Below, in pieces: positions 1 through 64,000 of a stretch of 64,000 nucleotides of DNA (position 1 is its first letter; every line of letters begins with the position of its first letter). Made by a program: the position numbers and the translations under genes. The notes below the pieces were generated by a model. It searched no databases, was not told the DNA's origin, and saw only the letters and a list, made by a program, of their open reading frames with translations. The DNA comes from Sphingopyxis sp. GTDB taxonomy: Bacteria > Pseudomonadota > Alphaproteobacteria > Sphingomonadales > Sphingomonadaceae. The DNA lies in contig JAGHZY010000012.1 of assembly GCA_017745175.1 (NCBI GenBank), positions 30,642 through 94,641 of the forward strand, written 5' to 3'.

Positions 1-1421
1 CTGCGCGGGGTGCCGTCGATGGTGAGCTTGCCGGCGAAGATGCGGTCGGTGCCGCTGTGCGTCTCATGCCAGTCGACGAGCTGGAAGCGCTTGGCTTCGG
101 TCGCCAGATACTGGCGCTCGAACGCGTGCCAGATATCCTCGGCGCCGAGTTCGCGGCTCGTCTGGTCGGCCAGCGCCTGGACGACATGGCTGAAACTCGC
201 CTGCATCTTCTTGGGCAATTTCAGGCCCTTGTCCTGTTCGAGCACCCATGCGACGCCGCCCTTGCCCGACTGGCTGTTGACGCGGATCACCGCTTCATAG
301 CTGCGGCCCAAATCGGCGGGGTCGATGGGGAGGTAGGGGACTTCCCACTTCTCGTCATTCTGGCGTTCGCGCGCGGCGAAGCCTTTCTTGATCGCGTCCT
401 GATGGCTGCCCGAGAAAGCGGTGTAGACAAGCTCGCCGCCATAGGGGTGGCGCGGGTGGACGGGCAGGTTGTTGCAATATTCGACCGTCTGGATGACCTC
501 GTCGATGTTCGAGAAGTCGAGGCAAGGGTCGACGCCCTGCGTGTACATGTTGAGCGCGATCGTGACGAGGCAGGTGTTGCCGGTCCGCTCGCCATTGCCG
601 AACAGGCAGCCCTCGACGCGGTCGGCGCCCGCGAGCAGACCGAGTTCGGCCGCCGCGACGCCGGTGCCGCGGTCGTTGTGGGTGTGCAAGGATATGATCG
701 CGCGGTCGCGGTTCGGCAGATTCTTGCAGAAATATTCGATCTGGTCGGCGTAGATGTTCGCCGTCGCCGCCTCGACCGTCGCGGGGAGGTTGAGAATGAT
801 CGGCTTGTCCGCCGTCGGTTGCAATATGTCCATCACCGCCTCGCAGCAGGCGATGCTGAAATCGAGTTCGGCGGTCGAGAAGGTTTCGGGGCTGTATTCG
901 AAGCGCCAGTCGGTGCCGGGCAGGCGCGCGGCATTGTCGCGGAGCTGCTTCGCGCCCTCGATCGCGATCGCCTTGATGTCGTCCATGTCCATGCCGAAGA
1001 CGATCTTGCGCCACGCGGGGCTGACCGCGTTATAGACGTGGACGATCGCGGTCTTTGCGCCTTCGAGGCTGTCGAAGCTGGTGCGGATCAGGTCGGCGCG
1101 GCTCTGCGTCAGCACCTGCGGCGTCACATCGTCGGGGATGCGGCCGTTCTTGACCAGCCCCGAGATGAAGTCGAATTCGGTCGCGCCCGCGCTGGGGAAG
1201 CCGACCTCGATCTCCTTGAACCCGCAGCGGACGAGCAGGTCGAAGAAGCGCGCCTTTTTCTCGGCATCCATCGGGTCGATCAGCGACTGGTTGCCGTCGC
1301 GCATGTCGGTGGAGAGCCAGATCGGCGCCTGGGTAGTGACGCGGCCGGGCCATTCGCGGTTCGCGAGCGGAACCTGCGGGAAGGCGCTATACTTGACCGA
1401 GGGGTCGCGGAGCATGGTCAT
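1..1421 (-). CDS. leuA: 2-isopropylmalate synthase, partial (C-terminus beyond window start)
   Basis: Reverse-strand translation from ATG at 1421: [78 protein letters not shown]..., typical alpha-IPM synthase. Open to window edge, so missing from the ORF track. Confidence 0.95.
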
Positions 1422-1506
1422 GGGTTTGGAACTTCTTCTGCTGTCGGTTGCGGTGCTTGTCGATCGGACCCTTGAGCGGGTGGCCGCGACTAGCGCGCAG
1501 CCAGTG

Positions 1507-1557
1507 TCACGCCCAAGGGCGTGTAAGTCGCAGAAGAAGAAGGGCGTTGCCGCGCAT
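1507..1557 (-). CDS. leuL: Putative leucine leader peptide [16 protein letters not shown], upstream of leuA
   Basis: Reverse-strand ATG CGC GGC AAC GCC CTT CTT CTT CTG CGA CTT ACA CGC CCT TGG GCG TGA; 5 Leu codons in 6 consecutive codons, ~85 nt before the leuA start. Confidence 0.75.
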
Positions 1558-1564
1558 GGGCAGG

Positions 1565-1593
1565 CTATTGGTTCAAAATGTCGTCGAATGCAA
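1565..1593 (-). promoter_or_regulatory. Candidate leuL-leuA promoter (TTGCAT-N17-CAATAG), possibly giving a near-leaderless leader peptide
   Basis: Weak -35/-10 matches with 17-nt spacing; the -10 ends about 7 nt before the leader ATG. Confidence 0.3.
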
Positions 1594-1643
1594 GGGGGGA
1601 ATGCGAAAATTGCGCGAATGCCCCCCTGCCGGGATGGGGCGCG

Positions 1644-2204
1644 TCAGCGGATGAATTCGGCCTTACTGCAGTCGGAGAAATAGACCTTGCATCCGTTCAG
1701 ATTCTGGTCGGTGCATTGTTTCATCGCGACCTTCGTCGCCTTTTTGATCGTGTAATGCTTGTAATAGAAGGGGTTGTATTTTCCGTTCGGCGCCTGACCC
1801 GCGACGAGAACGGCGCATTGATTATACCAGGTCATCGCCATTTGGCAGCCGGCCCCGCCCCTGGAGGTGCAGCGGGCGATCGCGTCGGCCACGGCATCTT
1901 CCTCGCTGGGGCGGGTGCTGGAGAGGCCGATCGTGCCGTCCTCGCTGGCGGCGAAGGCGCCCCAGCGCGTCTCCCAATGCCCCTGCGGGACTTGCGGTGC
2001 CGGCTGACCGCCGCCGGGCTCGCGGTACTGATACAGCCCCGGGATCGGCTGGCACCGGATGCCCTCGGGCGAGGGCTGGGGGACATAGCCGTCGGAGCAG
2101 CCCTGTTCGGCGCGCGCCTTTTCAACCGGGCTGCCGGCGAGGAACAGCGTGGCCGCGACGGCGAACAGGGCAAGGACACAAAGCCACGGATAACGACGCC
2201 GCAT
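1644..2204 (-). CDS. DUF4189 domain-containing exported protein
   Basis: 186 aa, N-terminal signal; WGAFAASEDGTIGLSSTRPSEEDAVADAIARCTSRGGAGCQMAMTWYNQCAVLVAG is DUF4189-like. Confidence 0.8.
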   Translation of the reverse strand: MRRRYPWLCVLALFAVAATLFLAGSPVEKARAEQGCSDGYVPQPSPEGIRCQPIPGLYQYREPGGGQPAPQVPQGHWETRWGAFAASEDGTIGLSSTRPSEEDAVADAIARCTSRGGAGCQMAMTWYNQCAVLVAGQAPNGKYNPFYYKHYTIKKATKVAMKQCTDQNLNGCKVYFSDCSKAEFIR

Positions 2205-2337
2205 ATTCGAACTCCCTCGAAAGATTCATCCCTTGTTACCGCTGGTTACAGGCGGGCGGCAAGGATCGATGTGATCGCGATCACAGCGACGGGACGATTC
2301 GCCGCGGCGCGCGGTGCGGCGCGGGGGCGGGGGTGGG

Positions 2338-2835
2338 CTAGCCCGTCACCCACTCGACCTTCGGATCGTTGAAATCGACGACGTCGGCGAGTTCGCGGAC
2401 GTTCGGATAGCCATAGCCGACGAGGTTGATGAAGGTCTGGATATTAAGCGCGAGCGGCGCCGACTTGAGCGGCACGGGGTTTTTGTGGTTCGAGAAATTA
2501 TTGTTGCAATAGATGAGGATGGGGCGGCCGGGATCGGCGCCCACCACCGCGGCGAGGCTTTCGGCGGTGAAGTCGGTGAGCGGCAGATTGACCGCACCCT
2601 TGATGTGGCCGCGCTGGAAAGCGTCCTTCGAACGCGCGTCGAGGAGTAGCGCGCCGGGTTTCGCGGCCTCGGCCATGAAGGCGCCGAAGCCGATGAGGCG
2701 CGTCGCGCGCTCGGGTGCGACCGAAGCGGTGAGCGCCTGGAAGGCCGGATAGTCGATCTGCGGATTGGCCTGTGCCAGCGCGGGCGTGGCGGCGCCGACG
2801 AGGATGGGGGCGAGAGCGAGAAGCAGCGGGCGCAT
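2338..2835 (-). CDS. Rhodanese-like domain protein, exported
   Basis: Signal peptide; LLLDARSKDAFQRGHIKGAVNLPLTDF...PILIYCNNNFSNHK rhodanese pattern. Confidence 0.85.
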   Translation of the reverse strand: MRPLLLALAPILVGAATPALAQANPQIDYPAFQALTASVAPERATRLIGFGAFMAEAAKPGALLLDARSKDAFQRGHIKGAVNLPLTDFTAESLAAVVGADPGRPILIYCNNNFSNHKNPVPLKSAPLALNIQTFINLVGYGYPNVRELADVVDFNDPKVEWVTG

Positions 2836-2974
2836 ATGGATCCTCCCTTGAATATGGGGAGACTAGGCCGGGCTTGCTGGCCCTGCGATGAACCGAAAAT
2901 GTCGCCGGGACGCCTTGCCGGATAAAGGGGCCTGGCGGCCCGGCGCAGTGCAGGGGATCGTCGAGGTGCGAGCG

Positions 2975-3328
2975 TCAGGCGGCTTCGCTCTCGTCGTCCT
3001 CGTCCCAAGGGGTGTAAATCTCGTCCTCGATCAGATTGTCGATTCCGTGGATGCGCACGCCGATGCACCAGTCCTCGAGCGGGCCCTCCCACGCGGCCTC
3101 GACTTCGGTGAGCGCTTCGGCGGCATCGCCGGGGCGATCGCCGACAAGGTCGAAATCCTGCACGCCGTCCTCGGGCGGAGCGATCGTGACATGCGGTTCG
3201 AGTCGGACGTTGGTCCAGCCCGCGGTGGGGGCGAGGCCCTCGGCCTCGACGACCAGCAGCGGATTTTCCTCGTCGCCGTCGATCGACGCGTTCACTTCGA
3301 CAATTTCGCGTACCAGTTCGCTCATCAC
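2975..3328 (-). CDS. Acidic hypothetical protein
   Basis: 117 aa ORF, strongly acidic, ending in TPWDEDDESEAA; good coding character. Confidence 0.6.
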   Translation of the reverse strand: MMSELVREIVEVNASIDGDEENPLLVVEAEGLAPTAGWTNVRLEPHVTIAPPEDGVQDFDLVGDRPGDAAEALTEVEAAWEGPLEDWCIGVRIHGIDNLIEDEIYTPWDEDDESEAA

Positions 3329-3411
3329 ACGGCTCCTGTACGAAAAAGGGGCGGGACCGGTGTTGGTCCCGCCCCGTTCTTACGCGGCGCGTGTGACAGA
3401 TTGGCGCGCGC

Positions 3412-4059
3412 TTACTGCTTTTCGAACGCGGCGTGGATTTCGAGTTCGACCTCATCGCTGACATAGGGGATGCCCATCGAGATCCCGAAATCGCTGCGCC
3501 TGATCGTCGTTTCGGCCTGGAAACCGACGGTTTCCTTCTTGTTCATGCCGACGCCGGCGCCGTGGAAATCGACGTCGAGCGTGACGGGTTTGGTCACGCC
3601 GTTGAGCGTGAGGTTGCCGCTGACCTTCGCCTCGTCACCGTCGCTGCCCGGGACGACGCCGGTCGAGACGAATTTGGCGTCGGCGGGAGCCGCGCCGAAG
3701 AAGTCGGGCTTGCCGCCATCCTTGCCGGGGCGGAGGAGGTGGCTCGTGAGGCCAGCGCTCGCGGTGGTGACCTTCGACACGGGGATGGTGACGTCGACCT
3801 TGGCCGCGGCGAGATTGGCGGGATCGATGACGAGCGTGCCGGTGACGTCGCCGAAGATGCCGGTGTAGCGGCTGAAGCCGAGGTGATCGACCTCCCACAC
3901 GACCATCGTGTGGAGCGGGTCGGCGGCGTAGGTGCCCGCGGTGACGCGCGACTTGTCGGGCGCGCCGGGGGCGGAACCGCCCTGGGCGACGACGACCGGG
4001 GCTGCGACGACGGCGACGAGCGCGAGGGCGGCATAGGGGAGGATGCGACGCATGGACAA
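3412..4059 (-). CDS. YceI family protein
   Basis: Signal peptide; YAADPLHTMVVWEVDHLGFSRYTGIFGDVTGTLVIDPANLAAAKVDVTIPVSKV is YceI-like. Confidence 0.93.
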   Translation of the reverse strand: MSMRRILPYAALALVAVVAAPVVVAQGGSAPGAPDKSRVTAGTYAADPLHTMVVWEVDHLGFSRYTGIFGDVTGTLVIDPANLAAAKVDVTIPVSKVTTASAGLTSHLLRPGKDGGKPDFFGAAPADAKFVSTGVVPGSDGDEAKVSGNLTLNGVTKPVTLDVDFHGAGVGMNKKETVGFQAETTIRRSDFGISMGIPYVSDEVELEIHAAFEKQ

Positions 4060-4232
4060 TCTCCTTTTGGGGAAGCCGCGAAGCTAGGCGAAGGCGAGGG
4101 ACGGCGTCAACATGCGCCGGAGAAACGCAGCGTTTCGGTTCGGCCCCCGAATGCACGGCCCCCAAGCTGCTTGTGCCGCGCCCCTTTTCATGCTGCAACG
4201 CGGCGAGAAACGGGGGCTGGGGGGCCAACGGC

Positions 4233-5363
4233 ATGGATAGTCTTTTTGCCCGCGAGGCGGGCGAGATCGAGAACGCCTTTCTGGCGGCGCCGTTCGAGAA
4301 GGACGGCTGGGACACGGCGCTGCGCCTGTTCGCGCGCGGTACGCGATCGTCGCGCGCGCAATTGCTGGGCCTCGGCGACGAAGCGACGCTGTTCAACTTC
4401 ATGCCCGACATCGACCCCGTCTATCAGCGCGAATTCCTCGAGATCGAGGGGTGGCGGCCCGAGGTCAACTGGCGCGTCGCCGTGAGCGGGCGCCCGCTCG
4501 AGATCATGAGCGAGGTGCATTACGATGTCGCGCGCCAGCACAGCGGAAGCGACGCCTATGAGGAGCATATCCGCCGCTGGGACGGGGTCAACGGCTGCCA
4601 GACGGCGCTCGTCGAGGGCGAGGGGGTGCTCGTCGGGCTGGCCGCGCTGCGTTCCGGGCGTGACGGGCGCACTGAAAAGCGTGATCGCAAATTGTTCGCG
4701 GCGGGCGCGAGGCATGCGCTGGCGGCGGTGCGGATGCAGCAGGCGATGGCGCACCGCGGCGCGCAGATGACTGTCGCCGCCTTCGATGCGATCGGCATCG
4801 CGGCCTTCCTGATCGACCGGCATGGCGCGGTCGCGGCGTTGTCGGCGGCGGCGGAGACGATCGTCGGCGACCGCGAGGACGGGGCGCTGTGCCTGCGCCG
4901 CGGGCGGCCGGGTGCAGCGCGGCGCGATGCCGACAACCGGTTTCAGGTCGCGCTGGGCCGCGCGCTCGGCGATGCTTCGGCGGACGGGGCGATGCAGCAA
5001 TGCTGGATCGGACCGCCGCGCGGCGGTGCGACCGGGAGCGGACGCGGCGTTCTCTGCGAATTTTTCCGCCTGCCGCGCCGCGACTGGGATTTCGGTTTCG
5101 AGCCGCGGGTGCTGATCGTCGCGCGGCGCGCGGCGGACATCCCCGCGATGCGGACCGTGCCGTTGCGCGCCGCGCTGGGTCTGACCGATGCCGAGGCCGT
5201 GATCGCGCTGCGGCTGGCGAACGGCGAAGCGCGCGAGGATATCGCAGCCGACCGCGGCACGAGCGCGCAGACGCTGGGCACGCAGATCAAGTCGATCCTG
5301 CGCAAGAGCGAGGTCGGGCGCGAGGCCGAGCTGACGGCGCTGGTGAACCGGCTGCTGCGATAG
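4233..5363 (+). CDS. Helix-turn-helix (LuxR-type C-terminal) transcriptional regulator
   Basis: MDSLFAREAGEIENAF...; C-terminal LGLTDAEAVIALRLANGEAREDIAADRGTSAQTLGTQIKSILRK HTH. Confidence 0.8.
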   Translation: MDSLFAREAGEIENAFLAAPFEKDGWDTALRLFARGTRSSRAQLLGLGDEATLFNFMPDIDPVYQREFLEIEGWRPEVNWRVAVSGRPLEIMSEVHYDVARQHSGSDAYEEHIRRWDGVNGCQTALVEGEGVLVGLAALRSGRDGRTEKRDRKLFAAGARHALAAVRMQQAMAHRGAQMTVAAFDAIGIAAFLIDRHGAVAALSAAAETIVGDREDGALCLRRGRPGAARRDADNRFQVALGRALGDASADGAMQQCWIGPPRGGATGSGRGVLCEFFRLPRRDWDFGFEPRVLIVARRAADIPAMRTVPLRAALGLTDAEAVIALRLANGEAREDIAADRGTSAQTLGTQIKSILRKSEVGREAELTALVNRLLR

Positions 5364-5574
5364 GCGGGCGGGAATCGGCGGGATCGGGAAAGGATATCGA
5401 CGGCGGGTCGCAACCGCCGATATCCCCCAGCCGGGCGCGGATATCGCAAGGGCGATCGCGCCCGGTTTTCGATTGCCCCCACACAATCTTGCCCCGTCAG
5501 GGCGGCGCGATATCAGCGATTTACGGAAGCGACATACCCCGTGCGGGGTATGATGCGAACGGCCCGTCGCTTTG

Positions 5575-5988
5575 TCAGGGCGCGCGGCGCGCCTCGAACC
5601 ATTCGCGCATTGCGGCGGCGGCGCAGCCGGTGAAGCCATAGGAGCCGATGGGCGAGCAGCTGTTCGGACGGCTGGCTGCCGCGGCGCCATTGGTATAGCC
5701 GTCCACGGCCGAGGCCCAGCTGCCGCCGCCCGCGGGGACATCTTCCCTGATTTCTTCGCGCAGTTCCTTGGGCACGCGGTAGCGTTCGGTCTCGGGCTGC
5801 TGTGCGCAGACGACGATCTCGTCGCCCTGCGGTTCGGGGCACGGCTCGTTGCCATAGGTGTAGAGGACCGAGGTGCGCTGCGGCGGCGAGCTCGACTGCG
5901 CGAGGCTGCTGTCATTCTGCGCGTGCGCCGGGGCGGCGAGCGCGAGCGCCGCGAGGAGAGGGAGGAGGAAACCGGCGGTGTTCGTCAT
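5575..5988 (-). CDS. Hypothetical exported protein
   Basis: 137 aa with signal peptide MTNTAGFLLPLLAALALAAPAHAQ. Confidence 0.65.
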   Translation of the reverse strand: MTNTAGFLLPLLAALALAAPAHAQNDSSLAQSSSPPQRTSVLYTYGNEPCPEPQGDEIVVCAQQPETERYRVPKELREEIREDVPAGGGSWASAVDGYTNGAAAASRPNSCSPIGSYGFTGCAAAAMREWFEARRAP

Positions 5989-6146
5989 TCAGATCATCTT
6001 CCCGCACCCTGTATCCCTGCATGCCAGATGCGGCGGCAGAGATGAACCTAAGCCGAACTGGCCGCATAACCCGTTGCACTTGCGGCGTGAACGGGATGGC
6101 GAGCGAGCCCGGCACGGGGGCGACGCCACCCAGATGGAGATTGATC

Positions 6147-6335
6147 ATGAAAAACCAAGTCTTGTTCGCGCTGCCCGCCGCGCTGGCCGCGCCGCTGTCG
6201 CTTGCGGCCTTCGCGCCGCGGGCTTGGCCAAGCCGGTCTACCTCGGTGTTGACGGTGGCAACATCGCCGTCGGCGGCTATGATATGGTCAGCTATTTCGA
6301 GGGCAACAACCGGTTTCGGTCGTTTGCTGCCGTTC
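6147..6335 (+). pseudogene. Decayed YHS-domain protein: frameshifted and 3'-truncated
   Basis: MKNQVLFALPAALAAPLSLAAFAPRAW in one frame continues in another as GLAKPVYLGVDGGNIAVGGYDMVSYFEGNNRF, then homology stops at a hairpin. Confidence 0.6.
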
Positions 6336-6364
6336 CACAAAAAGAACCCGGCCAAAAGGCCGGG
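6336..6364 (-). terminator. Rho-independent terminator of the 6.4-11.8 kb minus-strand operon
   Basis: Reverse strand CCCGGCC-TTTT-GGCCGGG followed by TTCTTTTTG, just after the VOC gene stop. Confidence 0.75.
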
Positions 6365-6398
6365 CCAGGAGGAGTTCCCAGTGGTACCTTCGGGATAG

Positions 6399-6995
6399 CT
6401 ATTGGGCGGGGACCGGCGTGCGGCCGGTGATGAAGCCCTCGCGCTTCGTGCCGTCGGCCTGCACCGGATCGTGCGCGACGTCGCTTTCGTCGAACACTTT
6501 CGTCCATGCCGCAAATTCGAGGCAGACGCCGTCGGGATCGAAGAAATAGACCGAGCGGACATAGACGTCGTCGTTCATTTCGGGCGACGACTGGGTCGGC
6601 GAATTGTCGTGATTGAGGATCGGTGTGACGTCGATTCCCTTGCTCACCAGCCGCTGATAATATTCCTCGAACTTGTCGGCGCGGACGTTGATCGCGATAT
6701 GGTTCATCGACCCGTGCGCCGACATGAAGTTGCCGCGCGTCGGCAGCGCTTCGGGCGCCGAAACGCCCGGGATGGCCTCGGGAGCATTCGGAAACCAGAA
6801 GAAGGCGATGCTGTCGCCATTACCGACGTCGAAGAAGAAATGCTGACCGCGCCCACCCGGGAGGTCGAGTGTCTTGACCAGCGGCATGCCGAGGATGTCG
6901 CGGTAGAATTCGACCGTCCGCGCCATGTCCTTGCACACGAGCGCGAGGTGGTTGACCCCGCAGAACTCGAATTCGCTATTCGTTGCAGCCATCAT
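6399..6995 (-). CDS. VOC family protein (glyoxalase / ring-cleavage dioxygenase-like)
   Basis: FCGVNHLALVCKDMARTVEFYRDILGMPLVKTLDLPGGRGQHFFFDVGNGDSIAFFWF; paired VOC motifs. Confidence 0.88.
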   Translation of the reverse strand: MMAATNSEFEFCGVNHLALVCKDMARTVEFYRDILGMPLVKTLDLPGGRGQHFFFDVGNGDSIAFFWFPNAPEAIPGVSAPEALPTRGNFMSAHGSMNHIAINVRADKFEEYYQRLVSKGIDVTPILNHDNSPTQSSPEMNDDVYVRSVYFFDPDGVCLEFAAWTKVFDESDVAHDPVQADGTKREGFITGRTPVPAQ

Positions 6996-7010
6996 CCGTC
7001 TCCTTGTGGT

Positions 7011-7628
7011 TCAGTTTGCGGTGACGCTGGGGCGGCTTTTCATCCGCTCGTACCAGCCGAGGATATTCGTGTTGGCGGGATCGATGGGCTGACCGACCGA
7101 GGCGCCGAAATCGAGGAAAGCAAAGAGCAACAGGTCGGCGAGCGACAATTTGTCGCCGGCGATGAAATCGCGGTTCGCAATCAGCGGGTCGAGCCACCTG
7201 GCCCCGTCCTGCGCGACCGCTTTGAGTCCCGCCGCAGCCTCGGGCAGGCAGCGCATCCGCGACTCGAACAGCGGCAGGCCTTCGGCATAGCGAAAGCCGT
7301 TGGTGAGCGGCTCGCAGATCCTGATGTCGACGCGGCGTGTCCACATGCGCGTGTTCGCTCGCTCTTCGGCGGTTGTGCCGATCAGCGGCGTTTCGGGGAA
7401 GCGCTCCTCAAGATATTCGCAGATCGCGGTGATTTCGCAGACGGTGCTGCCGTCGTCGAGTTCGAGCGCGGGCGTTTGTCCGGCGGGGTTCACATCGACA
7501 TTATAGGGCGCCCGCCGGTTCTCGCCGCCGCGCAGGTCGACGGTGACCTCGGGGATCTCGATACCCTTTTCGGCCATGAAAAGCTTCACGACACGGGGGT
7601 TGGGGCCGATGCTGTTATAGAATTTCAT
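7011..7628 (-). CDS. Glutathione S-transferase family protein
   Basis: MKFYNSIGPNPRVVKLFMAEKGIEIPEVTVDLRGGENR...NPAGQTPALELDDGSTVCEITAICEYLEE, GST N-domain. Confidence 0.92.
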   Translation of the reverse strand: MKFYNSIGPNPRVVKLFMAEKGIEIPEVTVDLRGGENRRAPYNVDVNPAGQTPALELDDGSTVCEITAICEYLEERFPETPLIGTTAEERANTRMWTRRVDIRICEPLTNGFRYAEGLPLFESRMRCLPEAAAGLKAVAQDGARWLDPLIANRDFIAGDKLSLADLLLFAFLDFGASVGQPIDPANTNILGWYERMKSRPSVTAN

Positions 7629-7674
7629 CCTGTCCTCTCACGCGAGTCTTATCATTTAATCGGCTAATCGTCAA

Positions 7675-8601
7675 TTAAGTTGACGGTTTATGCAGGCGGA
7701 GCCCGGGACGCGGCCAGCGGGCGCGCCAGAGCGTGCCCGTCGTCGACGCGGTGATATAGGCATCGCACCGGTCGGCGCCGCCGAAGGCGATGTTGGTGAC
7801 GCCGACATCGGGCAATGGCACGAAATCCGGGCCGCCGCCGTCGGGGTCGAAAATGGTGATGCCGCCCTCGACCATCGTGCCGACGCAGATCCGCCCGCTC
7901 TCCTCGATTGCCATGCTGTCGAGCAGGCGGAAGGCGGGCGGGGTGCCGACGAAGCGGCCCGGCGCCCACGGTGCCGGCGGTGCCAGCTCGCCCGGCGCGA
8001 CGATCTCCATCGCCCAGACACGCGCGGTCATCGTCTCGCTGACGTACAGCGTCCTGCCGTCGGGCGAGAGGCCGATGCCGTTCGGCCCCATCATGTCGGC
8101 GCGCTGGCGCGCGATCGCCGATCCGTCGGCGGCGGCGTGGTAGATCGCGCCATGATCGCGGCCGGCGGCGCGCACCTGCCCGTGATCGGTGAACCAGAAG
8201 CCGCCCTGCGCGTCGAAGACGATGTCGTTCGGGCCCTTGAGCCGCTCGCCTTCGAAACTGTCGTAGAGCGTCGTCACCGCGCCCGTCGCGAGGTCGACGC
8301 GCTGGATCGACCCGCACGCCGCTTCGTTCGCCGCATGGCCGGGGAAGAGCAGGGCCCCCGCCTCGACCCACTGGAAGCCGCCGTTGTTGCAGATATAGGC
8401 GGCGCCGTCGGGCCCGATCGCGAGCCCGTTCGGGCCGCCGCCAAGCTCGGCGATCACCGACGGTGCCCCATCGGGTGCGACGCGCGTCAGCGTGCCGCGC
8501 GCGATCTCGACGAGCAACACCGACCCGTCGGGCATCGGCACCGGGCCTTCGGGAAAGCGAAGGCCCGTCGCGACGACTTCGGGGGTGCCGTAGCCGCTCA
8601 T
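7675..8601 (-). CDS. SMP-30/gluconolactonase/LRE family protein
   Basis: EGPVPMPDGSVLLVEIARGTL...GPNGLAIGPDGAAYICNNGG...KGPNDIVFDAQGGFWFTDHGQ. Confidence 0.92.
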   Translation of the reverse strand: MSGYGTPEVVATGLRFPEGPVPMPDGSVLLVEIARGTLTRVAPDGAPSVIAELGGGPNGLAIGPDGAAYICNNGGFQWVEAGALLFPGHAANEAACGSIQRVDLATGAVTTLYDSFEGERLKGPNDIVFDAQGGFWFTDHGQVRAAGRDHGAIYHAAADGSAIARQRADMMGPNGIGLSPDGRTLYVSETMTARVWAMEIVAPGELAPPAPWAPGRFVGTPPAFRLLDSMAIEESGRICVGTMVEGGITIFDPDGGGPDFVPLPDVGVTNIAFGGADRCDAYITASTTGTLWRARWPRPGLRLHKPST

Positions 8602-9248
8602 TACCCGTTCGCGGGGCGCGGCGCGCTGAGGAAGTCGGCGGCGTTGAAGCCTTCGGGCGCCGCGATCTCGACGATTGGATCCTCGCGCGCGTCATATTCC
8701 ATGCGCAGCGCGCGGGTGATCACCGCGTGCATGTCATAGAGGCAGGTGATGTAGGTGAATTCGAAGATTTGCTCGTCGTTCCAGAAGGTCTTGAGCTTGT
8801 CGAAGACCTCGAGCGGGACGCGGCCGCCAGCCTGTGCGAGGCAGTCGGCATAGGCGAGCACTGCGCGTTCCTGCTCATTGTAGCAGTCGGCGACGGTCCA
8901 GTGCGCGATCGCGGCGATCTTCTCGTCGCTGACGCCGAGGCCGCGGAGCGACTTGCAATGCTGCGAGAAGACGAACTGGCTGCCCTTGACCCAGCCGGCG
9001 CGCGTCTGGCCGAGTTCGCGGAGCACCGGGTCGATCGTGCGCGCGGGATTGCGATAGACGGCGAAACCCTTGACCGCATGTTCGAAGATATCGGGCGACA
9101 GCGCGAACACCGTCCACCAGTCGCCGGGCGTGCCCGTCGCCGTGCCGGGCTCGGCGACGGGATCGCGGTCGCCGAACAGGCGGTTGTAATAGGCGAGGAC
9201 GGTCTCGTCGGTGACTTCCGAGCGGGGAACCTGGCGCAGGACGGGCAT
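8601..9248 (-). CDS. Carboxymuconolactone decarboxylase family protein
   Basis: MPVLRQVPRSEVTDETVLAYYNRLFGDRD...FVFSQHCKSLRGLGVSDEKIAAI; TAATG overlap with the downstream SMP-30 gene. Confidence 0.85.
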   Translation of the reverse strand: MPVLRQVPRSEVTDETVLAYYNRLFGDRDPVAEPGTATGTPGDWWTVFALSPDIFEHAVKGFAVYRNPARTIDPVLRELGQTRAGWVKGSQFVFSQHCKSLRGLGVSDEKIAAIAHWTVADCYNEQERAVLAYADCLAQAGGRVPLEVFDKLKTFWNDEQIFEFTYITCLYDMHAVITRALRMEYDAREDPIVEIAAPEGFNAADFLSAPRPANG

Positions 9249-9258
9249 GGGATACTCC

Positions 9259-9654
9259 TCAGGCGTTCGCGAACTTGCGGAATTCGGCGACGTGCGCGCT
9301 GTCGAAATATTCGTCGAGGCGCGTGATCTTGCCATTTTCGACCTTGCACACGATCGCGCAGGGCAGGCGGACCTCGCCATCGTCGTGGACGCGTTTGCCC
9401 TTCAGGACATGCTGCTGGACGAAGCCGCCGGGAAAGGCGGTCAGCTGGCGCTCGGCATATTCGCGGTCCTTGATCCGCGCGACCATGCCGGTGAGCGTCT
9501 GCGCGGTCTGCGCGGGGGTGACGATCGCTTCGTCGGTATTGTGCCAGATCTCGGCGTCGGGGGTGAAGCTGTTCACCATCGTCTCGATGTCGCCCGCCTC
9601 GATCGCGTCGAAAAAGCGCTGCGCCATTTCGCGGATGTCATTTTCCTCGGCCAT
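9259..9654 (-). CDS. Nuclear transport factor 2 / SnoaL-like family protein
   Basis: MAQRFFDAIEAGDIETMVNSFTPDAEIWHNTDEAIVTPAQTAQTL, SnoaL-like. Confidence 0.88.
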   Translation of the reverse strand: MAEENDIREMAQRFFDAIEAGDIETMVNSFTPDAEIWHNTDEAIVTPAQTAQTLTGMVARIKDREYAERQLTAFPGGFVQQHVLKGKRVHDDGEVRLPCAIVCKVENGKITRLDEYFDSAHVAEFRKFANA

Positions 9655-9663
9655 GTCTCTCTC

Positions 9664-10551
9664 CTATGCTTTCGCGCCGAACATGCGGCCGCCATTGGCC
9701 GCGATCAGCCCGTCGATATCGTCGCCCCGGTACGCCGGATCGGCCGAGGTTCCGAAGGATGCCAGCATGTCCGCCGTCACCAGTTCGGCCATCGCCTTCC
9801 ATTCGGGGTGGGTGAAGATCCAGTAATCGCCCGCCTCGATCGCCTGCACGACGCGCGCGCCGATCTTGTCTGGCGACATGCCGCCCGCGAGCACGCCCTG
9901 CATCGCCTGGCTCGTTGCCGCGGCCTTGCCGACCTCGACCTCGACCGGGCGCAGCTCGCGCGTCGTCTCGACGATGCGCGTCGCCGACATGCCGGGCATC
10001 AGCACCGAAATGTCGACGCAGCTTTCGGCAAGTTCGTTGCGCAGCGCCATCGCGATGCCGAGCGTCGCATATTTGGAGCTGATATAGGCGACCGAGATCG
10101 GCGGCGGAACGATCGCGACCATCGACGATGTGATGACGAGGTGCGAGGGCTCGCCCGACGCCTTCATGTCGCCGAGGAAGGTGCGGCAGGCATAGAGGTG
10201 CGCGTGCGCGTTGACCGCATAGTTCCAGCGCCAGACGTCGGTGTCATATTGTTCGAACGGCCCCGATCCGCCGCCGACGCCGGCGTTGCTGAAGAGGATG
10301 CGGACGGGACCGAATTCGCGGGCCCTTGCTCCGGCTCCGGCCCAGCTGTCCTCGCTGGTGACGTCGAGCTGGAGGCCGAGCGCGTTCGCACCCTCGCTCC
10401 GCAGTCCCGCCGCAGCATTTTCGGCGCCCGCCGTGTCGATGTCGGCGAGGATCACCGAGGCTCCCTTGGCGGCGAGCGCCCGGGCGGTCGCGAGCCCGAG
10501 CCCGCTGGCGCCGCCGGTGATGAAGGCGGTCTTGCCCGCGACATCGGTCAT
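9664..10551 (-). CDS. SDR family NAD(P)-dependent oxidoreductase
   Basis: MTDVAGKTAFITGGASGLGLATARALAAKGASVILADIDTAG; Rossmann TGxxxGxG and active-site YISSK. Confidence 0.95.
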   Translation of the reverse strand: MTDVAGKTAFITGGASGLGLATARALAAKGASVILADIDTAGAENAAAGLRSEGANALGLQLDVTSEDSWAGAGARAREFGPVRILFSNAGVGGGSGPFEQYDTDVWRWNYAVNAHAHLYACRTFLGDMKASGEPSHLVITSSMVAIVPPPISVAYISSKYATLGIAMALRNELAESCVDISVLMPGMSATRIVETTRELRPVEVEVGKAAATSQAMQGVLAGGMSPDKIGARVVQAIEAGDYWIFTHPEWKAMAELVTADMLASFGTSADPAYRGDDIDGLIAANGGRMFGAKA

Positions 10552-11843
10552 TCGGCGAAATCCTTTTCGAGATGGCGCGTCATGCGAAACTGCGCGATGC
10601 CCGCGGCGGCGGCGAAGGGCATCAGCGCCATCAGCGCCCAGCGGAGGCTGTCGGTGCCGTGCGCATCCTTCAGCGCGTCGCTGACGATGCCGGCGAACAG
10701 CGGGCCGAGGCCGAGACCGACGATGTTGAACATCAGCATCAGGACGGCGGCGGCGGTTGCGCGGCTGCGCGGCGGGGTGAGGTTCTGCACCAGCGCGAGC
10801 GCGGGGGCGACATAGGCGGTGCACGCCGCCATCGGGATGAGCATCAGTGCGAGCGAGAGCTGCCATGTGTCGACGAGCAACGCGGCGATGAAGGTCGGGA
10901 TCAGCACTGCGGTCGCGAGCGCGGGGATCGCGCCGTAGGCGCGCGCCGAATGCTTCGCGCGGTGGCTGACCAGCCAGCCGCCGCCGAGGATGCCGATGCC
11001 GAAGGTGATGCCGGCGGCCGGACCGAAATATGTCGCCATCGCATCGAGCGGCATCTTCTGGGTGCGCATCAGGAAAGCGGGGATCCAGTTGAGCATGCCG
11101 TAGCTCACGAAAGCGGCGAGGCCGCTGCCGATCATCACCATGCGCAGCGACGAACGGCGCCAGAACATCGCGAGGCTCTGTGCGAAGGGCAGGGCTTCGT
11201 CGGCGGGCTTGTGCGTGTCCATCGCCCCGCGTGCGGGTTCGCGCACCAGCCAGATGAGCAGCGGTGCGACGAGGACGCCGACGAGGCCGATGACGATGAA
11301 GGCGCCCCGCCAGCCGATATTCGCGGCGGCCCACGCGCCGAAGGTGGCGCCGACGAAGACGCCGAACGGACCGTTACAGGTAAAGAGGCCGATCGCGAGC
11401 GGGCGCCGTGCGGGCGGATAATAGTCGGCGATGACCGACAGCGACGGCGCGGTGCCGCCCGCTTCACCCGCGCCGACACCGAAGCGCATCAGTGCGAGTT
11501 GCCAGAAATTCGAGACCATGCCGCATGCGGCGGTGAAGCCGCTCCAGACGACGCAGGCGATGCCGATCAGCTTTACCCGGTTCCGGCGGTCGGCGATCAT
11601 CGCCACCGGCACACCGGCGGCGGCATAGAAAAGCGCAAAGGCGAAGCCCGTGAGCAGGCCGAACTGCGTGTCGCTGAAATCCATCTCGGCGCGGATCGGC
11701 TCGACGAGGACCGACAGAAGCTGGCGGTCGACGAAGTTGATCGTGCCGACGACGAACAGCATCGCGAGCGCGACATTGCGGCGCAGCGCAAGGCCGCTGT
11801 CGGGTGCGGGAGCGCCTCCATCGAGGGCGGTGGCTTGCGACAT
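10548..11843 (-). CDS. MFS transporter
   Basis: Multi-TM; NFVDRQLLSVLVEPIRAEMDFSDTQFGLLTGFAFALFYAAAGVPVAMIADRRNR. ATGA overlap with the SDR. Confidence 0.93.
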   Translation of the reverse strand: MSQATALDGGAPAPDSGLALRRNVALAMLFVVGTINFVDRQLLSVLVEPIRAEMDFSDTQFGLLTGFAFALFYAAAGVPVAMIADRRNRVKLIGIACVVWSGFTAACGMVSNFWQLALMRFGVGAGEAGGTAPSLSVIADYYPPARRPLAIGLFTCNGPFGVFVGATFGAWAAANIGWRGAFIVIGLVGVLVAPLLIWLVREPARGAMDTHKPADEALPFAQSLAMFWRRSSLRMVMIGSGLAAFVSYGMLNWIPAFLMRTQKMPLDAMATYFGPAAGITFGIGILGGGWLVSHRAKHSARAYGAIPALATAVLIPTFIAALLVDTWQLSLALMLIPMAACTAYVAPALALVQNLTPPRSRATAAAVLMLMFNIVGLGLGPLFAGIVSDALKDAHGTDSLRWALMALMPFAAAAGIAQFRMTRHLEKDFAE

Positions 11844-11879
11844 AACTCTCCCCAAAACGCACGAGTCTTCCCGGCCGAA

Positions 11880-11895
11880 AAATACTTAGGTATTT
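11880..11895. promoter_or_regulatory. Site A: candidate operator in the divergent MFS/SDR promoter (AAATACTTAGGTATTT)
   Basis: 14/16 palindrome in the 11844-11951 intergenic region; relative of sites B-D. Confidence 0.5.
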
Positions 11896-11951
11896 AAGTT
11901 TATCTGTCAATGTGCTTTACGGTAGCGACAAAGTCGACGGGAGAGAAGGTC

Positions 11952-12719
11952 ATGGAAATCAAGGGCAAGACGGTGATCGTGACAGGATCGGCGGGCGGCA
12001 TCGGCCGCGCGACCGCGGTGATGCTGGCACAGCGCGGCGCGGCGGAAATCAGGCTGGTCGATGTGAAACAGGACGCGCTTGCCGAAACCGCGCGGCTCGT
12101 CGAAGCGGAGGGCGCGCGGGCGACCACTCACGTCCTCGACCTCTCCGACGTGCCCGCGGTCGAAGCCTGGTTCCTTGCGCATGGCGATGTCGATATCCTG
12201 CACAACAATGCCGGCGTCGTATCGGGCCTGCCGCAGTTTCCTGACGTCGATGCAGCGCGCATCCGCCGGATCATCGACGTCAACATCACCGCGCTCGTTG
12301 TGGCGACACAGATCGCGGTGCCGGCGATGAAGATGCGCGGCGGCGGAGTGATCGTCAACACGGTGTCGACCGTTGCGCTCGGGACGGGCTTCCATGACGC
12401 CATGTACGCGACGACCAAGGCGGCGGTGATGATGTTCACGCGCTGCTGCGCGCCCCTGAAAGAGGATTGCAATGTCCGCGTCGCGGGCATGCTGCCCGGG
12501 CTGGTCGACACGCCGATCCTCGACACGACGGGCGCGGGCGGCAAGTCCGAATGGATGAAGACGGTACTCGCGAACAACGAGGCGTGCGCGCCCGAGGATA
12601 TCGCGGGCGGCGTTGTGGCGCTGATCGAGGACGATAGCCTTGCGGGTGGCGACTGGGTTGCGGTGCGGCGGCTGGGCGGCAAGGTCGAGTATCAATGGGG
12701 CCACGCCGACACGGTATGA
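11952..12719 (+). CDS. SDR family NAD(P)-dependent oxidoreductase
   Basis: MEIKGKTVIVTGSAGGIGRATAVMLAQRGAAEIRLVDVKQDALAETARLVE. Confidence 0.95.
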   Translation: MEIKGKTVIVTGSAGGIGRATAVMLAQRGAAEIRLVDVKQDALAETARLVEAEGARATTHVLDLSDVPAVEAWFLAHGDVDILHNNAGVVSGLPQFPDVDAARIRRIIDVNITALVVATQIAVPAMKMRGGGVIVNTVSTVALGTGFHDAMYATTKAAVMMFTRCCAPLKEDCNVRVAGMLPGLVDTPILDTTGAGGKSEWMKTVLANNEACAPEDIAGGVVALIEDDSLAGGDWVAVRRLGGKVEYQWGHADTV

Positions 12720-12837
12720 TCCCTCCCGCGTGCGGGAAGGGTAGCGAGACTTGCGAGCTTGCTCGCTAGTCGCAGCGGGGTGGGCAATCGATAGGGTGCT
12801 GGCCCACCCCCGGCCCCTCCCGCAAGCGGGAGGGGAG
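12720..12837. repeat. REP-like palindromic intergenic element
   Basis: CCCTCCCGCGTGCGGGAAGGG ... CCCCTCCCGCAAGCGGGAGGGG between convergent genes. Confidence 0.7.
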
Positions 12838-12846
12838 CAAAAAGGA

Positions 12847-13557
12847 TCAGCGCGCCGGCGCTTCGAGCATGTTTTTCCCGAACAGGTTCGACCATTGTTC
12901 CTCGGTCAGCACCGGGCGCGCGCTCGACAGGTTTGCGGCATTTTTGACGTCGGTCCCCGCGATCACCGCGGGGCGCTCGCCGATCCGCGCGAACCAGTCG
13001 GCAACGGCGGGATAATCGTCGAGCGTCAACCCGATCGCGCGGATCGCGCGCGTCCACGGCCAGGCCGCGATATCGGCGACCGAATATTCCTCGGCCAGAT
13101 AGTCCGCTTCGCCCAGCCGCCCGTTCAGCACATGGAGCAGGCGCAGCGTCTCGTTGCGATAGCGTTCGACGGGATAGGTCTGACCTTCGGGTGCGTAGCG
13201 AATGAAATGATGCGCCTGACCCTGCATCGGCCCGAAGCTTGCCATCTGCCACATCAGCCATTGCTGCGCCTGACTGCGCCGGCGTGGGTCGGTCGGAAGC
13301 AACTGCCCGCTCTTCTCGGCAAGGTAGAGCAGGATCGCGCCGCTCTCGAACACCGGCAGCGGCGCGCCGCCGCCGACGGGCTCATGATCGACGATCGCGG
13401 GCAGGCGGCCGTTCGGGTTGATCCGGCGATATTCGGGGGTCAGATGATCGCCCTCGAGCATGTTCATCGCGAGAAGGCGGTGCGGCAGCCCGGTCTCTTC
13501 GAGCATGATCGAGACCTTGTGGCCGTTCGGCGTGGGCGTGAAATAGACGTCGATCAT
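12847..13557 (-). CDS. Glutathione S-transferase family protein (YfcG/Nu-like)
   Basis: MIDVYFTPTPNGHKVSIMLEETGLPHRLLAMNMLEGDHLTPEYRRINPNGRLPAIVDHEP. Confidence 0.92.
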   Translation of the reverse strand: MIDVYFTPTPNGHKVSIMLEETGLPHRLLAMNMLEGDHLTPEYRRINPNGRLPAIVDHEPVGGGAPLPVFESGAILLYLAEKSGQLLPTDPRRRSQAQQWLMWQMASFGPMQGQAHHFIRYAPEGQTYPVERYRNETLRLLHVLNGRLGEADYLAEEYSVADIAAWPWTRAIRAIGLTLDDYPAVADWFARIGERPAVIAGTDVKNAANLSSARPVLTEEQWSNLFGKNMLEAPAR

Positions 13558-13656
13558 GCCGTGGTTCACCCCTTCGCACAGGTCACGACCGCGACCGCCA
13601 CTTCCCCGTGGGGAAAGTGGTGGCCGCGGCCGATCCCTGGGACATCGATATCCGGC

Positions 13657-15933
13657 CTAGAACTTGATCCCGGCCTCGACCGAAATGTTGCGCGTCGGTT
13701 CGAGATAGAGGATCGCACGCGGAACCGGCGTGATCGGCGCGGGCAGGTTGAAGGCGCTGCCGATCGTCTTCTGGTTCGTCAGATTCTTGCCGACGAGCGC
13801 GACGTGCCACCGGTCGTCCCGGTCGGCGAGCTGGACGCGAAGGTCGAGCTTCACATAGCCGTCCTGCACGCCGAAGATCGGGCTCTGGTTGTCCGAATTG
13901 AAATATTTCGACCGTCCCGATGCGACGCCGGTGATGTCGAGCTTCAGGGCGTCCGACATGTCGAAGCGCCCGTGCGCGGTGACGCTGCCCGTCCATTTCG
14001 ACGAATAGGCGACGGGATAACCGGCGAGGTTGTTCGTCGCAGGCGTACAGTTCACCTGCGAAGCGAGGCACGCCGCGCCCGGATAATCGTCATATTTGAT
14101 ATCCGAGTAAGCCGCCGACGCGCTGATGTCGAAATTCTCGACCGGATAGATGCTGAGCGATCCTTCGACGCCCTTCGATGTCGCCGCCGCGGCGTTGCCG
14201 GTCAGGTAGCTCGACGTTGCGGGCTGATAGACCGAAACCTGCAGATCCTTGAACTTGGTGTGATAGAGCGAGACGTTCGCGACGACCTTGCCGCCCGCCA
14301 GCGTCGACTTGATGCCTGCCTCGAAATTCTCCGACCGTTCGGGTTCGAAGGTGAAGGTTGCGTTGGTCGTACCGAGGGTGTTCGAGACGAAACCGCCCGA
14401 TTTCGAACCGCGGCCCCACGTCCCGTAGAGCATGACGCGCGGTGCGATGTCATATTGCAGCGTGACCGACGGGTCGACATTGCCTTCGCTGATCTTGCCG
14501 ACCGCGCTCGAGATGGGCCGCAGGGCAAAGGGCCGGCCGTTGACGCCGTTGGAGCCGTAAACGAGGCGCGAGGCGAAATCGCCGTCCTTCTTCGTGTGCG
14601 AATAGCGCAGGCTGCCGATCACGCGGAAGGCGTCGGTGACGTTGAAGGTGCCCTGACCGAACACCGACCAGCTTTCGGCTTTCTGGTTGAAGGTGCTGTC
14701 GATGCGCCCGAAATAGGGGCCGACGATCACGCCGGGGATGTTCAGGCTCGGGATGTTGAAACCCTGATATTGTTCGAGCGTGTAGTTCGACTTGTCGTAA
14801 TAGGCGCCGACGATGAACTCGAAGGTCTTGCCCGTCGGCGACAGGATACGGATTTCCTGCGAAATCTGGTCGAAGCGTTCGGGGAAGGCGTTGTAGACCG
14901 AATTGACGGTGTGTGCGCCGCCGCTGTTCGGGATCGACTGGTCGAAGCCGTTGACGATCTTCGACTTGAACCAGCTGTAGCCGGTGACCGAGGTCAGCGT
15001 GAAGTCGCCGAGCGCGAGGTTGCCGACGCCCGAGATCATCACCGACTTGTTGTCATTGCCCTCGTCGCCGAGCGCCGAGCGTTCGAGATAACGTGTCGTT
15101 TGCGGGTCCTGTCCGCTGGTGAGCGGGCTCGACACGGTGATGCCGCCGATGACTTCGCGGTTCCCGTATTCGACCTTCGCGGTATAGTCGAAATTGTTCG
15201 AGGGTTCCCACTTCAACGTCAGGCGCAGCAGCTGCGACTTGATTTCGGGATCGTCGTGATCGGTCGCGCGGTTGTAGATATAGCCGTCCTGATTGACGAT
15301 CTTGTACGCGAAGCGTGCGCCGAGCGTGTCGGAGATCGGTCCCGACAGATAGCCCGAGAAATCGGTGCCCTTGTGGTCGAAATTGTAAAGGCCGGTGATC
15401 GCGCCCTCGAAATCCTTCGTCGGGCCCGCCGACACGACGCTGACCGCGCCCGCCGCGGTATTCTTGCCGAACAGCGCGCCCTGCGGGCCGCGCAGCACCT
15501 CGACGCGCGCGAGGTCGAAGAAGGGCGCCTGCGCCTGGCGGTTGCGGCCGGCGTAGATGCCGTCGACATAGAGCGACACCGATTGGTCGAAGGCGAAGTT
15601 CGCCGGCGGCGAGCCGAAGCCGCGGATATAGATGACGTCGTTGCCCGCGGTCGACTGGACAAAGACGTTCGGCGTGTAGTTCATCACCGCCTTGATGTCG
15701 CTCGTGTTGAATTCGGCGAGCTTGGCGCCGCTCACGACTTCCATCGAGATCGGCACGTCCTGCAGGCTCTGCTCGCGCTTCTGCGCGGTGACGATGATTT
15801 CGTTGGTGTTGCTGTCGTCGACCTCCGCCGTGTCGGCGGGCGCCGTCTGCGCGAATGCCGGTACGGCATTGGCGAGCATCGCGATCGCCGCGACGCCGGA
15901 CAGCAGAAACTGGTTGCGAGCCTTCATGTTCAC
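13657..15933 (-). CDS. TonB-dependent receptor
   Basis: Signal peptide; EIIVTAQKREQSLQDVPISMEVVSGAKLAEF plug; LRGPQGALFGKNTAAGAVSVVS; C-terminal beta-barrel ending in aromatic residue. Confidence 0.97.
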   Translation of the reverse strand: MNMKARNQFLLSGVAAIAMLANAVPAFAQTAPADTAEVDDSNTNEIIVTAQKREQSLQDVPISMEVVSGAKLAEFNTSDIKAVMNYTPNVFVQSTAGNDVIYIRGFGSPPANFAFDQSVSLYVDGIYAGRNRQAQAPFFDLARVEVLRGPQGALFGKNTAAGAVSVVSAGPTKDFEGAITGLYNFDHKGTDFSGYLSGPISDTLGARFAYKIVNQDGYIYNRATDHDDPEIKSQLLRLTLKWEPSNNFDYTAKVEYGNREVIGGITVSSPLTSGQDPQTTRYLERSALGDEGNDNKSVMISGVGNLALGDFTLTSVTGYSWFKSKIVNGFDQSIPNSGGAHTVNSVYNAFPERFDQISQEIRILSPTGKTFEFIVGAYYDKSNYTLEQYQGFNIPSLNIPGVIVGPYFGRIDSTFNQKAESWSVFGQGTFNVTDAFRVIGSLRYSHTKKDGDFASRLVYGSNGVNGRPFALRPISSAVGKISEGNVDPSVTLQYDIAPRVMLYGTWGRGSKSGGFVSNTLGTTNATFTFEPERSENFEAGIKSTLAGGKVVANVSLYHTKFKDLQVSVYQPATSSYLTGNAAAATSKGVEGSLSIYPVENFDISASAAYSDIKYDDYPGAACLASQVNCTPATNNLAGYPVAYSSKWTGSVTAHGRFDMSDALKLDITGVASGRSKYFNSDNQSPIFGVQDGYVKLDLRVQLADRDDRWHVALVGKNLTNQKTIGSAFNLPAPITPVPRAILYLEPTRNISVEAGIKF

Positions 15934-15996
15934 CCTCCCATAGAGCTATTGTCGCCGGTCCCGGAAAGCGCTCCGATCCGTCAATCTGATTGACCC

Positions 15997-16008
15997 TTAG
16001 TATACTAA
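15997..16008. promoter_or_regulatory. Site B: candidate operator TTAGTATACTAA in the divergent TBDR/DUF3237 promoter
   Basis: Perfect 12-bp palindrome; related to sites A, C, D. Confidence 0.5.
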
Positions 16009-16049
16009 TGGTTTTATGCTTGTCCATAGGCAGGAAGAGGATTCGCATC

Positions 16050-16556
16050 ATGAACGAAGAAAATTCGCGCGGCGCTCCCGCTGCACTGGCGACGCGCCAT
16101 CTGTGCACCGCGGAGTTCGAGGTAGGGGGCGGCATCATCGGGATCGGCGCGTCGCCGTTCGGCGACCAGCGGCTCGGCTATATCAGCGGCGGCCGTTTTT
16201 TCGGTCCGCGTATCAATGGCATGATCCTTCCCGGCGGGGGCAACTGGTCGCGGAGCGGACGGCTCGGCGACGACGCCTCGGTCGGTACTTTCGACGCGCG
16301 TGCGGTGTGGCGGACCGATGACGGCCAGCTCATCTATCTGAGCTATACCGGGCGCAACATCATCCCCGACGATGTGCGCGCGACCTTCGCCGATCCGGCG
16401 GCGCCCGATGCCGATGCGTCGCGATACTATCTGCGAATCGCCCCCGTGTTCGAAACCGCGAGCGCGAAATATGGCTGGCTCAACGGCGTGCTCGCGGTCG
16501 GAGTCGGCGAGCGCACCGATTTCGGCGTCCGCCATGTCATCCACGAGGTGCTGTAG
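16050..16556 (+). CDS. DUF3237 domain-containing protein
   Basis: MNEENSRGAPAALATRHLCTAEFEVGGGIIGIGASPFGDQRLGYISGGRFFGPRINGMILPGGGNW; GDDASVGTFDARAVWRTDDGQLIYLSYTG. Confidence 0.88.
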   Translation: MNEENSRGAPAALATRHLCTAEFEVGGGIIGIGASPFGDQRLGYISGGRFFGPRINGMILPGGGNWSRSGRLGDDASVGTFDARAVWRTDDGQLIYLSYTGRNIIPDDVRATFADPAAPDADASRYYLRIAPVFETASAKYGWLNGVLAVGVGERTDFGVRHVIHEVL

Positions 16557-17282
16557 ATGATCGACCTTCATTATTCGGCCACGCCGAACGGGCAGAAGAT
16601 CGCGATCATGCTCGAGGAAATCGGCGCGCCTTATCGCGTCATCCCCTACGACATCTTCGAGGGCGACCAGCTGACCGCCGAATTCGGGCGCATCAATCCG
16701 AACCACAAGCTGCCTGCCATGGTCGATCAGGATCCGGCGGGTGGCGGCGATCCGGTGACGGTTTTCGAGTCGGGCGCGATCCTGCAATATCTGGCCGAGA
16801 AGAGCGGGCGTTTCCTGCCCGCGTCGGGTGCGGCGCGCGCGGCGACTTTATCGTGGCTGACATGGCAGGTCGCGGGACTAGGGCCGATGGGCGGGCAGGC
16901 GAGCCACTTCCTGCGCTATGCCCCGGCGGGGCAGGATTATGCCGTCGAACGCTATACGAAGGAGCTCACGCGCCTGCTCACCGTTCTCGAAAAGCGGTTG
17001 GAGAAGAGCGCCTATGTTGGCGGCGACGACTATAGCATCGCCGACATGGCGATCTGGCCCGGCCGCGCGTCGGCGTTCGTGATGGGGATGGGGCTCGACG
17101 AATGGCCCGCGATGCACGGCTGGTTCGAGCGCATCCGCGAACGCCCGGCGGTTGCACGCGCGATGGCGCGCGAGGATCTTAAGGCGCCGGCGAAATATGT
17201 CGGGCGGCACCAAAAGCTCGATGACAAGGAATGGTCGAACATGTTCGGCGACGCGAACCGCGCGGCGGTGAAGGGCGATTGA
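16557..17282 (+). CDS. Glutathione S-transferase family protein (YfcG/Nu-like)
   Basis: MIDLHYSATPNGQKIAIMLEEIGAPYRVIPYDIFEGDQLTAEFGRINPNHKLPAMVD; paralogous to 12847-13557. Confidence 0.92.
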   Translation: MIDLHYSATPNGQKIAIMLEEIGAPYRVIPYDIFEGDQLTAEFGRINPNHKLPAMVDQDPAGGGDPVTVFESGAILQYLAEKSGRFLPASGAARAATLSWLTWQVAGLGPMGGQASHFLRYAPAGQDYAVERYTKELTRLLTVLEKRLEKSAYVGGDDYSIADMAIWPGRASAFVMGMGLDEWPAMHGWFERIRERPAVARAMAREDLKAPAKYVGRHQKLDDKEWSNMFGDANRAAVKGD

Positions 17283-17336
17283 GGCCGGGAACAGGTTGAG
17301 CGTCCGCTCTCGGCCGGAAGCGGACCTTTCCTTCAT

Positions 17337-17409
17337 CGTCATCCCGGACTTGATCCGGGATCCATCGCAGCGCTGAAGTCATGGATCCCGGATCAAGTCC
17401 GGGATGACG
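17337..17409. repeat. Long inverted repeat, 'CCCGGACTTGATCCGGG' family
   Basis: 29-bp perfect arms CGTCATCCCGGACTTGATCCGGGATCCAT / complement, 15-nt loop, between convergent GST genes. Confidence 0.9.
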
Positions 17410-17459
17410 AAAAAGAGTGAACAAACGTCCGCTCAACACCCTGAAGCCGACGATCCGCC

Positions 17460-18164
17460 TCACCGTTTCGCGTGCTGGCGGTCGCCCCACAGGATCGCAC
17501 GATGCTCGTCGGTGAAGCCGGTGAGGCCGCCCTCGATCGTCTCGGCGCGCGCGACGCCGGCCTGCATGCCTTCGGCGACCGCGGGGCGTGCGAGCATCGC
17601 GGCGCCCCAGCGGTCGACGTTCGGAAAACGTCCCGCCTTTTCGATCAATTGGCGGCGCAGATAGGGCAAAGTCGCGATGTCGGCGATCGTATAGTCTTCG
17701 CCGGCGAGCCATTCGGCTTCGCCGAGGCGGTTGTCGAGCACCATCATCAACCGGTCGACCTCGCGGCTGTAGCGCGCGATGGCATAGTCATGCCGGTCCT
17801 TCGCATAGTGGGTGAAATGCGCCTCCTGCCCGAACATCGGGCCGACGCCCGACACCTGGAACATCAGCCATTGCCAGCAGATCGCGCGCTTCGCCGGATC
17901 GGCGGGCACGAAGCGGCCGGTCTTTTCGGCGAGGTAGAGCAGGATCGCCCCCGTTTCCCACAGTATGAACCGCTCGCCGCCGGGTCCTTCGTCGTCAACG
18001 ATCACCGGGGTCTTGTTGTTCGGGTTGAGCGCGAGGAATTCGGGGGTGAGCTGATCGCCCGCGAGGATGTCGACATATTCGAGCCGCCAGTCGAGCTCCA
18101 TTTCGAGAAGCGCGATCGCGATCTTGCGGGCATTGGGTGTGGGGCCGCCGTGGAGCGTGATCAT
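17460..18164 (-). CDS. Glutathione S-transferase family protein (YfcG/Nu-like)
   Basis: MITLHGGPTPNARKIAIALLEMELDWRLEYVDILAGDQLTPEFLALNPNNKTPVIVDDEGPGG; paralogous to the other two. Confidence 0.92.
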   Translation of the reverse strand: MITLHGGPTPNARKIAIALLEMELDWRLEYVDILAGDQLTPEFLALNPNNKTPVIVDDEGPGGERFILWETGAILLYLAEKTGRFVPADPAKRAICWQWLMFQVSGVGPMFGQEAHFTHYAKDRHDYAIARYSREVDRLMMVLDNRLGEAEWLAGEDYTIADIATLPYLRRQLIEKAGRFPNVDRWGAAMLARPAVAEGMQAGVARAETIEGGLTGFTDEHRAILWGDRQHAKR

Positions 18165-18168
18165 CGCC

Positions 18169-19332
18169 TCAGCCCTCGCGTCCGAGCCAGCGCTTGAGCA
18201 CGTCGGCGCCGTCCTGTCCGACGGTCAGCGGGGCGGGGCGGCGGACGCTGCCCGGGGTCGCCGACAGCTTCGGGAAGACGCCCTGCATCGTGACCTCGCC
18301 GAGCTCTTCGTCGGGAACGGTTACCAGCGCGTCGCGTGCGGCGAAATGCGGGTCGGCGAGCATGTCCTCGGCGTCGAAGACGCGGCCCGCAGGAACACCC
18401 GCCTCGACCATCTTCGCCTCGAGTTCGGCGATCGTCAGCGTCGCGGTCCATTCGCCGATCAGCGCGTCGAGCTCCTCCTGTCGCGCGCCGCGCGCGCGGT
18501 GCGTCGCATAGCGTTCATCGCTCGCGAGTTCGGGGCGCCCCATTGCGGCGGTGAGGCGCGCAAAGACGCCGTCCTGATTGGCGCCGATCAGATATTCGCC
18601 GTCGCGGCACGGATAGACGTTCGACGGCGCGATCGCGGGCAGGGTCGATCCGGTACGGCGGCGCTTGGTGCCGCTCGCCGAATAGTCGGACACGGTCGAT
18701 TCCATGACCTGCAGCACCGCCTCATAGAGCGCCGAATCGACGATCTGGCCGTCGCCGGTCCTGCTGCGATGATGGAGCGCGGCGAGGGCGCCCATGCACC
18801 CGTAAGTCGCGGCGAGCGTGTCGCCAATCGACACGCCCATGCGCGCTGGGGGCAGGTCGGGATAGCCGACGATGCCGCGCCAGCCGCCCATCGCCTCGCC
18901 GATGCCGCCGAAGCCCGCGCGCGATGAATAGGGACCGGTCTGGCCGTACCCCGACACGCGCACGACGATCAGCCCGGGGTTGGTCTTGCGCAGCTCGGCG
19001 GGATCGAGGTTCCATTTTTCGAGCGTGCCGGGGCGGAAATTCTCGATGAGGATATCGGCCTTCGCGATCAGCTCGCGCGCGAGCGCCTGCCCCTCCTCGC
19101 TGCGCAGGTCGACCGCGACCGAATATTTGTTGCGCGCGATGACGCGCCACCAGCTCGGCGTGTCGCCCTGGCCCCAGTTGCGCATCTGGTCGCCGGTCAC
19201 CGGGGGTTCGAGCTTGACGATCTCGGCGCCCATGTCGCCGAGAAGCTGGCCGCAGAAGGGGCCGGCGATGAGCTGCCCCATCTCGACGACCCTGATACCC
19301 TCCAGCGCGCCCCCGCTGCCCGTTTCGCTCAT
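18169..19332 (-). CDS. CoA transferase, CaiB/BaiF family (class III)
   Basis: GIRVVEMGQLIAGPFCGQLLGDMGAEIVKLEPPVTGDQMRNWG...YSVAVDLRSEEGQALARELIAKADILIENFRPGTLEK. Confidence 0.95.
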   Translation of the reverse strand: MSETGSGGALEGIRVVEMGQLIAGPFCGQLLGDMGAEIVKLEPPVTGDQMRNWGQGDTPSWWRVIARNKYSVAVDLRSEEGQALARELIAKADILIENFRPGTLEKWNLDPAELRKTNPGLIVVRVSGYGQTGPYSSRAGFGGIGEAMGGWRGIVGYPDLPPARMGVSIGDTLAATYGCMGALAALHHRSRTGDGQIVDSALYEAVLQVMESTVSDYSASGTKRRRTGSTLPAIAPSNVYPCRDGEYLIGANQDGVFARLTAAMGRPELASDERYATHRARGARQEELDALIGEWTATLTIAELEAKMVEAGVPAGRVFDAEDMLADPHFAARDALVTVPDEELGEVTMQGVFPKLSATPGSVRRPAPLTVGQDGADVLKRWLGREG

Positions 19333-19385
19333 ATCGTTCCTTTCGCGGCCGACTCTGGTAAGACGGCCTGCCTCGCCCATGGCCT

Positions 19386-19401
19386 TTGTATACTTAGAAT
19401 G
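19386..19401. promoter_or_regulatory. Site C: candidate operator (TTGTATACTTAGAATG) in the divergent CoA-transferase/HMG-CoA lyase promoter
   Basis: Contains ATACTTAGAAT, 10/11 to ATACTTAGTAT. Confidence 0.45.
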
Positions 19402-19450
19402 CTATGTAATTTTCAACCTGCTAAATGACCCGAATCAATCAGGACGCAAG

Positions 19451-20353
19451 ATGTTGAAAAATCAAGCCGTGGAACTGGTGGAGGTCGGCCCGCGCGACGG
19501 GCTGCAGAATGAGGCGGCGATCATATCGACCGCCGACAAGCTCGAGCTGATCCGCCGCGCGATCGACTATGGTATCCGGCGTATCGAGGTGACGAGCTTC
19601 GTCAATCCGAAGAAGGTGCCGCAGCTTGCCGATGCCGAAGAGCTGGCGGCGATGCTGCCCGACCGCGACGATGTGACGTATATCGGTCTCGTGCTCAATC
19701 GCCGCGGCGCCGAGCGCGCGCTTGCCACCGGCCGGATCGACGAGCTCGGCGCGGTGTGCGTGACGAGCGACACGTTCGGCGTCCGCAATCAGGGTCAAAG
19801 CTCGGACGAGTCGCTCGCTGCGGCGATCGGGATCGTCGGGCTGGCGAAAGACGCAGGGCGCGTCGGCCAGATCACGATCGCGACGGCCTTCGGCTGTCCG
19901 TTCGAGGGCAGGGTTTCGATCGACCGTGTCGTCGAGATGGCGAAGCGCGCCGCCGACGCAAGCCCGCGCGAAATAGCGCTCGCCGATACGATCGGGGTGG
20001 GCGTGCCCGCGCAGGTGTCGGAGATGGTCGGGCGCGTGCGCGAGGCGGTCGGCGATCTGCCCGTGCGCGTCCATTTCCACAACACGCGCGGCACCGGCAT
20101 CGCCAATGTCTGGGCGGCGGTGAACGAGGGCGCCGCGACGGTCGACGCATCGCTCGGCGGGCTCGGCGGTTGTCCCTTCGCGCCGGGCGCGGCGGGTAAC
20201 GTCGCGACCGAGGATGTGATCTACATGCTCGAAGGGAGCGGTATAGCGACAGGTGTGGCGCTGCCGCAGGTCGTCGGGGCCGCGGACTGGCTGACGGGCG
20301 TGATGGGGCGTCCCTTGCCGGCGATGGTCAGCAGGGCGCCAGCCTTCCCCTAA
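19451..20353 (+). CDS. Hydroxymethylglutaryl-CoA lyase
   Basis: VELVEVGPRDGLQNEAAIISTADKLELIRRAIDYGIRRIEVTSFVNPKKVPQLADAEELAAML; GGLGGCPFAPGAAGNVATEDVIYML. Confidence 0.95.
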   Translation: MLKNQAVELVEVGPRDGLQNEAAIISTADKLELIRRAIDYGIRRIEVTSFVNPKKVPQLADAEELAAMLPDRDDVTYIGLVLNRRGAERALATGRIDELGAVCVTSDTFGVRNQGQSSDESLAAAIGIVGLAKDAGRVGQITIATAFGCPFEGRVSIDRVVEMAKRAADASPREIALADTIGVGVPAQVSEMVGRVREAVGDLPVRVHFHNTRGTGIANVWAAVNEGAATVDASLGGLGGCPFAPGAAGNVATEDVIYMLEGSGIATGVALPQVVGAADWLTGVMGRPLPAMVSRAPAFP

Positions 20354-21261
20354 AAGGTCGCGAGCAGCGCCATCACGACGCCGCCGACGACGAGCAGCAG
20401 GCCGAGGATCTCGTGCCAGCGCACCGGTTCGCGCAGATAGAAATGCGCGAAGCCGATCGTGAAGACGACCTCGACCTGCCCGACGATCCGTACCAGCGCC
20501 GCGGGCGCCGCGGCAAAGCCGATATACCAGCAGGCCGAACCGAGCGCCGACAGCAATCCGATCTGGCTCGAATTGCGCCACGTCCGGAAAACCGCGCGCA
20601 GCGTATCGCGGTCGCGCAGCGCGACCCAGAGCATGTGCAGCCCGGTCTGGATCGCCATCACGACGACGAGCGTGACGAGCGCCGATCCGATCAGGTCGAC
20701 ATGTTCGAGTTCGGCGGTCGCGAGCTTCACCGCGATGGCGGCGAGCGCGAACATCGACCCCGCGCCGAGCCCGCAGAGCGCCGCGGGCTGGCCGAGCGCG
20801 CGCAAGATTTCGCGCGCCGAAACCCCGCGTCCGGCGAGTGCGAGCACGAGCACGCCGGCAACGCCCGCGACGATGCCGAGCCATGCGAGAAACGGCAATC
20901 TTTCGCCGAGGAAGATTGCGGTGACGAGTGCCGCCTGCACCGCCTCGGTCTTCGAAAAGGCGGTGCCGACGACGAAGCCGCGATGCCCGAACGCCATGAT
21001 CAGCAGGATCGTGCCCGCCATCTGGGTGATCGCACCCGCGATGGCGAAGCCCGCGAAAACGGTGCCGAACGCGGGGACCGCCTGGTTCCCGATCATCAGC
21101 CAGATCGCCGCGAAGGCGAGGGCGAAGGGGAGGCCGTAAAGATAGCGGACGAGCCCCGCGCCGCTGATGCTGAGTTCGGCGCGCAGGCGCTGCTGCAGCG
21201 CGGTGCGCCACGCCTGGAACAGACCGCCGAACAGCGATGCGGGAAGCCAGATCGGGTTCAT
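20350..21261 (-). CDS. DMT/EamA family transporter
   Basis: ~10 TM segments, two repeats; HEILGLLLVVGGVVMALL C-terminus. Confidence 0.88.
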   Translation of the reverse strand: MNPIWLPASLFGGLFQAWRTALQQRLRAELSISGAGLVRYLYGLPFALAFAAIWLMIGNQAVPAFGTVFAGFAIAGAITQMAGTILLIMAFGHRGFVVGTAFSKTEAVQAALVTAIFLGERLPFLAWLGIVAGVAGVLVLALAGRGVSAREILRALGQPAALCGLGAGSMFALAAIAVKLATAELEHVDLIGSALVTLVVVMAIQTGLHMLWVALRDRDTLRAVFRTWRNSSQIGLLSALGSACWYIGFAAAPAALVRIVGQVEVVFTIGFAHFYLREPVRWHEILGLLLVVGGVVMALLATF

Positions 21262-21331
21262 CCCGCCCTCGCGTCCCGTCCCGCGTTTCCGACTCGCCCC
21301 GAGCTTTGCATGCGGCCCCCATGCAATAGTT

Positions 21332-21348
21332 TTAATACTAAGTATATG
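21332..21348. promoter_or_regulatory. Site D: candidate operator (TTAATACTAAGTATATG) in the divergent transporter/acyl-CoA dehydrogenase promoter
   Basis: ATACTAAGTAT palindrome; reverse complement ATACTTAGTAT. Confidence 0.5.
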
Positions 21349-21485
21349 GTGTCGCACCGGTCGCCGCGTCCGACCTGCCACGCCAATCAGCTAGACCCGC
21401 GGCGCGGCAGGTTGCAGGAGGGGCGCGGGAGAGAAAATGACGCAAAAATACGCAAAGACGCGGCCGGCGGGGCGGGGGATCTGAC

Positions 21486-22499
21486 ATGGCCGAACTCGAC
21501 CTGCCGCTTGGCGAGGCACAACAGATGCTGCGCGACAGCGTGCAGCGCTTCCTTGCCGACAATGAGCACCCCGGCTGGCGCGACCTGTGCGAAGCGCTCG
21601 GCCTTGCCGGCATCGCGCTGCCCGAAAGCGTCGGCGGTTTCGGCGGCGGGATGATCGACATCGCGGTCGTGATGGCCGAGCTGGGCCCGGCGCTCGCGGG
21701 CGCCGACTGGCTTTCGCATGTCGCGGCGACGGCACTCCTCGCACGCGTCGCACCCGATCATCCGGCGCTCGTCGGGCTGGCGGCGGGCAGCCGGCGCATC
21801 GCGGTCGTCTGTACGGCATCGACCGCGGCAATGCCCGTGGTCGAGGGCGGGCTGGTTCGCGGGAGCGCGGCGCTGGTCGCGGGCGCGGCGGAGGCCGACC
21901 TGCTGCTGCTCGCGAGCGACGAGGCGCTGCTGCTGATCGCCGCCGACGGCGACAAGGTCGAGCAGCGCCATCGTATCATGCACGACGGCAGCGTTTCGGC
22001 CGACCTTGCCTTCACGCTCAAGCCCGGCGACGCTGTGCTGCTTGCGAGCGGCGAGGCGGCACGCACATGGGCCGACCATGCGAACGACCTGATCCTCGCC
22101 GGGCGCTGCGCCGAAGCGGTCGGTCTGATGCAGCGGATGATTGCCGACAGCATCGACTATCTCGGCCAGCGCACGCAGTTCGGCACGCCGATCGGACGCT
22201 TCCAGTCGCTGCGCCACCGTGCGGCCGACATGCAACTCGCGGCGATGAAGGCCGCCGCGCTCACCGAAGCCGCGATCCTCGCGGTCGATCAGGGCCGTGC
22301 CGACCGCGCGCAGGCGGTCAGCGCCGCGTGTATCGAGGTCGGCGATGCGGTGCGGATCGTCGGTGAAAGCGCGGTGCAGATCCATGGCGCGATGGGGCTG
22401 ACCGAGGAACTGAGCCTTGGCGGCCATTTCAAGCGCGGACTGGCGATCGCCGCGGCGTTCGGGCCGCGCGCCGGTCACCTCGCGCGCGCGTCGGTTTGA
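21486..22499 (+). CDS. Acyl-CoA dehydrogenase family protein
   Basis: MAELDLPLGEAQQMLRDSVQRFLADN...RTQFGTPIGRFQSLRHRAADMQLAAMKAAALTEAAILAVDQG...QIHGAMGLTEEL. Confidence 0.92.
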   Translation: MAELDLPLGEAQQMLRDSVQRFLADNEHPGWRDLCEALGLAGIALPESVGGFGGGMIDIAVVMAELGPALAGADWLSHVAATALLARVAPDHPALVGLAAGSRRIAVVCTASTAAMPVVEGGLVRGSAALVAGAAEADLLLLASDEALLLIAADGDKVEQRHRIMHDGSVSADLAFTLKPGDAVLLASGEAARTWADHANDLILAGRCAEAVGLMQRMIADSIDYLGQRTQFGTPIGRFQSLRHRAADMQLAAMKAAALTEAAILAVDQGRADRAQAVSAACIEVGDAVRIVGESAVQIHGAMGLTEELSLGGHFKRGLAIAAAFGPRAGHLARASV

Positions 22500-22518
22500 T
22501 GCCTGGACAAAACTGAGT

Positions 22519-22621
22519 CGTCATTCCGGCGAAGGCCGGAATCCCGTCCTTGCGTCGGGCTGCTACGGTGAGATCGTGTTTCGGAGTCACGTGCCTCCGA
22601 ACACCCTTCGCCGGGATGACG
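22519..22621. repeat. Imperfect palindromic REP-like repeat
   Basis: CGTCATTCCGGCGAAGGCCGGAATCCCG ... CCTTCGCCGGGATGACG between convergent genes. Confidence 0.65.
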
Positions 22622-22653
22622 GTCAGCAAGGGACCTTTCAGCCCACCCCGGCG

Positions 22654-23784
22654 CTAACCCAGCATCGTTCGCGCGATCAGGTCGCGCTGGATTTCGTTCG
22701 ACCCCGCATAGATCGTCGCTGCGCGGTCGTTGAGGTAGCGCGGCACCGCGACCGCAAGGTCGGCGGGCGTCTGGCCGTCGGCGTCGGCCCATGCCGCATG
22801 GCCCGCGGCCTCGCACGCGAGCGTGTCGATGCGCTGCGCGGCCTCGGTGCCGAGGATCTTGAGCGCCGAGGCGTAAAGCGCCGGACTGCCGCCGACGCCG
22901 CGCATCGCCTTCAGCTCGAGCGCCTGCAGCGCCTTCAGCGTCACCGCCTCGCGGTCGATCTGCGCGCGCAGCACGGGATCGATGTCTTCGCGGGCGCGCA
23001 GCCGTTCGAGCCGTCCGATCAGTCCCGGTGCATATTTGCCGCCGCGTTCGAAGGTCAGCAGATGCTTGGCGACCGACCAGCCCGCATTTTCGTCGCCGAG
23101 CCGGTTCGCCTGCGGCACGCGGACGTCGTCGAAGAAGACCTGGTTGAACTCGTGATCGCCGGCGAGCGTGCGGATCGGCTCTACCGTGATGCCCGGGGTC
23201 GCCATGTCGAGGAGCAGGAAGCTGATTCCCGCCTGCGGCTTGCCTTCGCTCGATGTGCGCACGAGCGCGAACATGCGGTTCGCGAAATGCGCGTGCGTGG
23301 TCCAGATCTTCGAGCCGTTGAGGACATAGTCGTCGCCGTCGGGCGCCGCGCGGAGTTGCAGCGCGGCAAGGTCCGACCCCGCGCCGGGCTCCGAAAAGCC
23401 CTGGCACCAATAATCCTCGCCCGACAGGATGCGCGGCAGATAATGGGCGCGCTGCCCGGGACTGCCATAATGCATGATCACCGGCGCGACCATCTTGAGC
23501 CCCATCGGCGCGAGGTTCGGCGCGCCCGCCGCGGCGCATTCGGCGGCAAAGATATAGCGTTCGATCTCGCTCCAGCCCGGACCGCCATATTCGGCGGGCC
23601 AGTCGGGCGCCGCCCAGCCCTGTGCGTGAAGGATGCGCTGCCACGGCAGCGAGATGGCGGGATCGATGAACACGCTCGTTGCGCGCGCCGCGCCGCGGCG
23701 GATCTCATCGGGCAAATGCGCGGCGAGAAAGGCGCGAGCCTCTTCGCGAAAGGCCGCAAGGGCCGGGTCGTTCAGCATGTCCAT
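22654..23784 (-). CDS. Acyl-CoA dehydrogenase family protein
   Basis: MDMLNDPALAAFREEARAFLAAHLPDEIR...WCQGFSEPGAGSDLAALQLRA...YAGSNEIQRDLIARTMLG. Confidence 0.95.
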   Translation of the reverse strand: MDMLNDPALAAFREEARAFLAAHLPDEIRRGAARATSVFIDPAISLPWQRILHAQGWAAPDWPAEYGGPGWSEIERYIFAAECAAAGAPNLAPMGLKMVAPVIMHYGSPGQRAHYLPRILSGEDYWCQGFSEPGAGSDLAALQLRAAPDGDDYVLNGSKIWTTHAHFANRMFALVRTSSEGKPQAGISFLLLDMATPGITVEPIRTLAGDHEFNQVFFDDVRVPQANRLGDENAGWSVAKHLLTFERGGKYAPGLIGRLERLRAREDIDPVLRAQIDREAVTLKALQALELKAMRGVGGSPALYASALKILGTEAAQRIDTLACEAAGHAAWADADGQTPADLAVAVPRYLNDRAATIYAGSNEIQRDLIARTMLG

Positions 23785-23833
23785 GCCGCCGGTTTGTAGG
23801 TCGCCGCGGCGCGGGGCCAAGCTGGCACCTGCA

Positions 23834-24637
23834 TCAGGCGGCGCGCGCGCCGACGAAGCCGAGCCCCGCGGCGATCTGGATCGACTGCGCGCGCCCTGTC
23901 GCGCCGAGCTTCGCCGCGGCGTTGCGCAGGTGAAAGCGCACGGTCGATACCGACAGCGACAGGATGATCCCGATCTCGCCATCGGTCTTGCCCGCCGCCG
24001 CCCAGCGCAGGCACTGCACCTCGCGCCGCGTCAGCGTCTGCGGCACGGTGGCGTTGCGCGGCCGCCCGCGCGCCTCGTTGTGCGTGGCGATCAGTTTTAC
24101 CGCCAGATTGTGCAAATGCCCCGCATGTTCCGCGAAGATCGTCTCGACGCCGACGGGTTCGCGCGAGCACCAGAAGACCGCGCCGACAAGTCCGCGCGGC
24201 AGGTGCACCGGAGCAATGATCGCCTCGCCGAAATTGGGCGTGTTCTTCGCCTGCGAACAGTCGACCTCGTCGAGCAGGTGCGTCGGGCGCCACGTGCCGA
24301 GACGCCCGTCGCTGTAGTAAAAGGGTTCGGCGACCAGCCGCGCTGCGGTGAGGAAGGCGAGTTGCAGCGCCAGCTTGCGGTCGCGCCAATAGGCGTAGCT
24401 CGGGTCGACCCAGTGAAAGCTGGTCTCTGCATAGGGACGGCCTTCCTCGTCGCTCATCGGTTCGGGGTCGCCGAGGTCGGCCTGCGCAGCGACATAGGGC
24501 AGGCCGATCGCGTCGCCCGCCGCCTGCACCGCTGCGATCAGCGCCGGCATTTCGGCCCAGCTTTCCGCACTTGCGTCGTTCACGCGCCTGTTCCTCCGCT
24601 CCCTGACACAGGTGTCAGCTTGTTCGTGCGGCCGCAA
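23834..24637 (-). CDS. LuxR family transcriptional regulator (LuxR solo; start uncertain)
   Basis: C-terminal LTRREVQCLRWAAAGKTDGEIGIILSLSVSTVRFHLRNAAAKLGATGRAQSIQIA; N-terminal autoinducer-binding-like domain. Confidence 0.88.
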   Translation of the reverse strand: MRPHEQADTCVRERRNRRVNDASAESWAEMPALIAAVQAAGDAIGLPYVAAQADLGDPEPMSDEEGRPYAETSFHWVDPSYAYWRDRKLALQLAFLTAARLVAEPFYYSDGRLGTWRPTHLLDEVDCSQAKNTPNFGEAIIAPVHLPRGLVGAVFWCSREPVGVETIFAEHAGHLHNLAVKLIATHNEARGRPRNATVPQTLTRREVQCLRWAAAGKTDGEIGIILSLSVSTVRFHLRNAAAKLGATGRAQSIQIAAGLGFVGARAA

Positions 24638-24721
24638 TCCATTGTTCTGTCACGGTCCGGTTTCGCGCGACGCTCGCACAAAGACGAGCTCGGCGGCAAG
24701 CCGTTTGAGGGAGGATGAGTG

Positions 24722-27172
24722 ATGAAGGCAATGCGTATTTTCCTTGGTGCGGGTTCGGCAATGGGTCTCGCTCTCGCGGCGCCGGCGTTCGCTGCCGAGG
24801 AAGCGCCCGCCGATACGGTCGCGGTCGAAGGCGACATCATCGTCACCGCGCAGCGCCGCGCCGAATCGATGAACGACGTCGGTATGGCGATCCAGGCGGT
24901 CGACGCCGGAACGCTCGAAAGCCTGCGCGTGACCGACATGCGCGACCTGACGACGGTGGCGCCGAGCTTCACCGTCTCGCAAAGCTATCAGGGCGTGCCG
25001 ACCTATACGCTGCGCGGGATCGGCTTCAACACGATCAACCTGTCGTCGACCTCCACCGTCGGCACCTATACCGACGAGGTCGCCTATGCCTATCCGATCA
25101 TGAACACCGGGCCGGTGATGGATCTCGAGCGCGTCGAGGTGCTCAAGGGACCGCAGGGCACGCTCTATGGCCGCAACACGACCGCGGGCCTCATCAATTT
25201 CATCACCGCCAAGCCGACCGACAGCTTCGAGGGCAGCATCAAGGCCGACCTCGGCAATTATCAGACGTACAATATCGGCGGCCATATCTCGGGTCCGCTC
25301 GGCGAGGGCATCGCGGCGCGGATCGCCTTCCGCAGCGAGAACAGCGACAAGGGCTGGCAGATCAGCAATTCGCGCGGCGAAAGGCTCGGCGAGGTCGACA
25401 AGCTCGGGGTGCGCGGCTCACTCGCGATCGATCCGGCGCCGGGGACGCATTTCGACCTGTCGGTCACATGGTGGCGGAACAAGTCGGACACGGTCGCGGG
25501 CCAGGGGATCGGCTTCACGCCCGCGACCAACCCGGTCAGCGGCACCAGCAACTCGCGCTTCTTCAACGCGCCGGGGCTTGCCACCTATCTGGCGAACAAT
25601 TTCCCGACCAAGGCGAGCCAGGCCGACTGGGCGCCCGAGGCTTCGCGCTCGGCCGATATCGGCACGGGGCTAGGCCTCGACGGCCCGCTCGCCGAGGACA
25701 ACCGCTTCTGGGGGCTCAAGCTGCGCTGGGATCAGGATCTGGGCGAGGCGATGAAGCTCGTCTCGCTGACGAGCTACAACGACTTCAAGCGCAACGCGCT
25801 CTCCGACTGGAGCGGCGCGCCGTTCGAGATCCTGCTCCAGAATACCGTCGGACGGATCAAGAGCTTTGCGCAGGAAGTGCATGTCGAGGGCGAAAGCGGT
25901 GCGGTGAACTGGCTGGTCGGCGCCTATTACGCCAACGACCGGATCATCGATTCGAACCGCACGCTGCTCGGACAGAATGCCAATGTCGGGCTTATCCGCG
26001 CCGCGGGTGCGCCGCTGCTCGCGAGCCCGATCTTCAATTCGGGCGGCTACACGCCGCTGCAGCTTTCGCAGGCGTTCCGTACCTATGAGGATTTCGGGCG
26101 TATCCGGACGAAGACGTGGAGCGTCTTTGCCAATGCCGATGCCGAGCTGACCGAGCAATTGAAGCTGACCGTCGGGGTGCGCTACACCGAGGACAAACAG
26201 CGCTACAACGGCTGCTCGCGCGACTTCAACGGCAACATGCTGCCCAACGTCAACGTCGTGAACCGCGCGCTCTATTTCCAGACCTATGGCGTACTCGCGC
26301 CGCAGATAACGCAGGGGCAGTGCAACACCTTCGATCCCGCGACGGGGACGTTCGGCGAGGTGCAGTCGCTGCTCAAGGAGGACAATGTCGCGTGGCGCGT
26401 CGCGCTCGACTGGTCGCCGAACGACGACACCTTGCTCTATGCGTCGGTATCGCGCGGCTACAAGTCGGGGACGACGCCGATCAACGCCGCGAACCTCGCG
26501 CGCCAGAATGCGCCGGTGAAGCAGGAAAAGCTGACCGCGTACGAGGTGGGGGTGAAGGCGACGCTCGCCGATCGGCTGGTGCAGGCCAATCTCTCGGCCT
26601 TCTATTATGATTATGCCGACAAGCAGATCAGCACCTATTTCGCCGATCCGATCTACACCGCGCTGTCGCGCCTCGACAATGTGCCCGACAGCGAGGCTTA
26701 CGGGGTCGAGGGCGAGCTGACGATCCGGCCGGCGACGGGGCTGACCATCGCCGCCAACGCGCTGTATCTGAAGACGCGGATCAACGATTACAACGGCACC
26801 AATGCCGCGGGGCGGTCCGAGAATTTCGACGGGGCCGAATTCATCTACAGCCCGAAATTCCAGGGCAGCATCACGCTGGCTTATGACACGCCGGTATCGG
26901 AAACGCTGAACCTGACCGGCGCCGTGAGTGCGCGCTATCAGAGCAAATCGAACACGATCTTCGAGGATATCGATCTGTACAAGGTCGACGCCTATGGCAC
27001 CGTCAATGCGAGTCTCGGCCTGAAGGACGAGAGCGGCTGGTCGGTGTCGCTGTGGGCGAAGAATTTGTTCGACAAATATTACTGGTCGGCGGTCGCGAGC
27101 AACGCCAATGTCGTCGTGCGTTTCGCCAACCAGCCGCGGACCTTCGGCCTGACGCTGGGTTACGACTTCTAG
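24722..27172 (+). CDS. TonB-dependent receptor
   Basis: MKAMRIFLGAGSAMGLALAAPAFA...DIIVTAQRRAESMNDVGMAIQAVD...LKGPQGTLYGRNTTAGLINFITAKP. Confidence 0.97.
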   Translation: MKAMRIFLGAGSAMGLALAAPAFAAEEAPADTVAVEGDIIVTAQRRAESMNDVGMAIQAVDAGTLESLRVTDMRDLTTVAPSFTVSQSYQGVPTYTLRGIGFNTINLSSTSTVGTYTDEVAYAYPIMNTGPVMDLERVEVLKGPQGTLYGRNTTAGLINFITAKPTDSFEGSIKADLGNYQTYNIGGHISGPLGEGIAARIAFRSENSDKGWQISNSRGERLGEVDKLGVRGSLAIDPAPGTHFDLSVTWWRNKSDTVAGQGIGFTPATNPVSGTSNSRFFNAPGLATYLANNFPTKASQADWAPEASRSADIGTGLGLDGPLAEDNRFWGLKLRWDQDLGEAMKLVSLTSYNDFKRNALSDWSGAPFEILLQNTVGRIKSFAQEVHVEGESGAVNWLVGAYYANDRIIDSNRTLLGQNANVGLIRAAGAPLLASPIFNSGGYTPLQLSQAFRTYEDFGRIRTKTWSVFANADAELTEQLKLTVGVRYTEDKQRYNGCSRDFNGNMLPNVNVVNRALYFQTYGVLAPQITQGQCNTFDPATGTFGEVQSLLKEDNVAWRVALDWSPNDDTLLYASVSRGYKSGTTPINAANLARQNAPVKQEKLTAYEVGVKATLADRLVQANLSAFYYDYADKQISTYFADPIYTALSRLDNVPDSEAYGVEGELTIRPATGLTIAANALYLKTRINDYNGTNAAGRSENFDGAEFIYSPKFQGSITLAYDTPVSETLNLTGAVSARYQSKSNTIFEDIDLYKVDAYGTVNASLGLKDESGWSVSLWAKNLFDKYYWSAVASNANVVVRFANQPRTFGLTLGYDF

Positions 27173-27201
27173 AGGAGGCGGCGAGAGTGGTGCGTGCGCC
27201 G

Positions 27202-28098
27202 ATGCAGAGCGACTATCTGGGCACGGCGATCGATTTTGCCGCGCCCGTCGGCGAACCCGCGCTGCTCGCGCCGGACAGCATCCAGTGGCGTGTGTACAAG
27301 AATCCGATCGCGCTCGGCATCGGCGGGATCGCCGCGGTGCTGCTCGAATTCGCCGAGCCGCGTATCCGGTCGGGGGTGTGGGATCATTCGACCTACAAGG
27401 CCGACCCGATCGGCCGCTCGCGCCGCACCGGGCTTGTCGCGATGCTCGCCTGCTACGGACCCGCAAGCGCGGCGAAGCAGGTGATCGGGCAGGTCAACCG
27501 GATGCACGGCAAGGTGAAGGGCGAAACTCCGGCGGGCGACAAATATCGCGCGATGGACCCGGTGCTGCTCGACTGGGTCGCGGCGACCGCGTCCTATGGT
27601 TTTCTGATGGCGTATGACCGTTTTGTTCACGCGCTGAGTGACGCCGACAAGGACCGCTTCATGCGCGACGGCGATGCGATCGGGCGCGAGTTCGGCGCGC
27701 GGCGGACGCCTCCGACAGTCGCGGCCTTCATGGCGATGATGGATGAGTTCGAACCGCGCTTCGAGCCGCACCCGATCATCTTCGAATTCCTCGACATTAC
27801 CCAGTCGGGGAAGGCGGCACCCGGTGTGCCGCGTTTCCTGCACCGTGCGATCGCGCGCGCGGCGGTGTCGCTGCTGCCGGATCATATCCGGCGGAAGCTC
27901 GATCTGGGGCCGCGCTTCGATCTGACGCGCCTCGATCGCACCGCGCTGCGTATCGCCGGCCGGCTCGCCGACCGCCACGTCGACCGCGCGGCGCCGCATT
28001 GTCAGGCGAGCGTTCGGCTCGGCCTGCCGCACGATTTCCTGTTCCGGTCACCCGCCGGGCAGCGACGCCTGCTCGGTGGGCTTCGGGTCGCGGCCTAG
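27202..28098 (+). CDS. DUF2236 / oxygenase MpaB family protein (start could be GTG at 27187)
   Basis: GGIAAVLLEFAEPRIRSGVWDHSTYKADPIGRSRRTGLVAMLACYGPASAAKQVIGQVNRMH. Confidence 0.85.
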   Translation: MQSDYLGTAIDFAAPVGEPALLAPDSIQWRVYKNPIALGIGGIAAVLLEFAEPRIRSGVWDHSTYKADPIGRSRRTGLVAMLACYGPASAAKQVIGQVNRMHGKVKGETPAGDKYRAMDPVLLDWVAATASYGFLMAYDRFVHALSDADKDRFMRDGDAIGREFGARRTPPTVAAFMAMMDEFEPRFEPHPIIFEFLDITQSGKAAPGVPRFLHRAIARAAVSLLPDHIRRKLDLGPRFDLTRLDRTALRIAGRLADRHVDRAAPHCQASVRLGLPHDFLFRSPAGQRRLLGGLRVAA

Positions 28099-29792
28099 GA
28101 GCAGCGCCCGAAGCCGGGGCCGCGCACCGCGCGGCCGGGCGTCGCGCCGCTATGCTCGCCGTTCCGCAGCACCGCGACGCCGTTGACGAACACGTCGCGC
28201 ATCCCGACCGAATATTGGTGCGGTTTCTCGAAGGTCGAGCGGTCGCCGATCGTCGCGGGATCGAAGACGACGACATCGGCGTGATAGCCGGGCTTGAGCG
28301 CACCGCGGTCCTTGATGCCCAGATTTGTCGCGGGCAGGGTGGTCAGGCGGTACACTGCCTGTTCGAGCGGGATCAGCTTCTCGTCGCGAACATAGCGGCC
28401 GAGCAGGCGTGCGAAATTGCCATAGGTGCGCGGATGCGCGCCCGATTTGAGGAAGACGCCCTCGGGCGCCTGCGACGCGGCGTCCGACCCGAAGCTCATC
28501 CACGGCAGCCGGATCTGCCTTCGCACATTGTCCTCCGACATCAGGAAATAGACGGTGCCGACGCGCGATCCGTCCTCGACGACGAGATCCATCGCTGTCT
28601 CTTCGGGCGACTTGCCGCGCATCGCGGCGACCTCGGCCAGCGTCTTGCCGGTGAGCGGTTTCAGCGTGTCATTCTTGAATCCCGACAGGATCATCTTGTC
28701 GGCGCCCGCGCCGAAATAGAGATTTTCCCAATCGCTGCCCGGCTGCTTCATCTCGGCGGCGACGCGCGCGCGGATCGCGGGATCCTTCAGCCGCTTGATC
28801 CATTCCTCGAGCCCGCCCGCCTGCACCCATGTCGGCATCGCGGCGTCGAGTCCGGTGGCGCCCGCGGTATAGGTGTACATGTCGGTCGTGATGCGCAGCC
28901 CCGCGGCGCGCGCGTCCTCGATCTTCTTCACGATCGTGTCGAGCTTGCCCCAGTTGCTGCGTCCCGCCATCTTGAGGTGATAGATTTCGGCGGGCGCGCC
29001 CGAGCGGCGCGATATCTCGATCAGCTCGTCGACGGCTTCCTCGATCCGGTCGCCTTCGGAGCGCATGTGGCTGATATACATGCCGCCGCATTTCGCGGCC
29101 TCGCTCGTCAGTGCGACGAGTTCGCCGGTCTCGGCATAGGAGCCGGGGGCGTAGATGATCGAGCTGCCGACCCCCATCGCGCCCTCGTTCATCGCCTGCT
29201 TCACCAGCGCGCGCATCCGCGCGAGCTGTTCGGGGGTCGGGTCGACATCGCCTTCGCCGAGTTCGTGGACGCGCACCGTCGCGGCGCCGACGAAGCTCGC
29301 GACATTGGTCGAAATCCCGCGCTTTTCGAGATAGCCCAGATAATCGCCGAGGCTCGTCCACTCGATCGGAAACCTGATGTCGCCCTGCCGTTCGGTCTCG
29401 ATCGCCTTCATCGTGGCGTTCATCGGGCCCATCGACCAGCCTTCGCCCATCACCTCGAGCGTCACGCCCTGCCGGATGTCGCTCTGGCTTTTGGGATCGG
29501 CGATCAGCGATTCGGTTGCCCAGCTCAGCATGTTGATGAAGCCCGGCGCGACCGCCATGCCCTTCGCCGGGACCTCGCTCTTCGCGCTGCCCGCAACCTT
29601 GCCCACCGCGACGATGCGGCCGTCCCTGATAGCGATATCGCCGACGACCGGCGCCTTGCCCGATCCGTCATAGATCGTCCCGCCGCGGATGATGAGGTCG
29701 TAGGCGGGCACTGCCGTCTTCGCGGCGACCGGCGCTGCGAGGAGCAGGGTGCCGGCGAGCAGCGCGGAGCAAAAGGCGGGATGCTGGACCAT
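28095..29792 (-). CDS. N-acyl-D-amino-acid deacylase-like amidohydrolase
   Basis: YDLIIRGGTIYDGSGKAPVVGDIAIRDGRIVAVGKV...APGFINMLSW...MRSEGDRIEEAVDELIEISRRSGAPAEIYHLKMAGRSNWGK; amidohydrolase layout. Confidence 0.88.
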   Translation of the reverse strand: MVQHPAFCSALLAGTLLLAAPVAAKTAVPAYDLIIRGGTIYDGSGKAPVVGDIAIRDGRIVAVGKVAGSAKSEVPAKGMAVAPGFINMLSWATESLIADPKSQSDIRQGVTLEVMGEGWSMGPMNATMKAIETERQGDIRFPIEWTSLGDYLGYLEKRGISTNVASFVGAATVRVHELGEGDVDPTPEQLARMRALVKQAMNEGAMGVGSSIIYAPGSYAETGELVALTSEAAKCGGMYISHMRSEGDRIEEAVDELIEISRRSGAPAEIYHLKMAGRSNWGKLDTIVKKIEDARAAGLRITTDMYTYTAGATGLDAAMPTWVQAGGLEEWIKRLKDPAIRARVAAEMKQPGSDWENLYFGAGADKMILSGFKNDTLKPLTGKTLAEVAAMRGKSPEETAMDLVVEDGSRVGTVYFLMSEDNVRRQIRLPWMSFGSDAASQAPEGVFLKSGAHPRTYGNFARLLGRYVRDEKLIPLEQAVYRLTTLPATNLGIKDRGALKPGYHADVVVFDPATIGDRSTFEKPHQYSVGMRDVFVNGVAVLRNGEHSGATPGRAVRGPGFGRCS

Positions 29793-29862
29793 GGCGATTC
29801 TATCCTTTGCAGCGTTCGGGGGTCGAACGTGTTGTTCGAGTGGTTGCGGGCCTCCAACTCCT

Positions 29863-29935
29863 CGTCACCCCGGACTTGATCCGGGGCCCAGGCGACCAGC
29901 GTGGTTATGGATCCCGGATCAAGTCCGGGATGACG
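29863..29935. repeat. Inverted repeat, 'CCCGGACTTGATCCGGG' family
   Basis: CGTCACCCCGGACTTGATCCGGGGCCC ... GGATCCCGGATCAAGTCCGGGATGACG; near-identical to 17337-17409. Confidence 0.9.
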
Positions 29936-29983
29936 AAGCCGGAAGGATCATCGTCGGCTTCCCACCCCACGCTGTCCCGCCAT

Positions 29984-30607
29984 TCATCCGTGCAGGCTCA
30001 TCAGCGAGTCCATCAGCCCGTCGTCGGCGCTCGAACAGACGCCGAGGACGAGTGCTTCCTCATATCCGTCGGCGACGACATAGGCGTGGCCCATCGATGA
30101 ATCGATGTAGATGCCCTGGCCGACGTCGAGCGTGACGGGGTCGTAGAATTCGCTGTGCACCTCGATCCGCCCCTCGAGGACATAGATGAATTCCTCGCCC
30201 TGGTGGCGGACGAGTTCGCCGAACTCGCGTGCGCTGTGGGCGCGGATGCGGGTGATGATCGGGATCATCCGCTTTTGCCGGAGGTCGGTGCAGAGATAGT
30301 GATAGTCGTAATTGTCGGTCGTGACCCGCGCGGCGCGCTCGATCGTCCCGATGCTGCGGCGGCCGGTGACGCGCGGGGTCGTATCCTCGTCGTCCTCGGC
30401 GAACAGGTCCGACATGCGGATGTTGAGTCGCTGGCTGAGCTGCTGCAGCTTGTCGTAGCTCAGCGTCAGCCGGTCATGCTCGACCTTCGACAGCGTCGAC
30501 ACGGGGATGCCCGATTTTTCGCTCATTTCCTTGAGCGTCCAGCCGTTGCGTCCCCTTATGCCCTTCATGACAGCGCCGAGCGTCGGCGGGGTTGCGGTGT
30601 CCGCCAT
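29984..30607 (-). CDS. XRE family transcriptional regulator with C-terminal cupin domain
   Basis: IRGRNGWTLKEMSEKSGIPVSTLSKVEHDRLTLSYDKLQQLSQRLNI HTH; VRHQGEEFIYVLEGRIEVHSEFYDPVTLDVGQGIYID cupin. Confidence 0.93.
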   Translation of the reverse strand: MADTATPPTLGAVMKGIRGRNGWTLKEMSEKSGIPVSTLSKVEHDRLTLSYDKLQQLSQRLNIRMSDLFAEDDEDTTPRVTGRRSIGTIERAARVTTDNYDYHYLCTDLRQKRMIPIITRIRAHSAREFGELVRHQGEEFIYVLEGRIEVHSEFYDPVTLDVGQGIYIDSSMGHAYVVADGYEEALVLGVCSSADDGLMDSLMSLHG

Positions 30608-30626
30608 CAGTTTTTCCATTCCATAT

Positions 30627-30667
30627 TTGACAATTTTCTAATCAGGATCATTATGTCCCTATTGGGC
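30627..30667. promoter_or_regulatory. Candidate promoter/operator shared with 33739-33774
   Basis: TTGACAATTTTCTAATCAGGATCATTATGTCCCTATTGGGC in the divergent XRE/serine-hydrolase intergenic region. Confidence 0.55.
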
Positions 30668-30749
30668 TAACAGTTGTTGGTCCCTTGGTAAGGGGTCGCG
30701 CGGCTTGCTGCAAGGTGTGACAGGCCTCGCAACAGAAAAGGGGAAAGCG

Positions 30750-32723
30750 ATGCGTTTCATCCGAAAGGCAATGATCGGGCTCGCGGCGTTTGCCGCGCTG
30801 CCGCTCGCGGCGCAGGGGCCGGTGCCCGCGCCCGCTGCGAAAACCACCGAAGCCGCTCCGGCGGCCAAGCCGCCCGCGGCGCCCGCGGCGCTCGATCCCA
30901 AGGATCTCGAGGCGTGGATGGACGGCTATCTTCCCTATGCGCTCGAACGCGGGCGTATCCCGGGTGCGGTGGTCGTGGTCGTGCGCGGCGGGCAGGTCGT
31001 GCTCGAAAAGGGCTATGGCTTCTCCGACGTCGCCAAGCGCGCGCCGGTCCTCCCCGAGACGACGCTTTTCCGCCCGGGATCGGTGTCGAAGCTCTTCACC
31101 TGGACCGCGGTGATGCAGCAGGTCGAGGCGGGCAAGATCGACCTCGACAAGGACGTCAACGCGTATCTCGATTTCAAGATCCCGCCCTATCAGGGCAAGC
31201 CGGTGACGATGCGCAACATCATGACGCACACCGCGGGGTTCCAGGAATCGGTGCGCTACCTGATCAGCAGCGATCCGAAAGCGGTGATGACGCTGAAGAA
31301 GCAGATGCCGCTCGCGCTGCCCGACCGCGTCTTCGCGCCGGGCACGACGCCGGCCTATTCCAATTATGCGACCGCGCTTGCGGGCTATATCGTCGAGCGG
31401 GTGAGCGGCGAGGATTTCGACGATTATGTCGACAATCATATCTTCAAGCCGCTGGGCATGGCGCATTCGAGCTTCCGTCAGCCGCTTCCCGCCGGTCTCG
31501 CGCCGCATATGGCGAAGGGCTATCCCGACGTCACCGGCAAGGCGCAGCCGTTCGAGATCGTCGTTCCGGCGCCTGCGGGAAGCCTGTCGGCGAGCGGCGC
31601 CGATATGGCGAAGTTCATGATCGCACACCTCAACGACGGGGCGGGGCTGATGAAGCCCGAAACCGCGAAGATGATGCATGATTTCAAGGCGCCCGGGGTC
31701 GGACCGCTCAACAGCATGGCGCTCGGCTTCTACGAACAATGGGTCAACGGCCACCGCGCGATCGCGCATGGCGGCGACACCGTCTGGTTCCATTCCTATC
31801 TGTGGCTGTTCCCCGACGCCGATACCGGCGTCTTCGTCTCGATGAACAGCGCGGGCAAGGACGGCGCGGCGGGCGCGGTGCGCAGCGCGCTGTTCCACAA
31901 ATTCGCCGACCGTTACCTCCCCGGCGCGGACAAGCCCGGACAGGTCGATGCAAAGACCGCCGCGCAGCATGCGCAGATGATGGTCGGCAACTACATCAGC
32001 AGCCGCGGCAGCTTCACCAACTTCATGAGCCTGTTCGGGCTTCTGGGGCAGACGACGATCGGCCTGACCGGGGACGGGAAGATCACGCTGCCCGCGCTCG
32101 ACGGGCTGGGCGCCGGTCCGCGCGACTGGGTCGAGGTCGAACCCTTCGTATGGCGCGATACCGGCACGGGTGAGCGCCTTGCCGCCGAGGTGAAGGACGG
32201 CCGCGTGGTGCGCTGGAGCATCGACGCCGGATCGCCGTTCATGGTGTTCGAACCCGCACCCGCCGGTGTCAACGCCGCGTGGCTCAACCCGGCGCTGATC
32301 TTCGCCTTCGGCATCATCATCCTCGCCGCGCTCGCGTGGCCGGTGCGCGCGCTGGTGCGCCGCAGCTTCAAGGCCGAGTTCGCGCTCACCGGCAAGTCGC
32401 TCCGCGCCTATCGCCTGTCGCGCGTCTTCGCGTGGCTCGCGATCGGTGCGCTCGCGGGCTGGGTCGGGCTGATCGCCGCTTTCTCGGCCGACATCGGCAG
32501 CATTGGCGGCCCGCTTGACTGGCTGATCAACCTGCTGCGCATCGTGACGCCGCTCGCCGCCTTCGGCCTGCTCGCCACTGCGGGCTGGCACCTGTGGCTC
32601 GGCATCAGGGACAAGCGCCGCTGGACGATGAAGTTCGGCGCGGTGCTGTTGATCCTCGCCGCGCTCATACTCGTCTGGGTGACGCTGGCCTTCCACCTCT
32701 ACGGGTTCGGGATGGTCTATTGA
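30750..32723 (+). CDS. S12-type serine hydrolase (class C beta-lactamase fold) with C-terminal membrane domain
   Basis: Signal peptide; RPGSVSKLFTWTAVMQ (SxxK), PAYSNYATALAGY (YxN); C-terminal ~170 aa with several TM helices. Confidence 0.9.
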   Translation: MRFIRKAMIGLAAFAALPLAAQGPVPAPAAKTTEAAPAAKPPAAPAALDPKDLEAWMDGYLPYALERGRIPGAVVVVVRGGQVVLEKGYGFSDVAKRAPVLPETTLFRPGSVSKLFTWTAVMQQVEAGKIDLDKDVNAYLDFKIPPYQGKPVTMRNIMTHTAGFQESVRYLISSDPKAVMTLKKQMPLALPDRVFAPGTTPAYSNYATALAGYIVERVSGEDFDDYVDNHIFKPLGMAHSSFRQPLPAGLAPHMAKGYPDVTGKAQPFEIVVPAPAGSLSASGADMAKFMIAHLNDGAGLMKPETAKMMHDFKAPGVGPLNSMALGFYEQWVNGHRAIAHGGDTVWFHSYLWLFPDADTGVFVSMNSAGKDGAAGAVRSALFHKFADRYLPGADKPGQVDAKTAAQHAQMMVGNYISSRGSFTNFMSLFGLLGQTTIGLTGDGKITLPALDGLGAGPRDWVEVEPFVWRDTGTGERLAAEVKDGRVVRWSIDAGSPFMVFEPAPAGVNAAWLNPALIFAFGIIILAALAWPVRALVRRSFKAEFALTGKSLRAYRLSRVFAWLAIGALAGWVGLIAAFSADIGSIGGPLDWLINLLRIVTPLAAFGLLATAGWHLWLGIRDKRRWTMKFGAVLLILAALILVWVTLAFHLYGFGMVY

Positions 32724-33730
32724 TGAGGGCACAAGACACGCGGGACCTGACGCTCGACCTTCGGGTCGAGCGTTTTCCCTATCACCAGCCCTTCCGCATT
32801 TCGGGGCATGTCTTCACCGAAACCGCGCTGCTCGTCGCCGAACTGTCCGACGGCACGCATGTCGGACGCGGCGAGGGGGCGGGGGTCTATTATCTGGGCG
32901 ACGATATCGATCATATGCTCGGGCAGGCGACGCGCGTTCGTGAGGATATCGAGCGCGGCGCGACGCGCGACGAACTGCAGCATCTGCTGCCCCCGGGCGG
33001 GGCGCGCAACGCGCTCGATTGCGCCTTCTGGGATCTCGAGGCGAAACAGACGGGGCGGCCGGTGTGGAGGCTTGCCGGGCTGGAGCAGCCGAAGGCGCTG
33101 CGCTCGACGCTGACGCTGGGTGCGGACAGCCCCGGGAATATGGCGAAGGCGGCGCTCGCGATCGATCCCGAGGCGCCGGTCAAGGTCAAGCTGACCGGCG
33201 ACCTTGCCGACGATATCGCGCGCGTCGTCGCGATCCGCACCGCGCGCCCCGATGCGTGGATCGGCGTCGATGCCAATCAGGGCTATGACAGGGCGACGCT
33301 GGCCGAACTGCTGCCGGTGCTGGTGTCGACGCGCGTCGCGCAGCTCGAACAGCCGCTGAAACGCGGGTGCGAGGCCGATCTCGACGGGCTGAAACGGCCC
33401 TTGCCCTTCGCCGCCGACGAAAGCGCGCTTTCGCTCGCCGATACCGCGTCGCTCGTCGGGCGCTTCGACATCGTGAACATCAAGCTCGACAAGTGCGGCG
33501 GGCTGACCGAGGGGCTCGCGATCGCGCGGCAGGCGAAGAAACTCGGACTCGACGTGATGGTCGGCAACATGATGGGAACCAGCCTGTCGATGGCGCCCTC
33601 CTTCGTGCTCGGGCAGCTCTGCGACATCGTCGACCTCGACGGGCCGACCTTCCTCGCGCGCGATCGCTCGCCCGGCGTCGAATATCGCGGCGGGATGATT
33701 CACTGCCCCGGCGAAATTTGGGGCTCATGA
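32723..33730 (+). CDS. dgcA: N-acetyl-D-glutamate racemase DgcA-like (enolase superfamily)
   Basis: DLRVERFPYHQPFRISGHVFTETALLVAELSDG...VKVKLTGD...IGVDANQGYDRATLAEL...FAADESALSLADTASLVGRFDIVNIKLDKCGGLTEGLAIA. Confidence 0.85.
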   Translation: MRAQDTRDLTLDLRVERFPYHQPFRISGHVFTETALLVAELSDGTHVGRGEGAGVYYLGDDIDHMLGQATRVREDIERGATRDELQHLLPPGGARNALDCAFWDLEAKQTGRPVWRLAGLEQPKALRSTLTLGADSPGNMAKAALAIDPEAPVKVKLTGDLADDIARVVAIRTARPDAWIGVDANQGYDRATLAELLPVLVSTRVAQLEQPLKRGCEADLDGLKRPLPFAADESALSLADTASLVGRFDIVNIKLDKCGGLTEGLAIARQAKKLGLDVMVGNMMGTSLSMAPSFVLGQLCDIVDLDGPTFLARDRSPGVEYRGGMIHCPGEIWGS

Positions 33731-33738
33731 CAATTTGA

Positions 33739-33774
33739 TGTCCTAAATGGGTTGACAATTTTCCAATTAGGACA
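33739..33774. promoter_or_regulatory. Inverted-repeat operator candidate overlapping a TTGACA -35-like element
   Basis: TGTCCTAAATGG-12 nt-CCAATTAGGACA (11/12 inverted match), spacer GTTGACAATTTT. Confidence 0.6.
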
Positions 33775-33809
33775 ATAGTCAAAACTGAAACTATAAAAGG
33801 GAGGTTGGA

Positions 33810-34952
33810 GTGACGGGGTCATTTCCAATGACGCGCCGCGCGGCACTCGCGGGCGCGGTCGGGGTCGCTTTGTCCGCGCCGATGATCAATCGCGGCGCTT
33901 TCGCTTTCGCCGCGGCGCCTGCGCGCACCTACTCGCGCCGCGCGGTCGATCTTGTCGCCTCGTCGCTCGTCATCGATATGCTCGCGCCGCTCAAGATCAC
34001 GCTCGACGAAAATTATGTCGCGCACCGGCTCACCGATGCCGAGGCGGCCGAGTTCAAGGCTTCCGGCATCACCGGTTTTCACAACGCGTACGGCCTTGGC
34101 GGGCCAGGCGCGAAGGCGCAGGCGCTCGAATTTCTTGCCGGCTGGCAGGGCTTTGCCGGGCGCAACAGCCATGTCTTCACGCTCGTCGATGGCGTCGCCG
34201 ATCTCGACCGCGCGAAGGCGGAAAAGAAATGCGCCGTCATCATGGGCATCCAGAATGCCGAACATTTCGAGAAGGTCGAGGACGTCGCGCTGTTCCGCCG
34301 TCTTGGCCTGCGCTGTGCGCAGCTCACCTACAATACGCAGAACATGATCGGGTCGGGCAGCACCGAACGCGTCGACGGCGGCGTCAGCGACTATGGTGCG
34401 GCGATCATCGCCGAGATGGAAAAGCAGAGGATGCTCGTCGACGTTTCGCATTGCGGCGACAAGACGACATTGGACGCGATCGAGATCGCCAAGGGGCCGA
34501 TCGCGATCACGCACAGCAACGCGCGCGCGCTGGTCGATCATCCGCGCGTCAAGACCGATGCGGCGATCAGGGCGCTCGCGGCGAAGGGCGGGGTGATGGG
34601 AATTACCGGCGTGCGCATGTTCGTGCGGACGACGGATCCGACCAACGTCGGGCATATGGCCGACCATATCGACCATGTCGCGAAGCTCGTCGGCGTCGAT
34701 CATGTCGGAATCGGGTCGGACGCCGACCTCCACGGCTATGACGATATGAAACCCGACGAATATGCGCTGCTCAAGGGCAGCTACAAGGCGAGCTACGGTT
34801 TTCGCGACAAGATCGACATCGACGGTTTCGATCATCCGCTCAAGACCTTCGACCTCACCGAGGAACTTATTCGCCGGGGATATTCCGATGAAAACATCCG
34901 GGCGGTGCTCGGCGGCAATTTTCGCCGCCTGCTCGCCCAAGTCTGGGGGTAG
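33810..34952 (+). CDS. Membrane dipeptidase family (M19), Tat-like signal
   Basis: MTRRAALAGAVGVALSAPM twin-Arg; LVIDMLAP...VIMGIQNAEHFE...LVDVSHCGDKTTLDAIEIAKGPIAITHSNARAL...HIDHVAKLVGVDHVGIGSDAD. Confidence 0.93.
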   Translation: MTGSFPMTRRAALAGAVGVALSAPMINRGAFAFAAAPARTYSRRAVDLVASSLVIDMLAPLKITLDENYVAHRLTDAEAAEFKASGITGFHNAYGLGGPGAKAQALEFLAGWQGFAGRNSHVFTLVDGVADLDRAKAEKKCAVIMGIQNAEHFEKVEDVALFRRLGLRCAQLTYNTQNMIGSGSTERVDGGVSDYGAAIIAEMEKQRMLVDVSHCGDKTTLDAIEIAKGPIAITHSNARALVDHPRVKTDAAIRALAAKGGVMGITGVRMFVRTTDPTNVGHMADHIDHVAKLVGVDHVGIGSDADLHGYDDMKPDEYALLKGSYKASYGFRDKIDIDGFDHPLKTFDLTEELIRRGYSDENIRAVLGGNFRRLLAQVWG

Positions 34953-34956
34953 GACG

Positions 34957-37143
34957 ATGAAACAGGGACTGTTCGTTGCAGCAAGCATGGCCGCGCTGCT
35001 GGCCGCGATGCCGGTGCAGGCGCAGGAAGCCGCCGCGGTGGAAACGTCGGGCGAGATTGTCGTGACCGCACAGAAGCGCGTTCAGAATGTACAGGATGTG
35101 CCGATCTCGATCGCGGTCGTGAGCGGTGAGGACCTGCAGGAACAGGGCTCGGCCTCGCTCATCGACTATGCGGGCTATGTTCCCGGCATGAACGTCAGCA
35201 ACGGCGGCACGCCCGGGCAGACGACGATCACGCTGCGCGGCGTGGCGCCGCTGAACTCGGCCCAGACCGTCGGCATCTATCTCGACGACGCGCCGGTCGG
35301 GTCGAGCGCGCTCTACAATCGCGCGGGGGCCTTCACGATCGACCTCATGCCCTATGACCTCGAACGGATCGAGGTGCTGAAGGGGCCGCAGGGGACGCTT
35401 TATGGCGCGAGTTCGATCGGCGGCCTCGTCAAATATGTGACCGTCCAGCCCGACACGCGCGAGTTCAGGGTCCGCGCGGGTATCGAGGGTTTCACGATCA
35501 AGGATGCGAGCGGGCTCGGCTGGGGCGGGCAGGTCTATGCCAACGCGCCGATCGTTACCGACAAGCTCGCGATTTCGGGCAGCTTCGCGTGGCGCAAGAC
35601 GCCGGGCTGGGTCGACAGCGTCAACAACGCGGGGCTGAAGGACCAGAACGACTATGAACAGCGCGGCGGCCGCGCCGCGCTGTTGTGGCAGCCGACGCCC
35701 GAGCTCAGCGTCAGGCTCGCCGGCATCTGGCAGTCGCTCGATTCCGACGGCAACGGCACCTATGCTGCCGACCTCACAGGGCGGCGGCTCGGCAACGGGC
35801 ATTCGTTCAACAATTATGTGCCTGAATCCTACGATATCGACCTCGATTATTATGCGGCGACGATCGACTATGATTTCGGCGCCGCGACCCTGACCTCGGC
35901 GACGACCTACAGCAAGACGCAGAGCCGGCAGGTGCAGGACGCGAGCTATGCGTTCGGCGTGCTCTTTCCGCTGCTCACCGGTGGCGCGATTCCGCCGGGC
36001 ATCACGCCCTTCTCGCTCGCCCTCGGCCTGAAAAAATGGACGCAGGAAGTCCGGCTCGCCTCGCCGAGCGGCGGGCGCTTCGAATGGATGATCGGGGGTT
36101 TCTTCACCGACGAGAAAACGAGCAACGCGCAACTCGTCCGCTCCTATGACATGGCCGGGAACCCGATCGCGCCGCTCGATCCGCTGGCGATCGTCGGCCT
36201 GCCCGCGACCTACAAGGAATATGCGATCTTCGGCAACGCGACCTTCAAGCTGAGCGAGCAGTTCGAGATCACCGGCGGCCTGCGCTGGGCGCGCAACGAA
36301 CAGACCTTCACCCAGATCAGTTCGGGTGCGATCGTCCCGACCGCGAACGATCCGGGCGAGTCCGCCGAAAGCGTCTGGACCTTCTCGGTCAGCCCGCAGT
36401 TCCACATCAACGAGGATGCGATGCTCTACGCGCGCGTCGCGACGGGCTATCGTCCCGGCGGCCCGAACGTTATCGTTCCCAACGTCCCGCCGAGCGTCGA
36501 TGCCGACCGCATGACCAATTACGAGGTCGGACTGAAGGCCGATTTCGCCGACCGGATGGTGTCGGTCGATGCCGCCTTCTTCTGGATGGACTGGACCGAT
36601 ATCCAGGTCACGCGCGCATTCGGCGGCGTGTCGGGCGGTGCGAACGGCGGCAAGGCGACGAGCAAGGGCTTCGAGGGCAGCCTCGCGCTGCGCCCCGCGC
36701 CGGGGCTGACGATCAGCGCGACGGGCAGCTATACCGATGCGACGCTCAGCGAGGATGTGCCCGACATCAGCGGCGTCAAGGGCGACCGCCTGCCCGCGGT
36801 GCCGAAGTTCAGCGGGGCGCTGCGCGCCGATTATGAATTCGAACTCGGCGGCGGCAACAAGGGTAGCTTCGGGGCCGGTGTCCGCCACGCGAGCAGCCGC
36901 CTGTCGCTGGTCGAGAGCGATCCGCTGGTCGCGCGCGCCAAGCCGTACACGTCGGTCGACCTCAACGCCTCGATCACTTTCAATGATCACTGGACGTTGC
37001 GTGCCTACGCGCGCAACCTGCTCGACAACAAGGGTGAGATGGCGCGCTCGACGCTCGCCGACGGGCTCAACCGGCCGAGCTTCCTCGCGATCTCGCCGCT
37101 GCAGCCGCGGACGATCGGCGTTGCGCTCGACATGGCCTTCTGA
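34957..37143 (+). CDS. TonB-dependent receptor
   Basis: MKQGLFVAASMAALLAAMPVQAQ...EIVVTAQKRVQNVQDVPISIAVVSGEDL...LKGPQGTLYGASSIGGLVKYVTVQP. Confidence 0.97.
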   Translation: MKQGLFVAASMAALLAAMPVQAQEAAAVETSGEIVVTAQKRVQNVQDVPISIAVVSGEDLQEQGSASLIDYAGYVPGMNVSNGGTPGQTTITLRGVAPLNSAQTVGIYLDDAPVGSSALYNRAGAFTIDLMPYDLERIEVLKGPQGTLYGASSIGGLVKYVTVQPDTREFRVRAGIEGFTIKDASGLGWGGQVYANAPIVTDKLAISGSFAWRKTPGWVDSVNNAGLKDQNDYEQRGGRAALLWQPTPELSVRLAGIWQSLDSDGNGTYAADLTGRRLGNGHSFNNYVPESYDIDLDYYAATIDYDFGAATLTSATTYSKTQSRQVQDASYAFGVLFPLLTGGAIPPGITPFSLALGLKKWTQEVRLASPSGGRFEWMIGGFFTDEKTSNAQLVRSYDMAGNPIAPLDPLAIVGLPATYKEYAIFGNATFKLSEQFEITGGLRWARNEQTFTQISSGAIVPTANDPGESAESVWTFSVSPQFHINEDAMLYARVATGYRPGGPNVIVPNVPPSVDADRMTNYEVGLKADFADRMVSVDAAFFWMDWTDIQVTRAFGGVSGGANGGKATSKGFEGSLALRPAPGLTISATGSYTDATLSEDVPDISGVKGDRLPAVPKFSGALRADYEFELGGGNKGSFGAGVRHASSRLSLVESDPLVARAKPYTSVDLNASITFNDHWTLRAYARNLLDNKGEMARSTLADGLNRPSFLAISPLQPRTIGVALDMAF

Positions 37144-37163
37144 GCGAACGGGAGTTGGACAAG

Positions 37164-38204
37164 ATGAACGCGCCTATCGGCAGGCTGGCCGACAGCCTGA
37201 CCCTGCCGTCCCCCTATCTGCTGTTTCTCGGCGATACGACCAACGCGGCCTATGCAAAGACCGCCATGGGGCTTGCCGACTGGGCGGGCGATCGCTGCAC
37301 CGGCGAATGGACGATCGAGGGCTGTACCGTATCGACCGGCTTGCCGCGCCTGTCGCCCGCCGAGGCGCGCGCGGCGGGTGCGCGCTCGCTGGTGATCGGC
37401 GTCGCCAACCAGGGCGGCATCATCGGCGAGGCTTGGGTCGCGGTGCTCGTCGAGGCGATGGAGGCGGGGCTCGACATCGTCAGCGGCCTCCACACGAAGC
37501 TGACCAGCGTTCCCGCGCTCGTCGAGGCGGCGCGGCGCACGGGGCGGCGGCTCATCGACATCCGCACCCCGCCGCCATCGATCGGCGTCGGGACGGGGCG
37601 CAAGCGGACGGGCAAGCGCGTGCTCACCGTCGGTACCGACTGTGCGCTCGGCAAGAAATATACCGCGCTTGCGGTGCACCGCGCCTTCGCCCAGCGCGGT
37701 CTCGATGCCGATTTTCGCGCGACGGGCCAGACGGGCATCATGATCGCCGGCGGCGGCATGCCGATGGACGCGGTCATCTCGGACTTCGAGGCGGGGGCGG
37801 CCGAAATGCTCAGCCCCGACGCACCCGCGGATCATTGGGACGTGATCGAAGGGCAGGGGTCGATCTTCAATCCCGCCTACGCCCCGGTTTCGCTCGGCCT
37901 GCTTCACGGCAGCCAGCCCGACGTCTTCGTCGTCTGTCACGATCCGACGCGCAAGGTGATCCTCGGGATGGAAAGCTTCGCGCTGCCGAGCGTCGAGGAG
38001 GTGATCGACCTGACGATCCGCCTCGGCAGCCGCACCAATCCCGCGATCCGTTGCGGCGGCATCAGCCTCAACACCTCGGCCTTCGATGCCGAAGCGGCCG
38101 AAAAATTGATGGCGGCCGAACGTGAACGCCTCGGGCTTCCGGTCGCCGATCCGATCCGCGGCGGCGCGGCGTTCGAGGCGCTCGTCGAAAATATTCTCGC
38201 ATGA
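37164..38204 (+). CDS. dgcN: D-glutamate N-acetyltransferase DgcN-like (DUF1611)
   Basis: LFLGDTTNAAYAKTAMGLADWAGDRCTGEW...GVGTGRKRTGKRVLTVGTDCALGKKYTALAVHRAF...EGQGSIFNPAYAPVSLGLLHGSQPDVFVVCHDP. Confidence 0.9.
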   Translation: MNAPIGRLADSLTLPSPYLLFLGDTTNAAYAKTAMGLADWAGDRCTGEWTIEGCTVSTGLPRLSPAEARAAGARSLVIGVANQGGIIGEAWVAVLVEAMEAGLDIVSGLHTKLTSVPALVEAARRTGRRLIDIRTPPPSIGVGTGRKRTGKRVLTVGTDCALGKKYTALAVHRAFAQRGLDADFRATGQTGIMIAGGGMPMDAVISDFEAGAAEMLSPDAPADHWDVIEGQGSIFNPAYAPVSLGLLHGSQPDVFVVCHDPTRKVILGMESFALPSVEEVIDLTIRLGSRTNPAIRCGGISLNTSAFDAEAAEKLMAAERERLGLPVADPIRGGAAFEALVENILA

Positions 38205-39340
38205 GTGTGGGCGAGACGGGCGGCAGGGCGAGCTGGTTCCAGCGCTTCCTGCTGCCCGGGTTTGCGCTGAAGGCTGTGATCATCGGCGGCGGTTATGCGA
38301 CCGGACGCGAGCTGGCCGAATATTTTGTGCCGTCGGGGCCATGGGGCGGACTGTCGGCGATGCTGCTCGCGACGCTGATCTGGAGCGTCGTCGCGGCGCT
38401 GACCTTCGCGCTCGCCCGCAAACTCGGCGCCTATGATTATCGCGCCTTTTTCAAGGGACTTCTCGGCCCCGGCTGGGTCGCTTTCGAGGTCGCCTATCTG
38501 ATCTTCGTGGTGCTGATCCTCGCGGTGTTCGGCGCCGCGGCGGGGGCGATCGGCGCGGCGACCTTCGGCTGGCCCGCGCTTGCGGGCACGGTGCTGCTCG
38601 CGGTGGCGATCGTCGCGGTGACCGCGCGGGGCACGGGCGTCGTCGAACAGATGTTCAAATATGTCTCGATCCTGCTCTACACCGTCTACGGCCTGTTCCT
38701 GATCCTTGCGCTCGCGAGCTTCGGCGGGCTGATCGGGCAGGGCTTCGCGAGCGCGCCGCCGCCGTCGGGGAACTGGATGGCGGGCGGGCTGACCTATGCG
38801 ACGTACAACATCGTCGGCGCGGTGGTGATCCTGCCCGTGCTGCGCCACCTCACGAGCCAGCGCGACGCGGTCGTCGCGGGGCTGATCGCGGGGCCGCTGT
38901 CGATGCTGCCCGCGATCCTCTTTTTCGTCGCGATGATGGCCTTTTACCCGGCCATCGGCGCCGAGACGCTGCCGTCGGATTTCCTGCTGCGCCAGATGAC
39001 GGTGCCCGGATTTCATGTGCTCTTTCAGGTGATGATCTTCGCCGCGCTGCTCGAAAGCGGCGCCGGCGCGGTGCATGCGATCAACGAGCGGATTTCGGGT
39101 GCGGTCGAAAGCCGCGGGCGTCCGCCGCTCACGACCGGCGCACGCGCGATCATCGGCGCGGTGATCCTGACGGGATGCATGTTCGTTGCGGGCGAAGTCG
39201 GCCTCGTCGACCTGATCGCGAGCGGATATCGCTTCCTCGCGTGGCTGTTCCTCGCGGTGTTCGTCCTGCCGCTTCTCACCATCGGAACGTGGCGCCTGCT
39301 GCGCCCGTCGACCGCTCCCCATATGGAGGCCCTGTCATGA
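38201..39340 (+). CDS. YkvI-like membrane transporter (amino-acid permease superfamily)
   Basis: ~10 TMs; FALKAVIIGGGYATGRELAEYFVPSGPWGGLSAMLLATLIWS; overlaps dgcN by 4 bp. Confidence 0.8.
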   Translation: MSVGETGGRASWFQRFLLPGFALKAVIIGGGYATGRELAEYFVPSGPWGGLSAMLLATLIWSVVAALTFALARKLGAYDYRAFFKGLLGPGWVAFEVAYLIFVVLILAVFGAAAGAIGAATFGWPALAGTVLLAVAIVAVTARGTGVVEQMFKYVSILLYTVYGLFLILALASFGGLIGQGFASAPPPSGNWMAGGLTYATYNIVGAVVILPVLRHLTSQRDAVVAGLIAGPLSMLPAILFFVAMMAFYPAIGAETLPSDFLLRQMTVPGFHVLFQVMIFAALLESGAGAVHAINERISGAVESRGRPPLTTGARAIIGAVILTGCMFVAGEVGLVDLIASGYRFLAWLFLAVFVLPLLTIGTWRLLRPSTAPHMEALS

Positions 39341-40908
39341 AACGCCTGCTTGCCCTGTCGCTGATGCTTTCGGCCGCCGCGCCCGCATGGGCCGAACCGC
39401 CCGCCGATATCGGCGAGAGCGTCGAGGCGCTGCGCAAGCAAGTCGGCGCCGCGGGCGTGTCGATCGCGATCGTCGAGGACGGCAGGACGACGCTCTCGCG
39501 CGGCTGGGGCGTGCGCAAGATCGGCGAGCGTGCGCCGGTGGATGCACAGACGATCTTCCAGACCGGCTCGACCGGCAAGGCGATGACCGCCGCCGCGCTC
39601 GCGATCCTCGTCGACGAGGGCAAGATCGCGTGGGACGATCCCGTGATCAAGCATATGCCGTGGTTCCGCATGTACGACGCATGGGTCACGCGCGAAATCA
39701 CGATCCGCGACCTGCTCGTCCACAGGAGCGGGCTCGGGCTCGGGCAGGGCGATCTGATGTTCGTGCCGCGCACGCACCTTACGCGCAAGCAGACGGTCGA
39801 ACGTGTCGCCTATCTGAAGCCGCAGACGAGTTTCCGCTCGGCCTATGCCTATGATAATATCCTCTATGCCGTCGCCGGGCAGCTGATCGAAGAGGTTACC
39901 GGCCAGACCTGGGAGGATTTCATCCGTGCGCGCGTGCTCCGCGCGGGGGGCATGAAGAATGCGACGAGCGACAGCGAGGACCGGTTCCGTATTCCCAACC
40001 GGTCATGGCCGCACGCGCGGCTGTCGGGCGCTCTCCGCGGGCTCGGCCCGCAGCAGGCGCTCGACGAGCGCGACGAACTCGGCCGTAACGGCGCGCCCGC
40101 GGGCGGGCTCGCACTTAGCGCCGACGATATGGCGGCGTGGCTCAAAATCCAGCTCGCGCATGGCGCGCTGCCCGACGGCAAGCGGCTGTTCAGCGAGAAG
40201 CAGGCCGACGAGATGTGGGCGCCCGTGACGCCGATGCCGATCACGCCGCTTCCCGACCAGCTCAAGCCCGCGCAGCCGACGCAGCAAGCCTATGCGCTCG
40301 GCTGGCAGGTACAGGATTATCGCGGCCATCGCATCATCCAGCACGGCGGCGGCGTCTTTGGTTCGATCACACGCGTCGTGATGATCCCCGACAAAAATGT
40401 CGGCTTCGCGATCATGATGAACAGCGAGGACAGCGGCATGCTGCTCGGCCTCACCTACGATTTGCTCGATCATTATCTGGGCCAGCCCGACTATGGCTGG
40501 ATCCAGAAATGGGAGGATTGGTATCAGTCGCGGCTTGCGGGCGGGGTCGAGTTTCTGAAACAATCGAAGGCGTCGCCCGCGAAGTCGGGCCCGTCGCTCG
40601 CGCTCGCGGGCTATGCCGGGCGCTACCGCGATCCGTGGTACGGCGACATCGTGATCGGATCGGGCGCGAACGGGCTGACGATCGACTTCACCTCGACGCC
40701 GCGGATGGCGGGGCGGCTCAAACATTGGCAGTACGACAGCTTCGTCACCGATTTCGACGATCCGGCGATCGAGCCCGCCTATGTCACCTTCGCGCTCGAC
40801 GCCGACGGCAAGATTACCGGCGTGACGTTGAAGGCGGTAAGCAAGATCGCAGACTTCAGCTGGGACTATCACGATCTCGATCTGAAGCCCGTGGAGGACA
40901 AGAAGTGA
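39337..40908 (+). CDS. S12-type serine hydrolase (class C beta-lactamase fold)
   Basis: Signal peptide; FQTGSTGKAMTAAAL (SxxK), SAYAYDNILYAVAGQLIEEVTGQTWEDFI (YxN). Confidence 0.93.
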   Translation: MKRLLALSLMLSAAAPAWAEPPADIGESVEALRKQVGAAGVSIAIVEDGRTTLSRGWGVRKIGERAPVDAQTIFQTGSTGKAMTAAALAILVDEGKIAWDDPVIKHMPWFRMYDAWVTREITIRDLLVHRSGLGLGQGDLMFVPRTHLTRKQTVERVAYLKPQTSFRSAYAYDNILYAVAGQLIEEVTGQTWEDFIRARVLRAGGMKNATSDSEDRFRIPNRSWPHARLSGALRGLGPQQALDERDELGRNGAPAGGLALSADDMAAWLKIQLAHGALPDGKRLFSEKQADEMWAPVTPMPITPLPDQLKPAQPTQQAYALGWQVQDYRGHRIIQHGGGVFGSITRVVMIPDKNVGFAIMMNSEDSGMLLGLTYDLLDHYLGQPDYGWIQKWEDWYQSRLAGGVEFLKQSKASPAKSGPSLALAGYAGRYRDPWYGDIVIGSGANGLTIDFTSTPRMAGRLKHWQYDSFVTDFDDPAIEPAYVTFALDADGKITGVTLKAVSKIADFSWDYHDLDLKPVEDKK

Positions 40909-42092
40909 AGCGTTTCGCCATTCTGCTGACCGCGACGGCGCTCACGGCCTGTTCCTCTGGCGACAAGCCCAAAGTCGCAGAAGCGCCGCTCCACAGCCGG
41001 ATGCTCGTGCTCGACACACATCTCGACACGCCGCTCCATTTCGAGCGCGCGGGCTGGAGCTTCGCCGACCGCCACGCGCTGGCTGAAGACATGGCGCAGC
41101 TCGACATCCCGCGGATGAAGGACGGCAATCTCGATGGCGGCTTTTTCGCCATCTATACCGATCAGGGACCGCTGACGCCGAAGGGCTATGCCGATGCGCT
41201 CGCCTTCGCGCGCAAACGCTCGGACCTGATCGACAAGACCATCGCCGCCAATTCGGATTCGATCGCGCCGGCGCTCACGGCCGCCGATGCGGTGCGGCTG
41301 AACCGCGAAGGCAAGCTCATCGCCTTCAAGTCGATGGAGAACAGCTATCCGCTCGGCGAAGACCTGTCGCTGCTCAAGGAATTCTACGACAAGGGGCTCC
41401 GCCTCGCGGGGCCGGTGCATTCGAAGGACAACCAGTTCGCCGACAGCGCGACGGGCGAGGGGCGCTGGAAGGGGCTGAGCCCGCTCGGCAAGCAATGGGT
41501 GGCCGAGATGAACCGCCTCGGCATCGTGATCGATGCGAGCCATTCGTCCGACGCGGCGTTCGACCAGATTCTTGCGCTGTCGAAATATCCGATCCTGCTC
41601 TCGCACTCGAGCCTGCGCTCGGCCTATGACCATCCGCGCAACATCGACGAAGGGCGGCTGAAGGCGCTTGCGGCGAAGGGCGGTGCGATGTGCATCTCGA
41701 CGATCTTCATGTCGGAGATGAACATGTCGCCCGCGCGCGCCGCGCTGTTCGGCAAATATGAGCGGATCGGCACATTGCCGCCCGCGGAGCAGGCAGACCT
41801 CAACCGTGAGTGGCGCGAACTCGACAAGACAGAGAAACTGTGGGCGGCCGATTTCGACGCTTATATCAAGATGGTGCTGCGCGCGATCGAGGTCGGCGGC
41901 GTCGACCATATCTGCTTCGGCGCTGACTGGGACGGCGGCGGCGGCCTGCCGGGTATCGAGGATATTTCGGCGCTGCCCAAGGTCACCGAGCGGCTGAAGG
42001 CCGCGGGCTATCCGGACGCCGATATCGAGAAGATGTGGAGCGGCAACATCCTGCGCATACTCGCGGCGCAGGGGAAACCCGCGGCGCGCTAG
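40905..42092 (+). CDS. Membrane dipeptidase family (M19), lipoprotein signal
   Basis: FAILLTATALTACSSG lipobox; MLVLDTHLDTPLHFERAGWSFADR...GIVIDASHSSDAAFDQILALSKYPILLSHSSLRSAYDHPRNIDE. Confidence 0.95.
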   Translation: MKRFAILLTATALTACSSGDKPKVAEAPLHSRMLVLDTHLDTPLHFERAGWSFADRHALAEDMAQLDIPRMKDGNLDGGFFAIYTDQGPLTPKGYADALAFARKRSDLIDKTIAANSDSIAPALTAADAVRLNREGKLIAFKSMENSYPLGEDLSLLKEFYDKGLRLAGPVHSKDNQFADSATGEGRWKGLSPLGKQWVAEMNRLGIVIDASHSSDAAFDQILALSKYPILLSHSSLRSAYDHPRNIDEGRLKALAAKGGAMCISTIFMSEMNMSPARAALFGKYERIGTLPPAEQADLNREWRELDKTEKLWAADFDAYIKMVLRAIEVGGVDHICFGADWDGGGGLPGIEDISALPKVTERLKAAGYPDADIEKMWSGNILRILAAQGKPAAR

Positions 42093-42173
42093 GCACGGAA
42101 GCTCCTGGGGCCGATCCCGAGCTCCTGTTTCTTGTCGTAGAGTGCCTTTGGCGGGAGCGGGACGCGGCGTCGG

Positions 42174-44105
42174 TCAATAGATCGGCGTGATCTGCATCTG
42201 CGGAAGCGGGCGCGGCGTCCCGTCGCTGAGATCGGGGCCGAGATCGGCCCATTCGCTGCCGCGCGCGACGAGGTCGGCGTACAGCGCTTGCGACGCTGCT
42301 TCGGCTGCGGCCGACCGGAACCTGTAGGAAACCGGTGGCGGCGCGCCGGTTCGTACCGCCTCGAAAGCTGTTTCATAGGCGGGGATCGGCGGGACGGTGT
42401 TGGCGCTTGCCGCGATCCGGATCGAATAGCGTTGCAGTCCCGAGGCGACGTTGCGCCACCGCACCCAATAATGATTGGCAAAGGAGAATTGGTACAGCCG
42501 CTCGCCGGCGGCGGCGCCTTTTTGCGATATGCTGTCGAGTATTTCCTGTGACATGTCGAGGTTCATGCCGCCCTCGGTCCCGTCGAGCGCGATATGGACG
42601 ATCCGGTCGCGCTGGCCCGGCGCCCGCGACTGGAGCAGGTCGCGCCAGTTCTGCATCGTGCCGATAATGGCGAACAGAAAGCCCGACATTTCGGCGAGCG
42701 CGAGGCGGCGGGCGATCGGACTGTAGCTGCGTTGCCAGCCGCGATTGTTGTGGAGCGGAAGCCACACGGCGGCCTCCGCCCGGTCGTGCGAATTCGGCGG
42801 TTCGGGGTTCGCGGCGGGGGGCGTGCCGTCGCCGGTCTGCGGATAGACGAGGTTGATCGCGAAGGTCGGCCAGCGGGGCAGCGGCGCGTCGAACAGGTGA
42901 AGCGGGAAATTGCTCGATACGCCGCCGTCCGAGAACCAGCAGACGCGGAAGCGCTCGATCGACGAGACCGGAGCCTCGCCGCCGGTGGTCAGCCCGTCGG
43001 TGCTCTGGCCCAGCGTATTTTCCCTTTCGTCGCCCTGCTCGTCGAACGCTTCGTCTTCGATCGCGGCACGGCGCGTTCGCCGCGCGACCGGTTCGTGGAG
43101 TGGAACCGCGCTGATGAGCAGCGGAAAGCTGAGGCTCATCCGCATCGCGACGAGAACCGGCATCCGGCCCCTGACCGGCAGGCGATAATAATCGCTCCCG
43201 TCGACACGGTCGGGCGGGCCCGCCGCGGCGACCATCGCATCGACGACGCTCCGGGGAAACAGCAGGTCGAATTCCTCGCGCCGGAACCAGAAGCCCGCGT
43301 CGGTGAAGGGCAGGGTGCGCGGTTCGTGATGCGATACGCCGGTCGTGATCATCTGGAGCGAGATTGCCGTTTCGGTGTCCGGCTCGCCCGGATAGCGCGG
43401 TGCGGCCCAGAGGTCGTCGAACAGCAGCGGATCCGCCAACGACTTGCCCGCCAGCGACTGCAGGACTTCGTGGAGCCATTCGGTGAGCGCGGGCTTGCCG
43501 CTGCCTTCGCGCGCGGCGAGGCCCGAACACAGGCCGAGCAGATTGCGCCGCGCGACGCGCGCCACGCGCAAGACGGCGCAGATCGCCGCGCCGAGATAGG
43601 CGCAGATCAGTGACGGCAGCAGCGCTGCGGCGAGCCCGGGCAGCCCGCCAAGCCAGAAGCCGAACCCGAGCAGGAGACCGAGCAGAAGCAGCGCTTCGAG
43701 CGGCGCGATCGCCACCACCGCCGCTGCCGCGGCGAGCAGCTTGCGGAGCGGCCCTGCATTGCCCGCGAGCGTCACGATCAGGCGATAGGCGTTTCTCGCG
43801 CCGCGGGCCGGCTGAAAGAGGCCGAAGATGAAACCCTGCGACGAGAGCTGCGCCGCGACGCGCGCAAGACCGGCAAAGCCAAGCGTCGGCGGGCAGGGGG
43901 CGGCCGAACCCGACGCGACATGCTTGCGGTCGCCGAGTGCCGCTGCGGCGGTCGCCGCCGCGGCGATCGCGCCCGCCGAGGTTCCGCCGATATTCTTGAA
44001 CCGGAAATCGCGCGCGAGCGCGAGCACCGCATTCGGATAGACGACACCGCTGGTGATGCCGCCCTTCATGACCAGGTCGCAATAGCGGGTGGCTGTCTGG
44101 CTCAT
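42174..44105 (-). CDS. Patatin-like phospholipase family protein
   Basis: DLVMKGGITSGVVYPNAVLALARDFRFKNIGGTSAGAIAAA (GxSxG GTSAG), ...WFSDGGVSSNFPLHLFDAP (DGG). Confidence 0.92.
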   Translation of the reverse strand: MSQTATRYCDLVMKGGITSGVVYPNAVLALARDFRFKNIGGTSAGAIAAAATAAAALGDRKHVASGSAAPCPPTLGFAGLARVAAQLSSQGFIFGLFQPARGARNAYRLIVTLAGNAGPLRKLLAAAAAVVAIAPLEALLLLGLLLGFGFWLGGLPGLAAALLPSLICAYLGAAICAVLRVARVARRNLLGLCSGLAAREGSGKPALTEWLHEVLQSLAGKSLADPLLFDDLWAAPRYPGEPDTETAISLQMITTGVSHHEPRTLPFTDAGFWFRREEFDLLFPRSVVDAMVAAAGPPDRVDGSDYYRLPVRGRMPVLVAMRMSLSFPLLISAVPLHEPVARRTRRAAIEDEAFDEQGDERENTLGQSTDGLTTGGEAPVSSIERFRVCWFSDGGVSSNFPLHLFDAPLPRWPTFAINLVYPQTGDGTPPAANPEPPNSHDRAEAAVWLPLHNNRGWQRSYSPIARRLALAEMSGFLFAIIGTMQNWRDLLQSRAPGQRDRIVHIALDGTEGGMNLDMSQEILDSISQKGAAAGERLYQFSFANHYWVRWRNVASGLQRYSIRIAASANTVPPIPAYETAFEAVRTGAPPPVSYRFRSAAAEAASQALYADLVARGSEWADLGPDLSDGTPRPLPQMQITPIY

Positions 44106-44234
44106 GTCTTCCTCTCCGGGGGCACAGGGGCCCCGGATGTCTCGCCTATTCCGGCACATCGGGCAAGGTGCGGCCGGGAATATCCACAAGCCATTTGCTT
44201 ATGCTGTGTTGGAAATGTAATACGGGCGGCGCGC

Positions 44235-46304
44235 ATGAAATGGTTCCGTAAACCCGCAGGCCCCGATCCGACCCTCGCCATGACGCCGGGCGGACCGTTC
44301 GCCGACATCGCCCCGCCGCCGCAGCCGCCCGTTCCCGAGCCGCAGCGTCGCAAGTGGATGCGCCGCATCGCGCGCGGCTTCGCGATCTTCTGCGTCATTT
44401 TCCTGCTGCTGGTCGGCTGGCTGGCGCTCACCGCGCCGCTGTCGAAATCGCTCGAGCCGATCGCGCCGCCGCAGATCACGCTGCTCGCCTCCGACGGCAC
44501 GCCGATCGCGCGCATCGGCGCGATCGTCGACACGCCGGTGAAGACGAAGGATCTGCCGAAGCATGTGACCGGCGCCTTTCTCGCGATCGAGGATCGCCGC
44601 TTCTACACGCATATGGGCGTCGATCCGCGCAGCATCGCGCGCGCCGTCTGGAGCAACCTGACCGGCGGGCGCACGCAGGGCGGCAGCACGATCACCCAGC
44701 AGCTCGCCAAATTCACCTTCCTGACGCCGAAGCGCACGCTCGGCCGCAAGGCGCGCGAGGCGCTGATCGCCTTCTGGCTCGAAGCCTGGCTGACCAAGGA
44801 CGAGATTCTCGAACGCTATCTCTCGAACGCCTATTTCGGCGACAACACCTATGGCCTGCGCGCCGCGTCGCTCCATTATTTCTATCGCCAGCCCGAGAAG
44901 CTGACGCCCGCGCAGGCGGCGATGCTCGCGGGGCTGGTGCAGGCGCCGTCGCGCCTCGCGCCGACGCGCAACCCCGACCTCGCCGAAAAGCGCATGAAAC
45001 TGGTGCTGAACGCGATGGTCGACACCGGCTATTTGACCGTGGCGGAGGCGAAGGCGATCCGTACCCCGCGCATCGACGTGCGCACGCGCAACACACTGCC
45101 GACGGGCACCTATTTCGCCGACTGGGCGCTGCCCGAGGCGCGCAAGCTCAGCGACGTCGGCTATTCGCGCCAGACGATCACGACGACGCTCGATGCGCGG
45201 CTGCAATCGGTCGCGCGCCGCGTGACGAGCCGTGCCGGGCTCGGCAAGGCGCAGGTCGCACTCGTCGCGATGCGCCCGAACGGCGAGGTCGTCGCGATGA
45301 TCGGCGGCAAGGACTATGCCGCCTCGCCCTTCAACCGCGCGACGCAGGCCAAGCGCCAGCCGGGCTCGACCTTCAAGCTCTTCGTCTATCTTGCTGCGCT
45401 TCGGGCCGGCTGGGACCCCGACGACAGGATCAGCAACGAAGCGATCGAGACGGGGGCCTATCAGCCCAAGAATTCGGGCGGCGCCTATTCGAACGACATC
45501 AGCCTCGAAGACGCCTTCGCCACCTCGAGCAATGTCGCGGCGGTCCGGCTGCTGCGCGAGATCGGCGACGACAAGGTGATCGACATGGCGCGCGACCTTG
45601 GCGTCACTGCGCCGATGACGAAGGGCGATCCCAGCCTTGCGCTCGGCACGTCGAGCATGACCTTGCTCGAGCTGACCGCGGCCTATGCGGCGGTGGCGGC
45701 GAACAGCTATCCGGTCGAACCGCACGCGTTCGAGGCGGAGGAAAAAGGCTGGTTCGAAAATCTGATCTCGGGTCCGAGCCGCTTCGGATCGGACGAGCAT
45801 GAAGCGATAGAGAAGATGCTGCGCGCGGCGGTCAACCGCGGGACGGGGCGCGCGGCGCGCCTGCCGCAGGCGAATTTCGGCAAGACGGGCACCAGCCAGG
45901 ACAATCGCGACGCGCTCTTCGTCGGTTATGCCAACGGCCTCGTCGTCGGCGTGTGGATCGGAAACGACGACAATACGCCGCTCGAGGGGATTTCGGGTGG
46001 CGGCCTGCCGGCGCGTATCTGGCGCGATTTCATGACGCAGGCGTCGGGCAAGTCCGCGGCGCCGCGGCCGAAACCCGCCGACCCCACCGGCCCGGTCGAA
46101 CCGCTCGATATTCCCGATATCGGCGACATTCCCGTGGGCGACCGCACGCGCGTCGGGATCGAGGGCGGCGACGCGGTGATCTCGACCGAGATCAACGGCA
46201 GCCGCATCGACCTGCGCCTGCCGATCCAAGAGGGGCGCCCGACGGTATCCGAAGGACGCCCACCACCGGTCACCGTGACCCAGCCCCCGCCCCCGGCGGG
46301 CTGA
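44235..46304 (+). CDS. Penicillin-binding protein 1A family (transglycosylase/transpeptidase)
   Basis: AIEDRRFYTHMGVDPRSIARAVWSNLTGGRTQGGSTITQQLAKFTFLTPKRTLGRK; RQPGSTFKLFVYLAAL; FGKTGTSQDNRDALFVGYANGLVVGVWIGNDD. Confidence 0.97.
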   Translation: MKWFRKPAGPDPTLAMTPGGPFADIAPPPQPPVPEPQRRKWMRRIARGFAIFCVIFLLLVGWLALTAPLSKSLEPIAPPQITLLASDGTPIARIGAIVDTPVKTKDLPKHVTGAFLAIEDRRFYTHMGVDPRSIARAVWSNLTGGRTQGGSTITQQLAKFTFLTPKRTLGRKAREALIAFWLEAWLTKDEILERYLSNAYFGDNTYGLRAASLHYFYRQPEKLTPAQAAMLAGLVQAPSRLAPTRNPDLAEKRMKLVLNAMVDTGYLTVAEAKAIRTPRIDVRTRNTLPTGTYFADWALPEARKLSDVGYSRQTITTTLDARLQSVARRVTSRAGLGKAQVALVAMRPNGEVVAMIGGKDYAASPFNRATQAKRQPGSTFKLFVYLAALRAGWDPDDRISNEAIETGAYQPKNSGGAYSNDISLEDAFATSSNVAAVRLLREIGDDKVIDMARDLGVTAPMTKGDPSLALGTSSMTLLELTAAYAAVAANSYPVEPHAFEAEEKGWFENLISGPSRFGSDEHEAIEKMLRAAVNRGTGRAARLPQANFGKTGTSQDNRDALFVGYANGLVVGVWIGNDDNTPLEGISGGGLPARIWRDFMTQASGKSAAPRPKPADPTGPVEPLDIPDIGDIPVGDRTRVGIEGGDAVISTEINGSRIDLRLPIQEGRPTVSEGRPPPVTVTQPPPPAG

Positions 46305-46311
46305 GCGAGGC

Positions 46312-47415
46312 TCAGTCCGGAGGCAGAAGCTCGAACGCTGCGGTCGCCATCGTTTTTCCGTTGACGATCAGCTCGACCTCATGCCGACCCGGATGGTGGC
46401 GCCGGGTGCTGAAATCGCGGATGGTCTGGCCGATGGCAAGCGGCACGGCTTGTCCCGCAGCAAGTTCGAAGGTCTTGAGCTTGAACACCTTGGGCGCGCT
46501 CTTGCCGCCCGCGCGGGCATAATGGATGCGGTAGTCGACGACCAGCCGTTGCGCGTCGGCGGCATCCGAGACGAGCTCGGCGGCGATCGTTATCCGGTCG
46601 CCAAGGCGGACCGTCGCCGGAGAAACCGCAAAGCCCCGCGCGGTCACCGCTGCGCCATGGCCGACGCCGATCAGCGCTAGCGCGGCGGGGTCGCCTTTCT
46701 TGATCAATGTGCGCAGCGCGTGGCGGACGATCCAGACGGTGCGTGCATCGTCCTGCGGCCATCCGGCGAGGCGCGCGAGCAGCCAGTCGGGGCGGTCCCT
46801 GGCGATATCGTTAAGGTGGTTCGCGACCGATTTGCGCACATAGAGGCTGGGATCGGCCTTCAATGCTTCCAGTATCGGCGAGGCCAGCGTCGGGTCGGCT
46901 TTGAGTGCAGGGACGCGTGCCGCCCACGGCAGTCGCGGCCGCGCTCCCTCGCTCGCGAGCCGGCGCACATGCTCGTCGTCACTGCCGGTCCATTGCCGCA
47001 TCGTCGCGAGCGCGCGCGGCGCGTCCTGCGCGAGAAACGGACGGATCGCGAATTCGGCCGTTCCGAAGCCCGTCATGTCGGCGAGCGCAGCCATCGACCG
47101 GTCGAAGTCGCCCAGCCCCTGGCGTGCGATATATTCGGTGACCGCCATCGCCTGAAAGCCGTGGCGCAAGTGCGGCGCCATCGCGCGGATGATGTCGAGC
47201 GCCGCCGGATAGTCGTCCGGAAGAGCCGGGCGAAGCGCGTCGGCGATATGGCGGACGCGCTCCATGATCGAGAGAGCGTCGAGCCCGTCTGATGCGACGG
47301 ACAGGAAGACGGCGCGGTCAAATCGCGACGTCGCAGCGGCCCCGGCATCGGCGATCGTCTCCAGCGCGTCCGGGCCCAGAATATCCTTGAGCAGGGCGGG
47401 CGTTTCACCGGTCAT
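46312..47415 (-). CDS. AlkD-like DNA alkylation repair protein (HEAT-like) with C-terminal extension
   Basis: SPILEALKADPSLYVRKSVANHLNDIARDRPDWLLARLAGWPQDDARTVWIVRHALRTLIKKGDPAALALIG. Confidence 0.85.
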   Translation of the reverse strand: MTGETPALLKDILGPDALETIADAGAAATSRFDRAVFLSVASDGLDALSIMERVRHIADALRPALPDDYPAALDIIRAMAPHLRHGFQAMAVTEYIARQGLGDFDRSMAALADMTGFGTAEFAIRPFLAQDAPRALATMRQWTGSDDEHVRRLASEGARPRLPWAARVPALKADPTLASPILEALKADPSLYVRKSVANHLNDIARDRPDWLLARLAGWPQDDARTVWIVRHALRTLIKKGDPAALALIGVGHGAAVTARGFAVSPATVRLGDRITIAAELVSDAADAQRLVVDYRIHYARAGGKSAPKVFKLKTFELAAGQAVPLAIGQTIRDFSTRRHHPGRHEVELIVNGKTMATAAFELLPPD

Positions 47416-47427
47416 GGCGCCAGGCCG

Positions 47428-48843
47428 CTATTGCCGTTCGACCAGCCCGCCGCCGAGTGCGACATAGAGCGTCACCAGATTGTCGACCTGCGCGCGGCGA
47501 AGCTCGATCAGCGTCTGTTCGGATGCGAACAGATTGCGTTCGGCGTCGAGCACTTCGAGATAGGTCGACACGCCCTCGCGATACCGCTTGCGTGCGAGGT
47601 CGGCAATGCGCCGTGTCGCGAGCGTCCCGCGTTCCTGCGCCTCGACCTGCTCGGCAAGGTAGCGGCGCCCCGCGAGCGCGTCGGCGACTTCGCGAAAGGC
47701 GCCCTGCACGGTGCGTTCATAGGTCGCGACCGCGATATTCTCGCGCGCCTCGGCGACGGTCAAATTGCCCTTGTTGCGGCCGAAATCGAAGATCGGCAGG
47801 CTGATCGACGGGCCGAAGCTCCAGCCGAAACCGTTGTCGCTGAACAGATTGTCGAGCGAGCCCGAAGCGAAGCCGAGATTGCCGGTGAGCGAAATCGACG
47901 GGAAGAAGGCGGCGCGTGCTGCGCCGACATTGGCGCGTGCCGCGCGCAGCCGCTCCTCGGCCGCGACGACGTCGGGCCGTGCGACGAGCAGATCCGACGG
48001 CAGGCCGGCGGTCAACGTCGGCGACTGGCCCTGCCGGACAAGCGGCAGCGGCGCCGGCAGCGGCCCCGCGACCGGACCGCCGGTGAGCACGGCGAGAAAA
48101 TTGTCGGCCTGCGCCTTGGAGAGCTTCAGGCTGGCGAGCTGAGTCTCGGCCTGCGTCAGCAGCGTTTCGGACTGGCGATAGTCGAGCGCCGAGGTAACGC
48201 CCGCGTCGAGGCGGCGCTTCGCGATGCGCAGCCCTTCCTTGCGGCTCGTCACCGTCGCTTCAGCGAGCGCGATCTGCTCGTCGGCGCCGCGCGAGGCGAA
48301 ATAGGTCGAGGCGACGTCGCGGACAAGCGCGAGGCGGAAGGCGCGCTCGGCGGCCTCGGTCGCGAGATACTGGCTGCGCGCGGCCTCGGAGAGGTTCTTG
48401 ACACGGCCCCAGAAATCGAGCTCGAACGAGGTGACGCCGACGCCGACCGAATAGCGGTTCGTCGTGTCGGTTCCCGGACCGGTCAGCGATGGTCCGCGCG
48501 TCCGGGTCGCCTCGGCGCTCGCGCCCACCGTCGGCAGGCGATCGGCGTCCTGGATGCGGTAGAGGCCGCGCGCTTCCTCGATCTGCGCAATCGCGACCGC
48601 AAGGTCGCGGTTGCGCTCGATCGCCTGCGCGATCAGTAGCTCGAGCTGCGGATCGGCGAAGAAATCGCGCCAGGCGACGTCGGTCGCCCGCTGGCCGAGC
48701 GTCACGTCGCCCGCAAATTCGGCCGGATAGTCGGCCGCGGTCGAGAGTGGCGGGCGCTCGTGCTTCGGCGCCATGTTGACGCATCCGGCGAGCGTCGTCG
48801 CCGCGAGCAGCGCGATCAGGTTACGCATGGCCGGCTTCCTCAT
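47428..48843 (-). CDS. Efflux transporter outer membrane subunit (NodT/OprM family)
   Basis: LAATTLAGCVNMAPKHERPPLSTAADYPAEF lipobox; ASAEATRTRGPSLTG...LLVARPDVVAAEERLRAARANVGAARAAFFPSISLTGNLGFAS. Confidence 0.96.
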   Translation of the reverse strand: MRKPAMRNLIALLAATTLAGCVNMAPKHERPPLSTAADYPAEFAGDVTLGQRATDVAWRDFFADPQLELLIAQAIERNRDLAVAIAQIEEARGLYRIQDADRLPTVGASAEATRTRGPSLTGPGTDTTNRYSVGVGVTSFELDFWGRVKNLSEAARSQYLATEAAERAFRLALVRDVASTYFASRGADEQIALAEATVTSRKEGLRIAKRRLDAGVTSALDYRQSETLLTQAETQLASLKLSKAQADNFLAVLTGGPVAGPLPAPLPLVRQGQSPTLTAGLPSDLLVARPDVVAAEERLRAARANVGAARAAFFPSISLTGNLGFASGSLDNLFSDNGFGWSFGPSISLPIFDFGRNKGNLTVAEARENIAVATYERTVQGAFREVADALAGRRYLAEQVEAQERGTLATRRIADLARKRYREGVSTYLEVLDAERNLFASEQTLIELRRAQVDNLVTLYVALGGGLVERQ

Positions 48844-51800
48844 GATGGCCTTTCTCGGCGGGGGCAGGGGGCCGCTTGCGGCTGAGCCATTTGCGCACCG
48901 ACAGATAGAAGAGCGGGATGAAGAAGATGCCGAGCAGGGTCGCCGCGATCATCCCGCCCATCACGCCCGATCCGACCGCGATGCGGCTTGCGGCGCCCGC
49001 GCCGCTCGCGATCACGAGCGGCACCATGCCGAGGATGAAGGCAAGGCTGGTCATGATGATCGGGCGCAGGCGCAGCTTGACCGCCTCCATCACCGCGTCG
49101 AGCGTCGACTTGCCCTCGGCTTCCTGCTCGATTGCGAATTCGACGATCAGGATCGCATTCTTCGCCGCGAGCCCGATGATCGTTATCAGGCCGACGTTGA
49201 AATAGATGTCGGCCGAAAGCCCGCGCAGCATCGAGAAGAGCACCGCGCCGAGCACGCCGAGCGGTACGACGAGCAGCACCGAAACGGGCACCGACCAGCT
49301 TTCGTAGAGCGCGGCGAGCAGCAGGAAGACGACGACGAGCGACAGGCCGAGCAGCATGCCGATCTGTCCCGCCGACTGTTTCTCCTCATAGGAAATGCCC
49401 GTCCACTCGTAGGAGAAACCGGCAGGGAGCTGCGACGCGAGTCGCTCCATTTCGGCCATCGCCTCGCCGGTTGACTGGCCCGGGGCGGGCTCGCCCGAGA
49501 TCGTCATCGCGGGATAGCCGTTGTAGCGCTGGAGCTGCGGCGCCTCGGCCGACCATTCGGCGGTGCTGAACGATCCGAACGGCACCATGCCGCCGTTCGC
49601 GCTGCGCACGCGGAGGTCGAGCACGTCCTGCGGCGTCATGCGGCTTGCCGCGTCGGCCTGGAGCAGCACGCGCAGCACGCGGCCCTCGCGGGTGAAGTCG
49701 TTGGCATAGGCGCTGCCGAAGCTGATCGCGAGCGTCGCGTTGACGTCGCCGATCGACAGGCCGAGCGCGCGCGCCTGGATGCGGTCGATATCGACCTTGA
49801 GCACCGGCGCGTCCTCCTGCCCCTCGGGGCGGACGTTGGCGAGCAGCTTGCTCTGCATTGCACCACCGAGCATCTGGTTGCGCGCAGCGATCAATGCCTC
49901 GCGTCCATTGCCGCCGCGGTCCTGCAGCTTGAAGGTGAAGCCGCTCGACGTGCCGAGTTCGGGGATCGACGGCGGGCTCAGCGAGAAGGCGAAGGCCTCC
50001 TTGATTCCCATGAGGGTGCCCATCGCCTTGCCAGCGATCGCGTCGGCGCTATTTTCCTTGCCCTTGCGTTCGTCCCAAGGTTTCAGCGGGGTGAACATGA
50101 TCGCATTCGCCTGGCCCTGGCCGAAGAAGCTGAACCCGTTCACCAGCACGATATTGGCGACCTGCGGCTGCTCGGCGAAGAATTGCTTCACCTGCTTCGT
50201 CGCCTCGTTGGTGCGCTGGGTCGTCGCGCCCGGAGGCGCCTGGATGACGGTGATCAGATAGCCCTGGTCTTCCTGCGGCAGGAAGGAGCCGGGAAGGCGG
50301 AAAAACAGCAACGCGGTGATCGCGACCATTGCGACGAACACACCGAGCCAGCGCAGCGGCGCGGCCAGTATCTTGCCGACCCTGCCCTGATAGCGGTCGG
50401 TCGTGCGGCCGAACCAGTCGTTGAAGCGGCCGAAGAAACGGTCGAAGAACTCCCCGACGGGCCCGCCGCGTTTCGTCTGGTCGTGCGGCTTCAGCAGCGT
50501 CGCGCACAGCGCGGGTGTGAGCGTCAGCGCGAGCAGCGCCGAGAAGGCGATCGAGATCGCCAGCGTCATCGAGAACTGGCGATAGATACCGCCCGTCGAG
50601 CCGGGGAAGAAGGCCATCGGGATGAACACCGCGATCAGCACCAGCGTGATGCCGATGATCGCCGAGGTGATCTGGCCCATCGCCTTCACGGTCGCATCAT
50701 AGGGCGACATATGCTCCTCGTTCATGATGCGCTCGACATTCTCGATCACGACGATCGCGTCGTCGACGAGGATGCCGATCGCGAGCACCATGCCGAACAG
50801 GGTGAGCACGTTGATCGAAAAGCCGAACATCCAGAGGCCGAGGCAGGCGCCCGCGAGCGCAATCGGAACGACCACGGTCGGAATCACCGTCGCACGCCAG
50901 TTCTGGAGAAACAGGAACATGACGAGGAAGACGAGCACCATCGCTTCGGCGAGGGTCTTCACCACTTCCTCGATCGACAGGCTGATGAAGGGTGTGGTGT
51001 CGTAGGGGATCGACCAGGTGACGTCGGGCGGGAAGCCCTTCGACAGCTCGGCCATGCGCGTGCGAATGCCTTCGGCGGTCGCAAGGGCGTTGGCACCGGG
51101 GGTGAGCTGGACCGCGAGGCCCGCCATCGGCTTGCCGTTGAGTTCGGACGAGAAGAGATAGCTCGCCGCACCGAGTTCGACGCGGCCGACGTCGCCGAGC
51201 GTGACGGCCGACCCGTCGGGGTTGGCGCGCAGGATGATGCTTTCGAACTGTTCGGGCTTGGTGAAGCGGCCCTGCGTGGTGATCACGGCGTTGAGCTCGG
51301 CCCCCTTGGCGATCGGCTGATCGCCGAGCTGGCCGCCCGGGGTCTGGCTGTTCTGTTCCTGCACCGCGCCGAGCGCTTCGGCGGGCGACAAATTGTGCGA
51401 CGCGAGCTTTTGCGGATCGAGCCAGATGCGCATCGCATATTCGGGGGCGAACGCCTGGACGTTGCCGACGCCGTTCACGCGCCGGAGCTCGTCGAGCACG
51501 CGCGTGTTCGCGAAATTGTTGACCTCCATCGGGTCGGTGTTGCCGCTCTTCGAGGTGATCGCGACGATCAGCAGGAAGCCCGAATTGGCTTCGGTGACCG
51601 AAATCCCCTGACGGCGGACGTCCTCGGGCAGGCGCTGTTCGACGCGGCGCAGGCGGTTCTGGACCTCCATCTGGGCATTGTCGATATCGGTTCCGGCCTC
51701 GAAGGTCAGGTTGATCGATGCGGTGCCGTTCGATTCGCTGGTCGAGGCCATGTAGAGGAAGCCCTCGACCCCGTTCAGTTCCTGCTCGATGACCTGCGTG

Positions 51801-51985
51801 ACATTCTGTTCGAGCGTCTTGGCGTCGGCACCCGGATAGGTGACGCCGATCGTCAGCGACGGCGGCGCGACCGACGGATATTGCTCGACGGGAAGTCCGC
51901 GCAGCGCGATGATCCCGGCAAGCAGGATGCCGATGGCGATGACCCAGGAGAAGATGGGCCGGTCGATGAAGAAGCGGGGGGTCAT
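48821..51985 (-). CDS. Efflux RND transporter permease subunit (AcrB/MexB type)
   Basis: MTPRFFIDRPIFSWVIAIGILLAGIIALRGLPVEQYPSVAPPSLTIGVTYPGADAKTLEQNVTQVIEQELNGVEGFLYMAS; 1054 aa. Confidence 0.98.
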   Translation of the reverse strand: MTPRFFIDRPIFSWVIAIGILLAGIIALRGLPVEQYPSVAPPSLTIGVTYPGADAKTLEQNVTQVIEQELNGVEGFLYMASTSESNGTASINLTFEAGTDIDNAQMEVQNRLRRVEQRLPEDVRRQGISVTEANSGFLLIVAITSKSGNTDPMEVNNFANTRVLDELRRVNGVGNVQAFAPEYAMRIWLDPQKLASHNLSPAEALGAVQEQNSQTPGGQLGDQPIAKGAELNAVITTQGRFTKPEQFESIILRANPDGSAVTLGDVGRVELGAASYLFSSELNGKPMAGLAVQLTPGANALATAEGIRTRMAELSKGFPPDVTWSIPYDTTPFISLSIEEVVKTLAEAMVLVFLVMFLFLQNWRATVIPTVVVPIALAGACLGLWMFGFSINVLTLFGMVLAIGILVDDAIVVIENVERIMNEEHMSPYDATVKAMGQITSAIIGITLVLIAVFIPMAFFPGSTGGIYRQFSMTLAISIAFSALLALTLTPALCATLLKPHDQTKRGGPVGEFFDRFFGRFNDWFGRTTDRYQGRVGKILAAPLRWLGVFVAMVAITALLFFRLPGSFLPQEDQGYLITVIQAPPGATTQRTNEATKQVKQFFAEQPQVANIVLVNGFSFFGQGQANAIMFTPLKPWDERKGKENSADAIAGKAMGTLMGIKEAFAFSLSPPSIPELGTSSGFTFKLQDRGGNGREALIAARNQMLGGAMQSKLLANVRPEGQEDAPVLKVDIDRIQARALGLSIGDVNATLAISFGSAYANDFTREGRVLRVLLQADAASRMTPQDVLDLRVRSANGGMVPFGSFSTAEWSAEAPQLQRYNGYPAMTISGEPAPGQSTGEAMAEMERLASQLPAGFSYEWTGISYEEKQSAGQIGMLLGLSLVVVFLLLAALYESWSVPVSVLLVVPLGVLGAVLFSMLRGLSADIYFNVGLITIIGLAAKNAILIVEFAIEQEAEGKSTLDAVMEAVKLRLRPIIMTSLAFILGMVPLVIASGAGAASRIAVGSGVMGGMIAATLLGIFFIPLFYLSVRKWLSRKRPPAPAEKGHHEEAGHA

Positions 51986-51991
51986 GTCAGG

Positions 51992-53146
51992 TCAGCGCTT
52001 CGCCGCGGGGGCGGGCGCCGCTCCCTTGGGCTGGGCAACGCGCACCGGCTGGCCGGGCTGGACCTTTTGCAACCCGTCGACGATCACCCGGTCACCCGGC
52101 TTCAGCCCGTCGAGGATCGCCCACTGGCCGGCGACCATCGTGCCGAGCTTTACCGGGCGCGGCGTCGCGACATTCTTGGCATCGAGCACCATGACGCTCG
52201 CATTGCCGGCCGCCAGCTTGACCGCGCGCTGGGGGATCAGCATCCCGTCGGCGCGGTTGCCGGCAAAGATGCGCGCGCGCACGAACTGGCCGGGCAGCAG
52301 CGCCGCGTTCGCATTGGGGAATTCGGCGCGCAGCGCGGCGGTGCCCGTCGCCTCGTCGATCGACAGGTCGAAGAAGTCGAGGTGGCCGGTGATCGGATAG
52401 GCGGTGCCGTCCTCGAGGATCAGCTGGACCTCGACGCGGTCGAGCTGCGGCGCCCGTACCTTGCCCGCCTCGAGGTCGCGGCGCGTCGCCAGCAGGTCCG
52501 AACTCGACTGGCCGAAATTGACATAGACCCGGTCGATCTGCTCGATCGTCGTGAGCAAGGTACCCTGCCCGGCGCTGACCAGCGCGCCTTCGGTGACTTC
52601 GGCGCGGCGGGCGCGGCCCGAAATCGGCGCCGTGACCGACGCATAGCCAAGGTTAAGGCGCGCGGACTCAAGGTTGGCCTGGGCCGCCGCGACGTCGGCT
52701 TCGGCGGTGCGCTGCGCGGCGACCGCGGCGTCATATTCCTGCTTGCCGATCGCCTGGTCGGCAAGCAGCGGTTGATATCGGCCGACCACCTGCCGCGCAT
52801 TGGCGGCGGTCGCTTGCGCACGGGCAAGCTGCGCGCGCGCAGCATTGGCGGTCGCGATCAGTTCGCGCGGATCGATCCGGAACAGGGGCGTCCCCGCGGG
52901 AACATAGCTGCCTTCGTTGAACAGCCGGCGCTCGACGATGCCGTTGACGCGGGCGCGCACCTCGGAGGTGCGGTACGCCTGCACGCGGCCGGGCAGTTCG
53001 ATGACATTCGGTACGGCCTGCGTGCGGACCGTCACGATATCGACCTCGGGCGGCGGCGGGGCCGGCGGTGCCTCGGACGAGCAGGATGCCAGCAGCAAGG
53101 CCAGCGCAGCGCCGGCGGCGCAGCTGAGAGGGCGGACGCGACTCAT
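51992..53146 (-). CDS. Efflux RND transporter periplasmic adaptor subunit
   Basis: MSRVRPLSCAAGAALALLLASCSSEAPPAPPPPEVDIVTVRTQAVPNVIELPGRVQAYRTSEVRARVNGIVERRLFNEGSYVPAGTPLFRIDP. Confidence 0.97.
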   Translation of the reverse strand: MSRVRPLSCAAGAALALLLASCSSEAPPAPPPPEVDIVTVRTQAVPNVIELPGRVQAYRTSEVRARVNGIVERRLFNEGSYVPAGTPLFRIDPRELIATANAARAQLARAQATAANARQVVGRYQPLLADQAIGKQEYDAAVAAQRTAEADVAAAQANLESARLNLGYASVTAPISGRARRAEVTEGALVSAGQGTLLTTIEQIDRVYVNFGQSSSDLLATRRDLEAGKVRAPQLDRVEVQLILEDGTAYPITGHLDFFDLSIDEATGTAALRAEFPNANAALLPGQFVRARIFAGNRADGMLIPQRAVKLAAGNASVMVLDAKNVATPRPVKLGTMVAGQWAILDGLKPGDRVIVDGLQKVQPGQPVRVAQPKGAAPAPAAKR

Positions 53147-53213
53147 AAGGACCCCTGAAAAATCGCAGTTGTGCGGGATTTGGTTATACGCAAAAGCTTG
53201 CGCTGGCACGCCG

Positions 53214-53229
53214 TGTAATTTAAATTACA
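53214..53229. promoter_or_regulatory. TetR-type operator candidate TGTAATTTAAATTACA
   Basis: Perfect 16-bp palindrome between divergent RND operon and TetR gene. Confidence 0.8.
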
Positions 53230-53265
53230 GAAAAGAGCAAGGGAAGAGGGGCGCGCAAATTGGAC

Positions 53266-53895
53266 ATGTCGGAAATGGCCATATGTCAAATGGATAGATC
53301 ATCGCCGCGCGAACGGCGGCAAAATGCGATTCTCGACGCGGCGGAGGCGCTGTTCCTCGAGCAGGGGTATGAGCGCACCAGTCTCGCCGAAATCGTGAGG
53401 CGTTCGGGTGGCTCGCTCGCGACGCTTTACGAGCTGTTCGGCAACAAGCAGGGCCTGCTTCGCGCGATCGCGACCCGCTGGAGCGACGAGGCGATGTTGC
53501 GGTCGCTGGACGAGGATTCGATCGGCGGGCTGTCGACGGTGGAAATCCTGAAGAGTTATGCGCACCGTCAGCGCGAAATGATGGAATCGCCGCACGCCGT
53601 GGCGTTGATGCGCATGCTGATCTCCGAAAGCTTGCGCGACCGCGAGTTCGCGACGCAAATCTACCACGACCTGCACGTGCCGGCACTGGAAGAGCTGACC
53701 GAGCTGTTCGCGGAATGGGCGGCGACGGGCAGGGCGGACATGGACCGGCCCGAAGCCGCGGCACGGCTGTTCTTTGATATCGTCGTCGGCGATTCGATGC
53801 TGAACACGCTCGCGGGCATCGAGGAAGAATGGCTCGACAACGAACAGGTCGACTGGCGCCTCCAGCCTTTCCTTTCGCATTTCAAGATTCGATAG
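53266..53895 (+). CDS. TetR/AcrR family transcriptional regulator
   Basis: RQNAILDAAEALFLEQGYERTSLAEIVRRSGGSLATLYELFGNKQGLLRAI. Confidence 0.96.
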   Translation: MSEMAICQMDRSSPRERRQNAILDAAEALFLEQGYERTSLAEIVRRSGGSLATLYELFGNKQGLLRAIATRWSDEAMLRSLDEDSIGGLSTVEILKSYAHRQREMMESPHAVALMRMLISESLRDREFATQIYHDLHVPALEELTELFAEWAATGRADMDRPEAAARLFFDIVVGDSMLNTLAGIEEEWLDNEQVDWRLQPFLSHFKIR

Positions 53896-53979
53896 GCATC
53901 GTTCGTCGTCGTTTCCGTCAGTTGACATGAATGTAAATAACTGAAAGCCTGCGGCCTCCTGTTTCGGGAGTGTCGCGTC

Positions 53980-55326
53980 TTGGCCAGTACCGCCCTGCCT
54001 TCGGCTGCATCGGCCGACGAAACACCGGCGCTGCGCCCGCGTACGGTCGCCGTCTACGCGGCGACCGCGGGGCCGACGGTGATCCTCGGCCTGCCGTTCA
54101 GCGTCTATCTGCCGCCCTATATCGCCGAAGGCGGGGTGATCCCGGTGGCGCTGGTCGGGCTGCTCTTCTCGCTTACCACCATCTGGGACGGTGTCGTCGA
54201 TCCGCTGATCGGCACGATGGTTGATCGCATACGCACGGGCCCGGGCGCGCACCGGCGCTGGATGCTGACCGCGCTCGTGCCGCTGTCGGTCCTGCTATTC
54301 GCGCTCGTGACCGTTGGCGACCGGATGCCTTTTGCGGCGCTCTTCCTGATGATGGTGCTCTTTTATTCGAGCTACAGCCTTTACGAGGTTGCGCAGCTTT
54401 CTTGGGGGGCCGCGCTCGTCCGCACGCCCGCCGACAGCGCACTGCTCTACGGGATGCGCGACTGGTTCGCGAAGATCGCGCTGATCCTTGCCTTTGCCGC
54501 GCCCGCGGCGGCGCAATTGCTGGTCCCCGGCATCAGCCTGCAGGGACGGATCATGGCCTATGCCAGCCTCTTCCTGCTGATGGTTCCGATCGCACTGTTC
54601 GCGATCCGCCGCGTCCCGCCGCGCGCCGTGGTTGCCGAGCCGGGGATCGGCTGGCGGCAGGAGATACGCGCGTCGCTGTCTTTCCCGCCGTTGATGCTGC
54701 TGCTCGGCGTGCAATTCCTAAACAGCTTCGCCTTCGGCTCGCTGACCGCGCTTTTCGTCTTCTTCGCCGCCGCGGTGCTCGATCTCGATGCGCAGAGCGC
54801 GGTGCTGCTCTTTGCGAGTTTCATCGGCGGCGCGCTCGCTTCGCCGGTGTGGACCTTTCTCGCGCACCGTTTCGGCAAGCCGCCGATGATGATGGCGATG
54901 GGGCTGCTGATTTCGGGCCTGCTTGTCGCCACGCTGGCGCAGGAACCGCACGGGCTGGGGCAGGCGGTCGGCTTCTCGCTCATGCTCGGCACGGGCTTCG
55001 TCGGACTGCTTTTCACCTATTCGATGCTCGCCGACCTGATCCCGCGCGATGCCGAGCGCTGCGGGCGCAGCCGTTCGGCGTTTCTCTTTGCACTCCTGAA
55101 CCTGATGCAAAAGTTCGGCGTCGCCGTGGCGATCGCGGTCAGCTATCTTCTTCTCGACCTCGTCGGTTTCGATCCGCGAAACGGCGAGGCGGCGGCGCGC
55201 GCCCTGCACCTCATCTTTGCTTTGCAGCCGACCGCGAGCTGGATGGTCATGGTGGTCCTGTTGCTTGCGATGCAGCGCGAACTTGCCCGTGCGCCCGCAC
55301 TTGCAATCGCTGCCCCGCCCAAGTAA
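53980..55326 (+). CDS. MFS transporter (GPH/MelB-like), TTG start
   Basis: 12-TM; LLFSLTTIWDGVVDPLIGTMVDRIRTGPGAHRRWMLTALVPLSV. Confidence 0.9.
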   Translation: MASTALPSAASADETPALRPRTVAVYAATAGPTVILGLPFSVYLPPYIAEGGVIPVALVGLLFSLTTIWDGVVDPLIGTMVDRIRTGPGAHRRWMLTALVPLSVLLFALVTVGDRMPFAALFLMMVLFYSSYSLYEVAQLSWGAALVRTPADSALLYGMRDWFAKIALILAFAAPAAAQLLVPGISLQGRIMAYASLFLLMVPIALFAIRRVPPRAVVAEPGIGWRQEIRASLSFPPLMLLLGVQFLNSFAFGSLTALFVFFAAAVLDLDAQSAVLLFASFIGGALASPVWTFLAHRFGKPPMMMAMGLLISGLLVATLAQEPHGLGQAVGFSLMLGTGFVGLLFTYSMLADLIPRDAERCGRSRSAFLFALLNLMQKFGVAVAIAVSYLLLDLVGFDPRNGEAAARALHLIFALQPTASWMVMVVLLLAMQRELARAPALAIAAPPK

Positions 55327-55486
55327 AGGCCGCTTTCATTCGGACAGATGCGCCGTTTTTCCTTCCGCCTTTCGCCGACATGCTCGGGGAGGGTGGGCGG
55401 ACTATTGCCCAAAGCGCGCTTGACGCGCCGGGGGCGGCAACCCATCTGGCCCGGATCATTGACGCATGAAGGACAGGACGATCGAC

Positions 55487-55684
55487 ATGGCGAAGACCAG
55501 CCCGGCTGAGTTCATCAATCAGGTGCGCGCCGAAGCCCGCAAGATCGTGTGGCCGACGAGCCGCGAAACGGTGCAGACGACGATCATGGTGCTGATTATG
55601 ACGACGATCCTTTCGCTGTTCTTCTTTGGCGTCGACACGGTTTTCAACGCGATCGTCAGCTGGCTGACGTCGCTCGCGCGCTGA
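55487..55684 (+). CDS. secE: Preprotein translocase subunit SecE
   Basis: MAKTSPAEFINQVRAEARKIVWPTSRETVQTTIMVLIMTTILSLFFFGVDTVFNAIVSWL. Confidence 0.97.
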   Translation: MAKTSPAEFINQVRAEARKIVWPTSRETVQTTIMVLIMTTILSLFFFGVDTVFNAIVSWLTSLAR

Positions 55685-55719
55685 TCGCCCGCGGTTACAG
55701 GGACAGGATACGGATACAC

Positions 55720-56256
55720 ATGGCGCGCTGGTACATCATTCACGCCTATTCGGGTTTCGAGAACAAGGTTCGCGATTCGGTGCTCGCCGAAGCCGAACGC
55801 ATGGGCCTCACCGACTTTGTCGAGGCCGTCGAGGTCCCGGTTGAAACCGTCACCGAGGTGAAGCGCGGCAAGAAGGTGCAGGCCGAGCGGAAATTCTTCC
55901 CAGGCTACGTTCTCGCCAAGCTGACGATGACCGACGATGTCTACCACCTCGTCAAGAACACGCCGAAGGTTACCGGCTTCCTCGGTTCGTCGGGCAAGCC
56001 GCAGGCGATCAGCGAGGCCGAGGCCGCGCGCATCCTGAACAGCAAGGAAGAGGCTGCGGCGCGTCCGAAGACCGAAATCCGCGTCGATTACGAAATCGGC
56101 GATCAGGTCAAGGTGCTCGACGGCCCCTTCGCCAGCTTCAACGGGCTGGTCGAGGAACTCGATTTCGAAAAGGCGCGCGTCAAGGTGTCGGTGTCGATCT
56201 TCGGCCGCGCCACGCCGGTCGAACTCGACTTCGAACAGGTCGAACGCTTCAAATAA
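55720..56256 (+). CDS. nusG: Transcription termination/antitermination protein NusG
   Basis: MARWYIIHAYSGFENKVRDSVLAEAERMGL...FFPGYVLAKLTMTDDVYHLVKNTPKVTGFLG. Confidence 0.98.
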   Translation: MARWYIIHAYSGFENKVRDSVLAEAERMGLTDFVEAVEVPVETVTEVKRGKKVQAERKFFPGYVLAKLTMTDDVYHLVKNTPKVTGFLGSSGKPQAISEAEAARILNSKEEAAARPKTEIRVDYEIGDQVKVLDGPFASFNGLVEELDFEKARVKVSVSIFGRATPVELDFEQVERFK

Positions 56257-56286
56257 CAGCGCCGCGCGCCCTTGCGGGCGCGGGCC

Positions 56287-57237
56287 ATGTCCAGCCGGAT
56301 GGAATCGCGCATGAGCCTCACTCCCGAAGAGATGCAGGCGCGCATCGATCTCGCGCGCGAAATCAATGCGAGCACGCCCGCCGACAAGGTCGTCGGCGCC
56401 GTCGCGCGGCTGTTCGACCTCGATGCGGTTCCGGGGGTCGACGACGAATTCACCTTCCCCGCACGGCCGACCACCTCGCGCGAGCGGATTTTCGGCGGGC
56501 AGGTGATCGCGCAGGCGATGACCGCCGCGGCGCGCACGGTCGATCCCGACAAGCAGGTCCATTCGCTCCATGCCTATTTCCTGCGCGGCGGCGACGAGAC
56601 GAAGCCGCTCCATTTCCGCCTTCACCGTGACTTCGACGGCCGCAGCTTCTCGAACCGCCGGGTCGTCGTGCGCCAGGACGGCAAGGTCATCTTCAACCTG
56701 ACCGCGTCCTTTCAGCTTCCTGCCGAGGGCCTGTCGCACCAGATCGCGATGCCCGAACTGCTGCCGCCCGAGGAATGCTGGGATTTCACCGATTTCATCG
56801 CGGCCGACCCGCATATTTCGGACCGGCAGCTCGGGCATATGGCGCGCAGCCGGCCGTTCGAGGTGCGCAGCTTCCGGCCACCGGCTTCCGAAAAGGCGAC
56901 GCAGCATTATCAGTGGTTCCGCGTCGCATCGCCGATCGGCGACGATCCGCTGCTCCACCGCGGTTTCCTCGCCTTCGCGTCGGACATGGGGCTGCTGTCG
57001 TCGGCAATGCTGCCGCACGGCGTCGGTTTCTGGACCCCGGGCATGGTGTCGACCAGCCTCGACCATGCGATGTGGTTTCACGGCGATGTGCGCGTCGACG
57101 ACTGGTTCGTGTTCGTGATGGACAGCCCGTGGACGGGGGGTGACCGTGGGCTTTGCCGCGGTTCGATCTATCGCCGCGACGGAACCCTGATGGCCACGGT
57201 CGCGCAGGAAGGCCTCATCCGCTACCGGCCCCAATAA
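56287..57237 (+). CDS. tesB: Acyl-CoA thioesterase II (TesB-like)
   Basis: RPTTSRERIFGGQVIAQAMTAAARTVDPDKQVHSLHAYFLRGGDETKPLHFRLHRDFDGRSFSNRRVVVRQDGKVIFNLTASFQ. Confidence 0.94.
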   Translation: MSSRMESRMSLTPEEMQARIDLAREINASTPADKVVGAVARLFDLDAVPGVDDEFTFPARPTTSRERIFGGQVIAQAMTAAARTVDPDKQVHSLHAYFLRGGDETKPLHFRLHRDFDGRSFSNRRVVVRQDGKVIFNLTASFQLPAEGLSHQIAMPELLPPEECWDFTDFIAADPHISDRQLGHMARSRPFEVRSFRPPASEKATQHYQWFRVASPIGDDPLLHRGFLAFASDMGLLSSAMLPHGVGFWTPGMVSTSLDHAMWFHGDVRVDDWFVFVMDSPWTGGDRGLCRGSIYRRDGTLMATVAQEGLIRYRPQ

Positions 57238-57349
57238 GGCTTGTTTTCCGGCGTCTTTGGTTCTATGGGCGCCGCTTCGCGTCAGACAAGGTCGCGATTC
57301 CGCGCGGGAGGAAGGGGTGATGCCCTTCTGCTTGACCGCTTATTTTGAG

Positions 57350-57369
57350 CCCCGGATCAAGGTCCGGGG
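57350..57369. repeat. Short inverted repeat CCCCGGA-TCAAGG-TCCGGGG upstream of the rplK Shine-Dalgarno
   Basis: 7-bp perfect arms; same CCGGATCAAG theme as the 17.3/29.9/62.0 kb repeats. Confidence 0.55.
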
Positions 57370-57392
57370 CGACAGAAAGAAAGGAGGCCATC

Positions 57393-57824
57393 ATGGCCAA
57401 GAAGATCAGCGGCTATATCAAGCTGCAGGTGCCCGCCGGCACCGCCAACCCGTCGCCGCCGCTCGGGCCGGCACTCGGTCAGCGCGGTGTGAACATCATG
57501 GAATTCTGCAAGGCGTTCAACGCCGCGACCGATTCCATGGAAAAGGGCACCCCGACCCCGACCATCATCACCGTCTTTGCCGACAAGAGCTTTTCGTTCG
57601 TCACGAAGACGCCGCCGGCAACCTATCTGATCAAGAAGGCCGCGAACCTCAAGTCGGGTTCGAAAGAGCCCGGCAAGATCAGCGGCGGCAAGATCGCCCG
57701 TTCGAAGCTCGCCGAAATCGCCGAGATCAAGATGAAGGATCTCAACGCGAACGACATCGAACAGGCGACGAAGATCATCGAGGGCAGCGCGCGCTCGATG
57801 GGCCTCGAAGTGACGGAGGGCTGA
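57393..57824 (+). CDS. rplK: 50S ribosomal protein L11
   Basis: [55 protein letters not shown]. Confidence 0.99.
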
Positions 57825-57828
57825 CCCC

Positions 57829-58527
57829 ATGGCAAAGCTGACCAAGAAGCAGAAGGCCCTCGAGGGCAAGGTTGATGCGCTGAAGCTGCACACCGTCGAC
57901 GAAGCGCTGAAGACCGTTCGCGAGCTGGCCTCGGCCAAGTTCGACGAAACGCTCGAAATCGCGATGAACCTCGGCGTCGATCCGCGCCACGCCGACCAGA
58001 TGGTCCGCGGCGTCGTGACGCTGCCCGCCGGTACCGGCAAGGACGTCAAGGTTGCCGTGTTCGCGCGCGGCGACAATGCCGACAAGGCGCTGGCCGCCGG
58101 TGCCGACAAGGTCGGTGCCGAAGACCTGATGGAAGACATGCTCGCGGGTAATCTCGACTATGGCCGCGTCATCGCGACGCCGGACATGATGGGCATCGTC
58201 GGCCGCCTCGGCAAGACGCTGGGTCCGAAGGGCCTGATGCCGAACCCGAAGCTGGGCACCGTGACCCCGAACGTCGCCGAAGCCGTGAAGGCCGCCAAGG
58301 GCGGTCAGATCGAATTCCGCGTCGAAAAGGTCGGTATCGTTCACGCCGGCCTCGGCAAGCTGTCGTTCGGCGAGGAAAAGCTCCGCCAGAACTTCGACGC
58401 CTTCGTCGACGCGATCGTCAAGGCCAAGCCCGCCGGCGCGAAGGGCAAGTACGTTCGCAAGATCGCGCTGTCGTCGTCGATGGGCCCGGGCGTGAAGGTC
58501 GATACGGCCGACGTCGCCGGCGCCTGA
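57829..58527 (+). CDS. rplA: 50S ribosomal protein L1
   Basis: [84 protein letters not shown]. Confidence 0.99.
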
Positions 58528-58548
58528 CAGGCACGCACTGAATCAGGG

Positions 58549-58579
58549 AAGGGCCGGGGGAAACTCCGGCCCTTTTCTT
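58549..58579 (+). terminator. Rho-independent terminator after rplA
   Basis: AAGGGCCGG-GGGAAACT-CCGGCCCTTTTCTTG. Confidence 0.85.
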
Positions 58580-58616
58580 GTGCCTGTCTTGGAGTGGGAA
58601 GCTGCCGTTCCCATAA

Positions 58617-58696
58617 CCGTCGCCCCCGCGAAGGCGGGGGCCGCTGGAAGGGCAGCGCAAGGCCGATTACGGACCCCGCCTTCGCGGGGGCGACGG
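58617..58696. repeat. Palindromic repeat, 'CCCCCGCGAAGGCGGGGG' family
   Basis: CCGTCGCCCCCGCGAAGGCGGGGGCC ... GACCCCGCCTTCGCGGGGGCGACGG. Confidence 0.85.
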
Positions 58697-58734
58697 TCTA
58701 TATGGCCAGTCCCCCGTCGCCAGCAGCCCTTGAG

Positions 58735-58812
58735 TGATCCCCGGCGAAAGCCGGGGCCCGGAGCAGCAAGTCAGCTTTGGCAGCAATGGGCCCCGGCTTT
58801 CGCCGGGGTGCG
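58735..58812. repeat. Palindromic repeat, 'CCCCGGCGAAAGCCGGGG' family
   Basis: ATCCCCGGCGAAAGCCGGGGCCCG ... GGGCCCCGGCTTTCGCCGGGGT. Confidence 0.85.
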
Positions 58813-58844
58813 CATCTCTATCGGCAACTTCCGGTCGTTCGCGG

Positions 58845-59255
58845 TCATTCGGGTTTGCGAAACTCGATCAGGTCCCATTTGTTGCCATAGAGGTCGAGGA
58901 AGACCGCGACGGTGCCATAGTCGGCCTCCAGCGGCTCGCGCTCGATCCGCACGCCCCGGTCGAGCAGGCGCTGGTAATCGCGCGCGAAATCGTCGGTCTG
59001 CAGGAACAGGAAGACGCGCCCGCCCGACTGGTCGCCGACGAACTTCGCCTGATCCTCGTTCGCCGCGCGCGCGAGCAGGATCGTTGCGCCGCCCGGCGGA
59101 TTGCCCGGCGGAGCGACGAGAACCCAGCGCTTGTTCTGCGCCGGCTGATAGTCGTCGGCAACGAGCGTGAAGCCCAGGGTTTCGACATAGAAGTCGATCG
59201 CCTCGTCATAATCGCGGACTATGAGCGCGACATGCGCGAGCGACTGGCGCGTCAT
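58845..59255 (-). CDS. VOC family protein
   Basis: MTRQSLAHVALIVRDYDEAIDFYVETLGFTLVADDYQPAQNKRWVLVAPPG...AVFLDLYGNKWDLIEF. Confidence 0.93.
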   Translation of the reverse strand: MTRQSLAHVALIVRDYDEAIDFYVETLGFTLVADDYQPAQNKRWVLVAPPGNPPGGATILLARAANEDQAKFVGDQSGGRVFLFLQTDDFARDYQRLLDRGVRIEREPLEADYGTVAVFLDLYGNKWDLIEFRKPE

Positions 59256-59899
59256 TCGCGGAGGCCCCGTAGCGCCGCGCCCGCCGCAAACGGCCCGATC
59301 ATGGTGAGGAGCAGGCTGACGGCCGCGAGCAGCTTGACCGCGCCGCGGCCCGACGGGTCGAGCATTCCGGCGCCGAAGATCAGCATCGGTACCGCGAGCG
59401 GCAGGATCAGCAGCCCGCCGATCGCGCTGCCGCCCTTGTGGTTCGCGGTCAGTGCGGCGCTGAGCACCGCGAGCGAGGCGAGGGCGGGGATCGCGATGGC
59501 GATGCCGGTCGCCAGCTGTTCGACGCGCCCGCCATCTTGCGCGAGCAGCGCCGACGCAGGGAAGAGGGCGATCAGAAGAGGGAGTCCAAACCCGATCGCG
59601 TGTGCGGCGATCTTCACCGCTGCGATCACCTCGTCGGCAAAACCGCGCACGGCAAGCTGGTCGAGTAACCCCGCCTCCTTGTCGGGCCTGACCAGCCGGT
59701 CGATCGGGAGCAGCGCCGCGAGGAGCGCCGCGACCCAGACCATTCCGCCGCCGGCGCGCTGCAGCAGCGGCGCATCGGGACCGACGGCAAAGGGAAAGGC
59801 GGTCGCGACGAGCAGGAAGAAGAGCACCGGCAGCCACAGCGCCCCGCTGCCCCATGCGCGGCGGAGGTCGCGCCAGAAAAGGGCAATGAGGGCGGTCAA
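59252..59899 (-). CDS. ccmB: Heme exporter protein CcmB
   Basis: [84 protein letters not shown]. Confidence 0.95.
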   Translation of the reverse strand: MTALIALFWRDLRRAWGSGALWLPVLFFLLVATAFPFAVGPDAPLLQRAGGGMVWVAALLAALLPIDRLVRPDKEAGLLDQLAVRGFADEVIAAVKIAAHAIGFGLPLLIALFPASALLAQDGGRVEQLATGIAIAIPALASLAVLSAALTANHKGGSAIGGLLILPLAVPMLIFGAGMLDPSGRGAVKLLAAVSLLLTMIGPFAAGAALRGLRE

Positions 59900-60480
59900 G
59901 CGAGCGCGCCCATGTCGAGTTCGGCCAGATCGGGGATGCCGAGCGCGAAATGCGACGCCAGCAGCACCGCGCCGCCGTTAGCGCGATGTTTTGCAATCGC
60001 CGCGACCAGCTGTGCCCGCGCCGCATCGTCCATGCCGTTCGCGGGCTCGTCGAGCAGCCAGATCGGCGCACCGCTCGCGATCACGCGCACCATCGCGGCG
60101 CGCTTGCGCTGACCGGTCGAGAGCATCGATACGGGCACTTCGGCGAGCGGGGCCAGCGCCATCTCCTCCATCGCACGGTCGACCGTGTGGCCGTCGACCG
60201 TATCGACCCGCGCCCAGAAATCGAGCGCGCGGCGCAGCGGCAGCTCGGCGTCGAGCGCCGATGCTTCGTCGATCAGCGCGACGCGCTCGCGGCGTTCGAC
60301 CGTGCCGGCGGCAGGGCGGAGCAGACCGGCGGCGAGGCGGATCAGGCTCGATTTGCCTGCGCCATTGGGGCCGCGCAGCCACAGCGCGTCGCCGCGGTCC
60401 AGCGCCAGCGACAGGCCTTCGAACAGCAGCCGGTCGCCGCGGATGCACGCCACATTGTCCAGCCGCAGCAACTCGCTCAC
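59896..60480 (-). CDS. ccmA: Heme ABC exporter ATP-binding protein CcmA (GTG start)
   Basis: [50 protein letters not shown] (Walker A); [32 protein letters not shown]. Confidence 0.96.
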
Positions 60481-60908
60481 ACCATATCCTCGAGCGCGTG
60501 CATATCGTCGTCGGAGAAGCCGAAATGGTGACCGATCTCGTGGATCAGCACATGGCGCACAAGCCATTCGAGCTTTTCGCCGGTCTCGATCCATTCGACG
60601 AGGATCGGGATGCGGTAGAGGGTGACGCGGTCGGGCATTCCGCCGCTCTCGCCGATGCTGCGTTCGGTCAGCGGGCGGCCCTCGTAGAGCCCGGTGAGGT
60701 CATAGGGATGTTCGATATCGAGCGACGCGAGCAGTTCGTCGTCGGCGAATTCCTCGATCGAAATGACGAGGTCCCCGATATGCGGCCTGAACGTGTCGGG
60801 CATCGTCGCCAGTGCGACCTCGGCCATGGCGAACAGCGCGTCGGCGTCGGGGGCGATGCCGGTCCATGTGCCGGGCAGGTCGGGGGACAGGCTTGTCTTG
60901 TCGCTCAT
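60477..60908 (-). CDS. Metallopeptidase family protein (minimal zincin)
   Basis: [15 protein letters not shown]...[24 protein letters not shown], HExxHxxGxxD. Confidence 0.92.
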
Positions 60909-60959
60909 CGCGACCTTCCTTATGGCGAGCGCACGACATTGACCAGCGGGAGAAACAAG

Positions 60960-61247
60960 ATGGTCCGGAAACTCGACGATGCCGAGCGCGGGGCGCTGCT
61001 CGCGCGCTTTCCCGAATGGACGCACGAACCGTCGCGCGACGCGATCGTCCGCCGGTTCACATTCGACGATTTCGCGCGGGCCTTCGGCTTCATGGCGAGC
61101 GTCGCGATCATCGCGGAGAAGATGGACCATCATCCCGAATGGTCGAACGTCTATAACCGCGTCGACATCCTGCTGACGACGCACGACGCCGACGGATTGT
61201 CGGAGCGCGATGCGAAGCTCGCCGCGGCGATCGAGGCTTTGCTCTGA
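60960..61247 (+). CDS. phhB: 4a-hydroxytetrahydrobiopterin dehydratase
   Basis: [20 protein letters not shown]...[50 protein letters not shown]. Confidence 0.95.
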
Positions 61248-61298
61248 CGGCTTTGATGATAAGGTTTCGCCATCGGAAGCGGGCAGCGGAGACAGGCT

Positions 61299-61964
61299 AT
61301 GGCGTTGAATGAAATCATGGCGCGGCGGATGGTGCTCGCGGGTGCTGCCGGGATGGTTGCGCTCGCCAATGCGCCGTGGGCTTTCGCCAGATTGTCCACC
61401 GGCGGCGTCAAGGGGCTGATCGGCAATGCGTCCGACGGTGCACTCGACAAGCTCGCGGAGCCGGGCGCCTTCTATCGCGATACTGCGGTGCGCATCCTGT
61501 TGCCTGGCGCGAATGGCAAACTGGCGTCGAAGCTGTTCGGCATGGGCGACAAGCTGGGTCTCACGACAAATCTGACCAAAAGCCTGAACGATGCCGGCGG
61601 CAGGGCGGCGGGCGAGGCGAAGCCGGTATTTCGCGCGGCGATCGACAATCTGCGCTGGACCGACGCGCCGGGGCTGGTGTCGAAGAATGATGGTGCGACG
61701 CGCTATCTGCAGCGGAGCGCGGGCGACGTCCTGTTCGGCAAGGTGTCACCGCTCGTCGGATCTGCGCTCGACAATGTCGGGGCCTTTCGCCAGCTCGACG
61801 AGCTGTCGAGGGGCAACCAGCTGATGGCCTCCGCGGGCCTGACACGCGACGGGCTGACGCGCTCGGTGACCGATCAGGCGCTGAAGGGCATCTTCCATTA
61901 TATGGCGGGCGAGGAGGCGGCGCTGCGGCGCAATCCGGCGGCGCTGCTGAAGGGGGTGTTCTAG
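61299..61964 (+). CDS. DUF4197 domain-containing protein
   Basis: FYRDTAVRILLPGANGKLASKLFGMG...AAGEAKPVFRAAIDNLRWTDAPGLV...SVTDQALKGIFHYMAGEEAALRRNPAALLKGVF. Confidence 0.8.
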   Translation: MALNEIMARRMVLAGAAGMVALANAPWAFARLSTGGVKGLIGNASDGALDKLAEPGAFYRDTAVRILLPGANGKLASKLFGMGDKLGLTTNLTKSLNDAGGRAAGEAKPVFRAAIDNLRWTDAPGLVSKNDGATRYLQRSAGDVLFGKVSPLVGSALDNVGAFRQLDELSRGNQLMASAGLTRDGLTRSVTDQALKGIFHYMAGEEAALRRNPAALLKGVF

Positions 61965-62001
61965 GCGGCGGGTTTCGACCGAAGGCTGACCTACCCATCC
62001 C

Positions 62002-62093
62002 CGTCACCCCGGACTTGATCCGGGGTCCCGCTTGAAATCAGGCGCCTGCGGATGCGTCAAAAAGCGGGATCCCGGGTCAAGCCCGGGATGACG
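62002..62093. repeat. Inverted repeat, 'CCCGGACTTGATCCGGG' family
   Basis: CGTCACCCCGGACTTGATCCGGGGTCCCGCTT ... AAGCGGGATCCCGGGTCAAGCCCGGGATGACG. Confidence 0.9.
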
Positions 62094-62164
62094 AAGTGGG
62101 GTGAAGGCAACGGCAGCTATCCACCCCAAAGCGGTCTCACGCCCTTCACTTCGCCGTGGTCCCG

Positions 62165-62193
62165 TTGACACTGCCGGCCCCCGATCCTATATG
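62165..62193 (+). promoter_or_regulatory. Candidate rpoB sigma-70 promoter TTGACA-N17-TATATG
   Basis: Consensus -35, exact 17-nt spacer, ~180 nt upstream of rpoB. Confidence 0.7.
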
Positions 62194-62371
62194 GCTGTCA
62201 TACCCGATCGTCCGAGATAGAGCCTGACTTTGCGCGGCAGGCTGTACGGATAGGGCGTTCGGGATTTCGAGATGCGTTGGAAAGCTGCGGTAGACCGGCA
62301 ACGGTTCGTCGCGGCCTTTTTGCGTCTCTCCTGCGCTCGCGAGCTATTTTATCAAGGCGAGACAATCACTT

Positions 62372-64000
<1,629 letters not shown>

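Follow-up and report, generated by a model that had tools for sequence, protein, structure and literature searches.

A candidate Leu-codon-dependent translational attenuator upstream of leuA in Sphingopyxis and other Alphaproteobacteria

A short reading frame rich in leucine codons lies upstream of leuA in the genome of Sphingopyxis sp., and this raises the question of whether the leader controls leuA and, if so, whether control acts on translation or, as in classic attenuation, on transcription. A preliminary description, made from the letters of the DNA, favored translational control through pairing of the Leu codons with the leuA ribosome-binding region. We have followed up this proposal in the window (the whole stretch of 64,000 nucleotides that was analysed) and in related genomes.

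Leader ORF and leuA in the window

The following features are required at the outset:

3..1421, minus strand: leuA, 2-isopropylmalate synthase of the leuA_yeast/PRK03739 subfamily, with its ATG at 1421 and its 3' end beyond the window
1507..1557, minus strand: leader ORF of 16 codons, proposed name leuL; a similar leader is present in 137/138 Sphingomonadaceae leuA upstream regions
1565..1570, minus strand: -10-like hexamer CAATAG, spaced 17 nt from the -35-like hexamer and 7 nt from the leader ATG
1588..1593, minus strand: -35-like hexamer TTGCAT, from direct reading and the preference in the family alignment

A 16-codon leucine leader had been described before leuA on the minus strand, and the ORF is found at 1557-1507, inside the range noted for it (1422-1560), where it reads ATG CGC GGC AAC GCC CTT CTT CTT CTG CGA CTT ACA CGC CCT TGG GCG TGA. 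The identity of leuA is given by the profile scores of the window protein, which are 770 bits for NF002991 and 698 bits for TIGR00970. A gene for a DUF4189 protein (1644-2204, minus strand) adjoins the leader on its upstream side, and a Rhodanese-domain protein with a signal peptide-like N terminus is encoded at 2338-2835 (minus strand).

The placement of TTGCAT and CAATAG, 17 nt apart, predicts a transcript start at or near the leader ATG. The TTGCAT hexamer fails a strict sigma-70 scan; Sphingomonadaceae leaders aligned on the ATG prefer TTG or TGG followed by AC or CC at -36 to -31 and A/T at -12 and -11, and no Shine-Dalgarno sequence stands out before the ATG in these aligned leaders. Judged from the hexamers and the family alignment, the leader ORF is likely leaderless. 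A transcription start downstream of 1507 had been named as an observation that would speak against leader control, and the predicted start lies upstream of that position.

Conservation of the leader and its pairings

The proposed long-range pairing, termed P1, consists of two strands:

1530..1539, minus strand: P1 5' strand CUUCUUCUGC, formed by Leu codons 7-9 plus the first letter of CGA; from unique complementarity, the minimum-energy stem, and coevolution
1432..1441, minus strand: P1 3' strand GCAGAAGAAG, the leuA ribosome-binding region; from the same three lines and constrained folding

The complementarity between leader and ribosome-binding site (RBS) in the window is real and above chance. 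The decamer CTTCTTCTGC has two sites only in the 64-kb window, one in the leader (minus strand, 1539-1530) and one at its complement (plus strand, 1432-1441), with 0.08 occurrences expected by shuffling and two sites in 0/100 shuffles. The P1 3' site ends 10 nt 5' of the leuA ATG (1421), and the minimum-energy RNA fold, which is stabler than shuffles (z = -3.7), includes exactly the 10-bp P1 stem. The perfect 10-nt complement between the Leu run and the leuA RBS, about 10 nt from the AUG, was the central observation of the preliminary description, and the two-site decamer, the shuffles, and the minimum-energy stem all agree with it.

Relatives were sampled as the leuA upstream regions of 138 Sphingomonadaceae loci, with a dereplicated set of 98. 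Of the 138 loci, 137 have a leader ORF of 12-21 codons, which ends in LRL[TI]RP-stop, LRL[TI]RPWA-stop, or near variants, and changes of the leader stop codon between UAG and UGA leave the frame intact. Leu accounts for 29% of leader codons vs 7.6% of LeuA codons in the dereplicated set. Conservation of the ORF and its Leu codons in relatives, a check that had been proposed at the start, is thus found in nearly the whole family sample. The spacer between the leader stop and leuA measures 67-145 nt in the family. Reinitiation at leuA by ribosomes that leave the leader was weighed and rejected, since this gap exceeds the 10-13 nt at which reinitiation is reported to peak in Proteobacteria (PMC4833913).

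Because the P1 sequence turns over between genera, MAFFT columns are unusable for it, and each leader was therefore tested against the leuA upstream region of its own locus and, by permutation, against those of other species. In Sphingomonadaceae, the longest leader:RBS helix averages 6.52 bp for own vs 5.50 bp for permuted pairs (0/10000 permutations), helices of at least 7 bp occur in 52% of own vs 17.5% of cross-species pairs, and duplex energies agree with the helix-length result. About half of the species in this set have no P1 helix of at least 7 bp. With the leuA coding start or the loop within P2 (see below) as control targets, own and foreign leaders pair without clear difference, near the null. 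The partner sequences themselves vary: the Leu run is used in Sphingopyxis-like genomes, and CGUAACGAAA:UUUCGUUACG, CUAUCGCU:AGCGAUAG, and CGCAACGGA:UCCGUUGCG in the family loci L131, L134, and L083, respectively. Overall, in P1 the pairing is conserved and the sequence is not, and sequence-based RNA searches tend to overlook such structures.

Further conserved features lie between the two P1 strands:

1524..1530, minus strand: near-invariant CGACUUA (codons CGA CUU A), with the predicted stall codon; from conservation in the family
1508..1523, minus strand: local hairpin CACGCC-CUUG-GGCGUG of 6 bp in the minimum-energy fold, which holds most of the leader stop codon
1511..1520, minus strand: P2 5' strand GCCCUUGGGC, which covaries with the 3' strand and overlaps the local hairpin
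1468..1477, minus strand: P2 3' strand GCUCAAGGGU, from covariation; at class level P2 is CCCCUGA:UCAGGGG

The heptamer CGACUUA is exact in 128/138 family loci, and 136/138 have CGACU[U/A]. Its two adjacent leader codons are CGA in 98/98 and CUU in 92/98 loci of the dereplicated set, whereas the same codons are rare in family LeuA (CGA, 1.9% of Arg; CUU, 3.2% of Leu). No conserved downstream complement of CGACUUA was found beyond the level of shuffles. This near-invariance raises a sharp question about stalling at codon pairs. The sole family locus without the Arg CGA (L133, Sphingomonadaceae) ends in LSLLLLTCP-stop and keeps CUUA and P2.

P2 pairs the stop-codon segment CCCUURGG with CCYAAGGG about 35 nt downstream. 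It is paired in 93.8% of cells, with double changes at 5 pairs and 0/500 shuffles as high, and pairing in slid registers is far worse. The most striking P2 pair, with A/G covariation of 44/38, amounts to no more than about 2 changes when placed on the LeuA tree, and the case for P2 is therefore built from several pairs together with the class-level test given below. The local hairpin also varies in a compensated way, in that pair 24-38 is AU, GC, GU, CG, or UA among relatives. Because P2 overlaps the local hairpin, the two would be alternatives, or would form a pseudoknot if the hairpin retains its lower stem only. The leader and P1 of the preliminary description stand, whereas CGACUUA, P2 with the local hairpin, and the class-wide range had been overlooked.

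Proposed mechanism and rival explanations

We consider it probable that the leuA 5' leader is a Leu-codon-dependent translational attenuator; the leucine response, the stalling, the direction of the response, and translation (vs transcript level) as the main output are what we infer from the comparisons and folding. In this mechanism, transcription would begin at the leader AUG or close to it. With Leu-tRNA in good supply, ribosomes would reach the leader stop codon in the hairpin/P2 segment, and the Leu-codon stretch, being free, would pair through P1 with the ribosome-binding region of leuA, which would keep leuA translation low. When charged Leu-tRNA is scarce, ribosomes would stall on the Leu codons, chiefly on the invariant CUU of CGA-CUU-A, and a stalled ribosome would cover the P1 5' strand, exposing the RBS for translation of leuA. 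The segment around the stop codon may fold either as P2 or as the local hairpin that overlaps it, and these alternatives may contribute to the resting state.

Constrained folding, with ribosome footprints masked, gave the energy needed to open the leuA RBS. In the window this cost is 11.4 kcal/mol with no ribosome, 2.9 kcal/mol with one stalled at the conserved Leu codon, and 10.9 kcal/mol with one at the stop codon. Across 96 species, the cost at the stop minus that of the Leu-stalled state is +1.4 to +2.3 kcal/mol, vs +0.2 to +0.7 kcal/mol in chimeras of a leader and a foreign RBS, with the order reversed in 16-21/96 species. These modelled values are consistent with translational attenuation, in which a starved ribosome would open leuA and a terminating one would let P1 close. 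Complementarity of leader codons to the RBS of the gene that follows, a characteristic of translational attenuators, is likewise present.

Transcription attenuation, in which leader translation decides intrinsic or Rho-dependent termination before leuA, is an unlikely alternative given the terminator searches, even though enterobacterial Leu/Ilv leader peptides act in this way, P2 is a strong GC-rich helix, and about 70-145 nt separate the leader stop from leuA. The terminator hairpin and U-tract that lie between leader and gene in a classical attenuator are missing: the window has no terminator-like site on the leuA strand, and after P2 a T-run of at least 4 within 18 nt occurs in only 6/98 relatives, as does a T-run of at least 5 anywhere in the spacer (6/98). 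Nor would intrinsic termination account for the fact that it is the leuA RBS, and not a terminator stem, that is conserved as the pairing partner. A change in transcript level through Rho or polarity, on the other hand, would give the same sequence signature. The earlier remark that no U-tract terminator is visible between leader and leuA thus holds in the window and, as the lack of consistent U-tracts indicates, in relatives, and the earlier preference for translational control over classic attenuation gains support from leader:RBS coevolution, constrained folding, and this missing terminator.

The leader peptide itself could be the sensor, as in TnaC, whose nascent peptide holds the ribosome at the stop codon when tryptophan is present. 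Here, the C terminus RL[TISR][RCGS]P-stop would arrest the ribosome at the stop on free leucine, with the Leu codons being secondary, and the near-invariant R, L, and Pro just before the stop (or WA-stop) are in keeping with this. However, the two residues before Pro vary class-wide (T/I/R/S/N, then R/C/G/S) while single nucleotides are fixed, although in the class set the search pattern itself accounts in part for these fixed nucleotides; CGA and CUU are conserved at the codon level, which a peptide sensor would not require; and a stall at the stop would free most of P1, that is, turn leuA off. We regard peptide sensing as very unlikely. A regulator site formed by CGACUUA and P2, in a protein- or ligand-binding RNA of the type proposed for the actinobacterial LEU element, would make the ORF incidental. 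Such a site would account for an unpaired 7-mer that is conserved beyond coding need and whose conserved complement was not found, but 137 loci retain the leader's start codon, stop codon, and reading frame, the frame is preserved through the UAG/UGA stop changes, and Leu codons are enriched fourfold, which leaves this explanation scarcely probable.

Known systems and distribution across Alphaproteobacteria

The proposed translational attenuator shares features with several known systems. Classical enterobacterial leu/ilv attenuators (leuL) combine a Leu-codon leader as sensor with an intrinsic terminator and U-tract; the leader sensor before leuA is shared, whereas the U-tract terminator is missing here. 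In ermC-type translational attenuators, an antibiotic-dependent peptide stall exposes the RBS of the gene downstream, and the proposed logic of a stall that frees an RBS is the same, whereas the signal in ermC is the antibiotic-dependent stall and not an amino acid. The Corynebacterium ilvB-II uORF motif is a sensor rich in branched-chain codons that acts by transcription attenuation (PMC10272879); it likewise places a uORF sensor before a biosynthetic gene and differs in this transcriptional mode, in the gene, and in the RNA. The leader peptide leuL1 of Streptomyces lividans (MRFGLLLLSCRGEGL) precedes leuA on a leaderless transcript with no typical terminator (PMC8079986). It shares its position and the lack of a typical terminator with the Sphingopyxis leader, for which leaderless transcription is also predicted, and differs in the peptide tail and RNA core.

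The closest likeness is to the LEU element before actinobacterial leuA, in which the leader's run of Leu codons is described as forming a base stem with the Shine-Dalgarno sequence of leuA, the inner helices can fold as a pseudoknot or as an alternative hairpin, and there is no terminator (Seliverstov et al., 2005; PMC1262725). Codon mutations in the Streptomyces coelicolor leuA leader, as cited in that paper, had some effect at odds with classical attenuation, which is a point against the present mechanism. Both elements have a leader ORF with a Leu run before leuA, a base stem of Leu run and Shine-Dalgarno sequence, and no intrinsic terminator. Inside the base stem, the LEU element has a pseudoknot and an alternative hairpin, and Sphingomonadaceae have two mutually exclusive helices, each covarying, that may or may not coexist as a pseudoknot. 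An actinobacterial Microbacterium locus (L070) has the same fold topology, with GCUUCUUCUU:GAGAAGAAGC around a CCGCGACGAG:CUCGUCGCGG stem. However, the LEU element has actinobacterial hosts, and the alphaproteobacterial core of CGACUUA and CGCCCUUNGG/CCCCUGA is absent from the actinobacterial sequences compared. R1, a covariance model of the element core, does not match the actinobacterial loci L066 and L068-L071. Because R1 has no match and CGACUUA is absent there, the present element is classed as a variant that would act like the LEU element and not as a member of it. Two loci of one alphaproteobacterial genus (L169, L172) carry the core CUUCUUAGC[UC]GCCCCUAG, near the actinobacterial CUUCUUAGCUGCCGCG, and may be a bridge between the element types.

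Since the pairing of Leu codons with the leuA Shine-Dalgarno sequence was proposed in 2005 for actinobacterial LEU elements (PMC1262725), the pairing mode itself is not new; as put forward in the preliminary description it is supported by the sequence tests, and as a new idea it was anticipated. Rfam 15 has no family above the gathering threshold in the window (only a chance DnaX match, E 1.3) and no match in 14 relatives. We found no account of the alphaproteobacterial leuA element in the literature searched, which did not extend to subscription papers on proteobacterial attenuation, so that an earlier notice is possible.

R1 has a single match in the window's own genome, before leuA. It is found in 170/201 Sphingomonadaceae genomes (82/96 genera), including some in which the LeuA type of the window has no match, and across Alphaproteobacteria in 37/296 sampled genomes (30/229 genera). 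A pattern scan with one genome per species returned at least 120 stretches, in which CGACUUA is fixed by construction of the search; titles among the matches listed include Gluconobacter, Gluconacetobacter, Komagataeibacter, Thalassospira, Caulobacter, Rhizobium, and many Rhodospirillales. Phylum-wide matches are confined to Alphaproteobacteria among the matches listed, a weak indication given that the genomes listed are mostly alphaproteobacterial. Among the listed matches of R1 and the pattern scan, the LeuA start motif lies downstream in 137/146 class loci, and several of the remaining 9 run into a contig end or do not contain the exact anchor.

In these listed class loci, P1 is supported at 0/10000 permutations, with at least 7 Watson-Crick bp in 28% of own vs 9% of permuted pairs, and P2 pairing runs past the core (0/10000). 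Retention of the pairing across relatives, the second check proposed at the outset, is thus seen in both family and class, where own pairs exceed permuted ones despite sequence change. Three class LeuA proteins that were tested score as leuA_bact/PRK00915 and far under the leuA_yeast cut-off, and the window's protein does the reverse; the same leader therefore precedes two distant LeuA subfamilies.

Several loci were noted individually. In Rhizobium sp. AB2/73 (L061), a Leu-poor leader ending in VALRLSRGRRA-stop keeps CGACUUA about 70-110 nt before leuA, and UCCGUUGCA is complementary to UGCAACGGA before leuA; L061 and a second Rhizobiaceae locus (L062) have leaders that look related by eye. 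Plasmids of Sinorhizobium sp. K101 (L067) and Rhizobium leguminosarum (L072) have a Leu-rich leader, ending in LLLLGLIRGCRVR-stop in L067, and a long CGGUUGCCGGG:CCCGGCGGCCG stem after it, unusually far (about 230-265 nt) before the aligned LeuA start. On a Cupriavidus metallidurans megaplasmid (L063), a leader-like ORF ending in SSLLLSLPIGCRA-stop lies about 140 nt before leuA, and its CUUCCUCGC matches the complement of GCGAGGAAG, at the Shine-Dalgarno sequence of leuA, in every position; by eye, this is a betaproteobacterial version.

It is possible, and we suggest it tentatively, that the alphaproteobacterial loci represent a hitherto unlisted, class-wide RNA element in which leucine would be sensed by the invariant slow pair CGA-CUU and not by a long Leu run, leuA translation would be set by a freely re-evolving leader:RBS pairing, and the element would have been kept while the leuA_yeast and leuA_bact types were exchanged behind it. 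Such an element would provide one testable rule for leuA regulation over many genera of Alphaproteobacteria, in which leucine control is far less studied than in enterobacteria. In addition, the alphaproteobacterial element makes the unsettled mechanism of the LEU element, described in 2005, testable in a second phylum.
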